A DNA stretch of 63,191 nt. Source: an uncultured Neokomagataea sp. (GTDB taxonomy: Bacteria > Pseudomonadota > Alphaproteobacteria > Acetobacterales > Acetobacteraceae). Below the pieces are notes generated by a model, which saw nothing but the letters and a program-made list of their open reading frames with translations, did no database searches and had not been told where the DNA came from. Positions 1 to 63,191 of the stretch are shown here, one piece after another. The stretch is taken from the NCBI RefSeq assembly GCF_946476835.1, contig NZ_CAMKWA010000013.1, forward strand, positions 1 through 63,191. Direction: 5' to 3'. The first letter of the stretch is position 1, and every line of letters starts with the position of its first letter. Position numbers and translations under genes: made by a program.

Positions 1-10
1 AGGATCACAC

Positions 11-583
11 ATGGCACGTGAGCCAAGAGAAGGCGGCCGTGGTGGTCGTGAGCGTGAGCAGGGCGACGATCTGGTCGACAAGCTCGTAACGATTAACCGT
101 GTTGCAAAGGTGGTAAAGGGCGGTCGTCGCTTTGCTTTTGCTGCGCTGGTCGTTGTGGGTGACCAGAAAGGCCGTGTCGGTTACGGCGCTGGTAAGGCAC
201 GTGAAGTTCCTGAAGCTATTCGTAAGGCTACGGAACGTGCAAAGCGCACGATGATCCGTGTTCCTATGAAGGAAGGCCGCACGCTGCATCACGATCTGTT
301 CGGTCACTACGGTGCTGGCAAGGTTGTGGTTCGTACGGCTGAAGCAGGTACCGGTATCATCGCTGGTGGTCCGATGCGTGCAGTCTTCGAAAGCTTGGGC
401 ATTAACGACGTTGTCGCTAAGAGCCTGGGTACGCGGAACCCGCACAACATGATCAAGGCAACGTTTGCAGCGCTTGAAAAGGCCAGCAGCCCACGTCTCG
501 TCGCGTCTCGTCGCGGCAAGAAGGCAGCTGAACTCTTCGGGAAGCGTGAGCAGGTCCAGACCGAGGAGGGTGCTAATGTCTGA
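11..583 (+). CDS. rpsE: 30S ribosomal protein S5
   Basis: Component of the small ribosomal subunit, near the mRNA entry and decoding region. The 190-residue protein has the S5 double-stranded RNA-binding region at about residues 20-90 ([20 protein letters not shown], then [17 protein letters not shown]) followed by the S5 C-terminal domain with [13 protein letters not shown]. The length is slightly above the usual 165-175 because of an Arg/Gly-rich N-terminus and a charged C-terminal tail. The ATG at 11 lies just after the window edge, so its upstream operon is not seen. It overlaps rpmD by 8 bases, which implies translational coupling in the spc operon. Confidence 0.98.
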
Positions 584-764
584 GCAAGGCAAAACTCTTC
601 AGGTCACGCAGATTGCTTCAGTGATCGGGCGCAAGCCTGGTCAAGCTGAAACGATCGTTGGGCTTGGTCTGCGCGGCATTGGTTCAACCCGTACACTGGA
701 AGATACTCCAGCTGTACGCGGTATGATCCGCAAGGTTGCTCACCTTATCAAGGTGGAGGGCTGA
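576..764 (+). CDS. rpmD: 50S ribosomal protein L30
   Basis: Small protein of the large ribosomal subunit, 62 residues, the usual size for L30. It starts at the ATG at 576, inside the end of rpsE, with GAGG just upstream. The L30 signature is visible: [18 protein letters not shown], then [24 protein letters not shown] longer frame extends upstream but lies inside rpsE and has no L30 similarity, so the short start is chosen. It is followed after one base by rplO. Confidence 0.97.
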
Positions 765-765
765 C

Positions 766-1251
766 ATGAACTTGAATGAACTGCGTGACAACGAAGGCGC
801 ACGTTATCGCAAGAAGCGTCTTGGACGTGGCATCGGCTCTGGTAAGGGCAAGACCTCTGGTCGTGGTGTCAAGGGTCAGAAGGCACGTGAAGGCGTTTCG
901 CTGAATGGCTTTGAAGGTGGTCAGCTTCCGCTGTACCGCCGTATGCCGAAGCGCGGCTTCGTGAACATCTTCCGTAAAGAATATGCTCCAGTAAACCTGG
1001 GCGCACTTTCTAAGGCAATTGAAGCTGGTAAGCTTGATGCCTCTGCGGTTGTGAACGAAGCAACGCTGCGTGCAGCTGGCCTCGTCAGTGGTAAGGTAGA
1101 CGGTGTACGTCTTCTTGCTAAGGGCGAATTGAGCCAAAGCCTGACGATTGAAGTCGCTGGTGCTTCTGCAGCTGCTGTTGCAGCTGTTGAGAAAGCCGGT
1201 GGCAGCGTCAAGGTTGCGACGCCGAAAGCGGACGCTTCGGCTGAAGGCTAA
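766..1251 (+). CDS. rplO: 50S ribosomal protein L15
   Basis: Large-subunit protein binding 23S rRNA, 161 residues. The N-terminus has the typical basic Gly-rich stretch ([20 protein letters not shown], about residues 22-41) and the core [18 protein letters not shown]. The C-terminal half is the globular L15 domain. The ATG at 766 has GGTGGAGGG about 6 bases upstream, and the gene is one base from rpmD. It is separated from secY by an unusually structured 127-base spacer (see separate entries). Confidence 0.98.
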
Positions 1252-1266
1252 GTTCACTAAACCTTC

Positions 1267-1306
1267 ACCATCGTTTTGTTCATGAAATTATGGGCAAAAC
1301 GATGGT
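1267..1306 (+). other. Long inverted repeat in the rplO-secY spacer
   Basis: ACCATCGTTTTG (1267-1278) pairs perfectly with CAAAACGATGGT (1295-1306) around a 16-base loop. No T-run follows, so it is not a classic terminator. It may be an RNA processing, stability or regulatory element between rplO and secY. Confidence 0.6.
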
Positions 1307-1326
1307 CTTGGTGGTGACAGGATAAG

Positions 1327-1361
1327 CAGCGTCCCGTACTTATGTGCGGCGACGCTGTTTT
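1327..1361 (+). terminator. Terminator-like hairpin upstream of secY
   Basis: CAGCGTC (1327-1333) pairs with GACGCTG (1351-1357) and is followed by TTTT. It lies 18 bases before the secY start codon, so if it ends transcription it must act as a partial terminator or attenuator within the operon. The stem is only 7 base pairs with a 17-base loop, so termination is likely inefficient. Confidence 0.35.
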
Positions 1362-1378
1362 CGTGAAAGGACAGGTGG

Positions 1379-2752
1379 ATGGCTTCCGCAGCAGAGCAGC
1401 TTGCCGCCAATCTCAATATGGGTTCCTTCGCTAAGGCGACTGAACTTAAGAAGCGCATCTGGTTCACCTTGATTGCGCTCGTTGTTTATCGTCTCGGAAC
1501 ATATATTCCCGTTCCTGGTGTCGATGCGACGGTGATGGGGCAGCTATTGGCCCAGCATCAGGGCGGTATTTTGGGTATGTTTGATATGTTCACGGGGGGC
1601 GCTTTGGGGCGTATGACCGTGTTCGCATTGAACATTATGCCTTACATCAGCGCCTCGATTATTATTCAGCTGCTTTCGACGGCTGTTCCGTCAATGGATG
1701 CGCTGAAGAAAGAAGGAGAGGCGGGTCGTAAAAAGCTTAATGCTTATACGCGTTACCTGACCGTCTTGATCGCGCTTTTCCAAGCTTATGGAATCGCTGT
1801 TGGCCTTGAGAATATGACTTCTCATGGTGCTAGTGCAGTGGTGTCACCGGGCCTGTTCTTCATCATATCCTGTGTTGTAACGCTGGTTGGCGGTACAATG
1901 TTCCTGATGTGGATCGGGGAGCAAATTACCTCACGTGGTGTTGGTAATGGTATTTCGCTGATTATCTTCTCTGGCATTGTTGCGAACCTGCCGCATGCTC
2001 TTGCGAGTTTGTTTGAGCTGGGGCGTACGGGTGCATTATCTCCTGTATTCGTGGTGATTTTTCTCGTGCTGGCCATCTTGGTCATTGCGTTCATCGTGTT
2101 TATGGAGCAAGCACAACGCCGTGTGGTGATCCAGTACCCTAAGCGCCAGATGGGCAATCGTATGTTCGGCGGTGAGTCGACGCATATGCCGCTGAAGGTG
2201 AATACGGCTGGTGTTATTCCGCCAATCTTTGCATCCTCGGTCCTGCTGATTCCAGTTACGATTTCTGGTTTTGTGAGCAATCACAATATGCCGGGTTGGT
2301 TGGCGACGTTGGGGCAGCAATTGGGGCAGGGGCAGCCCTTATACATGGCATTTTATGCTGCCATGATTCTGTTCTTCTCCTATTTCTATGCAGCCGTTAC
2401 GTTTAACCCAGAAGAGACCGCGGAAAATCTGCGTAAGCAGGGTGGTTTTATTCCGGGTGTACGGCCGGGGGCAAGCACATCACGCTACTTCGATCGCATT
2501 CTTTCGCGTTTAACGACGATTGGTGCACTGTATCTTGTTGTCGTGTGTTTGCTGCCGCAGATTTTGATTAGCCGCTATAATGTGCCGTTTTATTTCGGTG
2601 GGACGAGCCTAATCATTATCGTGTCTGTAACCATTGATACCGTGACGCAAGTCCAGTCTCATTTGGTAGCGCATCAATATCAAGGTTTGATCCGTAAGCA
2701 GCGTGGGCGTGGTCCTCGCTCTGGTATGGCAGGAGGAATTCGTCGTCGATGA
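1379..2752 (+). CDS. secY: Protein translocase subunit SecY
   Basis: Central channel of the SecYEG translocon in the inner membrane, through which unfolded preproteins pass and from which membrane proteins are inserted. The 457-residue protein shows about ten hydrophobic segments. Family motifs include YRLGTYIPVPGVD near residue 40, LNIMPYISASIIIQLL near 85-100, FNPEETAENLRKQGGFIPG near 340-360 and RYFDRILSRLTTIGA. The ATG at 1379 has AGGACAGG just upstream. The last four bases overlap the adk start (ATGA). SecY is in its usual place between rplO and adk. Confidence 0.98.
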   Translation: MASAAEQLAANLNMGSFAKATELKKRIWFTLIALVVYRLGTYIPVPGVDATVMGQLLAQHQGGILGMFDMFTGGALGRMTVFALNIMPYISASIIIQLLSTAVPSMDALKKEGEAGRKKLNAYTRYLTVLIALFQAYGIAVGLENMTSHGASAVVSPGLFFIISCVVTLVGGTMFLMWIGEQITSRGVGNGISLIIFSGIVANLPHALASLFELGRTGALSPVFVVIFLVLAILVIAFIVFMEQAQRRVVIQYPKRQMGNRMFGGESTHMPLKVNTAGVIPPIFASSVLLIPVTISGFVSNHNMPGWLATLGQQLGQGQPLYMAFYAAMILFFSYFYAAVTFNPEETAENLRKQGGFIPGVRPGASTSRYFDRILSRLTTIGALYLVVVCLLPQILISRYNVPFYFGGTSLIIIVSVTIDTVTQVQSHLVAHQYQGLIRKQRGRGPRSGMAGGIRRR

Positions 2753-3327
2753 ATATTATTCTTCTTGGCCCTCCGGGTGCCGGTAAAGGGACGCAGGCGA
2801 AGCGTCTTGAGCAGAAATATGGCTTAAAGCAGATCTCTACTGGGGATATGCTGCGTGCTGAGGTGGCTGCGGAAACGACGATTGGTCGTGAAGCAAAAGC
2901 CATTATGGAGAAAGGGCAATTCGTTCCTGATCCGATCATCGTTGAGATGATTCAGAATCGTATTGGCCAAGCTGACTGTGCTCAAGGTTTCATTCTGGAT
3001 GGTTTTCCGCGTACGGAAAGCCAAGCGGAAGCGTTGGATACTATGTTAGCAAAGCGCAATCTGACGATTGATGCAGTTGTTCTTCTGGATGTTTCAGAAG
3101 AACAACTGGTTGAACGTATTGCTGCACGCACGACAGAAGATGGCACGCGTCGTAAAGACGATGAGCCGGAAGTTGTACGTTCTCGTCTGCAAGTTTATCG
3201 CGATCAGACGGCGCCGATTTTGCCGTATTATGAGCGCGAAGGTCGTTTGCGTCGTATCGACGGTATGCAATCCGTTGAGGCTGTTGGTAGCGCTTTGGAT
3301 GCTCTTTTGGGTGAGATTTCACGTTAA
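2749..3327 (+). CDS. adk: Adenylate kinase
   Basis: Cytoplasmic enzyme that interconverts ATP + AMP and 2 ADP. The P-loop GPPGAGKGT is at residues 7-15, followed by the AMP-binding STGDMLR and DGFPRT motifs. At 192 residues it is the short-lid form: the segment around RTTEDGTRRKDDEPE is compact and lacks the zinc-binding cysteines of long-lid enzymes. The start overlaps the secY stop (ATGA), the normal coupling in this operon. After adk there is a 241-base gap that holds a new promoter for the alpha operon. Confidence 0.97.
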   Translation: MNIILLGPPGAGKGTQAKRLEQKYGLKQISTGDMLRAEVAAETTIGREAKAIMEKGQFVPDPIIVEMIQNRIGQADCAQGFILDGFPRTESQAEALDTMLAKRNLTIDAVVLLDVSEEQLVERIAARTTEDGTRRKDDEPEVVRSRLQVYRDQTAPILPYYEREGRLRRIDGMQSVEAVGSALDALLGEISR

Positions 3328-3358
3328 TTACGTGGAATAATGGCCGTAAAAGAGGAGA

Positions 3359-3396
3359 AAATGCCAATTATCACGAAGATGTGATCTTTGGCATTT
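3359..3396 (+). other. Long hairpin after adk
   Basis: AAATGCCAA (3359-3367) pairs with TTGGCATTT (3388-3396), with an inner ATCAC/GTGAT stem. It sits 31 bases after the adk stop and overlaps the -35 box of the rpsM promoter. No T-run follows beyond the stem itself. It may protect the 3' end of the spc transcript or act as a weak terminator. Confidence 0.5.
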
Positions 3397-3422
3397 GACA
3401 CTTAGGGGGTGGGCAGTATATT
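3395..3422 (+). promoter_or_regulatory. Sigma-70-type promoter of the rpsM-rpsK-rpoA-rplQ operon
   Basis: A perfect -35 TTGACA (3395-3400) is followed after 16 bases by TATATT (3417-3422). Transcription would start near 3429 and give a leader of about 140 bases before rpsM. This is the best promoter match in the window and explains why the alpha operon is separated from adk. Confidence 0.7.
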
Positions 3423-3506
3423 GCGCGCCCTCGACATCACTGCGGTTATGGCTTGTGATTCTCCGTTAGAATCGGTGAATCGACAGGTTTGGCGTATAAG
3501 TATGGT

Positions 3507-3526
3507 CCGGTTTCGACCGGTTTTTT
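3507..3526 (+). terminator. Terminator-like hairpin in the rpsM leader
   Basis: CCGGT (3507-3511), loop TTCG, ACCGG (3516-3520), then TTTTTT (3521-3526). The UUCG tetraloop makes this short stem stable. It lies downstream of the promoter at 3395 and 42 bases before rpsM, so it could attenuate the ribosomal protein operon. Function is inferred from form only. Confidence 0.5.
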
Positions 3527-3568
3527 ATAGGTGGACGTGGCTGCGGTCGCGTCGATGGGAGAAGTAAC

Positions 3569-3946
3569 GTGGCACGTATTGCCGGCGTAAATATTCCGAC
3601 CAACAAGCGGGTGGTCATCAGCCTGCGTTATGTTTACGGCATTGGTCCGTCAACGGCGCAGTCAATTTGCACGAAGCTCGGTATCCCCGAAGCTAAGCGC
3701 GTAAACGAACTGTCAGACGACGAAATCGTAAAGATTCGTGAACTGATCGACAACGAATTGCGCGTTGAAGGTGATCTGCGCCGTGAAACGGCAATGAACA
3801 TCAAGCGCCTGATGGATCTGGGTAGCTACCGTGGCCTGCGCCACCGTCGTAGCCTGCCAGTTCGTGGTCAGCGTACGCATACCAATGCACGTACCCGTAA
3901 GGGTAAGGCAGTGGCTATTGCTGGTAAGAAGAAGGCTGCACGCTAA
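3569..3946 (+). CDS. rpsM: 30S ribosomal protein S13
   Basis: Small-subunit head protein that contacts the P-site tRNA and the intersubunit bridge. The 125-residue sequence has the S13 signature: [20 protein letters not shown] at the start, [11 protein letters not shown] near residue 26, and the basic tail [20 protein letters not shown]. Translation starts at GTG 3569 with GGGAGAAG upstream; no nearer ATG preserves the conserved N-terminus. It is the first gene of the alpha operon. Confidence 0.97.
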
Positions 3947-3996
3947 TAGCGTTGGTCTTTTGACCTTTTTCTGAAATTTACAGGACGACCTCTCAC

Positions 3997-4389
3997 ATGG
4001 CTAAGGCCGCTGCACCACGTATTCGTAAGAAAGAGCGTAAAAACATCATCTCTGGTGTTGCTCACGTGCTTTCAACGTTCAACAACACCATGATCACGAT
4101 CTCTGATGCGCAAGGCAATGCAATTGCATGGTCTTCTTCAGGCGCTCAGGGCTTCAAGGGCTCGCGTAAGTCTACGCCGTATGCTGCTCAGGTTGCTGCA
4201 GAAGATGCAGGCCGTAAAGCACGTGAACACGGCATGGAAACGCTTGAGATCGAAGTTTCGGGTCCAGGTTCGGGGCGTGAAAGTGCGCTGCGTGCATTGC
4301 AGGCTGTTGGCTTCACCATTACGTCTATTCGCGATATGACGCCGGTTCCCCATAACGGCTGTCGTCCGCGTAAGCGCCGCCGCGTTTAA
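3997..4389 (+). CDS. rpsK: 30S ribosomal protein S11
   Basis: Small-subunit platform protein near the mRNA exit, 130 residues. Conserved blocks are [40 protein letters not shown] and the C-terminal [18 protein letters not shown]. It starts 50 bases after rpsM. It is followed by a 130-base spacer that can form three separate hairpins before rpoA. Confidence 0.98.
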
Positions 4390-4398
4390 GTGATGTCA

Positions 4399-4493
4399 GG
4401 CTGTCGATCCGGTGTGGTCGGCAGCCTTCGCAGTGATCGCATCTTCTTCCGCACAACCCGTGCGGGCCAGGTGCCGCCAATGATCGTTGGCGG
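4399..4493 (+). other. Three consecutive hairpins in the rpsK-rpoA spacer
   Basis: Stem 1: GGCTGTCGA (4399-4407) with TCGGCAGCC (4418-4426). Stem 2: CCGCAC (4449-4454) with GTGCGG (4460-4465). Stem 3: CCGCCAA (4474-4480) with TTGGCGG (4487-4493). None has a T-run. They occupy most of the 130-base spacer and end 26 bases before the rpoA start, so they could affect processing, stability or translation of rpoA. Confidence 0.55.
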
Positions 4494-4519
4494 GCTTCGT
4501 TGTTTGAAAGGCCACGACC

Positions 4520-5539
4520 TTGGTTCTCCAGAAAAACTGGCAGTCCCTCATCAAGCCCGAGAAGCTTGAAGTCGAACCCGGCCCGGTTGCTTCGCGCGTT
4601 GCCACCGTTGTGGCCGAGCCGTTGGAACGCGGTTTTGGTATGACGTTGGGCAATGCCCTGCGTCGTATCCTCCTGTCTTCCTTGCAGGGCGCAGCCGTGA
4701 CGGCATTGCAGATCGATGGTGTTCTGCATGAATTCTCGGCTGTTCCGGGTGTACGTGAAGACGTTACGGATATCGTGCTCAATGTTAAGCAACTTGCTCT
4801 GCGTATGCATGGCGAGGGGCCAAAGCGCATGATCCTGACCGCAACCGGTCCGGGCGAAGTAACGGCAGGCCAGATTCAGGCTGGTCATGACATTGAAGTC
4901 ATGAACCCTGATTTGGTAATCTGCACCCTTGATGATGGTGTGAAGCTCGGAATGGAGTTCACCGTCAACATGGGTAAGGGTTATGTTGCTGCTGCGGCTA
5001 ACCGTCCTGAAGAAGCACCAATTGGGATGATCCCCATTGATGCTATCTACTCGCCGGTACGTCGCGTGTCGTACAAAGTTGAGCAGACGCGTGTTGGTCA
5101 GGTCACTGACTATGACAAGCTGCTGCTGACTGTTGAAACAAATGGGGCTGTTACGCCTGAAGATGCGCTGGCTGTCGCCGCGCGTATTCTGCAGGATCAG
5201 GTCCAGTTGTTCATCAACTTCGACGAGCCGCGCCCTGTTCAGCATGAAGAGCCGGAAGACGATCTTCCGTTCAACCGGAACTTGCTGCGTAAGGTTGACG
5301 AACTCGAGTTGTCGGTCCGCAGTGCAAACTGCCTCAAGAACGACAACATTGTGTATATCGGTGATCTGGTTCAGAAATCCGAGCAGGAAATGCTCCGGAC
5401 GCCGAATTTCGGGCGCAAGTCGCTCAACGAGATCAAAGAAGTTCTCACCGGTATGGGGCTGTCGCTCGGCATGAGCGTTCCAGCCTGGCCGCCCGAGAAC
5501 ATCGAGGATCTGGCCAAGCGTCTCGACGAGACGTTCTGA
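4520..5539 (+). CDS. rpoA: DNA-directed RNA polymerase subunit alpha
   Basis: Alpha subunit of RNA polymerase. The N-terminal domain (residues about 1-235) dimerises and scaffolds beta and beta-prime; the C-terminal domain (about 250-330) contacts UP elements and activators. Visible motifs include [36 protein letters not shown] and, in the [17 protein letters not shown] and [13 protein letters not shown]. The 339-residue length is normal. The start is a TTG at 4520 with GAAAGG eight bases upstream; the following VLQKNW matches the usual alphaproteobacterial N-terminus, which supports this rare start. Confidence 0.97.
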
Positions 5540-5566
5540 GAACTTCTAAGGTAAGGAAAACTAGCA

Positions 5567-5986
5567 ATGCGTCATGGAGTGAGCGGGCGTAAGCTCAACG
5601 TCACCTCGTCTCATCGCGCTGCCATGTTCCGTAACATGGCGGTAGCGCTCATCAAGCATGAGCAGATCACCACAACTCTGCCAAAGGCGAAGGAACTTCG
5701 TCCGGTTGCAGAAAAGTTGATTACGCTTGGTAAGCGTGGTGACCTGCATGCTCGTCGTCAAGCTTTTGCTCAACTGCGTGATGACGCAGTTGTCAGCAAG
5801 CTCTTCAGTGCAGTGGCAGAACGCTACAAGGCACGTGCAGGTGGTTACACCCGCGTTCTGAAGGCTGGCATGCGTTACGGTGATAACGCTGACATGGCTG
5901 TGATCGAGCTGGTCGATCGTGATGTTGATGCAAAGGGTAAGGACAGTGGTCCGAAGCCAGAAGTTGAGCAGGTTGACGCTGCTTAA
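5567..5986 (+). CDS. rplQ: 50S ribosomal protein L17
   Basis: Large-subunit protein near the tunnel exit. It begins with the family signature [20 protein letters not shown], followed by [22 protein letters not shown] and [15 protein letters not shown]. The 139-residue length is normal, with a short acidic tail. It is 27 bases after rpoA with AAGGTAAGGA upstream. It is the last gene of the alpha operon and is followed at once by a strong terminator. Confidence 0.97.
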
Positions 5987-6010
5987 TCTTTGCAGATAGC
6001 AAAAGAGAGA

Positions 6011-6044
6011 AAGCCGGGGCATTTAGGTGCCCCGGCTTTTTTTT
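6011..6044 (+). terminator. Rho-independent terminator of the alpha operon
   Basis: AAGCCGGGGC (6011-6020) pairs with GCCCCGGCTT (6029-6038), with an 8-base loop, and is followed by an eight-T tract counted from the stem. It lies 25 bases after the rplQ stop. Confidence 0.9.
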
Positions 6045-6313
6045 GCTTCACTTTCACGGTAAAATTTTGTATCCTTACGGCAACAGGTGCAGAAAATGTT
6101 CTCATTTTAGAGAACTTAAACGTTTTTTTCGTTGTGAAGCCTTATTTTAAGGTCGGTTTGAGAGACCCTTCGGGTTTCCGCTTTTTCTGTATCAATATCC
6201 TGAATAGGCTCGAGCACTCTCGTAGAGCCTGCAACGACGCGTCGCTTTCAATTCTTTTTCGGCAATGAGGTCGAAGGTAGAATCATGACGCGCCTTTTGT
6301 CTGGAGAGCATTA
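6045..6313 (+). other. Leader/promoter region of the polyol porter gene, no gene seen
   Basis: This 269-base gap holds two small inverted repeats: GTTCTC (6097-6102) with GAGAAC (6110-6115), possibly an operator, and GAGACCC/GGGTTTC around 6162-6178. A further GGCTC/GAGCC pair lies near 6208-6230. No clear -35/-10 pair was recognised. An open frame at 5990-6268 has no family features and crosses the terminator, so it is not called. Confidence 0.35.
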
Positions 6314-7624
6314 ATGTCCGAATCTACCGCGAAAAGACGAGGTCTTGCGGAGATCCTAGGAATTCCACCGGCACTGTTCTGGGCTTTTGTCGGTCAGCTT
6401 TTGTTCATGGTCGGCGATGGTGTTGAGGCTGGTTACCTTGACACGTTCATGCTGCATAATGGGCACTCTCAAAGTTTTGTGAATGAATTGTTCACCTTTT
6501 ATGGTGTGACCGTGATGATCGCGGCGTGGTTCTCTGGGCCACTCTCTGATCTGATGGGCCCGAAAAAGGTGATGTGGATTGGTCTGATTCTATGGTCCGT
6601 TCTGGAGGTTGCGTTTTTGACCTTCGGTCTTGGCCCTAATAACGGTCCGATGATCCTGCTATTTTATACATTGCGCGGCTTTGCTTATCCGCTGTTTGCC
6701 TATGGTTTCTTGGTGTGGATTGCGGCGGCAACGCCTGCTCCTATGCTGGGTTCAGCCGCAGGTTGGTTCTGGTTTTCATTCTCGGCAGGTTTGCCGACAC
6801 TGGGCTCGCAGTTTGCGCGTTACACCATTCCGGCGATTGGTGAGTTGAACACGTTCTGGTGTTCTTTAGGTTTGGTGATCCTTGGTGGTTTGATTGCGTT
6901 GCTGTTTACGCATGAGCCGACGGGTACGAAGCGTTTGCTGCCTGAAGATGTCTCAACCAAAGAAATTTTCTTTGGCTCGTTGAGCATTATGTGGCGTGAG
7001 CCGAAGACGTTGATCGCGGGTATCGTTCGTGTGATCGATACGTCTTCTGAGTATGCGTTCTTGGCTGTTATGCCGTCCTTCTTTGTGGATCATCTGCACT
7101 TCTCATTGGGGCAGTGGCTGGACATTTTGTCCATCATCTTCCTGAGCAACATCCTCTTTAACCTAGTTTCAGGGATGCTTGCGGACCGTTTGGGCCATCG
7201 CTTCATGGTTGCTGTGTTCGGCGGTGTTGGTGGCTTTGTCTCTATTCCGTTGTTCTACTATACGCCGATTTGGTTCCCGGGTAATTTCTGGGCAGTGGCT
7301 GCGGCTGGTGTTCTGTACGGTGCAGCGGTTGCGGCTTTCGTACCACTTTCTGGTTTGATGCCGCAGATTTGCCCGCGTGAGAAGGCAGCTGCTTTGTCCA
7401 TTTTGGGCTTGGGTGCTGGTGCATCAACCTGGGTTGGTCCGGCGATTGTTTCTCTGTGTGGTGCCGTGTTCGGTCCCGGCATGAGCTATGTGATCTGGAC
7501 GTTCGCTGGTATTTACCTGCTTTCAGCAGTGGGTACGATGGCGCTGACGATTTCTCCGGAAGCACGTCGCTACACGGAAGAGATGGAAGCGCGCGGTGAA
7601 AAAACGACGGTTGTCGGTCACTAA
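6314..7624 (+). CDS. MFS transporter, polyol porter family (RbtT/DalT/CsbX-like)
   Basis: Predicted twelve-helix inner-membrane permease of 436 residues. The blocks GDGVEAGYLDTFML near residue 35 and LRGFAYPLFAYGFLVWI near residue 120 resemble ribitol/arabitol transporters (polyol porter family), which import sugar alcohols with protons. This is family-level evidence; the exact substrate cannot be read. The gene stands alone between two terminators, with no polyol dehydrogenase beside it. It starts at ATG 6314, preceded by CTGGAGAG. Polyol uptake would fit an acetic acid bacterium, but many of these oxidise polyols in the periplasm, so cytosolic import is a secondary route. Confidence 0.8.
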   Translation: MSESTAKRRGLAEILGIPPALFWAFVGQLLFMVGDGVEAGYLDTFMLHNGHSQSFVNELFTFYGVTVMIAAWFSGPLSDLMGPKKVMWIGLILWSVLEVAFLTFGLGPNNGPMILLFYTLRGFAYPLFAYGFLVWIAAATPAPMLGSAAGWFWFSFSAGLPTLGSQFARYTIPAIGELNTFWCSLGLVILGGLIALLFTHEPTGTKRLLPEDVSTKEIFFGSLSIMWREPKTLIAGIVRVIDTSSEYAFLAVMPSFFVDHLHFSLGQWLDILSIIFLSNILFNLVSGMLADRLGHRFMVAVFGGVGGFVSIPLFYYTPIWFPGNFWAVAAAGVLYGAAVAAFVPLSGLMPQICPREKAAALSILGLGAGASTWVGPAIVSLCGAVFGPGMSYVIWTFAGIYLLSAVGTMALTISPEARRYTEEMEARGEKTTVVGH

Positions 7625-7653
7625 CGTTTTCCATCGCTTTTGGTGGTATAAGG

Positions 7654-7682
7654 AAGGCGGTCCTGCGGGGCCGCCTTTTTTT
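7654..7682 (+). terminator. Rho-independent terminator after the MFS gene
   Basis: AAGGCGG (7654-7660) pairs with CCGCCTT (7671-7677) around a 10-base loop, followed by a T-run to 7682. It lies 30 bases after the transporter stop. Confidence 0.85.
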
Positions 7683-7723
7683 GTTTGTACTGTCGGTTCA
7701 GTCACTAGAGGAGCAGGTGGGTT

Positions 7724-7918
7724 ATGGCGTTAGAGACATGTGTTTCAGGGCAGGAGAAGCAGCCTGTATGCCGTTCGTGCTGTCGTGGGATTCAGGCTGC
7801 ACGGGATTTGCTGGAGGATTTAGTGATTGACCAGCCATGGCTTTGGATATTGGTTGCCGCCGGTTTAGGCGCTTTGATTGGTCGCTTTGTGTTTAAGCGC
7901 GGTAAAACTTCTGAATGA
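7724..7918 (+). CDS. Small membrane-anchored protein with YqjD/DUF883-like C-terminus
   Basis: A 64-residue protein of unknown function. The C-terminal half (PWLWILVAAGLGALIGRF, about residues 38-56) is one hydrophobic helix ending in a basic tail, resembling the anchors of YqjD/ElaB-type proteins that sit in the inner membrane. The N-terminus is unusually cysteine-rich (C6, C16, C19, C20), which is not typical of that family. ATG at 7724 has GAGGAGCAGG about 7 bases upstream, a strong site. It lies just before a DUF1328 gene with no terminator between, so they may be co-transcribed. Confidence 0.65.
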   Translation: MALETCVSGQEKQPVCRSCCRGIQAARDLLEDLVIDQPWLWILVAAGLGALIGRFVFKRGKTSE

Positions 7919-7965
7919 ACCTAGCGTTCTGCCTCTACTAAACTTTTCCTGAAGGGGCATGTGTC

Positions 7966-8136
7966 ATGATTAAATGGGCGATCATCTTTTTCTTGATCTC
8001 TGTTGTTGCGGGTGTTTTTGGCTTTACCGGCATTTCTGACGCAGCAGCAGGTATCGCGAAATTTCTCTTTGTCGTCTTTATCGTTCTGACCATTTTGGTC
8101 ATTGTGCTGGGCTTGGCTGGGATCAGTTTGCTCTGA
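7966..8136 (+). CDS. DUF1328 small membrane protein (YtjA-like)
   Basis: A 56-residue protein made of two hydrophobic segments, starting [20 protein letters not shown] and continuing [15 protein letters not shown] then [10 protein letters not shown]. This layout and wording match the DUF1328/YtjA family of small inner-membrane proteins of unknown function, often stress-linked. ATG at 7966 has GAAGGGG upstream. It lies 47 bases after the previous small gene and 24 bases before a strong terminator. Confidence 0.85.
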
Positions 8137-8160
8137 TTAAGATGGCATGATCCAATAAAA

Positions 8161-8190
8161 AAGGCGGCCTTTATGGGCCGCCTTTTTTTT
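8161..8190. terminator. Bidirectional terminator between DUF1328 and the efflux operon
   Basis: AAGGCGGCC (8161-8169) pairs with GGCCGCCTT (8176-8184), followed by T8 on the plus strand and preceded by an A-run (8157-8162), which gives a T-run for the opposite strand. It sits between two converging genes and can serve both. Confidence 0.9.
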
Positions 8191-8208
8191 ATGATTGTCT
8201 TCGTTGGG

Positions 8209-9708
8209 TTAGGGAGTGGGGCGCGCACCATTTTTGTCTTTTTGAAGGAAAGACGGAAGAAGAGGGTTGTCGGTTTGGAGCCCGTTTTTGCTCGGCATGT
8301 TCGCTGAGTTCCAACCTCCGCCGAGGTCCGTCAGGAGTTTGATTTCAGCGAGGAATTGTTGTTGGCGAATGCTGAGTTGTGTTTGCTGGTATTGCAGGGC
8401 TGTTTGTTCTGAGGTGATGACCGTGGTGTAGATCTGCGTACCGGCTAGATATTCATTGGTGGCGACGCGAACCGCGCTTTGTGCGGTGGCAGTGGCTTGA
8501 TTTTGCATTGTCAGTTGTTGGTCTAGGTAGTGTAAATTTGAGAGCTGGTCTTCTGTGTCTTGCATGGCGGCAAGGACGGTTTGACGATAGGTGGCAACGG
8601 CATTGTCGTAGTCTGCTTCAGCACCGCGAACAGCGGCAGAACGAGCACCACCGTTAAAGATAGTTTCAGAGGCTGCAGCGCCTAGGCCCCATGTTCGTGT
8701 TGCCGTTTGGATGAGTTGTTGGATCGGGTTGCCGCTATAGCCATAGCTGGCAGAAAGCGAAATTTCTGGATAATACGCACCGATTTCGTAACCAATCTCG
8801 GCGTTATAAGCCTCCATGTTACGCTCGGCTTGAGCGACGTCCGGGCGGCGTTCCAGCAAGGTGGATGGCACTGCAATAGGAGCTGGCGGCAGCGTATTGG
8901 GCAGTGGTGCGGCTGGGATCGTTACTTCGGCAGGTGTGCGCCCTGTTAGGACGGCAATGGCATGCTCGTATTGGGCACGCGCAACATGCGCGTTAGCCAA
9001 GCTCGCCTGTGTGGATTGAAGTTGGTAGCGCGCTTGTAGGGCGGCGGTTGGGTCTGAAACGCCAGCATCAAGCTGATTTTGCACAATCTGTAGGTTGCGG
9101 GTGTAGAGGGCGACGTTGCGCGTGTAGAGATCAATCAGACTGTCTTGATAGCGCAGGTCAAAATAATCTTGTGCGAGTTGAAGCTGGTAGGACAGGCGCA
9201 TTGCGGCAACGAGTGCGGCATCTGCTTGTGTAGCGGCGACTTGCTGCTCTACTTGGCGACGAATGCGCCCCCAGACGTCAATCGTCCAGCTTGCGGAAGG
9301 GCCTGTGCTCCATGTGTTCGATGTGGCGGAACTCGCCCCATTACGGTTGAATTTGAAGGAGCCGCTCAGGGTGGGGTAGAGCTGTGCGCGGACGGAATCA
9401 ATCGTGCTGGCTGCCTTACGGTATTGGGCTTCGTATTCTTTCAGGCTTTGATTGGAGGTGGCAACGCGGTTTTCGAGCTCGTTCAATGTGGCGTCATTGA
9501 AAATGGTCCACCAATCGCCTTTGGGAAGTTTGGCAAGGTCAGGCTGTGTTTTGCCCCAGCCTGCAGGTGGCGGGCTTTCTTTGAATTGAGGAGAGATAAT
9601 CGCTTTGGGGCGCTTATAATCAGGGCCAACCATGCAGCCACTGAGAGCGGGAACCGCCAAAGTGCCGAGTAAGAGGGCGCGTAGAGGGGAGAGGCGGAAC
9701 GTTGTCAT
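8209..9708 (-). CDS. Outer-membrane efflux lipoprotein (OprM/NodT family)
   Basis: Outer-membrane channel of a tripartite RND efflux system. The 499-residue precursor starts with a lipoprotein signal ending in LSGC (Cys25 is the lipidation site), followed by MVGPDYKRP, the usual N-terminus of this family. Long helical repeats typical of two OEP domains follow, for example LYPTLSGSFKF and YYPEISLSASYGYSG. The start overlaps the end of the upstream RND gene by four bases (ATGA). It is the last gene of the mdtABC-like operon, so it is presumably its dedicated exit duct. Confidence 0.93.
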   Translation of the reverse strand: MTTFRLSPLRALLLGTLAVPALSGCMVGPDYKRPKAIISPQFKESPPPAGWGKTQPDLAKLPKGDWWTIFNDATLNELENRVATSNQSLKEYEAQYRKAASTIDSVRAQLYPTLSGSFKFNRNGASSATSNTWSTGPSASWTIDVWGRIRRQVEQQVAATQADAALVAAMRLSYQLQLAQDYFDLRYQDSLIDLYTRNVALYTRNLQIVQNQLDAGVSDPTAALQARYQLQSTQASLANAHVARAQYEHAIAVLTGRTPAEVTIPAAPLPNTLPPAPIAVPSTLLERRPDVAQAERNMEAYNAEIGYEIGAYYPEISLSASYGYSGNPIQQLIQTATRTWGLGAAASETIFNGGARSAAVRGAEADYDNAVATYRQTVLAAMQDTEDQLSNLHYLDQQLTMQNQATATAQSAVRVATNEYLAGTQIYTTVITSEQTALQYQQTQLSIRQQQFLAEIKLLTDLGGGWNSANMPSKNGLQTDNPLLPSFLQKDKNGARPTP

Positions 9709-12700
9709 GGGGTTTTATGCTCCCGGTGTGAAGCGAAAGGCAGAAGAGAGAGGGCGCGCTGTGGTAGGGTTTTGACCCATTGGCCGAAGCGCTCCAGAAT
9801 GAGGAAAATAATGGGGGTTGTGTACAGGGTGAGCAGTTGGCTCACCATGAGGCCCCCAAGAATGGCGATGCCGAGTGGGTGGCGGAGCTCGCTGCCATAG
9901 CCGTTACCGAGGATAAGTGGCAGTGCTCCGAGTGCGGCTGCGAGAGATGTCATGAGGATGGGGCGGAAGCGTAGCAGGCTGGCCTCATGAATGGCTTCCA
10001 AGGCGGTTGCGCCTTTGCGTTGTGCCGCCAAGGCGAAATCAATCAGCATGATGGCATTTTTCTTCACGATACCGATCAGAAGGATCACGCCGATCATGGC
10101 CATGAGAGAGAAGTCTTCTCCGGCGATGCGCAGCGCGAGGAGCGCGCCGACCCCTGCTGAAGGCAGAGTGGAGAGAATGGTGAGCGGATGGATGAGGCTC
10201 TCATACAGAACGCCCAGCACGATATAGACAGCCGCTAAAGCTGCAAGAATGAGCAGGGGTTCATCGCTGGTGGATTTCTGAAAAGCGGCGGCATTTCCAG
10301 CAAAGCCGCCTTGGATGGTGGGGGGCACACGCAGTTCAGTCATCGCGGCCTGAATAGCGGTGACTGTTGGGCCGAGTGCTGCGCCGGGGGCCAGATTGAA
10401 TGAGACGGTGACGGCAACGGATTGGCCATCATGATTGATGGTAAGTGCGGTGTTGGTCAGACGCTGGCGCGCAACGTCTGAGAGGGGGACCATCGTTTCC
10501 GCATTTGTGGTTACGGCAGCGCCGGAGGAGGCGCTGCGTCCGCCAGCGAGGGCATTTGCCTGTGAGTTTAGGTAAGAGCGCTCACTTTGGGACAGAGTAG
10601 TGGAAGAGCCGTACCGTACGCGGATATTGTTGGATGATACGCCCCCAGCAGCAGTACCGCCTGAGATGCTGACCCACATTTGGTTCAGCATGGTGGGGGA
10701 GGTGGTGTATTCTGGAGCCACTCCCATGACGACGCGGTATTGATTGAGGTTTTTATACATGATGGATGCCGCCCGTTGGCCGAATGCATCATATAGGGCG
10801 TTGGAAATAAGCTGTGGGGTGATGCCGTAACGGGATTCTGTATCACGAGCGAGGGAGAGGGCAATGGCCTGCCCTCCTTGTTCGGCATCAGACGAGACAT
10901 CCATGATGGATGGGATGTGTGACAGGGCTTCGGTGATGCGTGGCGTCCAAGCGAAAAGCTCCTCGGCATCAGCAGATTTGAGCGTGTATTGATAGGCCCC
11001 GTCACCGCTGCGAGCACCGACGCGGACGCCTCCGGCGGACATCAGGCGGAGTTGTGCGCCTGCGTGGTGGCCGAAATGCTGCGTGATACGTGCGGTCATT
11101 TCAGCGATAGAATCTGAGCGCTCTTCTTTGGGTTTGAGACCTATGAAGACGTTCGCTGAGTTTGATGAACGACCACCGACACCGCCGATAACTCCTGCAA
11201 CGTCTGGGTCCGCAGCGATGCTGTGCATGGCGCGGGCAGTAGTAGCCTGTAAGGCATGAAACGAGATGGATTGATCCGCCACGACACGGCCCATGACTTG
11301 TCCGGTATCTTCCGCAGGAAAGAAACCTTTGGGCATGCGGATGAATAAGGCGCAGGCGAGCAGAATAGTTGCGGGGAGTGACAGTGCAACGATACGGCGG
11401 TGTTGTAAGCACCATCCCAAAGAGGCGGCATAGCCTGCAGTGATCGCGTTGAGGGTTGTTTCTAAAGCGCGGTCTATAGCGGCAAGCGGGCCGGATTTTT
11501 GCTCATGCGTATGTTGTTTGAGAACAAGTGCGCTGAGCATGGGCGTTAGGGTGAGGGAGAGAATCAGTGAGATGGCCAGTGTGACCACCATGGTCATGGC
11601 AAACTCATGAAAGAGGCGGCCTGCAATGCCTTCCATTAAGAAAATGGGTGCAAAGACAACAATCAGAGATGCTGTGATGGACAGGACCGTGAAGGCAACC
11701 TCACTGGCACCTAATATGGCAGCTTTGGTGCGTGAGTGGCCCATCTCAATATAACGCGCGATATTCTCTAGAACGACGATGGCGTCATCCACGACAAAGC
11801 CTGTGGCGATGGTAAGCGCCATGAGCGACATATTATCGAGTTGGTAGTGCAGCAGCAGCATAGCGCCGAAAGTGCCGATAATAGAGACTGGCACGACAAT
11901 GGCAGGGATGAGAATGGCGGATGCGCTACGGAGAAAGAGCAGGACGACGCCAATCACGAGAATGACAGCGATGATGAGGGTTTGCTGCGTTTCGTTCAGG
12001 GATGCGCGGATGGTTTTGGAGCGGTCAATGACGGGGTGGAGCTCTGTGTCACCGGGGAGGGTGGCGCGGATGGCAGCCAAGCGCTGGTTAATACTGTCCA
12101 CGGTGTGAATGACGTTGGCGCCGCCTTGAGCAAAGACGGTGCAGATAATAGCGCGTTGGCCGTTGAAAAAGCCTGCTTGTCGGATGTCTTCAACGCTGTC
12201 TGTCACGGTTGAGACATCGGACAGGCGTACGGGTAAGGCATTACGGTAGGCGACAATTAGGTTTTGGTATTCAGCCGCTTTTGTTGCTTGGTCATTGGTC
12301 GCGAGGGTGAGGCGCTGCCCGTGTGTGTCAATGAAGCCTTTGGGTGTATGGGCGTTGGCGGAGGCAAGGGCTGCCCGAATATCTTCGAAGCCAATACCGT
12401 AGTGAAAGAGCTGGAATGGGCTGAGGTCCACACGAACGGCGGGAAGTGCGCTGCCGCGGATATCAACTTCCCCGACGCCATCCACTTGGCTCAGTTGTTG
12501 GACCAGAACGTTACTGGCGTAATCGTACAAGGCTTCGGGGGTATGTGTGGTGGAGGTCAGGGCAAAGGCCATGACGGGTGGGCCGTTGGAGTTGGCCTTA
12601 TTGTAAGAGGGGTTGCTGCGGAGTGTTGTGGGGAGGTCTTGGCGCGCACCTTGCAAAGCAGATGCGACATCACGTGCCGCGCCGTTAATATCCCGCGAGA

Positions 12701-12989
12701 GATCAAATTGGAGGGTGACGCGGGTTTGGTTCACCATGGATTGAGACGTCATCTCGGTAACGCCAGAAATGGCACCGAGGTGACGCTCTAGTGGCGCGGC
12801 CACAGTGCTGGCAATCTCTGAGGGAGAACCGCCGGGTTGAGAGGCGGTTACCACAATGACGGGGAAATCCACATTCGGGAGGTCGGCAACCGGGAGGTTG
12901 AGATACCCCAATACCCCCCCGATCAGGATGGCGAGTGCCAGCAATGTGGTGCCGATTGGCCTAGAAACGAAGAGGTGGATAAAGCGCAC
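9705..12989 (-). CDS. mdtC: RND efflux pump permease, MdtC-like
   Basis: Inner-membrane proton-driven drug exporter of the HAE-1 RND family, 1094 residues. It starts MRFIHLFVSRPIGTTLLALA, the usual first helix, and shows ATGFVVDDAIVVLENIARY near residue 400 (helix 4 with the paired aspartates of the proton relay), PKGFFPAEDTG, and GIVKKNAIMLIDFAL near residue 980. A Ser/Gly-rich insertion (around GGTAAGGVSSNN) lengthens the second porter domain. It begins two bases after the preceding permease. By analogy with MdtB-MdtC, the two would form a heterotrimer. Confidence 0.9.
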   Translation of the reverse strand: MRFIHLFVSRPIGTTLLALAILIGGVLGYLNLPVADLPNVDFPVIVVTASQPGGSPSEIASTVAAPLERHLGAISGVTEMTSQSMVNQTRVTLQFDLSRDINGAARDVASALQGARQDLPTTLRSNPSYNKANSNGPPVMAFALTSTTHTPEALYDYASNVLVQQLSQVDGVGEVDIRGSALPAVRVDLSPFQLFHYGIGFEDIRAALASANAHTPKGFIDTHGQRLTLATNDQATKAAEYQNLIVAYRNALPVRLSDVSTVTDSVEDIRQAGFFNGQRAIICTVFAQGGANVIHTVDSINQRLAAIRATLPGDTELHPVIDRSKTIRASLNETQQTLIIAVILVIGVVLLFLRSASAILIPAIVVPVSIIGTFGAMLLLHYQLDNMSLMALTIATGFVVDDAIVVLENIARYIEMGHSRTKAAILGASEVAFTVLSITASLIVVFAPIFLMEGIAGRLFHEFAMTMVVTLAISLILSLTLTPMLSALVLKQHTHEQKSGPLAAIDRALETTLNAITAGYAASLGWCLQHRRIVALSLPATILLACALFIRMPKGFFPAEDTGQVMGRVVADQSISFHALQATTARAMHSIAADPDVAGVIGGVGGRSSNSANVFIGLKPKEERSDSIAEMTARITQHFGHHAGAQLRLMSAGGVRVGARSGDGAYQYTLKSADAEELFAWTPRITEALSHIPSIMDVSSDAEQGGQAIALSLARDTESRYGITPQLISNALYDAFGQRAASIMYKNLNQYRVVMGVAPEYTTSPTMLNQMWVSISGGTAAGGVSSNNIRVRYGSSTTLSQSERSYLNSQANALAGGRSASSGAAVTTNAETMVPLSDVARQRLTNTALTINHDGQSVAVTVSFNLAPGAALGPTVTAIQAAMTELRVPPTIQGGFAGNAAAFQKSTSDEPLLILAALAAVYIVLGVLYESLIHPLTILSTLPSAGVGALLALRIAGEDFSLMAMIGVILLIGIVKKNAIMLIDFALAAQRKGATALEAIHEASLLRFRPILMTSLAAALGALPLILGNGYGSELRHPLGIAILGGLMVSQLLTLYTTPIIFLILERFGQWVKTLPQRALSLLPFASHREHKTP

Positions 12990-12991
12990 GG

Positions 12992-15900
12992 TTATGCCTG
13001 ATGCGGTGCTGGTGGGCGGTCATGGTGTTGTTCTTTGGTGAAAGCTGCGCTGACGCGGCGGCCGATCTTATCCATGAACAGGTAAATGACGGGTGTTGTG
13101 AACAGCGTCAGGAGTTGTGAGAGCATCAAGCCGCACACAATGGTGACGCCCAAGGGCTGCCGCAGTTCGGAGCCGACGCCGCTGCCGAACATGAGGGGCA
13201 AGGCTCCGAAGAGTGCGGCCAATGTGGTCATGAGGATGGGGCGGAAACGTAAGAGGGCGGCGCGACGGATGGCCTCAAGGGGGGAGCTCCCGTCAGTGCG
13301 CTCGGCTTCAAGGGCGAAGTCGATCATCATGATCGCGTTTTTCTTCACGATACCGATGAGCAGGACGATGCCGATAATACCCATGACGTCGAGTGGCATG
13401 CCGAAGAGTTCCAGCCCGACCAGCGCGCCGATGGCTGCGGATGGTAGGGTGGAGAGAATGGTGATCGGGTGGATGAAGCTCTCATAGAGAATACCCAGCA
13501 CGATATAGACAGCGACTAATGCTGCCAGAACGAGCCAGACTTCATTGCCCAGAGAGTTTTGGAAAGCTGCGGCTGTTCCTTGGAAAGTGGTTTGGAAAGC
13601 CGGTGGCAGGTTGAGGTTGGCGCGTACGCGGTCAATGGCGGTGGTTGCTTCGCCCAAGGAGTGCCCTGCGGCCACGTTGAACGAGACAGTTGTGGAGGGG
13701 AACTGCCCATAATGGCTGATGAGCAACGGCATGAACTTATGTGTGACCGTTACCACTTGATTGAGGGGCACCAAGCCTGCGGTTGGTGCGCGTGTTGGGC
13801 CGGAGGTGCTGCCGCCCGCTTCTGAGGAAATACCGGGTAGGTAGAGGCGGTTGAGGGAGTTGATATCGGTTTGGAGGGCGGGGTCTGCCTCTAGGATTAC
13901 GCGGTACTGGTTGGATTGCGTGTAGATCGTGCTGATTTGGCGTTGGCCGTAGCTGTCATAGAGCAGGTTATCCACCGTTTGTGGTGTGATGGAGTAACGC
14001 GCGCCTGTTGTACGGTCGAGCGTGACTTCAGCCGTGAGGCCTTCGGCCTGCAGATCTGACGTGACGTCTGCAAGAGCAGGCTCTTTTTGGAGGGCTGTAA
14101 TGAATTTGGGGACCCATATTTGGAAGGTATCGTAATCGGGGTTTTCTAGAATGAACTGGTACTGGGTTGCCGATACAGAGGTATCTAAAGACAGGTCTTG
14201 AATGGGCTGTGTGTACAGGCGGGCACCAGCAACTTGGCGGCCTTTATCACTGAGGCGGTCAAGAATGGTTTGTAAGCTGGAGCTGCGCTGTTCTCGTGGT
14301 TTGAGGTTGATAAGGAAGCGCCCGACATTGAGCGTCATGTTTTGCCCATCGATACCGACGAATGACGAAATGCTGGCAACGTCTGGGTCCGTGAGGATGA
14401 TACGCCCCAACTCCGCCTGACGCTCTTTCATACCGTCAAAAGAGATGGTTTGGGGCATGACGGAAATGCCCTGCACCACGCCAGTATCTTGGGTGGGGAA
14501 GAAGCCTTTGGGGATGTTCATAGCCAGAACGGCCGTGAGGATAATCGTGCCCAAAGTGGCCAGAAGGGTGAGACCGCGGAAGCGCAGGACGACATCCAGC
14601 CAGCGGCCATAACCACGGATGAGTGCGTTGATGCTGCGTTCCGTTGTGTCAGATAGGCGCCCCCAGATTCCTTTATTGTGAGAGGGGGCATGTGTGTCTG
14701 TGAGGATACGGGCGCACATCATCGGGACGAGGGTAATGGAGACAACGGCGGAGATGGCGATGGTGATGGACAAGGTCATGGCGAATTCATGGAACAAACG
14801 CCCGACCACATCTTGCATGAAGAGCAGAGGGATCAGCACTGCAATGAGGGAGACGGTGAGGGAGATAATAGTAAAGCCAATTTCTCCCGCGCCTTTGATG
14901 GCGGCTGTGTAGCGGTCTTCGCCTTCTTCTACGTAACGGGCAATGTTTTCAATGACGACAATGGCGTCATCCACGACGAAGCCTGTCGCGATGGTGAGCG
15001 ACATGAGCGAGAGGTTATCCAGCGAGAAGCCGAGCAGATACATGGCAGCTAAGGTGCCGACCAATGATAACGGTACGGACAGGCTGGGGATGATGGTGGC
15101 GGGGATATTCCGCAAGAAAATAAAAATCACACCAACGACCAGCACCATGGCGAGGCCAAGTTCCACCTCAACATCCGAGACAGAGGCGCGGATGGTGGTG
15201 GTGCGGTTGGTGAGTGGGGTAATGTCGATCCCCGGTGGGAGATCACGTTTGAGCTGCGGCAGCACGCGCAACACATTATCGACGACGGAAATAACGTTGG
15301 CGCCGGGCTGACGTTGAATGTTCAGCACGAGGGCTGGATTGCGGTTTGACCAGGCGGCGAGTTGAGTGTTTTCAGCGCCTTCGACGACTTTGGCGACGTC
15401 CCGCAGGCGGATGGGGCCGTTATTTTGATAGGCGATGACTTGGTCCATAAGTTGTTGGACCGAAGAAATTTGGCCATCAATGCGGAGTGTTGTGGCCCGT
15501 TTGGGGCCGTCAAACGTACCGGTTGGTGAGTTGATGTTAACGGTGCCGATAATGGTTCGTAGGGTATCAATAGCGATACCATAGGAAGTCAGTTTCGGGA
15601 TGTTGACCTGAACACGATAGGCCTTGCGGTTGCCGCCAGAAAGGCTCACGAGGCCGACGCCGGAAATCTGGCTTATTTTTTGCTCGAGGCGTGTGTTGAC
15701 GTAATCTTCAACCTCGGGGAGAGGCAGGACTTTGGATGTAATGCCTAAGGTGAGAACGGGTGTGTCTGCCGGGTTTACCTTCGCGTAGATAGGCGGGGCT
15801 GGCAGGTCAGACGGCAGAAGAGACTGAGCATTATTGATGGCCGCTTGGACCTCTTGCTCAGCAACATCCATGGCCATGTCGAGGCCGAAGCGTAGTGTGA

Positions 15901-16171
15901 CGACAGATGCCCCCCCTGAGGATTGGGAGGACATTTGTTGCAGCCCGGACATTTCGCCCAACTGCGTTTCCAGCGGTGCGGTGACCGAGGTGGCCATGAC
16001 GTCTGGGCCTGCACCGGGATAGAAGGTCGAGACCGTAATTGTCGGGTACTCGACCTGCGGCAAGGCCGAGACCGGGAGGAAATGGAAACCGAGCAGGCCG
16101 CTCAGCAGAATGGCGAACATCAGGAGGCTAGTAGCCACCGGACGTTCGATGAACAGGCGGGACGGGTTCAC
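12992..16171 (-). CDS. mdtB: RND efflux pump permease, MdtB-like
   Basis: First of two tandem RND permeases, 1059 residues. Starts MNPSRLFIERPVATSLLMFA with a typical helix 1. It has ATGFVVDDAIVVIENIARYVE near residue 400, FLRNIPATIIPSLSVPLSL, PKGFFPTQDTGVVQG, and GIVKKNAIMMIDFALEAER near 970. Adjacent paralogous permeases behind one adaptor gene are the hallmark of MdtABC-type systems, which in enterobacteria export bile salts, novobiocin and similar compounds; the substrate here is not known. The adaptor gene ends 39 bases upstream. Confidence 0.9.
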   Translation of the reverse strand: MNPSRLFIERPVATSLLMFAILLSGLLGFHFLPVSALPQVEYPTITVSTFYPGAGPDVMATSVTAPLETQLGEMSGLQQMSSQSSGGASVVTLRFGLDMAMDVAEQEVQAAINNAQSLLPSDLPAPPIYAKVNPADTPVLTLGITSKVLPLPEVEDYVNTRLEQKISQISGVGLVSLSGGNRKAYRVQVNIPKLTSYGIAIDTLRTIIGTVNINSPTGTFDGPKRATTLRIDGQISSVQQLMDQVIAYQNNGPIRLRDVAKVVEGAENTQLAAWSNRNPALVLNIQRQPGANVISVVDNVLRVLPQLKRDLPPGIDITPLTNRTTTIRASVSDVEVELGLAMVLVVGVIFIFLRNIPATIIPSLSVPLSLVGTLAAMYLLGFSLDNLSLMSLTIATGFVVDDAIVVIENIARYVEEGEDRYTAAIKGAGEIGFTIISLTVSLIAVLIPLLFMQDVVGRLFHEFAMTLSITIAISAVVSITLVPMMCARILTDTHAPSHNKGIWGRLSDTTERSINALIRGYGRWLDVVLRFRGLTLLATLGTIILTAVLAMNIPKGFFPTQDTGVVQGISVMPQTISFDGMKERQAELGRIILTDPDVASISSFVGIDGQNMTLNVGRFLINLKPREQRSSSLQTILDRLSDKGRQVAGARLYTQPIQDLSLDTSVSATQYQFILENPDYDTFQIWVPKFITALQKEPALADVTSDLQAEGLTAEVTLDRTTGARYSITPQTVDNLLYDSYGQRQISTIYTQSNQYRVILEADPALQTDINSLNRLYLPGISSEAGGSTSGPTRAPTAGLVPLNQVVTVTHKFMPLLISHYGQFPSTTVSFNVAAGHSLGEATTAIDRVRANLNLPPAFQTTFQGTAAAFQNSLGNEVWLVLAALVAVYIVLGILYESFIHPITILSTLPSAAIGALVGLELFGMPLDVMGIIGIVLLIGIVKKNAIMMIDFALEAERTDGSSPLEAIRRAALLRFRPILMTTLAALFGALPLMFGSGVGSELRQPLGVTIVCGLMLSQLLTLFTTPVIYLFMDKIGRRVSAAFTKEQHHDRPPAPHQA

Positions 16172-16210
16172 GGTCGGTCTGTTCCCCGGAAAACGGTCAT
16201 GGAAGGGCGA

Positions 16211-17503
16211 TTAGTTGCGGTGCTGGGTGTGGGCGGGTGAGCTTGTCTCAGCCTGTGCAGGGTGTGTCTCTGATGGGATAGAGACTTTGGCCCCGGGGCG
16301 GAGATGGTTCACGCCGTCGGTTACGACGCGATCACCTTCTTGTACGCCGCTGAGAATGACGGTTTGATTAATATCGGCCGCACCAATGTGAATGGGTGCT
16401 TCACGGACGGTCATATCGGGTTGGACGAGGTAAACGAACTGCCCGTTCGGACCGGTCTGGATGGCATTGGCTGGGACCAGCAGGGCATTATGCTGTGTGT
16501 CGATCAGTAGATGTGGGTTCACGAACTGGTTCGGGAAGAGGCGTTCATCGTCATTGTTGAAAATGGCACGCATACGGACGACGCCGGTTGCGGTGTCAAT
16601 TTGGCTATCCAGTGCTTTGACGGTCCCTGTGGCGATATTGTGCAAATTGTCACTATCCCATGCTTCGACGGGAAGCTCATGCACATCATGCAAACGTTCA
16701 ACCACTTGGCCAAGGGTACGTTGTGGCACGGCGAGAATAACGGAAATGGGCTGCATTTGTGTGAGGATTGTCAAACCACCGCTCTGGCCGGCGGAGACGA
16801 AGTTGCCTTTATCGAGCACACGAATACCAACGCGACCATCGACGGGCGCGGTGATGTGGCAGTACATGACATTGAGTTCTGCTGTGCGGACATTAGCTTG
16901 GTCGAGGGCGACGGTGCCTTCAAGCTGCTGGACGACGAACTCTTGGTCACGGGCTGTCATGGCAGAGGTTGAGTTCTGGCGGATCAGCTTTTGGTAACGT
17001 GCGTTATCGACGCGGGCTTTTTCGAGCTGAGCAGTATCGGCTGCGAGTGTGCCGCGGGCTTGCGCTAGCGTTGCCTCATACGGGCGGGGGTCGATCAGTT
17101 CGAGGACATCACCCTTATGAACATATTGGCCTTCTTGATAATAGACATCAAGAATATGCCCGGTGACGCGCGGGGTGATGGTGACGTTGGTAATGGGGAC
17201 CACGGTGCCGGTTGTTTGCAGGACGATCGGCATATCACCGCGATGGACAGTCGCGACGGCTACGGGAATAGCATTGCTGTTATTAGCTGCGTTATCTGCG
17301 CTGTGAGCAGCAGCAGGGTAATGTGCACCACTGCGATGATTGGGGCGCAAAACAGCGAAGAGAATCAGAAGAACGATCAGTACAATTATGAGGCGTATGA
17401 GCCATCGTAGAGGTCCCTTCTTTTTGGGTGATGGCGGAAGGGGCCCGGAACCTGAGTGGTTTTGGGTAAGGCGGTCGTGCTGATCGGCCGTCTGCTCGTC
17501 CAT
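16211..17503 (-). CDS. mdtA: RND efflux periplasmic adaptor (MdtA-like)
   Basis: Membrane fusion protein linking the RND pump to the outer-membrane channel. After a short cytoplasmic stretch there is one membrane anchor (LIRLIIVLIVLLILFAVL), a lipoyl/hairpin region (TPRVTGHILDVYYQEGQYVH, then LELIDPRPYEATLAQARGTL) and beta-barrel/proximal domains. The proposed ATG at 17503 gives 430 residues and has GGGAAAG about nine bases upstream; an in-frame GTG at 17527 would add eight residues. It is first in the minus-strand operon adaptor-permease-permease-OMF. No two-component or TetR regulator is adjacent. Confidence 0.9.
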   Translation of the reverse strand: MDEQTADQHDRLTQNHSGSGPLPPSPKKKGPLRWLIRLIIVLIVLLILFAVLRPNHRSGAHYPAAAHSADNAANNSNAIPVAVATVHRGDMPIVLQTTGTVVPITNVTITPRVTGHILDVYYQEGQYVHKGDVLELIDPRPYEATLAQARGTLAADTAQLEKARVDNARYQKLIRQNSTSAMTARDQEFVVQQLEGTVALDQANVRTAELNVMYCHITAPVDGRVGIRVLDKGNFVSAGQSGGLTILTQMQPISVILAVPQRTLGQVVERLHDVHELPVEAWDSDNLHNIATGTVKALDSQIDTATGVVRMRAIFNNDDERLFPNQFVNPHLLIDTQHNALLVPANAIQTGPNGQFVYLVQPDMTVREAPIHIGAADINQTVILSGVQEGDRVVTDGVNHLRPGAKVSIPSETHPAQAETSSPAHTQHRN

Positions 17504-17612
17504 GCTGTGGTATCTTTCCCGTATCACTAGGCCGCCAAGAGGGCAGCGTTTAAAATTCGTTCTGTATGCTTAACCTTATACTGCACGTTATTGTGACGTG
17601 CCATGACAAGAC

Positions 17613-17636
17613 CTTAAATCCTGTTCAGGTTTTAAG
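17613..17636. promoter_or_regulatory. Palindrome upstream of the efflux operon, possible operator
   Basis: CTTAAATCCTG (17613-17623) and CAGGTTTTAAG (17626-17636) form an inverted repeat with one mismatch and a 2-base centre. It is about 110 bases upstream of mdtA and 160 bases upstream of the CsbD-like gene in the divergent interval. The form suits a dimeric regulator such as a TetR or MarR protein, but no regulator gene is nearby. Confidence 0.45.
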
Positions 17637-17794
17637 AACTGTGTTAAGATGACACATTGCGTAATAATTCGTTGCAATAAAAGCCCTACTTGTTCCAAGC
17701 TCAAAAGAGACACATATGTTTTTGCAACCTATGATTTGGCGGCCCGTTCTTGGAGCTAGTCGAATCATAGTTTCATTCAGTAGGAGTGCATGGC

Positions 17795-18082
17795 ATGACG
17801 GATACAACGGCAACGAAGGCTGAAGGTCTGCTCGACGAAGCTAAGGGCAAAGTTAAGGACGCTGTTGGCGGCCTTACGGGCGATGCTAAAACGCAGGCTG
17901 AAGGTAAGTTTGAGCAGGTTTCCGGCTTAGCGCAGCAGGAATTCGCTGATCTGTATGATGAAGGTGAGACGAAGCTCGAGGCTGCTACGGCATTCGTGCA
18001 GGACCGTCCGCTGGTATCAGTTGTGATTGCCGCTTTCGTGGGTATTTTGATCGGCGCATTGGCTTTTGGCCGTAAGGGCTAA
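17795..18082 (+). CDS. CsbD-like stress protein with C-terminal membrane anchor
   Basis: A 95-residue protein. The N-terminal half (TKAEGLLDEAKGKVKDAVGG, then LTGDAKTQAEGKFEQVSG) matches the CsbD family, general-stress proteins of unknown mechanism. Unlike plain CsbD, it continues into a YqjD/DUF883-like tail: VQDRPLVSVVIAAFVGILIG followed by ALAFGRKG, a single helix with a basic end. The ATG at 17795 has AGGAG eight bases upstream and is preferred to a GTG at 17786 that overlaps that site. It is followed 30 bases later by a strong terminator. Confidence 0.85.
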   Translation: MTDTTATKAEGLLDEAKGKVKDAVGGLTGDAKTQAEGKFEQVSGLAQQEFADLYDEGETKLEAATAFVQDRPLVSVVIAAFVGILIGALAFGRKG

Positions 18083-18112
18083 TCAGCCGCCCGCTTTTGC
18101 GGAGAGTGTGTT

Positions 18113-18147
18113 AAAAGCCTTCTGGAGTGATCCGGGAGGCTTTTTTT
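18113..18147 (+). terminator. Strong terminator that contains the ribosome site of the next gene
   Basis: AAAAGCCTTCTGGA (18113-18126) pairs with TCCGGGAGGCTTTT (18131 onward, using the first Ts) around the loop GTGA, and the T-run continues to 18147. The GGGAGG in its right arm is also the only ribosome-binding site for the GTG start at 18148, which directly follows the T-run. Confidence 0.85.
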
Positions 18148-18783
18148 GTGAAGTGGTATTACGCATTTGAAGGGCAGCAAGTCGGCCCGATAACAACAGA
18201 ACAACTTAAATATTTGGCTGCGTCTGGTACGATTACACCGGAGACGTTGGTGTGGCGGCAAGGTTTCGGGGAGCAGTGGCGCCCTGCGGCTCAAGCGGGC
18301 ATTATTTTTGCGCCGAACCTAGGTCCCGCTGTGGCGAAAAAATCGGTTCAAGAAACATGGGCATGGGCTTTTGTGATGGTGCCGTGGCTCTTGAACCAAG
18401 GCTTTCTGATCATCTCGACCTGGCAGCATTGGACGCCTGTGCAAGAGGTGAAGGCCGCTTTGCCATTAATGCTTATTATCATTGCGGCGTCGGTCATGAC
18501 GTTTATGGCGGACCGGACGGCTTTGCGTGTAGGTGGTTATCAGCCGCCAAGTGGGTGGTGGTGGCTTTTCCCGCCCGGTTACTGTTGGGCGCGTTGGCGT
18601 GTGGTGGGGCGCGGTAAGGCTTTATTGGCAGTTTGTATTTTGGCTTTTTTGGTGAGCTTTGGGGTTGGCCTGGAGCGTACCGCCAACAATCCAGCGTATA
18701 TGAATGCCTCACACTCTGCTGTTACGCATTCGGCACCGGATCAGAGCGGTACGGCGGAGGGGGATGATCAAGAAAACCTCTAA
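18148..18783 (+). CDS. GYF_2 (DUF4339) domain membrane protein
   Basis: Protein of 211 residues, function unknown. The N-terminus (KWYYAFEGQQVGPITTEQLK, then ASGTITPETLVWRQGFGEQWRPA) is a GYF_2 domain, a putative proline-rich-peptide binder. About four hydrophobic helices follow (around residues 78-95, 105-123, 145-155 and 162-180), with an unusual WWWLFPPGYCWARWR segment. The C-terminal tail is soluble and acidic. GTG 18148 is chosen because the domain begins directly after it and GGGAGG is eight bases upstream; both lie within a terminator hairpin, so the mRNA form matters for translation. Confidence 0.75.
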   Translation: MKWYYAFEGQQVGPITTEQLKYLAASGTITPETLVWRQGFGEQWRPAAQAGIIFAPNLGPAVAKKSVQETWAWAFVMVPWLLNQGFLIISTWQHWTPVQEVKAALPLMLIIIAASVMTFMADRTALRVGGYQPPSGWWWLFPPGYCWARWRVVGRGKALLAVCILAFLVSFGVGLERTANNPAYMNASHSAVTHSAPDQSGTAEGDDQENL

Positions 18784-18791
18784 GGAGGTGT

Positions 18792-18883
18792 GATTCAAAA
18801 ACCCTTGACTCATTAAAAAATTACCGAAAACGAAAATTTCACTTCCCTTTCGATTCGGCATGATTCAAAACGATTCTCGATTC
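18792..18883. promoter_or_regulatory. GANTC-dense promoter region of rnhB-ccrM
   Basis: Six GANTC sites lie within 92 bases: GATTC at 18792, GACTC at 18807, and GATTC at 18852, 18862, 18872 and 18879. About 0.4 would be expected by chance. The GACTC overlaps a -35-like TTGACT (18805-18810); no convincing -10 was found 16-18 bases later. GANTC is the target of CcrM, encoded by the second gene downstream, so methylation-dependent self-control is a natural inference. Confidence 0.7.
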
Positions 18884-18915
18884 GCACGTATTTGATGAAG
18901 GGGCGGGAAACGAGA

Positions 18916-19563
18916 ATGCCGGATTATTTGCTAGAAGCAGCCCATGGAGGCGTCGTCGCGGGTGTTGACGAAGTCGGCCGTGGGCCTTTGGCGGGTCCGG
19001 TTGTTGCTGCCGCTGTTATTTTTCGGGGAACGCCACCCGAAGCGCTGTGTGAGCTTTTGGATGATTCCAAGAAGCTGACAGCGCGCCGTCGTGATGCTGC
19101 GTATGCCGCTCTGTGCCGTTCACCTGAGGTGACGTACGGGATCGGTGCAGCGTCTGTGACGGAAATCGAAAACATCAATATTTCTAAAGCCTGTCATCTG
19201 GCGATGCGGCGTGCGGTGGAGCGCTTAGGGCGCTTGCCGGACCTGGCATTGGTGGATGGTAAGCACGCGCCAGACATGCCTTGCCCCGTGAAAATGGTTG
19301 TGGGGGGGGATGGTATCAGCTTGTCAATTGCGGCTGCGTCTATTGTGGCGAAGGTTGTACGGGATCGGCTGATGGTGCGTTTGGCGGATCGCTACAGCGT
19401 CTATGGCTGGGAGCGTAACGCAGGCTACGGCACTGTGGTCCATAAAGCCGGATTAAGAGATTACGGCGTGACACCGCATCATCGGCGGGGCTTCGCGCCA
19501 ATACGGGCCATGGTGGAGGCCTCACACATGATTTCAGGTAAAGCAGGGGAAGTCGCAGCATGA
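18916..19563 (+). CDS. rnhB: Ribonuclease HII
   Basis: Cuts the RNA strand of RNA-DNA hybrids and starts removal of single ribonucleotides from DNA. The 215-residue protein has [20 protein letters not shown] with catalytic Asp18-Glu19, [21 protein letters not shown] and the C-terminal HHRRGFAP. The ATG at 18916 is preferred over one at 18895 because GGGGCGGGAAA lies upstream and the conserved region begins soon after. It overlaps ccrM by four bases (ATGA). A second, type I RNase H is encoded at 62.4 kb. Confidence 0.95.
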
Positions 19564-20657
19564 ACAAGAGCCCAGAAGGACGTCCTGTGGATGAAATTAT
19601 CCGTGGCGAGTGCGTTGAAACAATGCGCGGCTTGGCAGATGGCAGTGTGGACTGCGTGTTTGCTGACCCTCCGTATAACCTGCAATTACGTGGTGAGCTG
19701 CGCCGCCCGGATGAAACCGTGGTGGATGGGGTTGATGATGCTTGGGACAAGTTCTCAGATTATGAGGCCTATGATCACTTCACGCGGGAATGGCTGAGTG
19801 AAGCGCGCCGGGTTATGCATAAAGACGGCACGATCTGGGTGATTGGTTCGTATCATAACATTTTCCGCTTGGGCGCGATTTTGCAGGATCTAGGCTTCTG
19901 GATTTTGAACGATATTGTGTGGCGCAAGTCCAACCCGATGCCGAACTTCCGTGGTCGTCGTTTTACCAATGCACATGAGACGCTGATTTGGGCGGCGCGT
20001 AGTCCACAGAGCCGTTATCGCTTTAATTATCAGGCGATGAAGGCGTTGAATGATGATTTGCAGATGCGTTCAGATTGGTATTTGCCGATCTGCACGGGGC
20101 ATGAGCGCTTGAAGAACGAGCATGGCTTGAAACTTCACCCGACGCAAAAGCCGGAAAGCTTGTTGCATCGTGTACTCGTGGCGTCCACGAATTCGGGTGA
20201 TACGGTTTTAGATCCGTTCTGCGGGAGTGGTACGACGCCTGCTGTCGCGAAGCGCCTTGGGCGCCGTTACATCGGTATTGAGCGTCATCCTGATTATGTA
20301 AAAGCCGCGCGTGAGCGCGCTGAACGTGAAGTGCCGTTGGCGTCTGAGCATTTGGCGGTGACGCCCGCGAAGCGCGATATGCCGCGGGTTCCATTTGGTA
20401 GCTTTGTGGAAACGGGTGTGCTGCCAGCGGGGACCGTGCTGCATGATCGTCAGCAGCGTTTAACGGCAACGGTTTCGCCTGATGGAACGCTTGTCTCGGG
20501 TAACCAGCGCGGTTCGATCCATAAGCTAGGTGCCGCCTTGACGGGGGCGCCGTCCTGCAATGGTTGGACGTTCTGGTATTTTGAGCGTGATGGCCAGTGG
20601 GAGCAGTTGGATCTATTGCGTCAAGAAAGTGCGATGCTGCGCGCAGCGGCCGGGTAA
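19560..20657 (+). CDS. ccrM: CcrM-type DNA adenine methyltransferase (GANTC-specific)
   Basis: Cell-cycle methyltransferase of alphaproteobacteria that adds a methyl group to adenine in GANTC. The 365-residue protein is a beta-class enzyme: catalytic DPPY at residues 36-39 precedes the AdoMet motif DPFCGSGTT at 218-226. [20 protein letters not shown] lies in the CcrM target-recognition region. The C-terminal 80 residues ([20 protein letters not shown] to WEQLDLLRQ) form the RAMA-type domain specific to CcrM. It is not part of a restriction system; no endonuclease is adjacent. It is coupled to rnhB and shares the GANTC-rich upstream region. Confidence 0.95.
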
Positions 20658-20711
20658 ATGATGTGCAGCCTGCTGCTATGCAGCGGGTGTACGGTATCAT
20701 GCTGAGGGGCT

Positions 20712-20903
20712 GTGCCGATGTGGGGCCGCTCTGTTAGCAATGGTTTATTGGCCGGACCTGACGGGGCGGTTAGAGCTTTCGTTCCAATGCGGCATAATTT
20801 TCTGGATGGGAATAGCGATGCGGCGGCATCGTTTGCATATGCGCTTATCATATTTGTAAGTGTATGCATTTTGCTTCGCCTCGCGGTGTTACCTCATTTT
20901 TGA
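20712..20903 (+). CDS. Possible small membrane protein, unknown
   Basis: A 63-codon frame starting at GTG 20712, reaching one predicted hydrophobic segment (FAYALIIFVSVCILLRLAVL) near its end. There is no family match and no clear ribosome site. It could be a real short membrane peptide or chance. It is the only frame worth mentioning in the 359-base interval after ccrM. Confidence 0.25.
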   Translation: MPMWGRSVSNGLLAGPDGAVRAFVPMRHNFLDGNSDAAASFAYALIIFVSVCILLRLAVLPHF

Positions 20904-21016
20904 TGAGAAGCGTCAAACCGGGGCGGGGTATGGTTGATCTCCCTTGGTGGGAGCCAACTGAGAAAATGCAGCGCCTGTACCCACCTCAAGAGAGCGTTAA
21001 GGTACAGGCTTATATT
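20904..21016. ncRNA. Structured intergenic region, possible small RNA or terminators
   Basis: Two stems are clear. GTTG (20933-20936) and CTCCC (20939-20943) pair with GGGAG and CAAC downstream, folding 20933-20957 around loop TTGGT. GCCTGTACC (20973-20981) pairs perfectly with GGTACAGGC (21001-21009) around a 19-base loop. On the plus strand TTATATTTT follows; on the minus strand a terminator for the ankyrin gene is possible. The paired structure is obvious but the class of RNA is not; a 6S-like RNA was considered but not supported. Confidence 0.3.
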
Positions 21017-21643
21017 TTAGCGGTGGCCAAAACCTAAGAAGCCGATGGATGTGTCGGGTGTGCCGCCACGCGTGTCATATGGCGATGCCGCTTGCGCTGT
21101 GTTTTTTGTATTAGGGCGGGTCATGGTGGCAGTGCCGCCAATCGTCATATGTGGTGTGCCGGAGCTATCATCAATTCCGCTATCGGACAGGTTCGTGCTG
21201 ATGCGACCATCTGGATTATAAGTCCGCATGGAGAGAAGCAGGAACATGATGTCGTTGCGGTTAAGATCAATCGCCATATCCAGCGGTGTTTGATCAAGGA
21301 CGTTATGGCCGCCCATATCAGCACCACGGTTCAGCGCTTCTTTTGCGGCATTAAGAGAGCCGCGATTGATGGCGTCAAACAATGCTGTTGTGGGGTTTAC
21401 GTCCACGCGGGCATGGCCGGCATCTTCATCGGAGCCTTCGGCACCGGGAAGGGCGGATGGTGGGGCTGCACGTTTGGCAGCCTTGCGGGCCTCTGCCTTC
21501 TTGGCGGAATCTTCTGCTTCTTGCTGTGCCTCAGCCTCATCAGCGTCCTGCGCGTGGGCAGAATGCCACGGCACGAGAATGGCAGGTGTCGTGGCCAGGC
21601 AGGCGACGAACAGCAGACGGGAAAAACGGTTCAAAGCACGCAT
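21017..21643 (-). CDS. Secreted ankyrin-repeat protein
   Basis: Small protein with a signal peptide (MRALNRFSRLLFVACLATTP, cleavage likely after HSAHA), an acidic Ala/Glu-rich stretch, and about two ankyrin repeats: TALFDAINRGSLNAAKEAL with NRGADMGGHNVLDQTPLDMA and IDLNRNDIMFLLL. It is probably periplasmic; the role is unknown. The 208-residue start at 21643 is chosen because it opens a standard signal peptide. An in-frame ATG at 21709 would add 22 residues and leave only 6 bases to the upstream vWA gene, so it may belong to that operon. TATAAT lies nine bases before the chosen ATG. Confidence 0.7.
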   Translation of the reverse strand: MRALNRFSRLLFVACLATTPAILVPWHSAHAQDADEAEAQQEAEDSAKKAEARKAAKRAAPPSALPGAEGSDEDAGHARVDVNPTTALFDAINRGSLNAAKEALNRGADMGGHNVLDQTPLDMAIDLNRNDIMFLLLSMRTYNPDGRISTNLSDSGIDDSSGTPHMTIGGTATMTRPNTKNTAQAASPYDTRGGTPDTSIGFLGFGHR

Positions 21644-21715
21644 AGGGTGATTATAGGCTAGCTCACGGCTCTGTGCGAGTCTTCGTATGTATGAAAGCGT
21701 GTCTTTCATGCGTTC

Positions 21716-23764
21716 TTAACGTCCTTCACGCCACCAACCGATGCCAAGGCATAGGAGGAAGAGGGGCAGAATGGCCCAGCCGGGGAAAAGAGAGTGATGT
21801 TGGGCTGTTTCGGCATTGGCTTCCATGCGCTGAGGGAGGCGGATCGTATTAGCGTCCGAATCGTAATTTTGCGTGGTGGTGAGGCTGAGTGTGGGGATGC
21901 TTTGCCCAACCCAGCGAAGCGCCCCACCGGTTGAGCGGGTAAGGGGCCCAATCTTTTCCGCTGTTGCGCGTAAATCTTGGAGTTCGAGGCTGTCATTCTG
22001 TGCAGGGCTTGCAAACGCGGTCAGGCTGTCTTGATGAATCGTCCAAATACCACTGCCTGAAATAGGCAGGTGGCCGTGCCAGACATGGTCCGTCTCGGTC
22101 ATGGGCATGGGGCGTGTCTGCCCATCGGGTGTGGTGACCATAGCCTGTGAGGACACATTAGCTTGGCCAATTGCGTGACGCTCAACGACGAGGTCATGGT
22201 TTTCAATATGTGCGGTGAGGCGGTTTTCTTCGAGTTCTGGCTCTTTCATGAGCCAGTGAGCAAGGCGGCGAAGTAGTTCTGCTTGTGGTCCACCGCCGCC
22301 TTCATTGCGGGACCAGAGCCACAACTGGTCGGAGAGGAGAAGGGCCACACGGCCTTGGTCCACATGATCGAGCAGTAAGAGGGGCGTGCCGTTTGGACCG
22401 TTCATCAGGTCTTCGCCGTGGGTCTCGTCTGCGTGGAGAGCGCGATACCATGGGCCCCAATTGGGATTAAGCCCTTCCGTCACGGGATGGAGGTGGCCGA
22501 GGGGAGCGAGGGTGGCTTTGAAGGAGCCGGTTAATAGGCCGTTATCGGGGACATGGGCGGGGAGAATTTGGGATAGGGGTGAATCTTGAAGTGTGCCCGT
22601 TTGTACAAATTCGGGGCCAGCGGTGATGAGGAGGCCACCGCCATGGCGCACATAATTGGCGATATTGGTGATGTAGCGCTCTGGCAGGATGTGTGTGTTG
22701 GAGAAGCTGTCCAGAATGATCAGGTCAAAGCTGTTGATCTTGTCTTGGAACAATTCCTTGATGGGAAAGGGGATCAGGGCAAGGTCGGAGAGTGGGGTGT
22801 TATCATCACTCGTGGGGGAACGCAGAATGGTGAAGTGGACGAGATCTACCGAGGGGTCTGCTTTGAGTAAGCGCCGCCAGACACGTTCGCTCTGATTGGG
22901 TACGCCGGAGACGAGCAAAACGCGCAGGCGGTCCCGAACGCCACGAATACGCACGACATCACTATTATTCGCTGTTGAGGCTTCACCTTCGAGGGGCGGG
23001 GTCGATAGGGCGATGAGTGTTTCGCCAGCCTGTTGGATTGGGAAGGTAATGTCCTGCGGGGTACCGGTTCGGATGGTTTGAGTTTTGGGGGGGGCATCGC
23101 CCGTGCGGATGGTGAGCGTGGTGCCGGTGTTTGATGTTGTGCCAAGGTCATCGACCTCGACGCGAATGGTGGCATTTTGTCCAATGATCGCAAAGGGCGG
23201 CGCACTCAGGATACGCAGGCGACGATCTGTGTCTTCGCTTTTGCCGGTGATGAGCAAGTGCAGTGGTAGAGTGTGGCCTGAGGGTTCTTTGAAGCGGTCC
23301 GGCAGCGTTGTGGGAACGTCATGGTCCATACCGTCCGTGACCATGAGTGCGCCGGCAAAATGGCCGCTGGGAATATCGGCCTGTTGGAGTGCTTGAAAAA
23401 GGCGCGTGCCGTTATGACCGTCTCCTGTGACATCAATGCGGTGCAGAGTCAGGTTTGGGAGTTTTGCGGCATCGTTTTGGAGGTGTTGTGCAGTGTGCTC
23501 GGCAAGGGCTGCACGGTTACCGACCGCCATGGACGGTGAGTGGTCCACGATCAGGAAAGCATCTTCTGCGGCGGGGTGTGGGGTGAGGTGTTCGGTCTGG
23601 GGGGAGGCAATCCATAGCAGTAAAAGCAAAAAGCCGAGGCCGCGCCAGAAGATACCGCGTAATCGGCCGATGATGCCCCAAAGGGTGATGCCGATAGCGC
23701 ATGCGGCGAGAGTCAGTAAAAGGCTAGTCGGCAGAAGGGGGGAGAAGCTGATGTTCATAATCAT
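21716..23764 (-). CDS. Membrane protein with vWA-like and glutamine-amidotransferase-like domains
   Basis: Protein of 682 residues with two N-terminal membrane helices (about 12-32 and 38-54), then a von Willebrand A-like domain with the metal-site motif DHSPS at residues 74-78. A class I amidotransferase-like fold follows (LRVLLVSGVPNQSERVWRRL, LIILDSFSNT, YVRHGGGLLITAGPEF) without an obvious catalytic cysteine. One helix closes the C-terminus. Its ATG overlaps the preceding gene (ATGA). This architecture is a regular companion of MoxR/DUF58/DUF4159 genes in alphaproteobacteria; biochemical function is not established. Confidence 0.8.
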   Translation of the reverse strand: MIMNISFSPLLPTSLLLTLAACAIGITLWGIIGRLRGIFWRGLGFLLLLLWIASPQTEHLTPHPAAEDAFLIVDHSPSMAVGNRAALAEHTAQHLQNDAAKLPNLTLHRIDVTGDGHNGTRLFQALQQADIPSGHFAGALMVTDGMDHDVPTTLPDRFKEPSGHTLPLHLLITGKSEDTDRRLRILSAPPFAIIGQNATIRVEVDDLGTTSNTGTTLTIRTGDAPPKTQTIRTGTPQDITFPIQQAGETLIALSTPPLEGEASTANNSDVVRIRGVRDRLRVLLVSGVPNQSERVWRRLLKADPSVDLVHFTILRSPTSDDNTPLSDLALIPFPIKELFQDKINSFDLIILDSFSNTHILPERYITNIANYVRHGGGLLITAGPEFVQTGTLQDSPLSQILPAHVPDNGLLTGSFKATLAPLGHLHPVTEGLNPNWGPWYRALHADETHGEDLMNGPNGTPLLLLDHVDQGRVALLLSDQLWLWSRNEGGGGPQAELLRRLAHWLMKEPELEENRLTAHIENHDLVVERHAIGQANVSSQAMVTTPDGQTRPMPMTETDHVWHGHLPISGSGIWTIHQDSLTAFASPAQNDSLELQDLRATAEKIGPLTRSTGGALRWVGQSIPTLSLTTTQNYDSDANTIRLPQRMEANAETAQHHSLFPGWAILPLFLLCLGIGWWREGR

Positions 23765-26526
23765 GGGGCGTCATCTCCGTCTGTGTCGTCTGACGGATTA
23801 CTGTTGGATGTTGCGCTTTGGCCGAGGCGGTGCAGCATTTCGGGGTAATGTGCTTGATCGCTTTTGTAGTTACCAGTGAGGGCATAGACGATCATGTTAA
23901 GGCCGAAGCGATAGGCGATGGTGCGTTGCTCATCGCCACCGGGAATGGTCGCGTAGGGGTGGTTTCCGGTATTATCGATAGCCCATGCATAGGCCCAGCC
24001 TGCATTGCCGATGATGACGGGAGAGACGCCGTCATTTGCTTCATCGCCTGTTTGTGCAACGTAAACGGGTTGCCCTGCGATGCGGCCCGGATAGCTGCCG
24101 TGCATGAGGTAGAAAGTGTGGCTCAGTACATGTTGGTCGTTCAATTTGGCAAGGGGCGGGACCATGAGGCCATCTGTCGCGCGTTTGAGTGCATCACGGA
24201 TGGCATTCTTGTGGCCGGGGTCAATATCAGTGCCTGCACCGAGTTCATCAATGAGGAGGATGCCGCCATGTTCCATAAAGTTGTTGAGGGCTTTGGTGCG
24301 GTCAGGGTCCGCTTGAATATCGGTGGTGATCGGCCAGTAGAGCAGGGGGTAGAAGGCAAGGTCATCACGGCCGGGCTGGACGCCTATAGGGCCGCCTAGC
24401 AAAGCAGAACTGCGGGTACTGGTGTAGTCCGATAAACCCTGAAGCCCCATGCGGGAGATGTTATCAATGTCAGGGTTACCTGTTTCGATATAGGCAAGGT
24501 GCGTTTCTAAGGCACCGGCGGGTGCGTTGCTCTTAGTGGTATCGTCATCCGCCTGTGCTCGCGGGGGGGCTATCGTACTGAGTGTGAGGACAAGGACGAG
24601 AAGGGCGGTGCGGCGGCGGAGCAAGCCCCGGCGGTACAGTGAAAGCAGCATATCAATGATGAGCACACCCAGCCCAGCTATGAAGGCGAAGGGGGCAAGG
24701 GGTGTGTGAACTTGTAGGCCATGAGGTGTGATCGGGGTGCCAAAGAGTGGCGCTGCACTCAGGGGGGGGGCGTTATCCCCTAAATTGAGGGCATGAGTTC
24801 CATGGATGGGGCCATACAGTCCCGCTGGGTGCTGGACTGTTACAGAGGTGCGGGACATGGTGGCCATCGTGAGGGGCTGGGCTGCGGGAGGTGCTTCTAT
24901 GAGTGTGCCATGCGCATCGAAAGCGCGCCATAACGACAAGGCGCCAGTATCGCTCTGTGCAATGCCGGCGGAGCGGGCAATGAGGCGCTCAAGCATGGAA
25001 GGAAACAGCCCTGAAAGTGGAAGGTTGGACCAGTCCGGTGAGGCGGTGACGTGAAAGAGGATGATCTCTCCGTTGCCGTAATTTTGCGCGGTTACGAGAG
25101 GCGTTCCGTCTGTGAGAGCGGCCCAGACATGGCTGCTGAGATCTGGTGTCGGTTGGGCAAGAACCTGTTTGGTGATGGTGACGTCCGTTGGGATTGGTAG
25201 GCCATAAAAAGGGGAGTTGGGAGCAAATGCCGCGAGTGCTTGTGGTTTGCCCCAAGACATAGGGCCGCCGAGTTGCCGGAGGCCGTTCATGAGCGGTACG
25301 GCAATGAGGGGATCGGTGGGTTGCGCGGTGTTTGGCTCAGTGTTTGGGGTGGGCGTTGAGGCTTGTGCGGCGAGGCCGGGTCCGGCGAAGCGAATGAGTG
25401 TTCCTCCTTGTTTGACCCACGCTAAGACGTGTTCACGCGTGCTGTCACCGCTTAAGGCGCCATCCGTGGCGATGAGGACTGAGAGCGGCGTTGTGGGGAG
25501 TGCGGTGCTCGGCACGCTGTGGCGTTCAGCAATGGTATCAAGGGCTTGATTGAGGAAGAAGGCGGACCCGGTTAGGGGCGTAGCATCTCCCGGTGTGGGG
25601 AGTACGCCAACAGGGCGGCGGTGGCCAGCATCTCCCAGATGGTACTGACCGGCTAAGCCATAGTCACCATCAAGGGTAAAATGATCAAGCTGGTGGCGGA
25701 GTGCAGGGGCAAGTGCCAAGGCTGTGCTTGTTTGGGAGGGAAGTGTGAATTTGGCGAGTGTGCCGCCTTGTTCAGTTAGGGCGTGGAGAGTGAACATGCG
25801 CTGGGCACATGCTTTCGCTTGGAGAATAGACGCTTGTTGTGTGTGGTCTGTCGCGCTCTGAATGGAGAGAAGAGCAACGTCACATAATGGCCAGCGGAGG
25901 TCTGCCTGCGTGGTGTAGGGCGCGATATTGTCGAGTAATGCGTGGTCTTGTGGTGTGGCGATCCCGTCTGAAATGAGCAATAGGCTCTCAGTGGGCTGAG
26001 GGCGTGTAGGTAGGCGCTTGATCAGTGCGGCACGATCAATAGGCCAAGGTTGCGGCTGAAGATGGTGGAGCATATCGCTCCATTCTTGTGGGCTGTCGGG
26101 GTGGAAGGGGTGCGGTAAAAAGCCATCTGCCGTAGGGGCGGAGCGCAGGAGTGTGACGTGGTGATGGTGCAGGAGTGCTGCATTGCCGGCGGCTTCGGCT
26201 GCGGTGATCCGCGCAGCCCAGTGTGGCGTCGAGGTCCAGCCGTCATCGAGAATAATCGTGAGGTCTTGTGCGTTTTCGAGAGGCGGATGACCGGGCAGGA
26301 TCGGGCGCGCTAGTCCAAAAATAATGAGTGCTACGGCACAGAGGCGCAGCAGAAAAAGCCATAATGGGGAGCGCGCTGCGTCCTGATGGTTGGGCGTTAA
26401 ACGTTCTAAAATGATAAGTGATGGGAAGCGTTGTGTGCGTGGGGCAGGTGGGGTTGCGCGGATGAGCCACCACAGCGCGGGAAGAGCCACAAGGCCAAGT
26501 AAGAGAGCGGGAGCGAGGAAAATCAT
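23761..26526 (-). CDS. BatA-like N-terminal and DUF4159 domain protein
   Basis: Inner-membrane protein of 921 residues. The first 90 residues have the aerotolerance BatA layout: MIFLAPALLLGLVALPALWW, then TQRFPSLIILERLTP and a second helix. A vWA-like segment begins DLTIILDDGWTS, where the DxSxS metal site is altered to DDGWT. The last 220 residues form a DUF4159 domain (THLAYIETGNPDIDNIS, FYPLLYWPI, GILLIDELGAG). A helix near residues 615-640 separates the parts. Four-base overlaps with both neighbours show tight coupling in the MoxR operon. The role is probably envelope-related; not known. Confidence 0.85.
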   Translation of the reverse strand: MIFLAPALLLGLVALPALWWLIRATPPAPRTQRFPSLIILERLTPNHQDAARSPLWLFLLRLCAVALIIFGLARPILPGHPPLENAQDLTIILDDGWTSTPHWAARITAAEAAGNAALLHHHHVTLLRSAPTADGFLPHPFHPDSPQEWSDMLHHLQPQPWPIDRAALIKRLPTRPQPTESLLLISDGIATPQDHALLDNIAPYTTQADLRWPLCDVALLSIQSATDHTQQASILQAKACAQRMFTLHALTEQGGTLAKFTLPSQTSTALALAPALRHQLDHFTLDGDYGLAGQYHLGDAGHRRPVGVLPTPGDATPLTGSAFFLNQALDTIAERHSVPSTALPTTPLSVLIATDGALSGDSTREHVLAWVKQGGTLIRFAGPGLAAQASTPTPNTEPNTAQPTDPLIAVPLMNGLRQLGGPMSWGKPQALAAFAPNSPFYGLPIPTDVTITKQVLAQPTPDLSSHVWAALTDGTPLVTAQNYGNGEIILFHVTASPDWSNLPLSGLFPSMLERLIARSAGIAQSDTGALSLWRAFDAHGTLIEAPPAAQPLTMATMSRTSVTVQHPAGLYGPIHGTHALNLGDNAPPLSAAPLFGTPITPHGLQVHTPLAPFAFIAGLGVLIIDMLLSLYRRGLLRRRTALLVLVLTLSTIAPPRAQADDDTTKSNAPAGALETHLAYIETGNPDIDNISRMGLQGLSDYTSTRSSALLGGPIGVQPGRDDLAFYPLLYWPITTDIQADPDRTKALNNFMEHGGILLIDELGAGTDIDPGHKNAIRDALKRATDGLMVPPLAKLNDQHVLSHTFYLMHGSYPGRIAGQPVYVAQTGDEANDGVSPVIIGNAGWAYAWAIDNTGNHPYATIPGGDEQRTIAYRFGLNMIVYALTGNYKSDQAHYPEMLHRLGQSATSNSNPSDDTDGDDAP

Positions 26527-27500
26527 CGGGCGCCCTCAAGGGCTGAATGGAGAGTAAGAAGCGCAGGCAGCGGGTTTTCATCCGTTCTGTGCAGGATGAA
26601 GGGGGCGCGCAATGCTGCCGCATGGTGCTGTAGGGTGGTGAGATGTGCGCTCATGGCATGCTGATAGCGAGGGCCGAGGCTTTCAAACGCGGGTAGCGTG
26701 ATGGAGCCACCTTCGAGGCCATCGAAGCGGATGCGCCCGTGTTCTTGGGGCTGCTGTTCAGCGGGGTCTAGAATACAGAGAAAAATGAGGCGCCCTGCGT
26801 AATGGGAGTGTTCTTCGCACCATTGTTTGAGGTGTACTTCGTCCCATAAGAAATCACTGATGACAAGGACGGCGGCACCGGGCGGGGCAGAGGTGACATC
26901 TGGCAAGGCGTTGTGTGCTGGAGTGTTGAGGAGAGTGGCTGCAAGCTGTGGAAGGGCTGTATGCCCTGATAAGCTGCGGCCTGAAGCATTTCCGGTGAGG
27001 GGTGTAATGCGTTCCCCTCCTTTGAGGGCTGCGCCAGCAAGAGCAAGGCCGCAAAGATGGGCGCGTTCGGTCTTTGTGGGTAAATGTGGCTGCGAACGCC
27101 ATGTCATAGACGCGGAAGGGTCACACCATAGGGCGAGGTGATGGGGGGTATCTTGTTCACGCTCACGGACCCAAAAAGTATCATCCGTTGTGCTACGGGC
27201 CGATTGCCGCCAGTCAATAGCGGATGCAGGTTCCCCTTGGTGGTAGGGACGGAACTGCCAGAAATTATCGCCCGTTCCACTTCGCCTGCGGCCGTGTTGG
27301 CCAGCATCTAAACTTTGGGCGAGGTTTAGCGCCGCCAGAAGTAAGGCTTCTAATGCCGTTTGTGCGCTGTCATTGGCGTGTGCGTGCTGGTCAGTCTGGG
27401 GAGTTGTGCGCGCTGTATGAACATGAGGCGCGCGCATCATGTTGCTGAACTGTTGGCGCAGAGCCGACAGGCTGAAGCGGGAGGGGGGCTGTTGCGTCAC
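26523..27500 (-). CDS. DUF58 domain protein
   Basis: Protein of 325 residues with the DUF58 signature RRRSGTGDNFWQFRPYHQGE followed by ASAIDWRQSARS, then a degenerate vWA-like core (HLALWCDPSASMTW, VLVISDFLW). DUF58 proteins always travel with MoxR ATPases and are thought to be clients or adaptors in complex assembly. No membrane segment is evident. It starts 21 bases after the moxR stop and overlaps the DUF4159 gene by four bases. Confidence 0.9.
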   Translation of the reverse strand: MTQQPPSRFSLSALRQQFSNMMRAPHVHTARTTPQTDQHAHANDSAQTALEALLLAALNLAQSLDAGQHGRRRSGTGDNFWQFRPYHQGEPASAIDWRQSARSTTDDTFWVREREQDTPHHLALWCDPSASMTWRSQPHLPTKTERAHLCGLALAGAALKGGERITPLTGNASGRSLSGHTALPQLAATLLNTPAHNALPDVTSAPPGAAVLVISDFLWDEVHLKQWCEEHSHYAGRLIFLCILDPAEQQPQEHGRIRFDGLEGGSITLPAFESLGPRYQHAMSAHLTTLQHHAAALRAPFILHRTDENPLPALLTLHSALEGAR

Positions 27501-27521
27501 GATATGATCTGGCGTTGCGTT

Positions 27522-28568
27522 TTAGAGAACCGTTTCAACTTGGCGGCGGATGAGGGCGTTGACGTCTGTACCGCGTGCACGAGCACTGAAATCGAGGCCA
27601 ATACGATGGGCTAAGATGGGCTCTGCCAAGGCTGCAACGTCATCAAGGCTGGGGGACAGGCGACAGGTCAGGAGGGCGCGTGCGCGGGTGGCAATCATGA
27701 GAGCTTGTGCTGCGCGTGGGCCGGGGCCGTATGCGATGGTGCTGCGGATATCTGCGCTGGCCGCGGCGTCTTCTGGGCGAAGGCTGCGTGTTAAGGCGAG
27801 AATAGCGTCCACAATGCGTTCACCGACGGGAAGTTGGCGGACAAGTCTTTGGGCTGCGATGAGGTCATCTTGTGAGAAAAGTGGCCGTGCTTCTTTCGGT
27901 GTGCTGCCTGTTGTCTGGAGCAGCATTTGGCGCTCAGCCTCGCGTGGGGGATAGTCCAGTGTGATGCGGAGCATGAAGCGGTCAAGCTGTGCTTCGGGCA
28001 GAGGGTATGTGCCTTCTTGCTCAATGGGGTTTTGTGTGGCGAGGACGTGGAACGGCTTGGGGAGCGGGTAATCTTTGCCCGCTTGTGTGACGCGGTGCTC
28101 AGCCATGGCTTGCAGTAGGGCTGATTGGGTACGGGGGCTGGCGCGGTTGATTTCATCCGCGAGGACCAATTGCCCGAAGATCGGGCCGGGGAGGAAACGG
28201 AAGTTACGCCGTCCCTCTGCATCCTGTTCCAAAACCTCAGCCCCGGTAATGTCAGAAGGCATGAGATCGGGGGTGAATTGGATGCGGCTGGCGTCCAAGC
28301 TCAGGACGCGTGAGGTTGTGTTGACCAAAAGGGTCTTGCCGAGGCCGGGCGCACCCATCAAAAGGGCGTGACCACCGGAGAGGATCGTGATGAGCACCTG
28401 CTCAATGACCGCCTCTTGACCGAGGACAATGTCACCAATCGCTGCTTGTGTTGCAGCAAGGCGTGGTGCCAATGCTTCAGCTGATTGGGAGATGTGGGCG
28501 GTATCCGGCGTAGTAGCCGTATGAGAAGAGACGTTCATTGCAGAGGGGACATCGTTCTGTTCGCGCAT
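27522..28568 (-). CDS. MoxR family AAA+ ATPase
   Basis: Chaperone-like ATPase of 348 residues. Walker A is GAPGLGKT at residues 72-79, followed by the MoxR-specific IQFTPDLMPSDITGAEVL, Walker B LVLADEINRASPRTQSALLQ, the AEHRVTQAG insert and FHVLATQNPIEQEGTYPLPE. MoxR proteins remodel or activate partners carrying vWA domains, which fits the next three genes. It is the first gene of the minus-strand operon and divergent from the DUF1285 gene 94 bases away. The start at 28568 gives a 30-residue Ser/Thr-rich lead; ATG 28538 is also possible. Confidence 0.93.
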   Translation of the reverse strand: MREQNDVPSAMNVSSHTATTPDTAHISQSAEALAPRLAATQAAIGDIVLGQEAVIEQVLITILSGGHALLMGAPGLGKTLLVNTTSRVLSLDASRIQFTPDLMPSDITGAEVLEQDAEGRRNFRFLPGPIFGQLVLADEINRASPRTQSALLQAMAEHRVTQAGKDYPLPKPFHVLATQNPIEQEGTYPLPEAQLDRFMLRITLDYPPREAERQMLLQTTGSTPKEARPLFSQDDLIAAQRLVRQLPVGERIVDAILALTRSLRPEDAAASADIRSTIAYGPGPRAAQALMIATRARALLTCRLSPSLDDVAALAEPILAHRIGLDFSARARGTDVNALIRRQVETVL

Positions 28569-28662
28569 CTCGCTAGTGTGACAGGTGTGGGGGTTTCATC
28601 AAGGCTCGATTGTACCCAAGTTGTGGTTAGAGAGAATTTTTTAAGGATAATCGGAGGAAAAA

Positions 28663-29241
28663 TTGAACGGAAACGGCAGTTTTGAGCATCCGGTTGCTGC
28701 TGAGTTGGGGTGTATGACGTCAGAAAATGCTCCGCAGGGAGCGCATGTGCGGCGTTTACCGTTTTTGATCCGCCGAGATGGGGTGTGGCTTTACCGCGGC
28801 TCTCCCGTGACGCGTAAGGCGATGGTGTGTTTGTTCGCCTCTATGCTGGTGCGGGATGCTGAGGGCCAGTACATGCTGCGCAATCCGATGGAAGAGGGGG
28901 TGATTGAGGTGGAAGACGCGCCCTTCATCATCACGCAGCTTGATTTTAAAGGGTGCTGTGGGCGGCAACAGACATTGTGCATGCGCACGAATATGGATGA
29001 AGTGATCTGTATTGGGCCAGAACACCCCATTTTATGTGATTGGGATCGGCCCACGGCAGAATGTGCGGCTGTGCCTTATGTTCATGTGCGTGATGGTGAA
29101 GGCGCGTATCCTTTGCAGGCGCGGATTAGCAGGTCTGTCTATTTTGAGTTGGCCGCTTTGGCAGTGCCGGGGCATGTCAATGGGCAGCCATGTCTTGGCG
29201 TTTGGAGCCGGGATCAATTTTTCCCATTATCGCGCTCCTGA
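28663..29241 (+). CDS. DUF1285 domain protein
   Basis: Cytoplasmic protein of 192 residues. The DUF1285 pattern is visible: FLIRRDGVWLYRGSPVTRKA, then LFASMLVRDAEGQYMLRNP, VEVEDAPFI-like IEVEDAPFIITQLDF and RISRSVYFELAALAV. Function is unknown. The start is TTG at 28663, four bases after a strong GGAGGA; no ATG gives a better match, since the next one (28712) cuts only a variable tail. In alphaproteobacteria this gene regularly sits between a MoxR cluster and the CCA-adding enzyme, as here. Confidence 0.85.
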   Translation: MNGNGSFEHPVAAELGCMTSENAPQGAHVRRLPFLIRRDGVWLYRGSPVTRKAMVCLFASMLVRDAEGQYMLRNPMEEGVIEVEDAPFIITQLDFKGCCGRQQTLCMRTNMDEVICIGPEHPILCDWDRPTAECAAVPYVHVRDGEGAYPLQARISRSVYFELAALAVPGHVNGQPCLGVWSRDQFFPLSRS

Positions 29242-29300
29242 TACGGAACGTATAGAAGCGTGTGTATGAAGCACGTGAGTAAAGAAAAGTGGGGTGATGC

Positions 29301-30581
29301 GTGGTGACAACAATGCAAGAGGCTGCTGGGTTGTTATCGGCATTGCCACAAAATGCTGGGCGAGAGGGCTTAACGCAGCTTTGGACTGTGTTGCCGGAGG
29401 CGCGGTTGGTTGGTGGATGTGTCAGAGATTTATTGTGTGGGCGTGCGCTGCATGATTTTGATCTAGCCACGCCAGAGCCGCCTGAAGTTGTGTTGCAGCG
29501 CTTGAAGAAGGCTGGTCTTCGGGCTGTGCCGACGGGGCTGGAGCATGGAACGGTGACGGCGGTGATAAATCGTGTTCCGTATGAAATTACGACGTTGCGG
29601 CGTGATGCGCAGACGGATGGGCGGCATGCTGTTGTTGAATGGACGTCTGATTGGGCGGAGGATGCGGCGCGGCGTGACTTTACGATCAATGCGATGTCGC
29701 TCGACCAGTATGATTGTTTACATGATTATTTTGGCGGACAAGACGATCTAGCCGCTGGGCGTGTGCGGTTTGTGGGGGATGCGGGGCGACGTATTGAAGA
29801 GGATGCTTTGCGTGCTTTGCGGTTCTTTCGTTTTGAAGCTCGATATGGTGCGGGGATGCCCGATCATGAGGCACTGACAGCGATTACGGAACGGGCTTCT
29901 TTGGTCGCGTCTTTGTCCGTTGAGCGTGTTGCGTCTGAACTGCTGCGTATTTTGGCAGGGCCGGATGTGGTGCGGATTGTTCGTCTGATGCATGGGGCCG
30001 GGGTATTGGCGCAGTGCGGCCCGGTGGAGGATGCCGGATGTGATGTGCTGACGGGCGTTGGTGCGACGGAAGCGCGGCTGCGTGGTGGGCTGCCAGCGGG
30101 AGTTACCTTTTTAGAAGCCTTGTTGATGAGTGGTGCGCCGGCGCAGGCATTGTTGCGTTTGCGTGCTTTGTACGGGGAGCGGAGCGAAGCTTTGGCGCGG
30201 CACCTCAAGCTCTCCAATGCGGAAAAACAGCACCTTAAACTGTTAGGCGAATCGTCCCCTGATCTGCTGCCAACGATGGATGATGATGCCGTGCGCCGCG
30301 CGCGCTTTGTTCAAGATGTGACGGTTTTGCTGGAGCGGAGCTGGCTTCTACAAGCGCAGTCTGTGGGCGTATCTTCTGCGGAGTGGGATGGGTTGCGGGA
30401 GCATTTGGAAGATATGTCTCAACCGGTTTTCCCACTTTCTGGGCGGGATGCGCGTGAGGCGGGGATTGAACCGGGGCCGAGTATGGGTGTGTGGCTACGG
30501 ACTGGTCAGGCATGGTGGCTGGAGCAGGGATGTCGCCCGGATCGGGATGCGTGTTTGGCTTATTTGCGCGCGAAGGCGTGA
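29301..30581 (+). CDS. cca: CCA tRNA nucleotidyltransferase
   Basis: Adds or repairs the 3' CCA end of tRNAs. The 426-residue protein has the class II nucleotidyltransferase head: RLVGGCVRDLL at residues 36-46, metal-binding HDFDLATP (Asp52, Asp54), then RRDFTINAMSLD and the RNA-binding RIEEDALRALRFFRFEARYG. The C-terminal half is divergent, as is usual in alphaproteobacteria. Start options are adjacent GTG codons at 29301 and 29304. It could instead be a poly(A) polymerase by family, but the short length favours CCA addition. Both tRNA genes in the window already encode CCA, so its role would be repair. Confidence 0.9.
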   Translation: MVTTMQEAAGLLSALPQNAGREGLTQLWTVLPEARLVGGCVRDLLCGRALHDFDLATPEPPEVVLQRLKKAGLRAVPTGLEHGTVTAVINRVPYEITTLRRDAQTDGRHAVVEWTSDWAEDAARRDFTINAMSLDQYDCLHDYFGGQDDLAAGRVRFVGDAGRRIEEDALRALRFFRFEARYGAGMPDHEALTAITERASLVASLSVERVASELLRILAGPDVVRIVRLMHGAGVLAQCGPVEDAGCDVLTGVGATEARLRGGLPAGVTFLEALLMSGAPAQALLRLRALYGERSEALARHLKLSNAEKQHLKLLGESSPDLLPTMDDDAVRRARFVQDVTVLLERSWLLQAQSVGVSSAEWDGLREHLEDMSQPVFPLSGRDAREAGIEPGPSMGVWLRTGQAWWLEQGCRPDRDACLAYLRAKA

Positions 30582-30623
30582 AGCGATTTCACCCTTTGGC
30601 CAAGGCCTGCTAAATAGGCGCTT

Positions 30624-32378
30624 ATGAATGCAAAATCAGCGCTTGATACGAATAGTCAGCTTTTAATTCGCCGCATTTGGCGGGATGAAATGCGGCACCA
30701 TAAACGGCAGATATGTGCGGTTTTGGTGTTGACGGTTTTGATGGCAGGGCTGACGGCCTTGTATCCGGTGGTCATTAAGCGTGCGGTGGATATGTTCGCG
30801 GCACATGACCCGCGCATCTTGTACCAAGTGCCCGCGCTGGTGGTGCTGGTCACAGGCCTGAAAGCGGCCTCCCAATATGGGCAAACGGTGGCGGTACAGA
30901 GTTTAATTCTCACCGTTATTCGTGGTCTTCAGGCGCGGATGTTTGCGCACACCTTGCAGACGGATATTGCGCGTATTGAACGTGATGCGCCTGCACAATG
31001 GGCAACACGCTTTACGACCGATGCAATCTCCATTCGTGAAGCGATGGTGCGCGCTGTGAATGCGCTGGGTGATGGTGTGACGGTCGTGGGTTTGGTCGCA
31101 GCGATGATCTGGGCGGACTGGGAATTAAGCCTGATCGCGTTGGTTTTGTACCCGATTGCTGTGGTGCCGATTCAGAAGCTGGGTAAGCGCATCCGTCGGG
31201 CATCGGGCGGGATGCAAGAGCAAATCGGCGCGACGTCTGCGTTGCTGAATGAGAGCTTTGCCTTGGCGCGTCAGGTGCGGATTTACCGCATGGAAGAGCG
31301 CGAGCAAGCGCGGGTGGATCAGTCTCTCTCCTTGTTGCATATGGCATTTTTGCAGATTGCAAAGGGCCGTGCGCGTGTTGATCCTGTGTTGGAAGTGCTG
31401 GGTGGTACGGCGGTTGCTGTGGTGCTTGGTTTTGCTGGGTGGCGCGCTGCGATGGGCGGAGCCACGCTGGGCGACTTTACGGCCTTTATTACAGCATTAT
31501 TGACGGCCGCGCGGCCTATCCGCGCTTTAGGGTCTTTGAATACCGCTCTGCAGGAAGGGTTGGCCGGATTAGCGCGGACGTTTGCGGTGATTGATGAGCC
31601 GCCTGCTGTGTCTGAGCGGGTGAATGCGCTGTCTGTCCCATTGGGGCAGGGCCGTTTAGCGTTCGAAAACGTGGCGTATCGTTATGACGATGGGCGTGAG
31701 GGATTGCGCGGTGTGTCCTTCACAGTAGAGCCGGGTGAGACGGTGGCGCTGGTTGGGCCGAGTGGGGCTGGTAAGTCCACGGCTTTGTCATTGATCCCGC
31801 GTTTGCACGATGTGAGTGCCGGTAAAATTGCCCTTGAAGGGGTGGACCTGCGGGATTTGAGCCTGGCCTCTTTGCGGGATTCTATCGCATTTGTGAGCCA
31901 AGATACCACGCTCTTTGATCTTTCATTGCGTGAGAATATCTGGATCGGGCGCCCGACGGCCAGTGCTGATGAGGTTGAGCGTGCGTGCCAGATGGCGGCG
32001 ATTGATTTTGCAGATGCCTTGCCTGACGGATTGGACACGCGCGTTGGGCCAGGGGGGCAGCGTTTGTCCGGTGGTCAGAGGCAGCGTGTCGCCCTTGCAC
32101 GGGCGTTACTACGCGATCCGCGGGTTCTTTTATTAGACGAAGCGACGAGTGCTTTGGATTCCGATAGTGAAGCGCGTGTTCAAGAGGCGCTGGCAACGTT
32201 GCGCAAAGGACGCACGACATTGATTGTCGCGCATCGCCTTTCTACGGTGCAATCTGCGGATAAGATTATTGTGTTGGATAAAGGTGTGGCAGTGGAGTGT
32301 GGAAGTCACGCCGAACTGATCCGGCGTGATGGGCTTTATGCGCGGCTGGTGCGGAGCCAGTTGTTGGAAGCGGCTTGA
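30624..32378 (+). CDS. ABC exporter, fused permease-ATPase (MsbA/LipA-like)
   Basis: Half-transporter of 584 residues: six membrane helices in residues about 25-320, then an ATP-binding domain. Walker A GPSGAGKST is near 377-385, signature LSGGQRQRVALARAL near 482 and Walker B VLLLDEATSALDS near 502. The family includes lipid A/phospholipid flippases and multidrug exporters; the substrate is not readable. It lies 42 bases after cca, on the same strand. Its last 43 bases overlap the end of rppH on the other strand. Confidence 0.88.
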   Translation: MNAKSALDTNSQLLIRRIWRDEMRHHKRQICAVLVLTVLMAGLTALYPVVIKRAVDMFAAHDPRILYQVPALVVLVTGLKAASQYGQTVAVQSLILTVIRGLQARMFAHTLQTDIARIERDAPAQWATRFTTDAISIREAMVRAVNALGDGVTVVGLVAAMIWADWELSLIALVLYPIAVVPIQKLGKRIRRASGGMQEQIGATSALLNESFALARQVRIYRMEEREQARVDQSLSLLHMAFLQIAKGRARVDPVLEVLGGTAVAVVLGFAGWRAAMGGATLGDFTAFITALLTAARPIRALGSLNTALQEGLAGLARTFAVIDEPPAVSERVNALSVPLGQGRLAFENVAYRYDDGREGLRGVSFTVEPGETVALVGPSGAGKSTALSLIPRLHDVSAGKIALEGVDLRDLSLASLRDSIAFVSQDTTLFDLSLRENIWIGRPTASADEVERACQMAAIDFADALPDGLDTRVGPGGQRLSGGQRQRVALARALLRDPRVLLLDEATSALDSDSEARVQEALATLRKGRTTLIVAHRLSTVQSADKIIVLDKGVAVECGSHAELIRRDGLYARLVRSQLLEAA

Positions 32379-32848
32379 AAAAGTGCTTCCAGTTCGGGGA
32401 GTAATGCAGCGTAGAGCTCAGCTTTGAAGCCGAGATTACGCTGTAAAAGCTCCTGAGGGGGCAGCCATTCCCATGCGCTGAATTCGGCAGGTTCGTGGAG
32501 GTCGAGTTTGATCTCTGTGTCATCGCCATCAAAGCCAAAAACAAACCATTTTTGCGTTTGCCCACGATAGCGCCCCTTAAAGGCTTTGCCGAGTAATTCT
32601 CGCGGAAGATCATAGCTAATCCAGTCTGCCCGCTCAGCCAGAAGAGTGGCTTTGTTGCAGCCTGTCTCTTCCCATAACTCGCGTAATGCAGCTGTTTGGG
32701 GATCTTCGTTTTCATCAATGCCGCCTTGTGGGCACTGCCAGACACTACCCGGCAGATCGCTGCGCTGTGCAACGAAGAGTTCGCCCTTACGATTAAAGAG
32801 CGCGATGCCGACATTGCGGCGGTAAGGGAGGTCTGCGTAATCAACCAT
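32336..32848 (-). CDS. rppH: RNA pyrophosphohydrolase (Nudix)
   Basis: Removes pyrophosphate from the 5' end of triphosphorylated RNAs, starting mRNA decay. The 170-residue protein begins MVDYADLPYRRNVGIALFN and carries the Nudix box GGIDENEDPQTAALRELWEE with TG following (residues 42-63), plus YRGQTQKWFVFGFDG, typical of RppH. ATG at 32848 is chosen because the RppH N-terminus starts there; a longer frame to 32950 would run into the upstream gene. The 3' end overlaps the convergent ABC exporter gene by 43 bases. Confidence 0.95.
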   Translation of the reverse strand: MVDYADLPYRRNVGIALFNRKGELFVAQRSDLPGSVWQCPQGGIDENEDPQTAALRELWEETGCNKATLLAERADWISYDLPRELLGKAFKGRYRGQTQKWFVFGFDGDDTEIKLDLHEPAEFSAWEWLPPQELLQRNLGFKAELYAALLPELEALFQAASNNWLRTSRA

Positions 32849-32865
32849 GGCGTATCTCGCTGGAT

Positions 32866-33849
32866 TTAATGGGTGGAAAGAGGTGGGGTATCGGCCAGTG
32901 CGGAGGGTGGCATAAGGTAAAAATGCTGCGCGGTGGCGCTGTGCAGCCATGAGGTCAGGCTATGGAGCGCCGCAGGGGTGATGGGAGTGATCACGAGTAT
33001 GATCGCTCCATGAAGAGGCGTAGAAGGGACGAGCGTATTCAGAGACTGTGTGAAGGTTTCTGGTGTTACGTCACCATTGAGGCACTGCGTTGCGGTGATG
33101 CCACGTGTGGGGCGGTCAGACGTTGTTTGTCCATTGAGGTAGAGCAGGCCGTGTCGTGTTATGGTTTGCGCGATATCATGAAATTCTTGCGATTGTAGGT
33201 AGGTATTATCGGTCTGGTTGCAGCCGAATCCTGTGATATCCGTCATGCCTGTAACGCCTTGGCTACGTGATAGCCACCAGCTGAGTTTTTGTTGTTCATG
33301 AGCTGGGCTTTCGCCTGTGCCAAGTGTGTGTGAGCCAGTGTCGGTATGGTCTGGATCGATGCTTCTCATCGGCAGAGACATATAGACTTCATGCTGTGCG
33401 GTGCGGGCTGGTGTGATGGCCGTGGAGGGCGGCTCCAGATAAGGCGAAACCCCTAAAGCTATTTCTGCAGGAAGGTTTTGGAGAGCATCTTCGCTGAGCT
33501 GTGCACTATAGCCATAACCCATCAAGACAATAGCGAGAGGAATGCGCTGTTCGTGCTCGGCCGTTTTTAAGGGCGATGGTGTCGGAGGGAGGGGAGGTGC
33601 GGTGGGGTGTTGTGGTGGATGAGTTTGAGTGGCGGGAGGCGCCGTACGTGCGCTGCTGAGATGATGCACGAGTGTGCGTGCCACTGGTGGCGGGGTCGTG
33701 GTGGCGGCGTAATGAATGGTGAATGCCAATGTACAACCGATAAGCGTGATCCCCCCCCAGAACAGCACGAGCATCTTACCCATGAGGGGAAGGCGCCCCC
33801 AGAGGGACACCTTCTTATGCTCAGGGTGTTGATCTTCGGGCTGTTGCAT
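32866..33849 (-). CDS. Divergent polysaccharide deacetylase family protein (YibQ-like)
   Basis: Protein of 327 residues with an N-terminal membrane anchor (MGKMLVLFWGGITLIGCTLA), a proline-rich linker (about residues 60-100, rich in PP and TP) and a C-terminal deacetylase-like fold. The markers are IPLAIVLMGYGYSA, EIALGVSPYLEPP, HEVYMSLPMRS and HTLGTGES. YibQ-type proteins are exported, often beside EnvC and CtpA as here, and may act in envelope maintenance; activity is not proven. GTG 33852 directly precedes ATG 33849. The usual conserved Asp after IAIV is replaced (LMGYG), so catalysis is doubtful. Confidence 0.8.
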   Translation of the reverse strand: MQQPEDQHPEHKKVSLWGRLPLMGKMLVLFWGGITLIGCTLAFTIHYAATTTPPPVARTLVHHLSSARTAPPATQTHPPQHPTAPPLPPTPSPLKTAEHEQRIPLAIVLMGYGYSAQLSEDALQNLPAEIALGVSPYLEPPSTAITPARTAQHEVYMSLPMRSIDPDHTDTGSHTLGTGESPAHEQQKLSWWLSRSQGVTGMTDITGFGCNQTDNTYLQSQEFHDIAQTITRHGLLYLNGQTTSDRPTRGITATQCLNGDVTPETFTQSLNTLVPSTPLHGAIILVITPITPAALHSLTSWLHSATAQHFYLMPPSALADTPPLSTH

Positions 33850-33861
33850 CACGCTATGGTT

Positions 33862-35316
33862 TTAGTGTGTGCCGCTGGTTTTATGAGCGGGAGCCTCGTG
33901 TTTATCTGGTGCTGTAGCCGTTGTGAGTTCTGTGGGAACGGGAACCCCGGCGAGAGCACTCAGGACTTTAAGGCCCTGCTGTAGTTGGAAGTCTGTCGCA
34001 GGTTTTGCAGGGTCAAAAGCAGGCCAGTTTGCAGGCGGAGCTTTAGGGATGGATTTGGCAATAGGGGGCAAATCGGTGCGTGGCTCTGCCACTGTACGAT
34101 TGCCGCCAATATTGGTGAGGATATGGGAGAGGTCTGCCTCGCGGTATTCAAAGTTATCGTCATCATGCGTTTCCGCTACGGGGATGTCGGGCGTAATGCC
34201 TAAGCCCTGAATGGAGCGGCCTGATGGCGTGTAATAACGTGCGGTTGTGAGGCGAATGGCACCCTGATCACCAACCGGGATCAAGGTTTGTACGGAGCCT
34301 TTACCGAAGGTTTTTTCGCCCAGAATAATCGCGCGATGATGGTCTTTGAGGGCCCCTGATACGATTTCACTGGCGGAGGCGGAGCCACCATTGGTCAGCA
34401 CCACAATGGGCAGGCCGTCTGTAATATCCGTACCGCGTGCATCCCAGCGTTGGTTATTTTCAGGATGACGTCCACGGATAGAGACAATCTCACCATCTTT
34501 GATGAAGTCATCCGACACAGCGATGGCTTGATCCAGCTTGCCGCCGGGGTTGGAGCGCAGGTCAAGAATCAGGCCTGTAAGTTTGCCACCGGGGGTGCGT
34601 GTTTTCGCTTCTGCTTGCAATTTGCGATACGCAGTGTGCATGGCATTTTCGAGGTCATCATCAAATTCCGTCAGGCGGATATAGGCCGTGCTGCCATATA
34701 GGGCGGAACGGACAATTTGAACGTGGATGATCTCACGTTTTAGGTCAAAATTGAGTGTCTTGCCTGTTTTGGGGCGTACGATGGTGAGGCTGATGGATGT
34801 TCCCGCATCACCGCGCATTTTACGAACGGCTTGGTCCAGCGTTAGGCCATCAATACTTTTATGGTCCACCATGGTGATGAAATCACCGGGTTGGATACCT
34901 GCTTTGGCCGCAGGTGTGTCATCAATGGGGGAGACGACGCGGACATGGCCGGATTCATCTTGAACTTGTAGGCCAAGACCACCGAACTTGCCGGAGATCT
35001 CGGTCTGCATATCTTTGAACTGTGCCGCCGTCATATAAGATGAGTGCGGGTCAAGATTACCCACCATACCGTCTAGCGCGTTATTGATCAGGTCCTTGTC
35101 AGAGACTGGGTGCACGTATTCGGATTTGACGACATCCATGACCGTGCCAAACAGTGTTAGCAGGCGAACGGTTTCGGCACTGTTATCGTGTGATGTCTCA
35201 CGCGCTAATGCGGATGAAACGCTGCTGACGTGGCCTAATGTGTGCAGGGCGGTTGGGCCGAGAACGGCGCCAGCGAGGAACGCGGTGCCCAGCAGCATGC
35301 CTTTTCGGAACGTCAT
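33862..35316 (-). CDS. ctpA: C-terminal processing peptidase (S41)
   Basis: Periplasmic serine protease of 484 residues. It has an N-terminal signal/anchor (GMLLGTAFLAGAVLGPTAL), a PDZ domain at about 110-180 (GGLGLQVQDESGHVRVVSPI) and the S41 catalytic core. The Ser-Lys pair is Ser314 in GSASASEIV and Lys339 in TFGKGSVQT, with the expected spacing of 25. A proline/threonine-rich tail follows. In other bacteria such proteases trim envelope proteins and peptidoglycan hydrolases; the adjacent envC-like gene makes that plausible here. It is 125 bases downstream of envC, with a CTTCCGC/GCGGAAG hairpin (35346-35368) between. Confidence 0.93.
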   Translation of the reverse strand: MTFRKGMLLGTAFLAGAVLGPTALHTLGHVSSVSSALARETSHDNSAETVRLLTLFGTVMDVVKSEYVHPVSDKDLINNALDGMVGNLDPHSSYMTAAQFKDMQTEISGKFGGLGLQVQDESGHVRVVSPIDDTPAAKAGIQPGDFITMVDHKSIDGLTLDQAVRKMRGDAGTSISLTIVRPKTGKTLNFDLKREIIHVQIVRSALYGSTAYIRLTEFDDDLENAMHTAYRKLQAEAKTRTPGGKLTGLILDLRSNPGGKLDQAIAVSDDFIKDGEIVSIRGRHPENNQRWDARGTDITDGLPIVVLTNGGSASASEIVSGALKDHHRAIILGEKTFGKGSVQTLIPVGDQGAIRLTTARYYTPSGRSIQGLGITPDIPVAETHDDDNFEYREADLSHILTNIGGNRTVAEPRTDLPPIAKSIPKAPPANWPAFDPAKPATDFQLQQGLKVLSALAGVPVPTELTTATAPDKHEAPAHKTSGTH

Positions 35317-35441
35317 GTCATCTCCAGTCTTGGGCTTTGCGCTTCTTCCGCGTGCATCCGGCGGAAGTATAACCCGGGAAAGCTTGTTGAAGTGTTAAGG
35401 GACTGTATCGCGTCTGGCGCAATCCGCAAACCGGGGAGATA

Positions 35442-36815
35442 TTATAGGAAGGGTAAGGGGCTAATTGTACGCGTGTCCCGGTGTAGCTGCACGAAGAGAT
35501 GCGGTGCTTCGGACGGCATTTGCCCCAAAGTAGCGGCTTGTTTTACGGAGCTGCCCGGACGGACGCTGATGGTGCCAAGGCCAGCGAGGACAAATCGATA
35601 ATCGCTCCCGCAATGGAGAATAAGCATTTGGCCAAAGGAGCGGAACGGTCCTGCAAACTCGATTTGGCCGGAACATGGGGCATGGACAGCCGCGAGAGGG
35701 GCAGGGGCATAGGTTACACCTGTGGCTGGCCCTGCTTCTGTTTCTTGGCCCCAAGAGGTGACGATGGGGCCGGTGACCGGGGCATGTCCGCCCCCTGTAT
35801 GAGGCGCTTCGCCGGGGGAGAGGGTTTTGACGCGCGCTTGTGCGGCGCGGGCCTGTGCAAGTTGATGAGCACGGGCTAAGCGGCGTGCTTCGGCTTCTAA
35901 AGCAGCGCGTGCATGGGCCTCTTGTATGGCTAATGCGGCAACAGCGTTGCTGAGGGCGGCAGCGTTTTGTTGGGCTTCGTGGAGGCTGCGTTGTGCGTCA
36001 GCCGCAGATTGTTGGGAATGGGCTGATTGTATAATAGCCCGCCGTGAGCGTGTGGCGGCGAGTGTTGCTTGTCGGGTTTGGGAGCGGCGGAGTGTATCGA
36101 GTTCAGCTTCGCGGTCTGTCAATGTTTGAGACAATGTCCCGAGCTGTGTTTGCTGTGTGCGCAGCGTATCGGCCCGATTATGCGTGAGGCGTGTCATCCC
36201 ATCTAAAATGGCTAGGGTTGTGGCTGCACGGGGAGCGGATTGTGGTGCGGTGAATAGTGCGGCATTGGGGCTTTGAGAAACGTGCAATAGCACTGGCAGA
36301 AAAGTAGACAGGGCACGGTTTTGAGCAGAAATAGCCTGCTGTAAACGGGTGCGTTGGGCCTGTAGGGAGGCGATTTCGCCTTCAAGGTTTTGGATGCGGC
36401 GTTGTGTGGTGTTGAGCGCCGCTTGCTTGGTGCGGCTTTGTTGCACGTAGGTTTTGGCTCGCGTCTGGTCCTGAACGGCTTGGCTTTGCGCTGTGCGTGC
36501 TGCTTGTTGTTGCGTAGCAATCGCTTCGGATGCGGCTTTTTCTTTCGCTTCCAGAGCCTTGCGTGCTGCGATGGCTTCGGCGAGTGCGCGCTGCCCTGCG
36601 GTGGGAGGTGTTACAGGCGCTTTATGGTGCGGTGTTTTGTGATGATGAGCGTCAGCCTGCGCTTTGCTGGAAGAGAGGGCCCCTCCCAGCAAAAGCGTGC
36701 CAATGAGCAATCCATGATTGAGACCGCGCCGGAAAGGGGAGGCCCTGAGTGGCGCGGCTTTATAATGGGCAGCGTTAGACGGTTTCAAGGTGATCAGCGG
36801 TGATGAGAGATTCAC
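35442..36815 (-). CDS. envC: EnvC-like murein hydrolase activator (degenerate LytM domain)
   Basis: Periplasmic activator of cell-separation amidases. After a signal segment (LNHGLLIGTLLLGGALSS) there is a long coiled coil (about residues 65-330, Ala/Gln/Arg-rich) and a C-terminal M23/LytM domain (about 355-457). The zinc ligands of active M23 enzymes are missing: the HxxxD position reads GVTYAPAP and the HxH position reads LFVQLHRD, as in EnvC-type activators that have lost catalysis. The start is GTG 36815 with GAGG about nine bases upstream, which overlaps the end of gpmI by 41 bases. Confidence 0.85.
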   Translation of the reverse strand: MNLSSPLITLKPSNAAHYKAAPLRASPFRRGLNHGLLIGTLLLGGALSSSKAQADAHHHKTPHHKAPVTPPTAGQRALAEAIAARKALEAKEKAASEAIATQQQAARTAQSQAVQDQTRAKTYVQQSRTKQAALNTTQRRIQNLEGEIASLQAQRTRLQQAISAQNRALSTFLPVLLHVSQSPNAALFTAPQSAPRAATTLAILDGMTRLTHNRADTLRTQQTQLGTLSQTLTDREAELDTLRRSQTRQATLAATRSRRAIIQSAHSQQSAADAQRSLHEAQQNAAALSNAVAALAIQEAHARAALEAEARRLARAHQLAQARAAQARVKTLSPGEAPHTGGGHAPVTGPIVTSWGQETEAGPATGVTYAPAPLAAVHAPCSGQIEFAGPFRSFGQMLILHCGSDYRFVLAGLGTISVRPGSSVKQAATLGQMPSEAPHLFVQLHRDTRTISPLPFL

Positions 36816-38322
36816 CAGTCATAGCCTCAGGCTGTGGGATGTTGAGAAGAGCCAGAAGCGTTGGAGCAAGATCAGCCAAGCGCCCATCATGGATGGTATG
36901 GCCGTGTGCATGAGCCAAGATCACTGGCACAATGTTGAGCGTATGGGCTGTATGTGGGCCGCCGGTCTCTGGGTCACGCATGGTTTCACAGTTACCATGA
37001 TCTGCCGTCACAAGGAGGCTTCCGCCGGCGCGCTGAATAGCGGCATCAATTTTGCCGAGGCCCGTATCAACGGTTTCACATGCTTTGATGGCGGCAGGCA
37101 GGGAGCCGGTGTGTCCGACCATGTCTGGGTTGGCAAAGTTGAGGACCAGCAGGTCAAACTTGCCGGAATCAATCGCCGCGACGACTTTTTCCGTCAGCTC
37201 AGGGGCGGACATTTCTGGCTGCAAGTCATAAGTAGCCACTTTAGGGGAAGGAACGAGGATGCGTTCTTCGCCTTCAAATTGCACTTCACGGCCACCGTTT
37301 AGGAAGTACGTAACGTGCGGGAATTTTTCAGTTTCTGCGGCGCGGAGCTGTGTTTTGCCCGCTTTGGATACTACTTCACCCAGAAGGTCATGTAGTGGCA
37401 CTTTGGGGAATAGGACGTGCGTATAAGGAGCGAGAGCGTCCGAGTAACGTGACATGGTGGCAACGGAGGCGAATTTCACGACGCGGCCGCGGTCATAACC
37501 GTCAAATTCAGGTTGGAGGAGGACGTCAAGCAACTGACGGATGCGGTCTGCGCGGTAATTGCAGGAGAGAATGCCGTCTCCGTCTTTCATGCCCTGATAA
37601 TCGCCGAGGACATGCGGTACGACGAACTCGTCGGTTTTGTCTTCTGCATAGCTGGCTTCGAGGACGCTGACGGCATCTTGGCCTTTCGGTCCTTTGCCGT
37701 CACGCAGTGCATTGATGGCGAGGCCAACACGCTCCCAGCGGTTGTCGCGGTCCAAGGCGTAGTAGCGGCCACTGATGGTGGCGACTGTAACGCTTTTAGG
37801 GAGGGATTCTAAAATCTCGGTGATGTATTCTTTGCCAGATTGTGGAGCCGTATCGCGGCCGTCACTGAACAGATGAACAGCAACGGGGATACCGGCATCG
37901 CTCACAATTTTGGCGAGTGCGATGAGATGGGCTTGATGGGCATGGACGCCGCCTGGAGAGGCAAGTCCCATAAGATGGCAGGTACCGCCAGATTTTTTAA
38001 GCGCATCAATGAAGGTGAGAAGTGTTTCATTCTTGGCCAGAGATCCATCACGGACAGCGCGGCTAATACGTGGCAGATCTTGCATGACCACACGGCCCGC
38101 ACCGATGTTGAGATGGCCGACTTCGGAATTGCCCATTTGACCTTCTGGAAGTCCGACATCTTCACCGCAGGCTTTGAGGAAAGCATGGGGGTTTTCAGCC
38201 CATAGGCGGTCAAAAGTAGGCGTCTTAGCCAGACGGACGGCATTGTCGGCGTTATCTTCACGCCAGCCAAAGCCATCAAGAATGACGAGCATAGCTGGAC
38301 GACGGGGTGTAGATGCGGACAT
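36775..38322 (-). CDS. gpmI: 2,3-bisphosphoglycerate-independent phosphoglycerate mutase
   Basis: Glycolytic/gluconeogenic enzyme converting 3- and 2-phosphoglycerate, with two metal ions. The 515-residue sequence has AMLVILDGFGWRED at the N-terminus, the phosphorylated Ser66 in GQMGNSEVGHLNIGAGR, DGRDTAP, and the C-terminal metal site VTADHGNCETM. ATG 38322 has GGAG eight bases upstream; a longer frame to 38403 is not needed. It is first in the minus-strand envelope block and overlaps the next gene by 41 bases, so envC depends on the gpmI transcript. Confidence 0.96.
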   Translation of the reverse strand: MSASTPRRPAMLVILDGFGWREDNADNAVRLAKTPTFDRLWAENPHAFLKACGEDVGLPEGQMGNSEVGHLNIGAGRVVMQDLPRISRAVRDGSLAKNETLLTFIDALKKSGGTCHLMGLASPGGVHAHQAHLIALAKIVSDAGIPVAVHLFSDGRDTAPQSGKEYITEILESLPKSVTVATISGRYYALDRDNRWERVGLAINALRDGKGPKGQDAVSVLEASYAEDKTDEFVVPHVLGDYQGMKDGDGILSCNYRADRIRQLLDVLLQPEFDGYDRGRVVKFASVATMSRYSDALAPYTHVLFPKVPLHDLLGEVVSKAGKTQLRAAETEKFPHVTYFLNGGREVQFEGEERILVPSPKVATYDLQPEMSAPELTEKVVAAIDSGKFDLLVLNFANPDMVGHTGSLPAAIKACETVDTGLGKIDAAIQRAGGSLLVTADHGNCETMRDPETGGPHTAHTLNIVPVILAHAHGHTIHDGRLADLAPTLLALLNIPQPEAMTGESLITADHLETV

Positions 38323-38497
38323 GGCAAATCTCCGATTTGCGCGGCGTCTGGGTAAGGCACCGTGACTTTTCTGTTGCGTGCGCATTATGCCACTTTTTTG
38401 CATGAATGCGAACGGGGGAATGTGTCCCTCTGATAGGATATGGGGGTGAAACCCTATATGATGTCAGTCAATTACCTGTGTGTAGAGGAATGATGTC

Positions 38498-38902
38498 ATG
38501 GGGCAAGAGCAAGAAAGTAGTTGTGGCCCTACGGGGTGCGGTGTGGGGCTGACGCCTGAACAGCGTCGTATTTTGCGTGAGCATGGGACGGAGCGCCCTG
38601 GGTCTAGTCCGCTTAACGATGAAAAGCGGGAAGGGCTGTATGCTTGCGCTGGATGCGGGCAGGAGCTCTTTGAGTCGGCGCATAAATATGACAGTGGCAG
38701 CGGTTGGCCATCGTTTTTCACGGTACGTGAAGGGGTGTTAGGCACGACCGAAGATATGCGCTTTGGTATGTTGCGGACTGAAGTGCATTGCGGTGAGTGT
38801 AAAGGGCATTTGGGGCACCTTTTCCCGGATGGTCCACCACCAACAGGGCTGAGGTATTGTATTAATGGTCTTGCCTTGGCGTTCCGCCCCAAGGGGGCTT
38901 AA
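38498..38902 (+). CDS. msrB: Peptide-methionine (R)-S-oxide reductase MsrB
   Basis: Repairs oxidised methionine in proteins. The 134-residue protein has the zinc cysteines Cys50/Cys53 (YACAGCGQELF) and Cys98/Cys101 (VHCGECKGHLGH), the GSGWPSF motif and the catalytic Cys121 in LRYCINGLAL. The N-terminal extension contains two further cysteines (SSCGPTGCG). It is divergent from gpmI and followed by its own terminator. Oxidative repair suits an obligate aerobe. Confidence 0.95.
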   Translation: MGQEQESSCGPTGCGVGLTPEQRRILREHGTERPGSSPLNDEKREGLYACAGCGQELFESAHKYDSGSGWPSFFTVREGVLGTTEDMRFGMLRTEVHCGECKGHLGHLFPDGPPPTGLRYCINGLALAFRPKGA

Positions 38903-38934
38903 CGCCATACAAAGTGTGACGAGTCGTTGTGTAG

Positions 38935-38970
38935 GATGAGGAAGATAGGTATCTTTCCTCATCTTTTATT
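38935..38970 (+). terminator. Rho-independent terminator after msrB
   Basis: GATGAGGAA (38935-38943) pairs with TTCCTCATC (38955-38963); the stem continues through GATA/TATC with one bulge. It is followed by TTTTATT. It lies about 30 bases after the msrB stop. Confidence 0.85.
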
Positions 38971-39045
38971 ATGTGTGCCTGTTTGTTTGGACTGGCTACG
39001 TGCTGCGCTTGTGTCATTGGGGTGTGGCCGTTTTGGAGAGTATTC

Positions 39046-39684
39046 ATGAGTGTGTCCCCTATCGTTCTTACGCATCCGCTCGTTCGTCATAAGCTGACGC
39101 GTCTGCGCGACAAGACAACATCGACAGCGGGGTTTCGTCGCTTAACACGTGAGTTGAGCTTGTTGTTGGCGTATGAGGCAACGCGTGATTTGGCGTTGGT
39201 TCCGCGTGATATTTGTGCGCCGAGTGGCCCGATGGTTGGGGAAGAGTTGGACGGTAAGAAGCTGTGCTTCGTATCGATTTTGCGGGCTGGGAATGGTTTG
39301 TTGGATGGGATGCTGGATCTCGTACCATCTGCGCGTGTTGGGCATATTGGCTTGAAGCGGGATCATGATACGCTCGAAGTGAGCGAATATTATTTCAATA
39401 TGCCCAGTGACGTTCCGGGCCGTACCTGCATTGTGTTGGACCCTATGTTGGCCACGGGGCATTCGGCTGCAGCGGCCATTGCGCGGGTAAAAGAAGCCGG
39501 TGCGCGTGATATTGTTTTCGCGTGTTTGTTGGCGGCTCCAGAAGGGGTGGCGCACATGAATGAAAAGCATCCTGATGTACGTATTGTAACGTGCTCTCTT
39601 GATAAGAAACTAGATGAGAATGGCTATATCGTGCCCGGTTTGGGGGATGCAGGCGATCGCTTGTTTGGTACGCGTGAACGTTAA
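39046..39684 (+). CDS. upp: Uracil phosphoribosyltransferase
   Basis: Pyrimidine salvage enzyme: uracil + PRPP to UMP. The 212-residue protein has [16 protein letters not shown] at the start, [20 protein letters not shown], and the PRPP-binding [16 protein letters not shown]. The C-terminus has the uracil-binding [20 protein letters not shown] 39046 has GGAGAG five bases upstream and aligns with known Upp starts; an earlier in-frame start at 38971 is rejected. A clear terminator follows 18 bases after the stop. Confidence 0.97.
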
Positions 39685-39702
39685 TTTGTAATCTACACCT
39701 TG

Positions 39703-39730
39703 CCCGCTCCGTTATTTGGGGGCGGGTTTT
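39703..39730 (+). terminator. Rho-independent terminator after upp
   Basis: CCCGCTCC (39703-39710) pairs with GGGGCGGG (39719-39726, one G-T pair) around an 8-base loop, followed by TTTT. Confidence 0.8.
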
Positions 39731-39882
39731 GTGCGCTGTTATGGCGTACATATTTTTGGAAATCTGAGCGGCAACACAAATCCGTTAACACCGTGCAGCT
39801 CATGATCTGTTGATCTCATCTTTTGAACATCTGGGCGTAGTCTCCTCGCGATGCAGCGTAGGCAGATGAAGGCCGTAAGAAG

Positions 39883-41115
39883 ATGTCAGATCGCTTTGAG
39901 GTTTTGATTGTTGGTGGTGGGGTAGCGGGGCTTTCTCTCGCGACGCAACTGGGCAAGAGCTTAGGAAAGCGGAAAAAAGCACGCATCACGCTGATTGATA
40001 AGAGTTTTTCACATGTCTGGAAGCCGATGCTGCACCGTTTTGCGGCCGGTACGGGCATAGGAGAAAATGATCGGATCAGCTTTATTACCCATGCGAGCGG
40101 GCATCATTTTGAATTTTGGCCTGGTGAGGTTGTGTCGATCGACCGTGCGCGGCGGCGGGTGGTTCTCAGCGCGTTTCATGCTCCAGATCAATCTCTGATC
40201 TTAGAAAGCCGGACCATGCATTATGATGCGTTGGTTCTGGCGGTAGGCAGTTGTGCGAATGATTTTGGGACGCCGGGCGTTAAAGAGCATTGCTTGTGTA
40301 TTGATAATCTTGTGGAAGCGAATGCTTTTAACGAGAAGTTTCGTATGGAGTTAATCCGCTCTTTTGCGAACAGCACAGAGCTCGATATTGCGATTGTAGG
40401 TGGTGGCGCGACGGGAACGCAGCTCGCGGCAGAATTACACAAAGCGTTGGATATTTTTGACCCTTATAGTTTGCATGCTTTTGGGCGTGTTCCGCCGAGG
40501 TTACATATTACGCTTTTGCAGTCGGGGGAGCGTATTCTCCCGGCCTTTCCTGAGGCGGTGTCACATGCAGCGCAAAGTGAGTTGGAGCGTTTGGGGGTAA
40601 CGGTCCGGACGTCATCGCGCGTTTCTGCGGCGGATGCGACGGGCTTTACATTAAAAGATGGGACTTATGTGAAGGCACCGTTACGGGTGTGGGCTGCTGG
40701 GGTTAAGGCGCCGGAAGTAACGCAATCTTATGGCGGATTGGTGTTGAATAAGGCGGGGCAAATTTTGGTGAATGCCAATTTGAGCGCCAAAGATGATCCG
40801 CATATTTTTGCTCTAGGGGATTGCTCGTATATTGAAGGTGACCCGTTGCCAGCAACGGCACAGGTTGCGCGTCAGCAGGCCAATCATTTAGCGCGTTATT
40901 TCCCCGCTTGGGTTGAGCGGGGGCGCGCTGTGCCATCTTGTGTGTTTCGGAATAAGGGCGCGATTGTCGCTTTGGGTAAATATAATGGCTGGACGGCATT
41001 TCCCGGTGGCACGGTATGGGGAGGGGGCTGTCTCACGGCTTGGCTGCGCGCTTGGGTCATTTATTGCTTTATAGGCAGCACCAAGTGGCATTGTACGGCT
41101 TTTTCCGTGGCATGA
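39883..41115 (+). CDS. ndh: Type II NADH dehydrogenase, frameshifted near the C-terminus
   Basis: Non-proton-pumping NADH:quinone oxidoreductase bound to the inner face of the membrane. As read it has 410 residues: FAD site VLIVGGGVAGLSLATQL near residue 7, HVWKPMLHRFAAG, NADH site IAIVGGGATGTQLAAEL near 168, and IFALGDCSYIEGDPLPATAQ near 308-327. The end (CLTAWLRAWVIYCFIGSTKW) does not match the family. The -1 frame from about 41028 encodes the expected YRQHQVALYGFFRG tail and stops at 41174. One base seems missing in the G-run 41018-41027. AAGAAG precedes the ATG. Confidence 0.9.
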   Translation: MSDRFEVLIVGGGVAGLSLATQLGKSLGKRKKARITLIDKSFSHVWKPMLHRFAAGTGIGENDRISFITHASGHHFEFWPGEVVSIDRARRRVVLSAFHAPDQSLILESRTMHYDALVLAVGSCANDFGTPGVKEHCLCIDNLVEANAFNEKFRMELIRSFANSTELDIAIVGGGATGTQLAAELHKALDIFDPYSLHAFGRVPPRLHITLLQSGERILPAFPEAVSHAAQSELERLGVTVRTSSRVSAADATGFTLKDGTYVKAPLRVWAAGVKAPEVTQSYGGLVLNKAGQILVNANLSAKDDPHIFALGDCSYIEGDPLPATAQVARQQANHLARYFPAWVERGRAVPSCVFRNKGAIVALGKYNGWTAFPGGTVWGGGCLTAWLRAWVIYCFIGSTKWHCTAFSVA

Positions 41116-41174
41116 TGTCGTTTTGTTCGGATTGGATGGAGGGGCGTATTCGACCCTCGGTGCGTTTGGATTGA
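41028..41174 (+). other. Out-of-frame C-terminal tail of ndh
   Basis: In the frame one base back from the main ndh reading, codons from 41028 give LSHGLAARLGHLLLYRQHQ, then VALYGFFRGMMSFCSDWMEG and RIRPSVRLD before TGA at 41172-41174. This is the membrane-binding tail expected for alphaproteobacterial NDH-2. Adding one G to the run at 41023-41027 would join it in frame to GGTVWGGG. It may be a sequencing error, a recent mutation or, less likely, programmed frameshifting. Confidence 0.8.
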
Positions 41175-41202
41175 AGGGCGGAGGCAGCGTAGGGGAGATC
41201 AG

Positions 41203-41222
41203 TGTGCAAAGAGGGTTGCACA
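41203..41222. terminator. Hairpin after ndh
   Basis: TGTGCAA (41203-41209) pairs with TTGCACA (41216-41222) around AGAGGG. No T-run follows. A second stem, ATCTCGCA (41359-41366) with TGCGAGAT (41375-41382), lies downstream of the minus-strand tRNA-Ser and could end that transcript. Nothing else was recognised between 41175 and 41442. Confidence 0.45.
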
Positions 41223-41442
41223 TTGTGGGCTGTAAGGTTGGGTGTTGAGGCGTGGTTATTGCGCAGCGCTCTGAAAATTAAAGCATAAAATGTTGTGGTG
41301 TATTTTATGGGTACGGCGTGACGGCTGGCGTTTATGCTAAAATTGACCATTCTGCCGCATCTCGCATCTGTAGGTGCGAGATAGAGCGCGTAGTGTCTTC
41401 GATCTTAACTTGTAAGAGCTATTGCATTTTTAGGGGAATATA

Positions 41443-41532
<90 letters not shown>

Positions 41533-41638
41533 TCATGAGGTTCAAATTCATGAACGTCATGTCTGGAGCGTCTTGAAGCGCATAACGCTATCTCTCGTCA
41601 AGAGGAATAATGCGATTATTTTGAGTGGGGATTACTTT

Positions 41639-41669
41639 TTGACACTCTAACCCCGGAGTTTCGTAACAT
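41639..41669 (+). promoter_or_regulatory. Weak candidate promoter for the Spy-like gene
   Basis: A perfect TTGACA (41639-41644) is followed by TAACAT (41664-41669), but the spacing of 19 is long. It lies about 85 bases before the gene at 41755. The rest of 41533-41754 shows no gene or other structure. Confidence 0.3.
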
Positions 41670-41754
41670 TTTTTTTGGCATGCTCCTGTTTTAGTCGAGG
41701 GGTTGGCTTCGGCGTGATGTGCAATGTTCTCGTGAGCGAGGTCTAACAAGTCTT

Positions 41755-42234
41755 ATGAAATCTATGCGATTGGCTCTTCGTGTGTTGGGTGTGTTTGTGG
41801 TTGCTGTGCCTGGCGTGATGTTGGCGCAGCCCGCTGTGCATTTTGGTGGTATGCCGCCTTTGCCTGTTCCGCCGGGTGTTGTTTTGAATGATGCACAAAA
41901 GGCGCAAGTGAAAGCATTGCTCCATAACGATCATGCTGCGGAGCATGAGCGGCATCAGAAGCTAGATGCTCTGCGTCATCAGATTATGGATGGTTTAACG
42001 GTCGAGGGGGCGTTGGATCGTGAGCATCTGGCACAATTAAGTGTGCAGGAAGCGGCGCTTCACGCAGAGGAAGCGCAGGGGCGTTTGGCAGTGCAAGAGA
42101 AGATACATGATCTTTTGACGCCGGAGCAGCAGCATCAGGCATCGGTGACTGCGCATAAGCTGCATGAGTTGCATGAGCAGATTGATGCGTTGACAGGACG
42201 TCCGCCGGAGCCACCCGTTGGTGAGCAGCCATAA
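41755..42234 (+). CDS. Periplasmic Spy/CpxP-like (LTXXQ) protein
   Basis: Exported protein of 159 residues. After a signal peptide (SMRLALRVLGVFVVAVPGVM, then LAQPA) it is nearly all helical and rich in His, Gln and Glu, with LNDAQKAQVKALLHNDHAAE and LLTPEQQHQASV, the LTxxQ-type motif of Spy/CpxP proteins. Such proteins are periplasmic chaperones or metal-stress sensors. The many histidines (EHERHQK, HKLHELHEQ) could bind metal, which is inference. ATG 41755 is chosen for the signal peptide; ATG 41764 is also possible. Confidence 0.65.
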   Translation: MKSMRLALRVLGVFVVAVPGVMLAQPAVHFGGMPPLPVPPGVVLNDAQKAQVKALLHNDHAAEHERHQKLDALRHQIMDGLTVEGALDREHLAQLSVQEAALHAEEAQGRLAVQEKIHDLLTPEQQHQASVTAHKLHELHEQIDALTGRPPEPPVGEQP

Positions 42235-42314
42235 GAGCGAATCTACTACAGAGAATCCCCTATTTGCTTGACCTCGAGTAGGGAAAGCGATAGGGGAGGT
42301 TTCGTTTTCGGACA

Positions 42315-42351
42315 CGCCACACCGCGAAGGCTCGCGCAGTGGCGCTTTTTT
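42315..42351 (+). terminator. Terminator-like hairpin directly before ffh
   Basis: CGCCAC (42315-42320) pairs with GTGGCG (42339-42344), with inner CGCGA/TCGCG, followed by C and six Ts (42346-42351). It ends 20 bases before the ffh start, which leaves no room for a promoter between. It is therefore either the terminator of the Spy-like gene acting inside an operon or an attenuator in the ffh leader. A possible -35 TTGACC lies at 42268-42273, upstream of it. Confidence 0.65.
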
Positions 42352-42371
42352 GTTGCGATAAGGTAGTCCCG

Positions 42372-43790
42372 TTGTTCGATCGTCTTTCAGGCAAGATGTC
42401 CGGTGTTCTCGAAGGTCTCTCCCGTAATGGGAAGCTTTCTGAGGACGATGTTACGGAAGCAATGCGTGAGGTTCGCCTTGCTATGTTGGAGGCTGACGTT
42501 GCGTTGCCAGTGGTGCGCAGCTTCGTCAACAATGTGCGTGAGCGTGCCGTTGGGCAGGAAGTGCTGGAGAGCGTTTCTCCAGGGCAGGTTGTTGCGAAGA
42601 TCGTTAACGACGCATTGATTGATGCGTTGGGCGGTGCTGGTGCAACACCGTTAAACCTATCTGCCTCAGCTCCTGTGCCAATCTTAATGGTTGGTTTGCA
42701 GGGCTCTGGTAAGACGACGACGTCAGGTAAGATTGCTCTACGCTTGTCGTCGCGTGAGCGTAAGAAGGTGCTTCTGGCAAGCTTGGACGTACAACGTCCT
42801 GCTGCGCAGTTGCAGTTGCAGCAGCTTGCTGAACGCGTGAATGCAAGCACTGGTCTGGTGACATCTTTGCCAATCGTAGCGGGGCAAAGCCCTGTTGAGA
42901 TTGCTCAGCGTGCGCTCGATGTTGGGCGTCGTGAAGGGTATGACATTGTCATCCTCGATACGGCGGGCCGTTTGTCGATCGATGAAGCACTGATGGAAGA
43001 AGTGCGTCAGATCCGCGCTGTGTCGAACCCGGCGGAAACGCTGTTGGTTGCCGATGCAATGACGGGGCAGGACGCCGTGAATACCGCGCAAGCTTTTAAT
43101 GAGGCTGTCGGGATCACTGGTGTTGTCATGAGCCGTATGGATGGTGATGCACGTGGTGGTGCTGTCCTGTCCATGAAGGCCATTACGGGTGCGCCGATCA
43201 AATTTACCGGTGCTGGCGAAAAGCTGGAAGCACTGAATGAGTTTCACCCAGAACGCGTCGCTGGACGTATTTTGGGATTGGGTGACGTCGCTGGTCTCGT
43301 TGAAAAAGCGTCTGAAACGCTGGATCATGAGGAAGGCGAGCGCGTTGCTAAAAAGATGCTCGCGGGTAAGTTCGACCTCGACGATTATGTCTCGCAGATT
43401 AACCAGATCAACCGTATGGGTTCGATCTCGGGTATTCTGGGGATGTTGCCGGGTATGGGCAAGCTCAAGGATATGCTGGGTGATAAGGAAATCGATCAGT
43501 CGATTTTCGTCCGTCACAAAGCAATCATTTCGTCCATGACGAAAAAAGAGCGCAAAACACCCGCGATCATTAAAGCTTCGCGCAAGAAGCGGATCGCGGC
43601 TGGTTCCGGTACCAGCGTGCAGGAGGTTAACCGCCTTCTCAAGCAGTTTGATGACATGTCCACCATGATGAAGCGTATCAGCAAAATGGGCCTTGGTGGC
43701 CTGATGCGTGGCATGGGTGGTGCAGGTGGTCTTGCGGATATGATGAAGGGTATGCCGGGTGGCCCCGGTGGTCGTCCACCTTTCCGTTGA
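42372..43790 (+). CDS. ffh: Signal recognition particle protein Ffh
   Basis: GTPase that binds signal sequences of nascent membrane proteins and, with 4.5S RNA, delivers ribosomes to FtsY and SecYEG. The 472-residue protein has the N domain, G1 motif GLQGSGKTT at 108-116, DTAGR, TKMDG-equivalent SRMDGDARGGA, and a Met-rich M domain (GGLMRGMGGAGG tail). The start is TTG 42372 with AAGG eight bases before it, matching the usual MFDRLSGKMSG. An earlier GTG at 42339 lies inside the terminator-like stem. It is followed by rpsP 41 bases on. Confidence 0.95.
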   Translation: MFDRLSGKMSGVLEGLSRNGKLSEDDVTEAMREVRLAMLEADVALPVVRSFVNNVRERAVGQEVLESVSPGQVVAKIVNDALIDALGGAGATPLNLSASAPVPILMVGLQGSGKTTTSGKIALRLSSRERKKVLLASLDVQRPAAQLQLQQLAERVNASTGLVTSLPIVAGQSPVEIAQRALDVGRREGYDIVILDTAGRLSIDEALMEEVRQIRAVSNPAETLLVADAMTGQDAVNTAQAFNEAVGITGVVMSRMDGDARGGAVLSMKAITGAPIKFTGAGEKLEALNEFHPERVAGRILGLGDVAGLVEKASETLDHEEGERVAKKMLAGKFDLDDYVSQINQINRMGSISGILGMLPGMGKLKDMLGDKEIDQSIFVRHKAIISSMTKKERKTPAIIKASRKKRIAAGSGTSVQEVNRLLKQFDDMSTMMKRISKMGLGGLMRGMGGAGGLADMMKGMPGGPGGRPPFR

Positions 43791-43831
43791 TCCGTTTTTA
43801 GTAGTTTTTAGTTTTCTTTCAGGAGTTATTC

Positions 43832-44188
43832 ATGAGCCTCAAGATTCGCCTTTCGCGCGCTGGCGCTAAGAAGCGTCCTTACTACCACATCGTTGTTGCT
43901 GACAGCCGTAGCCCACGCGATGGCCGTTTCATCGAGAAGGTTGGTGCATACAACCCAATGCTGCCGTCTGATCACGCTGATCGTATCAAGCTGAACGACG
44001 AGCGTATCAAGCACTGGCTGTCCAATGGTGCACAGGTTACAGACCGTGTTGCACGTTTCCTTGGTAACGCAGGTCTGGCTCCTAAGCCTGTCTTCCGTGA
44101 CCAGCCGAAGAAGTCTGCTCCGAAGGCTAAGGCTCAAGAGCGCGCTAAGGAAGCTGCTGAAGCCGCTGCCGCAGCAGCTGCAGCTTAA
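43832..44188 (+). CDS. rpsP: 30S ribosomal protein S16
   Basis: Small-subunit assembly protein, 118 residues. Starts [20 protein letters not shown] followed by [20 protein letters not shown] and the [12 protein letters not shown]-like [20 protein letters not shown]. The Ala/Lys-rich tail is typical for alphaproteobacteria. ATG 43832 has CAGGAG seven bases upstream. It begins the rpsP-rimM-trmD-rplS series. Confidence 0.97.
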
Positions 44189-44218
44189 TTAGTATTTATC
44201 GAACCGGTGAGCTGATCC

Positions 44219-44776
44219 GTGGCCCGTTTCAAATCTGATACTGATGTTCTGGTTGCGACCGTTGGTCGGCCGCATGGTGTGCGGGGGCTTGTGCGCCTGC
44301 ATGCTGCGACGGATGAGCCAGAATCAGTAGAGGCGTTGAATCCTTTGCATGATGAGCAAGGGGTGGTCTGGAATGTACGCTGGGTTTCGCCTGGAGTGGC
44401 GGCGTTAGAAGATGGGCAAGGAAATGCCTTGCCAGATCGGAGCGCTGCTGAGCGGCTGGTGAACCGTCGTTTATATGTTGCGCGAGAGGATTTGCCTGAA
44501 GCTGAGGAAGACGAATTTTACCATGCTGATTTGATCGGCTTGGAAGCGTTTTCGGGTGAAGGTGAGTCTTTTGGTGTCGTGACGGTGGTTCATGATTACG
44601 GGGCTGGTGTCAGCCTTGAAATTGTACCCGCTCAGACAGGTAAAACCCTAATCGTACCGTTCACACGGGCATGTGTGCCTGAAGTTGATTTCGAGGCGCG
44701 GCGTTTGCTCGTTGTGCCGCCTCATGAAATCGAAGTTGAAGGCACGCTTGAGGGTGAGGTCCAGATACGCTCATGA
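44219..44776 (+). CDS. rimM: Ribosome maturation factor RimM
   Basis: Assists maturation of the 30S head by binding S19. The 185-residue protein has [20 protein letters not shown] at the N-terminus (RimM barrel 1) and a PRC-barrel half with [13 protein letters not shown] and [23 protein letters not shown] 44219 follows the rpsP stop by 30 bases, with GGTGAG upstream. It overlaps trmD by four bases. Confidence 0.95.
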
Positions 44777-45477
44777 CGTGGCGTGCGGACATCCTGACCT
44801 TGTTCCCGGATATGTTTCCGGGGCCGCTTGGCTTTTCCCTTGCGGGGCGAGCTTTGGAGCGTGGGCAGTGGTCTTGCGCAGCGCATGACTTGCGTAGTCA
44901 TGGGCGTGGGCGCCATCGTGCGGTGGATGATACCCCGTTTGGTGGTGGTGCTGGTATGGTCATGCGGCCGGATGTTCTGGATGCAGCGCTTGACGCGCTA
45001 CCAGAGCGTGAAGGGCGTCCGATTATTTATCCGACCCCTCGTGGGCGGAGGTTGGCACATCAGGATGTCACACGTTTTGCCGCGGGCAAGGGTGTGGTTG
45101 TGCTGTGTGGCCGCTTCGAAGGGATAGATGAGCGGGTGCTGGAAAAACACAATATCGAGCAGTTTTGCATGGGCGATGTTGTGTTATCTGGCGGTGAAAT
45201 TCCGGCTCTGACTCTCTTAGATGCCTGTGTGCGCCTTTTGCCGGGCGTTATGGGGTGTGAGGCAAGTGGGCAAGACGAAAGTTTTGCTGATGGCTTGTTG
45301 GAGTACCCTCAGTATACGAAGCCAGCGAATTGGGATGGGCGGGATGTTCCGCCAGTTCTGCTCTCTGGCCACCATGCTGCCATTGCTCAATGGCGGCATG
45401 AACAATCTCTTGCCGTCACACGTGAGCGCAGACCGGACCTCTGGGACGCGTATCAGATACGGCAGCCGGTTCATTGA
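44773..45477 (+). CDS. trmD: tRNA (guanine-N1)-methyltransferase
   Basis: Methylates G37 next to the anticodon, which prevents +1 frameshifting. The 234-residue SPOUT-fold enzyme has [20 protein letters not shown], the [18 protein letters not shown] block, [12 protein letters not shown] (the AdoMet-binding trefoil knot) and [19 protein letters not shown]. The ATG overlaps the rimM stop (ATGA). Confidence 0.97.
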
Positions 45478-45501
45478 GTTTTTGTTTTCAGGAGTTTGGT
45501 C

Positions 45502-45882
45502 ATGAACACTATTCAGCAGTATGAGGCACGCGAAATCGAGCGCCTGTCTAACGCTCGTGCGGTCCCAGAATTCATCGCAGGTGACACGGTTCGCGTTGGC
45601 GTCCGCGTTGTTGAAGGCACGCGTGAGCGTGTGCAGAACTTTGAAGGCGTTGTCATTGCGCGTTCAAACAAGGGTCTGAGCAGCAACTTCACGGTTCGTA
45701 AGATTTCGAACGGTGAAGGTGTGGAGCGTGTGTTCCCGCTGTATGCGCCTTCTATCGCAAGCATCGACGTTGTGCGTCGCGGTAAGGTACGTCGTGCGAA
45801 GTTGTACTACCTGCGTGGTCGCTCAGGTAAGTCTGCGCGTATTGCAGAACGTCCACGTGACGTTGTTAAGACAGCTTCCTAA
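45502..45882 (+). CDS. rplS: 50S ribosomal protein L19
   Basis: Large-subunit protein at the 30S interface, 126 residues. Starts [15 protein letters not shown] and contains [56 protein letters not shown] and [16 protein letters not shown] 45502 has AGGAG seven bases upstream and is 24 bases after trmD; a GTG at 45496 is an alternative two codons earlier but overlaps that site spacing poorly. Terminator-like structures follow. Confidence 0.97.
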
Positions 45883-45921
45883 TCTTAGGTAACAAAAACT
45901 AAGATTAAGCCTTTTTGGCTT
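45881..45921 (+). terminator. Tandem hairpins at the end of rplS
   Basis: AATCTTAG (45881-45888) pairs with CTAAGATT (45899-45906), followed directly by AAGCC (45907-45911), TTTTT, GGCTT (45917-45921). The first begins in the rplS stop region. The T-rich stretch 45912-45930 could serve as the release tract. Confidence 0.55.
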
Positions 45922-45967
45922 GCCTTTTCTTGCAATAGATGCTCTCTCTGCGCAAGAAAATGAAGAT

Positions 45968-46019
45968 GCCCGCCCGTCATACGGCGGGCATTGTCTTTGT
46001 GGCAGCCCCATCATGGGGC
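45968..46019 (+). terminator. GC-rich hairpins in the leuC leader
   Basis: GCCCGCC (45968-45974) pairs with GGCGGGC (45983-45989), followed by ATTGTCTTT; then GCCCC (46005-46009) pairs with GGGGC (46015-46019) 25 bases before leuC. The first may end the rplS transcript. A short frame here (45939-46037, two Leu codons) does not look like a leucine leader peptide. Confidence 0.5.
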
Positions 46020-46043
46020 CCAAAACGCCGGAGATAGAGAGCT

Positions 46044-47498
46044 ATGTGTGCAGGTTTTGCGCCGCGAACGTTATTTGACAAGATCTGGGATGATCATGTC
46101 GTTGAGCGGCTCGAGGACGGAACGTGCATCCTATATATTGACCGGCACCTCGTCCATGAAGTGACGAGTCCTCAAGCATTTGAGGGTTTGCGTTTGGCAG
46201 GGCGCCGCGTGCGCCGGCCAGATGCCACGGTGGCTGTTGTGGATCATAATGTCCCAACGTCTGACCGTTCCCAGCCGATTGAAGAAGCGGATAGCCGCTT
46301 GCAGATTGAAACGCTGGAGAAGAATGTCGCCGAATTTGGCGTTCCTTATTTCCCGTTATTGTCTGCCTCTCAGGGTATCGTGCACGTGGTGGGGCCGGAG
46401 CAGGGTATTTCTCTGCCGGGTATGACCATTGTGTGTGGTGATAGCCATACGTCAACGCATGGGGCCTTGGGCTCATTAGCGTTTGGCATCGGGACTTCTG
46501 AAGTTGAGCATGTTCTGGCAACGCAGACATTGCTGCAAAAGCCCGCGAAGAATATGCGCGTCCGTGTGGAAGGTGCAGTTGGGCCGGGTGTCACAGCTAA
46601 AGATATTATGCTGGCGATTATCGGTCATATCGGTACAGCTGGCGGTACGGGGCATGTGATTGAATTTGCGGGCTCGGCCATTCGTGGGCTGGATATGGCT
46701 GGGCGTATGACGCTGTGCAACATGTCCATCGAAGCAGGGGCTAAGGCCGGTCTGGTTGCGCCGGATGAGACGACGTTTGCTTATGTAAAGGGGCGCCGTT
46801 TTGCGCCTAAAGGGGACGATTTCGAGCAGGCGTGTGCGTACTGGCGTAGTTTGGCGAGTGATGACGGCGCGGTGTTTGATCGTGAAGTCGTGCTGCGTGC
46901 AGAAGATATTGTGCCGTCTGTGACATGGGGTACAAGCCCGCAGGATGTTCTGCCGATTGATGGTGTGGTCCCAACACCAGCAGAGTATAAAGACCCAGCG
47001 CAAGCGGCGCAGGTGCAGCGCGCTCTGGATTATATGGGGCTGACAGCCGGGCAGAAGATTGCGGGTACGAAGGTCGATGTTGTGTTTATCGGCTCCTGCA
47101 CAAATAGTCGCCTTGAGGATCTGCGCGCGGCGGCAACTGTGGTGAAAGATCGCCATGTGGCTGAAAATGTGCGTGCTATGATTGTGCCGGGTTCTGGTTT
47201 GGTCAAGCAGGCAGCAGAAGCTGAGGGCTTGGACCGGATTTTCCTTGATGCGGGTTTTGAATGGCGTGAAGCGGGCTGCTCTATGTGCTTGGGGATGAAC
47301 CCTGATCGCCTGACGCCGCAGCAGCGTTGTGCCTCAACCTCCAATCGTAATTTTGAGGGACGTCAGGGCCCAGATGGGCGGACGCATTTGTGCTCTCCCG
47401 CTATGGCAGCAGCCGCTGCAGTAACGGGTGAGTTGTGTGATGTGCGTGCGTTAATGGGTTTGATGTCTGGCTCGAATGCCGTGCGGGAGGCAGTGTAA
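46044..47498 (+). CDS. leuC: 3-isopropylmalate dehydratase large subunit
   Basis: Leucine biosynthesis: with LeuD isomerises 2- to 3-isopropylmalate using a 4Fe-4S cluster. The 484-residue protein has the aconitase-family signatures [20 protein letters not shown] and the cluster ligands Cys352 (GSCTNSR), Cys412 and Cys415 ([11 protein letters not shown]). ATG 46044 has GGAG 11 bases upstream plus a purine-rich stretch. The stop overlaps the leuD start by one base (TAATG). Confidence 0.97.
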
Positions 47499-48124
47499 TG
47501 GATAAGTTTACGGAACTGACGGCAATTGCCGCTCCGATGCCGAATGAAAATATCGACACGGATCAGATTATTCCTGCACGTTTCTTGAAAACCATTCAGC
47601 GTACTGGGCTTGGGCGCAGTGCTTTTGCTGCGCAGCGTTATGATGCGGATGGGAATGAGAAGCCTGATTTTGTTCTTAATCAGGAGCCGTATCGTCAGGC
47701 TGAAATCTTGATCACCTATGATAACCTTGGTTGTGGTTCATCCCGTGAGCATGCACCTTGGGCGTTGTTGGATTTTGGGTTCCGCTGCGTGATTGCACCG
47801 AGCTTTGCCGATATTTTCTTCAATAATTGCTTCAAGAACGGCATTTTGCCGATCCGCTTCCCGCGTGAGATTTGTGACCTGCTGATGGCGGATGCGCGGC
47901 AGGGGGCGAATGCGCGTTTGACTGTTAACCTAGCTGAACAGGTGGTCATTCGCCCTGATGGTGAGAAGATCCCGTTTGAGGTTGATCCATTCCGCAAGCA
48001 TTTATTGATCGAGGGGCTGGACGATATTGGCCAGACCTTGGCACATGATCAAAAGATTACGCGCTTTGAAAGCGGTGAGAAACGCAGTTGGGTGCCGTCT
48101 GTGGATATGGGAGCAGGTCAATGA
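47498..48124 (+). CDS. leuD: 3-isopropylmalate dehydratase small subunit
   Basis: Swivel domain partner of LeuC, 208 residues. It has [20 protein letters not shown] near the start, [20 protein letters not shown], and [18 protein letters not shown], the usual LeuD motifs. It is coupled to both neighbours: one-base overlap with leuC and four bases with leuB. Confidence 0.97.
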
Positions 48125-49230
48125 GTGAAGCATCAAAACTGCTGGTTCTGGCAGGTGATGGTATTGGCCCAGAAGTTATGCGCGAAGTGGCGCGTATCGT
48201 GCATTGGCTGGAGCGTCATCGCGGCTTGAAGCTGGAGATTACGGAAGAATTGGTCGGTGCAGCGTCTTTGGCGGTGCATGGTGTGCCTATTCGTGATGAG
48301 GTCATTGCACTGGCAAAGCAGTCTGATGCTGTATTGTTCGGCTCGGTTGGTGATCCGGCATGGGGTCATGTTGGCTTTGATAAGCGCCCGGAAGTGGCGA
48401 TTTTGAAGCTGCGTAAAGAGCTGGAACTCTTTGCTAATTTGCGTCCAGCGCAGCTTTTTGATGCTTTGCTTAGTGCTTCAGCGTTAAAGCCAGAAGTGGT
48501 GCGAGGCCTTGATCTCATGATCGTGCGTGAGACGGTTGGTGGCATCTATTTCGGTGAGCCACGCGGTATTGAAACGCTTGAAGATGGCTCCCGCCGTGGG
48601 ATTAACACGGAAGTTTATACAACGGCTGAGATTGAGCGTGTCGCACGTGTGGCCTTTGATTTGGCGCGCAAACGTGACAACCGGGTATGCTCGGTTGAGA
48701 AGTGCAACGTCATGGAAAGCGGTCTTCTGTGGAAGGAAGTTGTGACGGATTTGCATGCGCGTGAATACGCGGATGTTGAGCTGTCGCATATGCTGGCCGA
48801 TAATTGCGCGATGCAGTTGGTCCGTGATCCGAAGCAGTTTGATGTGATCGTAACGGGTAATCTGTTCGGTGACATCCTGTCCGATTTGGCGTCTATGTTG
48901 ACGGGTTCTTTGGGTATGCTTCCGTCTGCGACGTTGGGCATTGTGCGTGAAGATGGTAAGCGCAATGCGCTGTATGAGCCGATTCATGGCAGTGCGCCGG
49001 ATATTGCGGGGCGCGGTATTGCGAACCCATTGGCGCAAATTCTCTCTTTTGCCATGCTGTTGCGTTACTCGCTGGGGCGTGGTGAGGATGCTGAGTTGAT
49101 TGAAAAGGCTGTCTCGAACGTGTTGGCGAGTGGTCTGCGTACGGCAGATATCATGTCGGAGGGCATGGCACGTGTTGGCACGGAGATGATGGGCGAAGCG
49201 GTCCTTCGTGAGATGGACAAGCTGTCTTAA
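48121..49230 (+). CDS. leuB: 3-isopropylmalate dehydrogenase
   Basis: NAD-dependent oxidative decarboxylation of 3-isopropylmalate to the leucine 2-oxoacid precursor. The 369-residue protein has [16 protein letters not shown] at the start, the substrate motif [36 protein letters not shown] and [19 protein letters not shown] 48121 overlaps the leuD stop. It ends the leuCDB unit and is followed by a strong terminator. leuA is not in the window. Confidence 0.97.
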
Positions 49231-49240
49231 CTCTTGCCTT

Positions 49241-49280
49241 TCCCCCATGAGCCTGTTGGTGGCCATGGGGGATTTTTTTT
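49241..49280 (+). terminator. Rho-independent terminator after leuB
   Basis: TCCCCCATG (49241-49249) pairs with CATGGGGGA (49264-49272) around a 14-base loop, followed by eight Ts (49273-49280). It ends 31 bases before the next start codon, so the promoter of the aminotransferase pair must lie very close or within it unless they depend on read-through. Confidence 0.9.
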
Positions 49281-49311
49281 ATCTTTATGGTTTGTGGTTG
49301 GAACTGAGAGC

Positions 49312-50514
49312 ATGTCCATCATCGCCGAGCGCTTACAGCGTGTTACGCCGAGTCAAACGGTTGCCATTACGCAAAAAGCGCGTGAGCTACGTGCCGCAGG
49401 GAAGGATATTATTAGTCTTTCCGCAGGTGAGCCTGATTTTGATACGCCTGATTTTGTAAAAGAGGCGGCGATCCGCGCTATTCAAGCTGGTGAGACGAAA
49501 TATACGGATGTTGCTGGCACGGCGCCCTTGCGGAAGGCCGTTGCGGAATGGCTGAACCGTGATTTCGGGCTGGATTATACGACGGATGAAATCTGCGTTT
49601 CAACTGGCGGTAAGCAGGTCATTTATAACACCATGGCAGCCTCGCTGAATGCGGGCGATGAAGTGATTATCCCGGCGCCAGCATGGGTATCGTATCCGGA
49701 TATTGTGAAGCTTGCGGATGGTGTGCCTGTTTTGGTGCAGACTGCGCCGGAGAATGGTTTCCGCATGACGGCAGAGCAGCTTCGCGCGGCGATTACGCCG
49801 AAGACGAAGTGGCTGATGCTCAATTCGCCCAGCAATCCGACGGGCGCAGTGTATCGTGAAGAGCATTTGCGTGCGTTGACGGATGTGTTGTTGGAGCATC
49901 CGCATGTGTGGGTGTTGACCGATGATATGTATGCCAAGTTGATGTATGGCAGTGACGCTGCGCAGACGGTTGTGCAGGTGGAGCCGCGTTTGCGCGAGCG
50001 TACGGTCACGATGAATGGTGTGTCCAAAGCCTATGCCATGACGGGGTGGCGTATCGGTGTTTCGGCGGCGCCAGTGGCATTTACCAAACAGTTGGTGAAG
50101 TTGCAGGGGCAGAGCACGAGCAATACATGTTCCATCGCACAAGCAGCAGCATTGGCAGCGGTGACGGGGCCGCAGGACTTTATTGTGGAAATGGTGTCGG
50201 TTTATAAAGAGCGGCGTGATGTGGTGGTCGGAATGTTGAACGACGCACCAGGTCTGTCATGCCAGGTGCCAGAGGGGGCGTTTTATGCGTTCCCGTCTGT
50301 GGCAGGGGTTTTGGGTAAGACGACGCCTAAGGGTGTTGTACTGGACACGGACGAAACCTTTGTGACGGCATTGCTGGATGAAACCGGTGTGGCGGCTGTT
50401 CATGGTAGTGCGTTTTTGACGCCGGGTTATTTCCGTGTGTCTTATGCGACGAATACGGCGCTTCTGCGCGAAGCGTGCACGCGTATTCAAAACTTTTGCC
50501 GTAGTCTTGTTTGA
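49312..50514 (+). CDS. Class I aminotransferase, aspartate aminotransferase-like (copy 1)
   Basis: PLP enzyme of 400 residues in the aspartate/aromatic aminotransferase family. Key motifs: SLSAGEPDFDTPDFVKEAA, STGGKQVIYNTM, NSPSNPTGAVY, and the PLP lysine Lys239 in GVSKAYAMTGWRIG; the substrate arginine region is GYFRVSYAT. In relatives it makes aspartate from oxaloacetate and glutamate. ATG 49312 has GAGAG upstream; an earlier in-frame start at 49234 lies in the terminator. It is 16 bases ahead of a paralogue of exactly the same length. Confidence 0.9.
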   Translation: MSIIAERLQRVTPSQTVAITQKARELRAAGKDIISLSAGEPDFDTPDFVKEAAIRAIQAGETKYTDVAGTAPLRKAVAEWLNRDFGLDYTTDEICVSTGGKQVIYNTMAASLNAGDEVIIPAPAWVSYPDIVKLADGVPVLVQTAPENGFRMTAEQLRAAITPKTKWLMLNSPSNPTGAVYREEHLRALTDVLLEHPHVWVLTDDMYAKLMYGSDAAQTVVQVEPRLRERTVTMNGVSKAYAMTGWRIGVSAAPVAFTKQLVKLQGQSTSNTCSIAQAAALAAVTGPQDFIVEMVSVYKERRDVVVGMLNDAPGLSCQVPEGAFYAFPSVAGVLGKTTPKGVVLDTDETFVTALLDETGVAAVHGSAFLTPGYFRVSYATNTALLREACTRIQNFCRSLV

Positions 50515-50530
50515 TCTGGAGCCTAGTTTG

Positions 50531-51733
50531 ATGTTTCGACCTGCCGCACGTATTGCGACTTTGCCTAAGCCAGCGACCATTGCCATGGCGGCAAAAGCTC
50601 GTGAACTGCGTGCGGCGGGGGCTAATGTTATCTCACTCGCCTTGGGGCAGCCTGATTTTGCCTCTCCTGCGGTTGCTGTTGAGGCAGCTTATGCCGCGGG
50701 GCGAGCGGGTGATACGGGGTATCCACCGATCCCCGGCCAAAAGGCGCTGATTGAGGCCATTCAGGCGAAGTTGTTGCGTGATAATGGTGTCACAGCAGCG
50801 GCGAATCAAATCATGGTGGCGAATGGTGGCAAGCAGGTCATTTTCAATGCGTTCATGGCCACGATTGACGATGGGGATGAGGTGGTTGTCCCCGCGCCGT
50901 ATTGGGTAAGTTATCCGCTGATCGCACAGATGTTTGGTGGGCAGAGTGTTGAAGTGCCGTGCCGGGAAGAGGATGGATTTCGCCCTGACCCGGAGGCTAT
51001 TCGTGCGGCCATTACGCCGAAAACGCGTTGGTTAGTTCTTAATTTCCCGAATAATCCAAGCGGTGCCATTTTAGAACGCAGAGATCTTGAAGCATTGGCT
51101 GAGGTGCTGCGGGCGGCACCTCATGTCATGGTGATGTGTGATGAAATTTATGAGCATCTGACGTTTGATGGGCGTCAGCATGTCTCGTTATTGTCGGTCG
51201 CGCCGGATTTGGTAGATCGGGTTTTGATCGTGAATGGTGTAGCGAAAGCCTACGCCATGACGGGGTGGCGTGTTGGTTTTGCGTGTGGCCCAGCTCCATT
51301 AATTGCAGCGATGATTGCGGTGCAGGGTAATGCGACGTCAGGTGTATGCACGCTGGCACAGGCTGGAGCGGTCGCAGCATTGAATGAGGGGGGGGATGGT
51401 ATCGCCCTCATGCGTGAGACCTATGAGCAGCGGCGCAATACGGTTGTGGCTGCGTTGAGAGCGATACCAGGTTTGAGCTGTGCGATGCCGCAGGGGGCGT
51501 TTTATGCCTATCCGGGGGTTGCGGCTTTGCTGGGTGGGACGAGCGGGCAAGGGCGTGCTCTGTCCGATGATGTGGCCTTTGCGGAAGCGTTGTTAGAAGA
51601 AGCCCATGTAGCGACGGTGCCGGGGGCAGCTTTTGGGTTGGGGCCGTATTTGCGCCTGTCATTTGCGGCCTCAGATGACGATTTGGCTGAGGCCTGCCGA
51701 CGGATAGAGGCGTTTGTCCGGGCTATTCGTTAA
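50531..51733 (+). CDS. Class I aminotransferase (copy 2, divergent paralogue)
   Basis: PLP enzyme of 400 residues, paralogous to the gene before it: both have KARELRAAG, GGKQVI, AAITPKT, KAYAMTGWR and Lys239. It differs in the substrate regions (SLALGQPDFASPAVAVEAA against the other's GEPDF, VPAPYWVSYPLIAQM, LGPYLRLSFAAS), so a different amino acid preference is likely. ATG 50531 gives an N-terminus aligned with copy 1; a longer frame starts inside copy 1. No terminator separates the pair, so they are probably co-transcribed. Confidence 0.88.
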   Translation: MFRPAARIATLPKPATIAMAAKARELRAAGANVISLALGQPDFASPAVAVEAAYAAGRAGDTGYPPIPGQKALIEAIQAKLLRDNGVTAAANQIMVANGGKQVIFNAFMATIDDGDEVVVPAPYWVSYPLIAQMFGGQSVEVPCREEDGFRPDPEAIRAAITPKTRWLVLNFPNNPSGAILERRDLEALAEVLRAAPHVMVMCDEIYEHLTFDGRQHVSLLSVAPDLVDRVLIVNGVAKAYAMTGWRVGFACGPAPLIAAMIAVQGNATSGVCTLAQAGAVAALNEGGDGIALMRETYEQRRNTVVAALRAIPGLSCAMPQGAFYAYPGVAALLGGTSGQGRALSDDVAFAEALLEEAHVATVPGAAFGLGPYLRLSFAASDDDLAEACRRIEAFVRAIR

Positions 51734-51792
51734 GCTCTGGCTTTATTCATTTGAATGAATGATTTTGTTTCAGCCTTCGTAAGGAGACTGAA

Positions 51793-51882
51793 GGTGAGCG
51801 ACCTATTTTGGCTGACGGATGAAGCGTCTGCGGTAGGGGGGGCACCTTAGAACCTATGCTTTTACATTGGGATAGGGCGTGA
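51793..51882 (+). pseudogene. Remnant of an IS5-like transposase start
   Basis: GTG 51793, preceded by AAGGAG, opens a 29-codon frame whose first residues MSDLFWLTDEA match the usual N-terminus of IS5-family transposases. The match ends after about eleven codons; an eight-G run (51835-51842) and unrelated codons follow. No terminal repeats were found. A 7-base inverted repeat ATTCATT/AATGAAT (51745-51760) lies upstream. It is probably a scar of an old insertion; chance similarity is possible. Confidence 0.45.
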
Positions 51883-51914
51883 CGTTTGGCTTCTGTGGTG
51901 GCAGGGTTACAGCT

Positions 51915-53603
51915 ATGAAAACGGATATCTCTTCTTTCTCTACCCTCTCATTCCTTCGCCCTGATAAGGCATCCTTGCAGGCGCAGTATGATGCTGTTTC
52001 TGTATTGCTGGATGAAGGGCGTTTAGAGGATGCGTTGTCTCATTTTGATCAGGGACGACGTGCCTATGAAGCATGGGCATCTTATGTGCATTTGCAGTTT
52101 TCGCGGCATACGCAAGATGAGCATGCGCAGGCGGAGCGTGATTATGCAGATAAGCTTGGTCCGGTCGCGGCGGATTATGAAACGCGGCTGAAGAACCGTT
52201 TTTTAAACGAGGTTGATCGCGCAGCGTTGGAAGCCGTGTTGACGCCGCATGTCATTGCGCTGTGGGAAGCGGATGCGACGGTTTTTACGCCAGAAATTAG
52301 CGCAGATTTGGAAGAAGAAGCGCGGTTGACGGGCGAATACACAGCTTTGTTAGCCAGTGCGAAGATCGTTTTTCGTGGAGAGACGTATAATTTATCGGGC
52401 TTGGTGCCTTATGCGCAGTCTTTGGATCGTGAAACGCGACATGAGGCGGAGCAGGCGCGTTGGGGGTTCTTCGCGGAGAACGGCGCTAAGCTCGATGACA
52501 TATATGGTCGGCTGGTCACGTTGCGCGACCGGATGGCAAAGGCGTTAGGGTTTAAGGGCTTTATTGAGCTTGGTTATCGTCGTATGCGCCGGACAGATTA
52601 TGGCCCGGAGCAGGTTGCGGCATTTCGTGAAAAAATCCGGGTGCATGTGACGCCTTTGGTACAGGCAATTTTGGAGCGCCGCCGTTTGCAGATGGGGTGG
52701 GACCGTGTGCAAGCGTGGGATGAGGCGTTGATTGACCCGATGGGTAATCCGGGGCCGGCGGGAGATCATGATGTGCTGGTTGCACGGGCGGAAGAGATGT
52801 TCCGTGTGCTTGATACGTCTGGTGATATGGCCGCGTTTTACGCGATGATGCGTGATCAGGGGTATTTGGACTTAAAGAACCGTGATGGAAAAGCGGGCGG
52901 TGGTTTTTGTACATCGTTCCCAACGGAGGGTGTGCCCTATATTTTCGCCAATTTTAACGGGACACATAATGATATCGGCGTGTTTACCCATGAGATGGGG
53001 CACGCTTATCAAAATTGGAAAAGCCGTGATTTGCCGTGGGTAGATCAGGCATGGCCGACGATGGAATCGGCGGAAATTCACTCGATGGGGTTAGAGTTTC
53101 TGACGTGGCCGGGAATCGGCGGATTGGTGGAAGATGGGGCGGCAGATCGTTACCGTGCCATGCATTTGATTGATGCGTTGTCATTTTTCCCGTATGGCGC
53201 GTGTGTCGATCATTTCCAGCATGAGGTGTATGCGAACCCGACGATGTCCGCAGCGGAGCGTCACGCGACATGGGCGCGTCTGGAAAAAGAGTATATACCG
53301 TGGCGCGACTGGGGGGATTTAGCGTACCCGGCAGCGGGTGGGCGGTGGCAGGCTCAACTGCATATTTACCGTTTGCCGTTTTATTATATCGACTATGCGT
53401 TGGCGCAGTGTTGTGCGTTGCAGCTTTGGTTAGGGTCACGGCAGGACCAAGAGGGTACATTGGCGGTTTATCGTCAGCTTTGTGCGCTCGGTGGCTCTAA
53501 GCCTTTTGCCTCTTTGGTGGCTGAGGCTGGGTTAGTATCTCCCTTTGAAGAGGGGGCGCTGACGGATGTTGTACGCGAAGCAGAGAAAGTATTGCTTTCT
53601 TAG
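51915..53603 (+). CDS. M3 family oligoendopeptidase (PepF-like)
   Basis: Cytoplasmic zinc metallopeptidase that degrades oligopeptides. The active-site HEMGH is at residues 359-363 in GVFTHEMGHAYQNWKSRD, with the third ligand Glu in MESAEIHSMGLEF about 27 residues on. The N-terminal half is helical, rich in acidic residues, as in the M3 family. At 562 residues it has the PepF-like length. ATG 51915 has CAGGG eight bases upstream; a GTG at 51879 would add 12 residues. The OPT-type transporter at 57.7 kb could supply peptides, but the two are not linked. Confidence 0.88.
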   Translation: MKTDISSFSTLSFLRPDKASLQAQYDAVSVLLDEGRLEDALSHFDQGRRAYEAWASYVHLQFSRHTQDEHAQAERDYADKLGPVAADYETRLKNRFLNEVDRAALEAVLTPHVIALWEADATVFTPEISADLEEEARLTGEYTALLASAKIVFRGETYNLSGLVPYAQSLDRETRHEAEQARWGFFAENGAKLDDIYGRLVTLRDRMAKALGFKGFIELGYRRMRRTDYGPEQVAAFREKIRVHVTPLVQAILERRRLQMGWDRVQAWDEALIDPMGNPGPAGDHDVLVARAEEMFRVLDTSGDMAAFYAMMRDQGYLDLKNRDGKAGGGFCTSFPTEGVPYIFANFNGTHNDIGVFTHEMGHAYQNWKSRDLPWVDQAWPTMESAEIHSMGLEFLTWPGIGGLVEDGAADRYRAMHLIDALSFFPYGACVDHFQHEVYANPTMSAAERHATWARLEKEYIPWRDWGDLAYPAAGGRWQAQLHIYRLPFYYIDYALAQCCALQLWLGSRQDQEGTLAVYRQLCALGGSKPFASLVAEAGLVSPFEEGALTDVVREAEKVLLS

Positions 53604-53666
53604 GCTGCGTGAGCGGTCGCGTGGTGTGTGAGGCTGATTGAACTCTTTATGTGTGTTTGGGAGTTT

Positions 53667-53831
53667 ATGAAGGATAATTATTCACATGCTTTGGTCGGGT
53701 TTGTTTTGGCGACGTCATGCTGCAGCGCGCATACGTCGTTATTCAGTCATGTGTCTGAACATGCGCTTGATGTAATGTGTAATGTTAGTGTGGCTGGCCG
53801 TCAGTATCACCACAAAATGCACGTGGCTTAG
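53667..53831 (+). CDS. Possible small secreted peptide, unknown
   Basis: A 54-codon frame with GGGAG just before its ATG. The N-terminus (NYSHALVGFVLATSCCSAHT) looks like a weak signal peptide, and the rest contains several Cys and His. No family is recognised. It lies alone in the 290-base gap between the M3 peptidase and the thioredoxin-like gene and may be chance. Confidence 0.3.
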   Translation: MKDNYSHALVGFVLATSCCSAHTSLFSHVSEHALDVMCNVSVAGRQYHHKMHVA

Positions 53832-53854
53832 ACAAAAGGCAGAACATTGTGTGG

Positions 53855-53892
53855 CCTCTCTGCTTCTGCGTATGAAGCAGAGAGGTATCTTT
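53855..53892. terminator. Perfect 12-bp hairpin before the thioredoxin-like gene end
   Basis: CCTCTCTGCTTC (53855-53866) pairs perfectly with GAAGCAGAGAGG (53874-53885) around TGCGTAT. TATCTTTG follows on the plus strand. It lies immediately after the end of the minus-strand thioredoxin-like gene and can serve either direction; the T-run is weak. Confidence 0.65.
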
Positions 53893-53894
53893 GA

Positions 53895-54401
53895 TTACCC
53901 GCGTTGATTCCATGAAGAAATCAGGTCCAATGTCGCTTGTGGAGACATGGTGCGTGCATTGCCGAGAGCGAGTGAAGCATCGCTATTGAGTGGTTTTCCT
54001 GCTGGGGTGAGGACAATCACAGTTGGGATAGCTTTGACCTTTACGCCGTATTTGAGGGCGATATCCATGTTGTGGGTAAAGCGATCTACGTTGACTGGCA
54101 CGATCACAAACTGGCTTTCAAGCCAACCTTGCGCGTCAGGAAGGGCAAAGACACCGGCGAGCATGCGGCAATCTGGGCACCAGTTGGCACCAAAGTCTAA
54201 GAGGACTTTACGGCCTGTTTTTTTGGCCGTTGCAAAAGCTTCTTTGACTTGAACGGATGCTAAAGAAGAATCAGGGTAGGGGGCTGCAATCGGCGCAGCA
54301 GATGTTTCGCTGACCTGCGGTGCAGCTTTTGTCTCAGCAGCGGCGAATGGCGCGGTGAGGATGGTGCCGATAGCGGCGGCAGCAAGGAGTATTTTGCGCA
54401 T
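53895..54401 (-). CDS. Periplasmic thioredoxin-like protein
   Basis: Exported protein of 168 residues: signal peptide MRKILLAAAAIGTILTAPFA with cleavage after AAAE-like residues, an Ala/Pro linker, then a thioredoxin fold. The redox motif WCPDC is at 74-78 (LLDFGANWCPDCRML), and the cis-proline region reads AIPTVIVLTPAGKP. DUF255/thioredoxin_7-type relatives reduce periplasmic disulfides or assist metal/cytochrome assembly. ATG 54401 has GAAGG seven bases upstream; a longer frame to 54530 lacks a signal. Confidence 0.85.
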   Translation of the reverse strand: MRKILLAAAAIGTILTAPFAAAETKAAPQVSETSAAPIAAPYPDSSLASVQVKEAFATAKKTGRKVLLDFGANWCPDCRMLAGVFALPDAQGWLESQFVIVPVNVDRFTHNMDIALKYGVKVKAIPTVIVLTPAGKPLNSDASLALGNARTMSPQATLDLISSWNQRG

Positions 54402-54521
54402 TGCATGACCTTCGATGAAAGAGAACGCCTTATTGAAAAGGAGTTTTCTTTGATGATGGGGACGATCATGGCAGAACGCTAGAGGAAAGCGCAAATCTGT
54501 TTTGAATGAAAAGGTATCTTG

Positions 54522-54878
54522 GTGAAGCAATCACGTGCGAAACAAAGACAAGGCCGCTCTTCGGTGGATACGGCGCATGGGCAGGGTGCGGCCCCAGAAG
54601 TGAGCATGGCGACAACACTCCTGCGGACGTTAAGCCTAACGGGGATGACGTTTGCCTTTATTCTGGTGATTCGCTTTTGGGGGCCAGCCACGCAGGTGAT
54701 GCAGCATGTGGCAGGAAGCATGGCGTGGCAGCGTTTGACGGCTTTGTTCCATATTGAGACGGGGTTAGGGCGTGAGCAGTTTATCTTTGTTGGGATAGTC
54801 GTTTTTTGTTTTGTGTTGGCTTTGGTGCTGCAAACATTGGTCTTGTGGGGATTGCATTTCCGTAAAAAGCGCGGGTGA
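54522..54878 (+). CDS. Small two-helix membrane protein, unknown
   Basis: Protein of 118 residues of unknown function. A basic N-terminus (VKQSRAKQRQGRSS) precedes two hydrophobic helices, about residues 39-55 (LTGMTFAFILVIRFWG region) and 88-108 (FIFVGIVVFCFVLALVLQTL), with a basic end. GTG 54522 with AAGG upstream is the likeliest start; ATG 54606 would give 90 residues and keep both helices. It is divergent from the thioredoxin-like gene, and its stop codon directly abuts the stop of the convergent DUF423 gene. Confidence 0.6.
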   Translation: MKQSRAKQRQGRSSVDTAHGQGAAPEVSMATTLLRTLSLTGMTFAFILVIRFWGPATQVMQHVAGSMAWQRLTALFHIETGLGREQFIFVGIVVFCFVLALVLQTLVLWGLHFRKKRG

Positions 54879-55310
54879 TTAAAAGCGCCGTTTGTGTGTG
54901 ATGGCGGCGAGGGCTGTGATCAGCCATCCGAGGATCAGGAGTGTGCCACCATAGGGAGCGATGCGCGCGATTGAGAGCGAGCCGACATGCAGGTCTTTAA
55001 GCGCAAACAGCAGGACAGGTACGACGAAGAGCAGCGTTCCCCCGATGAAAGCATAGCCTGCTAAACGCCCAAGTCTGGGGGTAAGAAGGTGCTGCCCTAT
55101 AGCCACGCCATAAAGGGCGAGTGCATGCCACATCAGCATATCAACGGCATTGTGCAGGGCCGTTGGGCCGGTCGGTACGGCGTAATCTTTAAGGGGTAGG
55201 TGTGCGGAGATTGCCCCAAGAATGACGCCGCATGCGCCAAACAGGCTTCCTATGACGAGGAACAGGCGCGGGTTAAATCCTGTATGTGGGGGAACAGGGT
55301 ATCTCTTCAT
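54879..55310 (-). CDS. DUF423 membrane protein (YgdD-like)
   Basis: Inner-membrane protein of 143 residues with four hydrophobic helices. The DUF423 pattern is clear: RLFLVIGSLFGACGVILGAI and SAHLP at the N-terminus, TALHNAVDMLMWHALALYGV, and GGTLLILGWLITALAA at the end. Function unknown. It ends exactly where the plus-strand neighbour ends, with no base between the stop codons and no terminator. Confidence 0.9.
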   Translation of the reverse strand: MKRYPVPPHTGFNPRLFLVIGSLFGACGVILGAISAHLPLKDYAVPTGPTALHNAVDMLMWHALALYGVAIGQHLLTPRLGRLAGYAFIGGTLLFVVPVLLFALKDLHVGSLSIARIAPYGGTLLILGWLITALAAITHKRRF

Positions 55311-55419
55311 ACGTTTTGCTTAGCATGCTTCTGGCCGTTCTGAGAATAATCACGTGCGTGAGCTGCGGTCAGGGCGTGTTATATGATGACGTCTTTATAG
55401 AGTGTTAGGGAGTGATTTC

Positions 55420-56016
55420 ATGAAGGCTGTAAACGGTTTGACCGCATTGGCATCAGTGGCACTGATGATGGGTTTGTCGGCTTGTGGTGTGGATGCACCG
55501 CCGCCACCGCCGCTGCCGTCTTCTAGTCCTGCTGTGAGCCCTTTGAGCACGCAGGATGTGGCTCTTCTTCAGCAGTTGGACACCCTGGATCAGCAGCAAG
55601 GTGCGATTGCTGCACTGGCCGCAACGCATAGCAATAGTGATGTTGTGAAAGCTTTTGCTGTTACGGTTGCAACGGACCATGCGACGAACCGTAAGGCGAT
55701 TGCTCAAATTGCTACGAGTGCCAATTTGAAGACAAGCACGGGGTTGAGCGCGGCGGACCAGGCGCATATTGCGGCTGTTGGGCGTTTATATGGCACCGCT
55801 TATGATCGTGTGTTTTTGCGAGAAGTTGTGAGCGCAACGACGCCCGCGCTGGCATCGTCATTGAAGGCGGTTGCCACGGGATCTGGCAACGGGAATGTAA
55901 AGACGCTAGCGGGCGATAGCACGACGTTGCTGCAAAATCATACCAATCAAGCCCGCGATTTGATGGGGGAACGTACGATTCGTCACCATCGTCTGCATAT
56001 TGGTAGCCACCAATAA
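55420..56016 (+). CDS. DUF4142 lipoprotein
   Basis: Exported protein of 198 residues with lipobox LSAC (Cys22), a proline run (PPPPPLPSSSP) and a helical DUF4142 domain: LSTQDVALLQQLDTLDQQQG, VVKAFAVTVATDHATNRKAI, LREVVSATTPAL. The domain resembles a ferritin-like four-helix bundle; function is not established. ATG 55420 has AGGGAG eight bases upstream. A perfect inverted repeat follows the gene. Confidence 0.88.
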   Translation: MKAVNGLTALASVALMMGLSACGVDAPPPPPLPSSSPAVSPLSTQDVALLQQLDTLDQQQGAIAALAATHSNSDVVKAFAVTVATDHATNRKAIAQIATSANLKTSTGLSAADQAHIAAVGRLYGTAYDRVFLREVVSATTPALASSLKAVATGSGNGNVKTLAGDSTTLLQNHTNQARDLMGERTIRHHRLHIGSHQ

Positions 56017-56063
56017 GACCCTAGCGCGTGGGTTTTCCCAAGTGCTTGGAGTGTTGAAGTACT

Positions 56064-56089
56064 GCCTGACTGGAAGCATCCAGTCAGGC
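56064..56089. terminator. Perfect 11-bp hairpin after the DUF4142 gene
   Basis: GCCTGACTGGA (56064-56074) pairs perfectly with TCCAGTCAGGC (56079-56089) around AGCA. Only TTGGT follows, so it is terminator-like without a proper T-run. It lies 48 bases after the stop. Confidence 0.55.
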
Positions 56090-56137
56090 TTGGTGCTGCT
56101 CTGTAGGTCTTATAAAAACGTAGATTAGGGATATGGT

Positions 56138-56707
56138 ATGGCCATCCGGATTGATCGGGTTGTAACGCGTGGCGGGGACCGTGGGCAGACTTCGCTGGGA
56201 GATGGTCAGCGGGTTTCTAAGGCTGATGCACGCGTTGAAGCGATGGGTGCCGTTGATGAATTGAATGCTCAGATTGGTATGCTGGAGTATTTATGCCGTG
56301 TTGAGCGTGGCGATGTGGCGGGTGCAGCGTCGTTACGTAGTATTCAGGGTGGACTTTTTGATTTGGGGGCAGATATTTGCATGCCGCCAAAAGGTGATGA
56401 ACACCGTGACCCCGTATTATCAGCAGCATCTGTTTTGTGGTTAGAGAAAGAAATTGCAGAATTGGGAAAAAATTTACCGGCGTTAACGAGCTTTATTTTG
56501 CCGGGTGGGGAGCGGGAGGCGGCTCAGGCGCATATTGTTCGCACGGTTGCGCGGCGTGCTGAGAGGCGGGTTGTGGCCTTGGGCGGCAATTTGGATGTTG
56601 GGGTGCGTTTTCTGAATCGCTTGTCAGATTATTTTTTCCAGTATGCACGTAAAGTCAATGATAATGGGGCGTGCGATATTTTGTGGCAGCCACGGCAATG
56701 GTCATGA
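56138..56707 (+). CDS. Cob(I)yrinic acid a,c-diamide adenosyltransferase (PduO type)
   Basis: Transfers adenosyl from ATP to cob(I)alamin, making coenzyme B12. The 189-residue protein has TRGGDRGQTSLGDGQRVSKA (ATP-binding), AMGAVDELNAQIGM, FILPGGEREAAQAHIVRTVA, RRAERRVV and LNRLSDYFFQYAR, all PduO/MMAB hallmarks. It implies that the cell uses adenosylcobalamin, although no B12-dependent enzyme or B12 synthesis gene is in the window. Start ATG 56138 follows a TAGGGATATGGT stretch. Confidence 0.93.
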   Translation: MAIRIDRVVTRGGDRGQTSLGDGQRVSKADARVEAMGAVDELNAQIGMLEYLCRVERGDVAGAASLRSIQGGLFDLGADICMPPKGDEHRDPVLSAASVLWLEKEIAELGKNLPALTSFILPGGEREAAQAHIVRTVARRAERRVVALGGNLDVGVRFLNRLSDYFFQYARKVNDNGACDILWQPRQWS

Positions 56708-56791
56708 GTTTTTGTGTGTTCTTGCTTTAGTTTGATAGCGGAAAGTTTATGATTTAGCCGCTGACTCTAGTGGTGACATTCTTATTTTTTT

Positions 56792-56989
56792 TTGCTAGAT
56801 GACGTTTTGCAAGAGTGCTGGTTTGAACAGGTGGCCAGCGCCGTGACTTCTGAAAATTCCGCCGGAACATTCTCTGAAGCAAAGCGACGCTTTTGCAGGG
56901 AAGTGTATTTCGATGAGCCGAACTTATTCGGTTACAGTATTGATGAAGTCATGATTAGACACCTTATTTTGATAGAAAAAAGTGTATAA
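56792..56989 (+). CDS. Small unknown protein coupled to the AT-hook gene
   Basis: A 65-codon frame starting at TTG 56792 (or GTG 56831). It is acidic and aromatic (REVYFDEPNLFGYSIDEVMI) with no recognised family. A nine-T run just before the start weakens the case for a ribosome site. The stop TAA shares a base with the ATG of the next gene, the form of translational coupling, which is the main reason to list it. Confidence 0.45.
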   Translation: MLDDVLQECWFEQVASAVTSENSAGTFSEAKRRFCREVYFDEPNLFGYSIDEVMIRHLILIEKSV

Positions 56990-57612
56990 TGCAGGACGAT
57001 CAGCAGGTAAGCGAAGATAAACTGCGAGAAGCCTTGGCCCGTTTAGGGGCTGGTTCTGGTAAAAGCTCAAATAAACCGTCTAGACCTGTTCAGCAAACAC
57101 CTGAACGCCGTCGCCGTTTTGTGCGGGATGGGCAGGTTGTTGTAGAACATCAATCAACTGGCCGTCCGATGAGTGGGCGGATGCAGGCTGTGCGTGCAGC
57201 GGGTGGTCCAGAAGAGCACGAAGAGATTGAGCGTTTACGCCAGTCTGTGAAGCGTGAGCAGCGCCGCTGTGAAGAAGTTGAGCGCCATGTGGGTGACCTC
57301 AAGGGGCAGTTACGGACGTTCGAAACGCGTGAAGCGCATACAAAGCTGCAAATCGTTGATTTAACGAAGGCACTGCGTGATGCGCAGGATCATATTCAGG
57401 CTTTGAAATCTGATTTGCATCGTGCGCGTGAAGAGGCTGCCGAAGCCTCACGCCGTTCACCGCGTCCGGTTGGTCGTCCGCGGAAACACCCTCTCCCAGC
57501 GAGTGCTGTGTCGCGCCCAGCAGCAGAGCGAACGGTGGATGCCGGGATGGATGTTGCGCCATCAAATGCCGCGTATGATACGGCAGAGCCTGTGCAGTGG
57601 TGGAAAGACTAA
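56989..57612 (+). CDS. Unknown coiled-coil protein with an AT-hook-like motif
   Basis: Protein of 207 residues with three parts: a basic, disordered N-terminus (GSGKSSNKPSRP, PERRRRFVRDGQVVVEHQ); a long charged coiled coil (about residues 76-150, EEIERLRQSVKREQRRCEEV and heptad repeats beyond); and a C-terminal stretch with PVGRPRKHPLP, an AT-hook-like core, ending EPVQWWKD. No family is recognised. A role at DNA or the nucleoid is suggested by form only. A strong terminator follows. Confidence 0.75.
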   Translation: MQDDQQVSEDKLREALARLGAGSGKSSNKPSRPVQQTPERRRRFVRDGQVVVEHQSTGRPMSGRMQAVRAAGGPEEHEEIERLRQSVKREQRRCEEVERHVGDLKGQLRTFETREAHTKLQIVDLTKALRDAQDHIQALKSDLHRAREEAAEASRRSPRPVGRPRKHPLPASAVSRPAAERTVDAGMDVAPSNAAYDTAEPVQWWKD

Positions 57613-57647
57613 GTCTTTAGCACCACTGTTAGATTTGGGTTTGAGAG

Positions 57648-57687
57648 CACGCTCTTCCTGATGTTAGGAAGAGCGTGTTTCTTTTTT
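57648..57687 (+). terminator. Strong terminator that overlaps the end of the OPT gene
   Basis: CACGCTCTTCCT (57648-57659) pairs perfectly with AGGAAGAGCGTG (57666-57677) around GATGTT, followed by TTTCTTTTTT. The right arm and T-run are also the last codons and stop of the convergent OPT gene (stop at 57664-57666). Confidence 0.9.
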
Positions 57688-59571
57688 ACGCAGTGTTTTT
57701 ACAAACCATAGGATGACCATGGTGAATGCTATGGTGCCCAGCCATGGTTGTATGGTGGCAGGGATTGGTAAGGCGAGGGCATCTGGGTTTCCTGTGCCAC
57801 CTGCAATGGCAGCAATCACAACGCCAATAATACTTTCGCCGACAATAAAGCCGGAGGCAATCATGGTGCCTTTCTCTTGCGCGTGGTGACGCAGGATGTG
57901 GCCAAGAATTGCTCCAACGGTAATGGTGACGGAGACTTCTGGCGGGAGGTATAGGCCGAGACCAACGGCGAGGGGAGGAAGTGCAAGGTTATTTTTGCGC
58001 AGACCGAGATCTGCGAGGACCAAGGCAATGCCTATGCCCGCACCAATTTCGAGCATTTTCCAATCGAGCGTATGATTCATGATGCCCGTTGCAATGGCGG
58101 ACATGAGGGCTGGTTGTGGGGCGGCGAGTACCTGATCAGGGTGCATCCCGGCATGTGGCAGGGGAGCGTTGGCAAAGCCATAGGCTTGATACAAGGTTTG
58201 CAGAACCCAGGGGATAATAAAGGCGCCGGCAACGCAGCCGATTAAGAGGGCGACTTCTTGGCGCCATGGTGTGGCGCCGACTAATTGGCCGGTTTTGAGG
58301 TCTTGTAAGTTGTCATTTGAAATCGCGGCGGATGCGGTAATCGCGGACAGAAGAAACAAGCCGAATCCAATGGCGATAGGGCGCTGGGCGGAAGTCAGGA
58401 GGCCTGTATGCTCCAAGAAAGTCATCATCAGCGTGATCAGAATAATGGCAATGATGCCAATTCCGGAAATGGGAGATGAGGACGAGCCAATAATGCCGGC
58501 CATGTAACCGCAAGCACTAGCGACGAGGAAGCCGATGATAAAGCAGGTACCAATGCCGAGCAGCACGAGTGTGATGAGGGCGGTATCATGCGCCATGACG
58601 GGCCAAAGGAAATGTGTGAATAGGCCGGCCAGTGTAATGGCGAGGAGAATGGCAAGCCCATTGATCAGGCGGGGTGGCAGGTCTGTATCTGTGGGGTCTT
58701 GTGGGGCGCTGCCTGTACCGATGAGTGCTTCACGGATGCCGCGCATGACGGGTTTCGCCAAGGAAATGAGTGTCCACAAGGCTGCAATAGCAATGACGCC
58801 TGCGCCGATAAAACGTACTTTGTGAAGCCATAGGCCGCTTGCTTCGGCGAGTGGATGGACGCTGGGGTGGAGGTGGCCGAGATATGGCACAAGCACGCCC
58901 CATGCGAGGACGACGCCAATTAACATGGCGATGCCACCGGCGAGGCCGACAAGGTAACCGGTGCCGAGCAAGGCGAGAGAGAAGCTACCGCTGAGGCGGA
59001 ATGCCGATGCGCCGATGCTGCCAGCAAGGGTGAAGCCATCTGATAGAATGCGCAAACCGCCTGTGAGAAATGCGACGAGTGCTGAGACGGCGCTACCTTG
59101 GATGAGGGCGCGAAGATTTTGTGCATCGCCTTCAGGGGATGAGGCTTTGAGAATTTCGGCGCAGGCTTTGCCTTCTGGGTAGGGAAGGGTGGAGCGGGAA
59201 ACGAGTGCGCGGCGTAGTGGAATGGTAAAGACCACACCGGTCATGCCGCCTGCGAGGGTGAGGAGTAAGGTCTGAAAATAAGGGAATTCGTGCCAGTACC
59301 CAATCATAATGAGACTAGGAAGTGCGGCGAAGACGCAGGAGAGGGTGCCTGCCGCTGAGGCTTGTGTTTGGACGAGGTTATTTTCCAAGATGCTGCTATT
59401 GCCGAGAATGCGCAGTACGACCATGGAAATGATGGTGGCGGGAATTGAGGATGCAAATGTCAGGCCGATTTTAAGGCCGAGATAGACATTGGCCGCTGTG
59501 AAAATCACCGTAATGAGGGTGCCAAGAATAACCCCGCGGAGGGTTAGTTCGCGGCTTGATGGAGGCAGCAT
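57664..59571 (-). CDS. OPT family transporter (oligopeptide/metal-chelate)
   Basis: Predicted inner-membrane transporter of 635 residues with about 15-16 hydrophobic helices. Starts MLPPSSRELTLRGVILGTLI and has the OPT markers VYLGLKIGLTFASSIPATII, NLVQTQASAAGTLSCVFAAL and PYPEGKACAEILKA. Bacterial OPT proteins carry oligopeptides or, in some cases, siderophore-metal complexes; the substrate is uncertain. ATG 59571 has AGGA seven bases upstream; a frame extending to 59730 adds a non-conserved lead. The 3' end lies inside the convergent neighbour's terminator. Confidence 0.88.
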   Translation of the reverse strand: MLPPSSRELTLRGVILGTLITVIFTAANVYLGLKIGLTFASSIPATIISMVVLRILGNSSILENNLVQTQASAAGTLSCVFAALPSLIMIGYWHEFPYFQTLLLTLAGGMTGVVFTIPLRRALVSRSTLPYPEGKACAEILKASSPEGDAQNLRALIQGSAVSALVAFLTGGLRILSDGFTLAGSIGASAFRLSGSFSLALLGTGYLVGLAGGIAMLIGVVLAWGVLVPYLGHLHPSVHPLAEASGLWLHKVRFIGAGVIAIAALWTLISLAKPVMRGIREALIGTGSAPQDPTDTDLPPRLINGLAILLAITLAGLFTHFLWPVMAHDTALITLVLLGIGTCFIIGFLVASACGYMAGIIGSSSSPISGIGIIAIILITLMMTFLEHTGLLTSAQRPIAIGFGLFLLSAITASAAISNDNLQDLKTGQLVGATPWRQEVALLIGCVAGAFIIPWVLQTLYQAYGFANAPLPHAGMHPDQVLAAPQPALMSAIATGIMNHTLDWKMLEIGAGIGIALVLADLGLRKNNLALPPLAVGLGLYLPPEVSVTITVGAILGHILRHHAQEKGTMIASGFIVGESIIGVVIAAIAGGTGNPDALALPIPATIQPWLGTIAFTMVILWFVKTLRKKETRSS

Positions 59572-59610
59572 GCCAATGTCCTGTCGTTGTCGTAATAATA
59601 CATGTGTTGG

Positions 59611-59640
59611 CAAATCGGGCCGCAAAGGCGGCCCGATTTG
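59611..59640. terminator. Perfect 13-bp hairpin between the lipoprotein and OPT genes
   Basis: CAAATCGGGCCGC (59611-59623) pairs perfectly with GCGGCCCGATTTG (59628-59640) around AAAG. It lies 26 bases after the lipoprotein stop (minus strand) and 40 bases before the OPT start. The stem end supplies ATTTG as a short release tract, so it is probably the lipoprotein terminator. Confidence 0.7.
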
Positions 59641-59665
59641 GTAGAGTGTTCTTTGATGCCAGTGA

Positions 59666-60271
59666 TTACTGGCTGTTACTGCGGAATGCAGAAGGGCGTG
59701 GGTGCTTGCGGTTATAATCCAACTCGTCATGCGTCAGCTGTAGGCCGACTTCGAGCGTATAAGGATTTTCCTGCAAATTGTCCGACGCTGGCAGATCAAT
59801 CAGGCGGAGCTCTGTTTTTGCAGTCTGCGTGCTGACGTTTGGTGCCATTGTAAAGCTATCGTTGAAGGTTTTTTTATCAACGATCTTGCCGTTCTGCATG
59901 ATAGCAACGAAGTACGGTATTGTGACTTGGTCCTGCGTTGCAGCGGGGCCACGTTCAATAAAGAAGGAAAGGCCAACGCGGGTACGGACCATTTTTTGTT
60001 TGTCTGGGCCATCGGGGCCGCGGCTACAATCACCAGACAGGGCGGTGATTTGGACGTGACTGCTGAGATTGCGCAGGTCCTGATCTTTCTCGGTATAGGC
60101 AAAGCGGTCTGCTGTGCCAGTCGGGATGTCAGTGCGTGGGCAAGCCGGGGCAAAAAGGCTTGGATTGGATTCGTCTTCACAGCCTGTCAGAGTGACCATT
60201 GCTGTGGTGAGAGCCAGTATGGTGCCAACCATAATGGTTCCTGAGAGTGTGGGGCGCCGGAGGAAAGGCAT
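59666..60271 (-). CDS. Lipoprotein of unknown function
   Basis: Exported protein of 201 residues. The signal peptide TIMVGTILALTTAMVTLTGC has its lipobox Cys at residue 31. The mature part is mostly beta with VQITALSGDCSRGPDG, RVGLSFFIERGPAATQDQVT and a C-terminal basic tail. No family was named with confidence. ATG 60271 is chosen as the start of the signal peptide; GGGAGAA lies 11 bases upstream. It is divergent from ispH. Confidence 0.75.
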   Translation of the reverse strand: MPFLRRPTLSGTIMVGTILALTTAMVTLTGCEDESNPSLFAPACPRTDIPTGTADRFAYTEKDQDLRNLSSHVQITALSGDCSRGPDGPDKQKMVRTRVGLSFFIERGPAATQDQVTIPYFVAIMQNGKIVDKKTFNDSFTMAPNVSTQTAKTELRLIDLPASDNLQENPYTLEVGLQLTHDELDYNRKHPRPSAFRSNSQ

Positions 60272-60326
60272 CTTCGGTTCATTCTCCCAGAAACGTGAAG
60301 AGGGATAATAACAAGTGGGCAAGGCG

Positions 60327-60355
60327 TTGCGATAGAACGCAATCCAGACGATACT
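60327..60355 (+). promoter_or_regulatory. Candidate promoter of ispH-thrB-rnhA
   Basis: TTGCGA (60327-60332) and GATACT (60350-60355) with a 17-base spacer. Transcription would start near 60362, about 34 bases before the ispH ATG. Confidence 0.4.
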
Positions 60356-60395
60356 GCATCCTAACATATCGAACTACGCCCTTTTGGGGAACACC

Positions 60396-61415
60396 ATGTC
60401 AGATCAGACTTTTCTCGCTCCTGAACGTGCTGCTGAGCACGTTTCCTCCACTGAACAGCGGACGCTGCGGGTTTTGCTCGCGGGACCACGCGGCTTTTGC
60501 GCGGGTGTTGATCGCGCTATTCGCGTTGTCGAGGAAGCGTTGCGCCGCTATGGCGCACCCGTTTATGTGCGTCATGAAATTGTTCATAACCGCACGGTTG
60601 TGGAAGGGCTTGAGGCCAAGGGTGCTATTTTCGTTGAGGAACTGGATGAAGTTCCTGCCGATGGGCATGTCGTTTTCTCGGCGCATGGCGTGCCAAAAGC
60701 GGTCCCGGCTGAGGCTGAGCGCCGTAACCTTCTGTATTTGGATGCTACGTGTCCGCTGGTGTCTAAAGTCCATCGTGAGGCGGAGCGTCACTTCGCGGGC
60801 GGTGGTCCAGAGCAGCGCCATATCCTGATGATCGGCCATGCGGGGCACCCGGAAGTTGTGGGTACGATGGGGCAGTTGCCTCAGGGTGCTGTCACGCTTA
60901 TCAATGATGCGGATGAAGCGCGCAGCGTGCAGCCGGAAGATCCGGGCCGATTAGCCTTTATCACGCAGACGACCCTATCCGTCGATGATACAGCAGAAAT
61001 TGTTGATATTTTACGGACGCGTTTCCCAGATATTGAAGGGCCGCGTCGTGAAGATATTTGTTATGCGACGACGAATCGTCAGGAAGCTGTGAAGGCAATT
61101 GCGCCGGAAAGTGATCTGGTCATCGTAATCGGTTCCCCGAATTCGTCGAATTCGCAGCGCCTGCGGGAAGTGGCGGAGCGTTCTGGTGCGCGCCGTGCGC
61201 TGTTGGTGCCGAAATTGGCTGATCTCGATTGGTCCGTTCTGGACGGTGTAGAAACGCTGGGGATTAGTGCGGGGGCATCCGCGCCAGAAACGCTGGTGCA
61301 GGAGATGGTTGTCGCGTTGTCTGAACATTTTGTGCTTCAAATTGAAGAGCGCATTGTGAAGAAAGAAAACGTGAGCTTCCGTCTGCCGGGGCCATTGGCG
61401 ACAAGCGCTGATTGA
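60396..61415 (+). CDS. ispH: 4-hydroxy-3-methylbut-2-enyl diphosphate reductase
   Basis: Last step of the MEP isoprenoid pathway, giving IPP and DMAPP through a 4Fe-4S cluster. The 339-residue protein has the three cluster cysteines Cys35 ([12 protein letters not shown]), Cys119 ([11 protein letters not shown]) and Cys222 (ICYATTNRQ), plus [11 protein letters not shown] and the [11 protein letters not shown] motif. ATG 60396 has GGGGA five bases upstream. It is first in ispH-thrB-rnhA, a common alphaproteobacterial order. Confidence 0.97.
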
Positions 61416-61421
61416 TTATCC

Positions 61422-62381
61422 ATGGCGGTTTATACGGAGTTCTCGGAGGAGGCGTTAAAGCGCTTCCTCTTGGAGTATGACCTTGGGGCGTTGGTGTCGT
61501 TTCAAGGGATTGCGGAAGGTGTTGAGAATAGTAATTTCCTGCTGAATGTGAGCAGCGGGACGTATATTCTCACACTCTTTGAAAAGCGCATGAAGGCCGA
61601 TGAACTGCCATGGTTCTTAGGTTTGATGCAGCATTTGTCACGAGCAGGGGTGGTGTGCCCCTTGCCGGTTGATGGTGTGGATGAGCGCGCCTTACGTTCG
61701 CTTGCGGGGCGGCCAGCGGTTATCACAACGTTCCTTCAGGGGAAGGGGTTGAAAGATTTAACGCCCGATTCCTGTCATCAGGTCGGGCGTGCAATGGCGA
61801 CTTTGCATCGGGCGGGCCAATCGTATGAACAGCAACGGTCTAATGCACTCTCTGCAGAGGCATGGGGGCCTTTATTAGCGCGCTGTGGAGCGTTCGGTGA
61901 TTCGCTCGGTGTGGGGTTTGGGGATGAAGTGGCTTCAGCCTTAGAAAAGGTAATTCCACATTGGCCTCAGAGAGGCGCGTTGCCGACCGGGCAAATCCAT
62001 GCAGATCTGTTTCCAGATAATGTGTTTTTTCAAAACGGTGGATTATCGGGGCTGATCGACTTTTATTTCGCCTGTACGGATATTTTGGCTTACGACTTGG
62101 CCATTGGGCTGAATGCTTGGTGCTTTGAAGAGCATGAGGGGCGTGTAGTATATCGCCCAGAGTGTGCGGCAGCATTCATCGCGGGGTATGAGCAGATACG
62201 GCCATTGGAGAGTGCTGAGCGGGAGGCTTTACCAGTACTGTGCCAAGGTGCAGCGCTGCGTTTTGTGCTAACGCGTTTGTACGATTGGATTAACACACCA
62301 GAAGATGCGCTGGTCGTTCGGAAAGATCCACGTCCTTATATGCAGCGTTTTCAGCAGTTTTTTAAGGCGGGTCATGTCTGA
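61422..62381 (+). CDS. thrB: Homoserine kinase (APH-fold type)
   Basis: Phosphorylates homoserine in threonine biosynthesis. The 319-residue protein belongs to the aminoglycoside-phosphotransferase fold rather than the GHMP kinase type: [20 protein letters not shown] (ATP-binding), the catalytic loop [14 protein letters not shown] and the metal motif [10 protein letters not shown]. This ThrB version is normal in alphaproteobacteria. It starts six bases after ispH and overlaps rnhA by eight bases. Confidence 0.95.
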
Positions 62382-62820
62382 CGTTCAGGATAATATTGTC
62401 GATATTTGGACCGATGGTGGCTGTAAGCCTAATCCGGGGCCTGGTGGCTGGGGTGTTTTACTGAGCTATCGCGGGAAAGAGCGTGAGATGAAGGGCGGAG
62501 ACCCGGAAACCACGAATAACCGGATGGAGTTGACCGCTGCAGCAGAGGCGCTGGAGACGTTAACGCGCCCCTGCAAGGTACGGCTGCACACGGATAGTGA
62601 GTATCTTAAAAACGGTATTACGCGCTGGCATACGGGGTGGGTACGTCGGAAGTGGCGTAATGCAGCGGGTGATCCTGTTGCGAATATGGATTTATGGCAG
62701 CGTATTTTAACGGCTGCGAAACCGCATGAAATTGAGTGGCTGTGGGTTAAGGGGCATTCGGGTGATGAATATAATGACCGTGTGGACCGCTTAGCGACAG
62801 AGGGGCGAGAAGAACTCTGA
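62374..62820 (+). CDS. rnhA: Ribonuclease HI
   Basis: Degrades the RNA strand of RNA-DNA hybrids. The 148-residue enzyme has the catalytic acidic residues Asp14 ([17 protein letters not shown]), Glu52 ([12 protein letters not shown]), Asp74 ([11 protein letters not shown]) and Asp138 (NDRVDRLA), with His128 in [11 protein letters not shown]. The ATG at 62374 lies within the end of thrB; a frame starting earlier, at 62305, is inside thrB. No terminator was found before the tRNA promoter. Confidence 0.97.
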
Positions 62821-62877
62821 ATTTTAGTCATAGACTGCTGATTGCATTAAAAAATTCAGAAAAATGACAAAAAGGGG

Positions 62878-62906
62878 TTTACGCGCTCCGGTCATTTGGG
62901 TAAACA
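62878..62906 (+). promoter_or_regulatory. Promoter of the first tRNA-Asn gene
   Basis: TTTACG (62878-62883), 17 bases, TAAACA (62901-62906); the tRNA begins 13 bases later. The same two boxes and spacing recur before the second copy, which supports the call. Confidence 0.7.
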
Positions 62907-62918
62907 CCATCTCGCTGA

Positions 62919-62994
62919 TCCCGAATAGCTCAGTTGGTAGAGCAAGCGACTGTTAATCGCTGGGTCGTAGGTTCGAGTCCTACTTCGGGAGCCA
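62919..62994 (+). tRNA. tRNA-Asn (anticodon GUU)
   Basis: A 76-base cloverleaf: acceptor TCCCGAA with TTCGGGA, D-arm GCTCAGTTGGTAGAGC, anticodon stem AGCGA/TCGCT with loop CTGTTAA (anticodon GTT), T-arm CGTAGGTTCGAGTCCTAC-like, discriminator G and encoded CCA. Confidence 0.98.
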
Positions 62995-63029
62995 GCCTTT
63001 TTCCTTAAAAAATAGATTTTTGGTGTTCT

Positions 63030-63051
63030 AAGGTGCTTCGGCGCCTTTTTT
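63030..63051 (+). terminator. Terminator of the first tRNA-Asn
   Basis: AAGGTGC (63030-63036), loop TTCG, GCGCCTT (63041-63047), then Ts to 63051. A UUCG tetraloop stem placed 35 bases after the tRNA end; together with the next promoter it shows that the two tRNA genes are separate transcription units. Confidence 0.8.
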
Positions 63052-63103
63052 GTTATTTCAAACAGGTGCCGGTACCTTTTTGAGAAAAAATGCAAAAAGG
63101 GGG

Positions 63104-63132
63104 TTTACGGCTCTCGGCGGTTTGGGTAAACA
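63104..63132 (+). promoter_or_regulatory. Promoter of the second tRNA-Asn gene
   Basis: TTTACG (63104-63109), 17 bases, TAAACA (63127-63132), identical in boxes and spacing to the promoter at 62878. Confidence 0.7.
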
Positions 63133-63144
63133 CCACCTCGCTGA

Positions 63145-63191
63145 TCCCGAATAGCTCAGTTGGTAGAGCAAGCGACTGTTAATCGCTGGGT
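63145..63191 (+). tRNA. tRNA-Asn (anticodon GUU), second copy, cut by the window end
   Basis: The 47 visible bases are identical to the first tRNA-Asn from its 5' end through the anticodon arm (loop CTGTTAA). The rest lies outside the window. The copy starts 226 bases after the first. Confidence 0.95.

Follow-up and report, generated by a model that had tools for sequence, protein, structure and literature searches.

The promoter of ccrM in Caulobacter crescentus, a gene for a methyltransferase of the same family as the one considered here, is reported to contain GANTC sites, and an effect of their methylation has been reported or presumed in the available parts of PMC2217572 and PMC3973325, the latter stating that methylation "most probably" affects this gene. 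Unlike most of the loci described below, the CtrA-activated Caulobacter promoter is reported to carry motifs of CtrA and SciP (accessible text of PMC4287350). GANTC is also present in sigma-70 promoters regulated by GcrA and CcrM (mipZ, podJ, and others), and GcrA is encoded in the genome studied here, but the class element at ccrM described below persists in genomes without detectable GcrA. Further, one or two GANTC are described at ctrAP1 and mipZ in the part of PMC3667746 that is available, compared to the larger number of sites in the cluster at ccrM. Control of a methyltransferase gene by its own target or operator is also described for the restriction-modification systems CfrBI, LlaDII and MspI (available part of PMC3874152); however, these rely on a single site, and the locus considered here has an array, which is probably tied to replication.

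GANTC sites were counted upstream of cell-cycle genes in a 2010 comparison, whose accessible text draws no conclusion on control (PMC2877005), and at ctrA in a 2021 paper (PMC8116508, likewise accessible in part). For a replication-control promoter from Agrobacterium placed in Caulobacter cells, mutation of the GANTC over the predicted –10 blocked most of the activity, which, according to the available portion of the paper, its authors found unsurprising for a core promoter position (PMC11514494). As the change may disable the promoter simply by affecting its core, the effects of site changes at the –10 need careful reading.

The knowledge of how CcrM is restricted to a certain phase of the cell cycle comes mainly from Caulobacter. 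If the control proposed below indeed operates, a remark on one species would become a rule for much of Alphaproteobacteria.

The GANTC cluster of the Neokomagataea locus

The analyzed stretch of 63,191 nt (hereafter, the window) is contig 13 of a 2.44-Mb genome. As originally predicted, five GATTC and one GACTC fall within 92 bases, at positions 18792–18883 upstream of rnhB-ccrM, and all six were found in place (Table 1). The identity of the downstream pair was confirmed by matches to PF01351 for rnhB and, for ccrM, to the N6_N4_Mtase domain (PF01555) and the C-terminal RAMA domain (PF18755), the combination characteristic of the CcrM family. The stop codon of rnhB is overlapped by the start of ccrM, hence a single promoter upstream of rnhB probably drives both genes. 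A ccrM homologue is present in all 26 genomes of the genus, and the listed identity between CcrM of the window and CcrM of Neokomagataea anthophila is 100%.

Table 1. Coordinates of genes, GANTC sites and candidate promoter boxes in the window.
Feature	Position	Strand	Comment
Site 1, GATTC, upstream pair	18792..18796	.	position unchanged in two further Neokomagataea loci (L055; L056, same place as L004)
TTGACT, –35-like box	18805..18810	+	overlaps site 2; AAACGA 17 nt downstream, not –10-like
Site 2, GACTC	18807..18811	.	overlaps TTGACT
Candidate –35, TTCCCT, weak	18843..18848	+	putative; separated by 17 nt from the candidate –10; Asaia and Swaminathania have TTTACA
Site 3, GATTC, mid-spacer	18852..18856	.	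central base T, G, C or A among aligned relatives
Site 4, GATTC (TGATTCA)	18862..18866	.	last base is the first base of the candidate –10
Candidate –10, CAAAAC	18866..18871	+	putative, by analogy with the class element TTGAC-N14-GANTC-ANNNT
Site 5, GATTC	18872..18876	.	immediately 3' of the candidate –10
Site 6, GATTC	18879..18883	.	close to the putative transcription start
rnhB, ribonuclease HII, 215 aa from conserved ATG	18916..19563	+	RNase_HII PF01351, E 1.4e-39
ccrM, GANTC adenine methyltransferase homologue, 365 aa	19560..20657	+	PF01555, E 2e-66; RAMA PF18755, E 4.7e-15

The number of sites is far above that expected. The original estimate of about 0.4 sites agrees with the value of 0.35 obtained from the local base composition for 109 bp, and 5000 dinucleotide shuffles of these 109 bp yielded 0.87 GANTC on average and five at most, never reaching six. 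At the same time GANTC is rare in the window as a whole (75 occurrences vs. 231 expected by composition), as well as in a 461-kb sample comprising the window and 20 other stretches, approximately 19% of the genome (526 vs. 1789). The six-site cluster is the densest in this sample, where any other separate 92-base stretch has at most three sites. The sample retains 29% of the GANTC sites expected from composition; class-wide depletion has been reported as at least two-fold in the available sources. Such depletion would be only an indirect sign that GANTC is methylated by CcrM in this organism.

Distribution of the cluster and probable selection on its sites

Loci of relatives were retrieved by ccrM, and GANTC sites were counted in the 200 bp upstream of rnhB or of ccrM. 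One count started from 134 loci; after exclusion of 24 reverse-oriented ones and five paralogues without rnhB, 105 were counted, each carrying 2 to 9 GANTC, with several representing one genome obtained via two collections. Absence from relatives, named in the original prediction as one of two marks of a chance cluster, is not what we observe: at least three sites are present upstream of rnhB in 78 of 80 acetic acid bacteria and, in loci of other families, upstream of ccrM in 44 of 60. The mean for the 80 acetic acid bacterial loci is 4.5 sites, compared to 1.2 in shuffled sequences, with 0.25 sites per 200 bp elsewhere in the locus and 0.025 upstream of ccrM. These 80 loci are heavily redundant; some of the counts given below are for a hand-picked subset of 18 lineages.

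For the remaining Alphaproteobacteria, 100 genomes were sampled from the better-scoring part of 162 genomes with a ccrM match, leaving out those with the lowest scores, mostly from small-genome lineages. In the discovery set (60 loci from 57 families), it is the 200 bp before ccrM that contain the cluster, with the mean of 3.8 sites, compared to 0.94 in shuffles and 0.39 per 200 bp further upstream; five loci have zero or one site, and in 36 of the 60 the count is above that in shuffles of the same locus (p < 0.05). The hold-out set, 39 of 40 genomes (one was dropped as its locus lies at a contig edge), comes from the same draw, mostly sharing families and in some cases a genus with the discovery set, and gives a mean of 3.62 sites, with at least three in 31 of 39 loci and zero or one in seven. 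Seven to nine sites are found in 12 of the 99 class loci. The six sites of the window are thus unexceptional for the class, and the suggestion that a much denser cluster means stronger feedback does not follow from these densities.

The position of the cluster agrees with the organization of the locus. Of the 90 class loci where rnhB could be placed, 84 have a gap of at least 40 nt between rnhB and ccrM, vs. none of 80 acetic acid bacterial loci, with gene ends estimated from BLAST matches and the next stop codon. As the cluster is upstream of ccrM where the gap exists and upstream of rnhB where it does not, it follows the probable promoter. Twenty distant Acetobacteraceae (15 with rnhB placed), analyzed separately, are mostly devoid of the cluster, at least three sites being present upstream of rnhB in 4 of 15 loci and upstream of ccrM in 1 of 20. 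Taken together, the cluster is both real and conserved, and very probably selected for.

Selection seems to be directed at the intact target. GANTC has the highest observed-to-expected ratio of all 256 motifs of the xyNzw form, both in the class set (5.0; 229 occurrences vs. 46 expected) and in the 18 acetic acid lineages (6.1; 84 vs. 14). The 12 one-mismatch motifs taken together are less frequent than expected, 412 vs. 559 and 122 vs. 168, respectively, although one of these near-misses, GCNTC, exceeds expectation (72 vs. 55 in the class and 26 vs. 14.5 in acetic acid bacteria). The central base of the pooled class sites is variable (75 C, 67 T, 45 A, 42 G), but in the GANTC at the putative –10 of the 48 elements described in the next section it is C in 35 cases, A in 12, and T in one. 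Since the central base is constrained at this site, its conservation may partly serve the promoter itself. The central T of site 4 in the window is likewise invariant among aligned relatives. In 20 Gluconobacter promoters, 12 of the 14 counted GANTC letters are invariant, vs. 44 of 118 other columns, although this difference is weak if taken alone, as three of four sites fall in a block conserved as a whole. The spacing of sites shows a period of about 10.5 bp, close to one turn of the DNA helix (0.14 vs. –0.03 in the null with standard deviation of 0.04; p about 0.003 with jittered sites, 13 periods having been tried). On balance, it looks like selection acts on intact methyltransferase targets, with an additional promoter constraint at one site.

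Two further loci have an unusual structure. In L194, GATTC is repeated seven times, every 15 bases, in a GATTCGGGCATCACC-like tandem repeat that enters the assumed ccrM start (genome G479). Another genome (G230, contig 262, positions 11816–16055) has two full ccrM copies of equal score in opposite orientation about 2 kb apart, which may be an assembly artefact.

Putative promoter elements at the cluster

In 27 of 60 discovery loci TTGAC is followed by GANTC at the offset of exactly 19. Although not required by the search, A is found at +24 and T at +28 in each of the 27; the element, these two letters included, had first been spotted by eye in the discovery set. The same arrangement of TTGAC and GANTC is present in 21 of 39 hold-out loci, all 21 with both A and T in place. 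TTGAC-N14-GANTC never occurs on either strand of the flanks, which amount to 303,062 bases when both strands are included. The resulting element, TTGAC-N14-GANTC-ANNNT, combines a –35-like TTGAC box with the putative –10, a C-A-n-n-n-T hexamer separated from it by a 17-nt spacer; GANTC ends, and the hexamer begins, with the same base. A second GANTC is located within the spacer in 41 of 48 complete elements, and in 39 of 48 GANTC is also found at 8 to 25 bases before TTGAC. The discovery and hold-out sets share many families, hence these 48 elements are not independent events, and the exact element is missing from 51 of the 99 loci of the class. For 8 of the 48, the predicted transcription start lies beyond the assumed start codon of ccrM; this codon was transferred from the protein of Neokomagataea and may be incorrect in other genomes.

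A description of this geometry was not found in the open-licence literature, a body narrower than all that is in print and available in part. The widespread promoter design extends the known idea of methylation-sensitive ccrM, and is not a new kind of system.

The exact class element is present in none of the 80 acetic acid bacterial loci, including the window, and TTGAC is not found at the offset of 19. The nearest equivalent in the window is TTCCCT-N17-CAAAAC, whose spacer contains sites 3 and 4; Asaia has TTTACA-N17-CAAAAG. The candidate –10 of acetic acid bacteria mostly lacks the final T, which is retained in two Bombella-group loci (CAGAAT or CAAAAT). A pair of sites of the form GANTC-N3..7-GANTCA is present in 51 of 80 loci, and GANTCA is absent from the inspected examples of A. 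senegalensis, A. pasteurianus, Novacetimonas, and Komagataeibacter. With no TTGAC at the offset of 19, the final T mostly absent, and the pair in 51 of 80 loci, the assignment of TTCCCT-N17-CAAAAC as the core promoter of the window, made by analogy with the class element, is weakly placed.

The original prediction also pointed to a –35-like TTGACT overlapping one of the sites. It indeed overlaps the site at 18807 and aligns with conserved boxes of relatives, TTGACA in Gluconobacter and CTTGCGC in Acetobacter and Komagataeibacter, and so is probably functional too, but its reading as a –35 box lacks a –10-like hexamer at the proper distance. A sigma-70 promoter at TTGACT was rejected, as a consensus scan of positions 18600–19000 finds none and there is no –10-like hexamer at 17 nt.

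A conserved CTTGCGC box is observed upstream of rnhB in Acetobacter, Komagataeibacter, and Gluconacetobacter (e.g., L108, L122, L130), and is followed in these genera, after about 17 nt, by a GGTTTTCC-like sequence. For some Acetobacter loci, the sequences suggested a leader peptide beginning with an ATG; this possibility was dropped, since the peptide is not shared by Gluconobacter and Neokomagataea. Elsewhere in the window, three GANTC (3457, 3469, 3477) form its second densest cluster at positions 3457–3481, between an adk-like gene ending at 3327 and an rpsM-like gene starting from 3569 (both genes identified by visual inspection of their translations); on the minus strand this cluster matches the GANTC-N3..7-GANTCA pair.

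Possible mechanism and alternative explanations

As a dense array of own targets is found at this gene, and the same is observed in many relatives of the class, ccrM probably senses the marks made by its product. The rnhB-ccrM promoter probably has the cluster as its regulatory core, where methylation by CcrM itself is read. The feedback loop of the original prediction is favoured by the conservation of target sites in the promoter, the loop itself being predicted from sequence. Passage of the replication fork would leave the GANTC sites hemimethylated; hemimethylation could alter the access of RNA polymerase or melting of the promoter, either directly or via a reader such as GcrA where it is present; re-methylation of the sites by CcrM would then reset the promoter, and several sites might make this reset slower and sharper than a single one. 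Neither conservation nor the sequence gives the sign of regulation. The likelier variant is that described for ccrM of Caulobacter, with the promoter active if hemimethylated and damped if fully methylated; activation via methyl-dependent GcrA may operate instead, above all in acetic acid bacteria.

Replication-timed autoregulation appears to be the simplest account of all these results, direct reading by the core promoter being possibly general, and GcrA acting as an additional reader in some lineages. More tentatively, and with some doubt, we suggest that the class-wide ccrM promoter could be a self-reading switch, in which a CcrM target within the –10 region acts directly on RNA polymerase, so that neither GcrA nor a CtrA relay is needed. 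If true, such a switch would be the older and simpler core of the cell-cycle methylation circuit, with the control by GcrA and CtrA added in some lineages.

Several other explanations may be considered. Chance, or a general enrichment of GANTC between genes, is scarcely credible, given the five- to six-fold excess over composition conserved across families, and the uniqueness of the six-site cluster in 461 kb. The sites might also belong to a motif, recognized by an unrelated protein or required by the promoter itself, that contains GANTC by coincidence; TGANTCA flanks are enriched in the class (39 of 229 sites vs. 11 of 182), the central T of site 4 is fixed, and the –10 site is GACTC or GAATC in 47 of 48 elements, but the joint deficit of one-mismatch variants and the variability of the pooled central base make this coincidence highly improbable. 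Steric autorepression, with CcrM searching or bound at the clustered sites blocking RNA polymerase regardless of the mark, would be consistent with the regular spacing of sites, their location at and around the putative –10, and their independence of GcrA, and the available part of PMC3874152 describes a modification enzyme that occupies an operator within the promoter of its own gene. However, the half-life of CcrM in Caulobacter is under 10 min (PMC2217572, accessible text), which argues against long occupancy of the sites, the need for intact targets fits methylation equally well, and the mode of action of CcrM, distributive or processive, is disputed in the titles of cited papers; we regard this possibility as unlikely.

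A positive loop, in which methylated GANTC recruits GcrA and sigma-70 RNA polymerase and CcrM activates its own operon, deserves more attention, although we still find it rather doubtful. GcrA (PF07750) is present in all 26 genomes of the genus, including that of the window. YGAKTCG, the preferred context of GcrA as reported in the available text of PMC7987155, is observed at 40 of 84 cluster sites vs. 21 of 181 background sites elsewhere in the 18 hand-picked acetic acid lineages, and at two of the six sites in the window. Moreover, at methylated promoters GcrA is said to promote formation of the open complex (PMC7403470), and GANTC between the –10 and –35 accompanies one timing class in Caulobacter (PMC4287350; both papers as far as their accessible parts go). 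On the other hand, the class sample shows no enrichment of YGAKTCG (52 of 229 vs. 36 of 182), the full element is present in 9 of 17 genomes without detected GcrA vs. 39 of 82 with it, and the mean number of sites is 4.0 and 3.7, respectively. As the element is equally common without detected GcrA, the presence of the array is unlikely to be explained by GcrA in general, but the enrichment of YGAKTCG suggests that GcrA may be a reader of the clusters in acetic acid bacteria. The original suggestion of competition with GcrA is therefore not needed in general, and what remains of it is this possible role in acetic acid bacteria.

Returning to replication-timed autoregulation, we note the distribution of other components of the circuit. 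The search for GcrA covered 193 genomes; when repeated with permissive settings, it gave nothing above the cut-off in the 17 negative genomes and sub-threshold matches in six of them (best E 0.023). The 400 bp upstream of gcrA in the genome of the window contain no GANTC. An explanation by CtrA boxes was mostly rejected, since the full box (TTAA-N7-TTAAC, at most one mismatch) is present in none of 82 acetic acid bacterial loci, including the window, and in 5 of 60 class loci, the flanking sequences having approximately 0.03 boxes per 300 bp.

No match to ChpT (PF10090), the phosphotransferase of the CckA-ChpT-CtrA relay, was found in the genome of the window, with the Caulobacter control matched, which agrees with reports on the same order in the available text of PMC2877005 and PMC8116508. 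A ChpT match is observed in 14 of the 17 GcrA-negative genomes, above the cut-off in 12, so the CtrA relay could act there; among the nine GcrA-negative genomes with the full element, two (G347 and G400) also have no ChpT match. A CtrA-like protein is present in the genome of the window, the best match to a CtrA query having 51% over residues 1–223. The PF07750 model also scores above the cut-off in an archaeon used as a control, Sulfolobus acidocaldarius.
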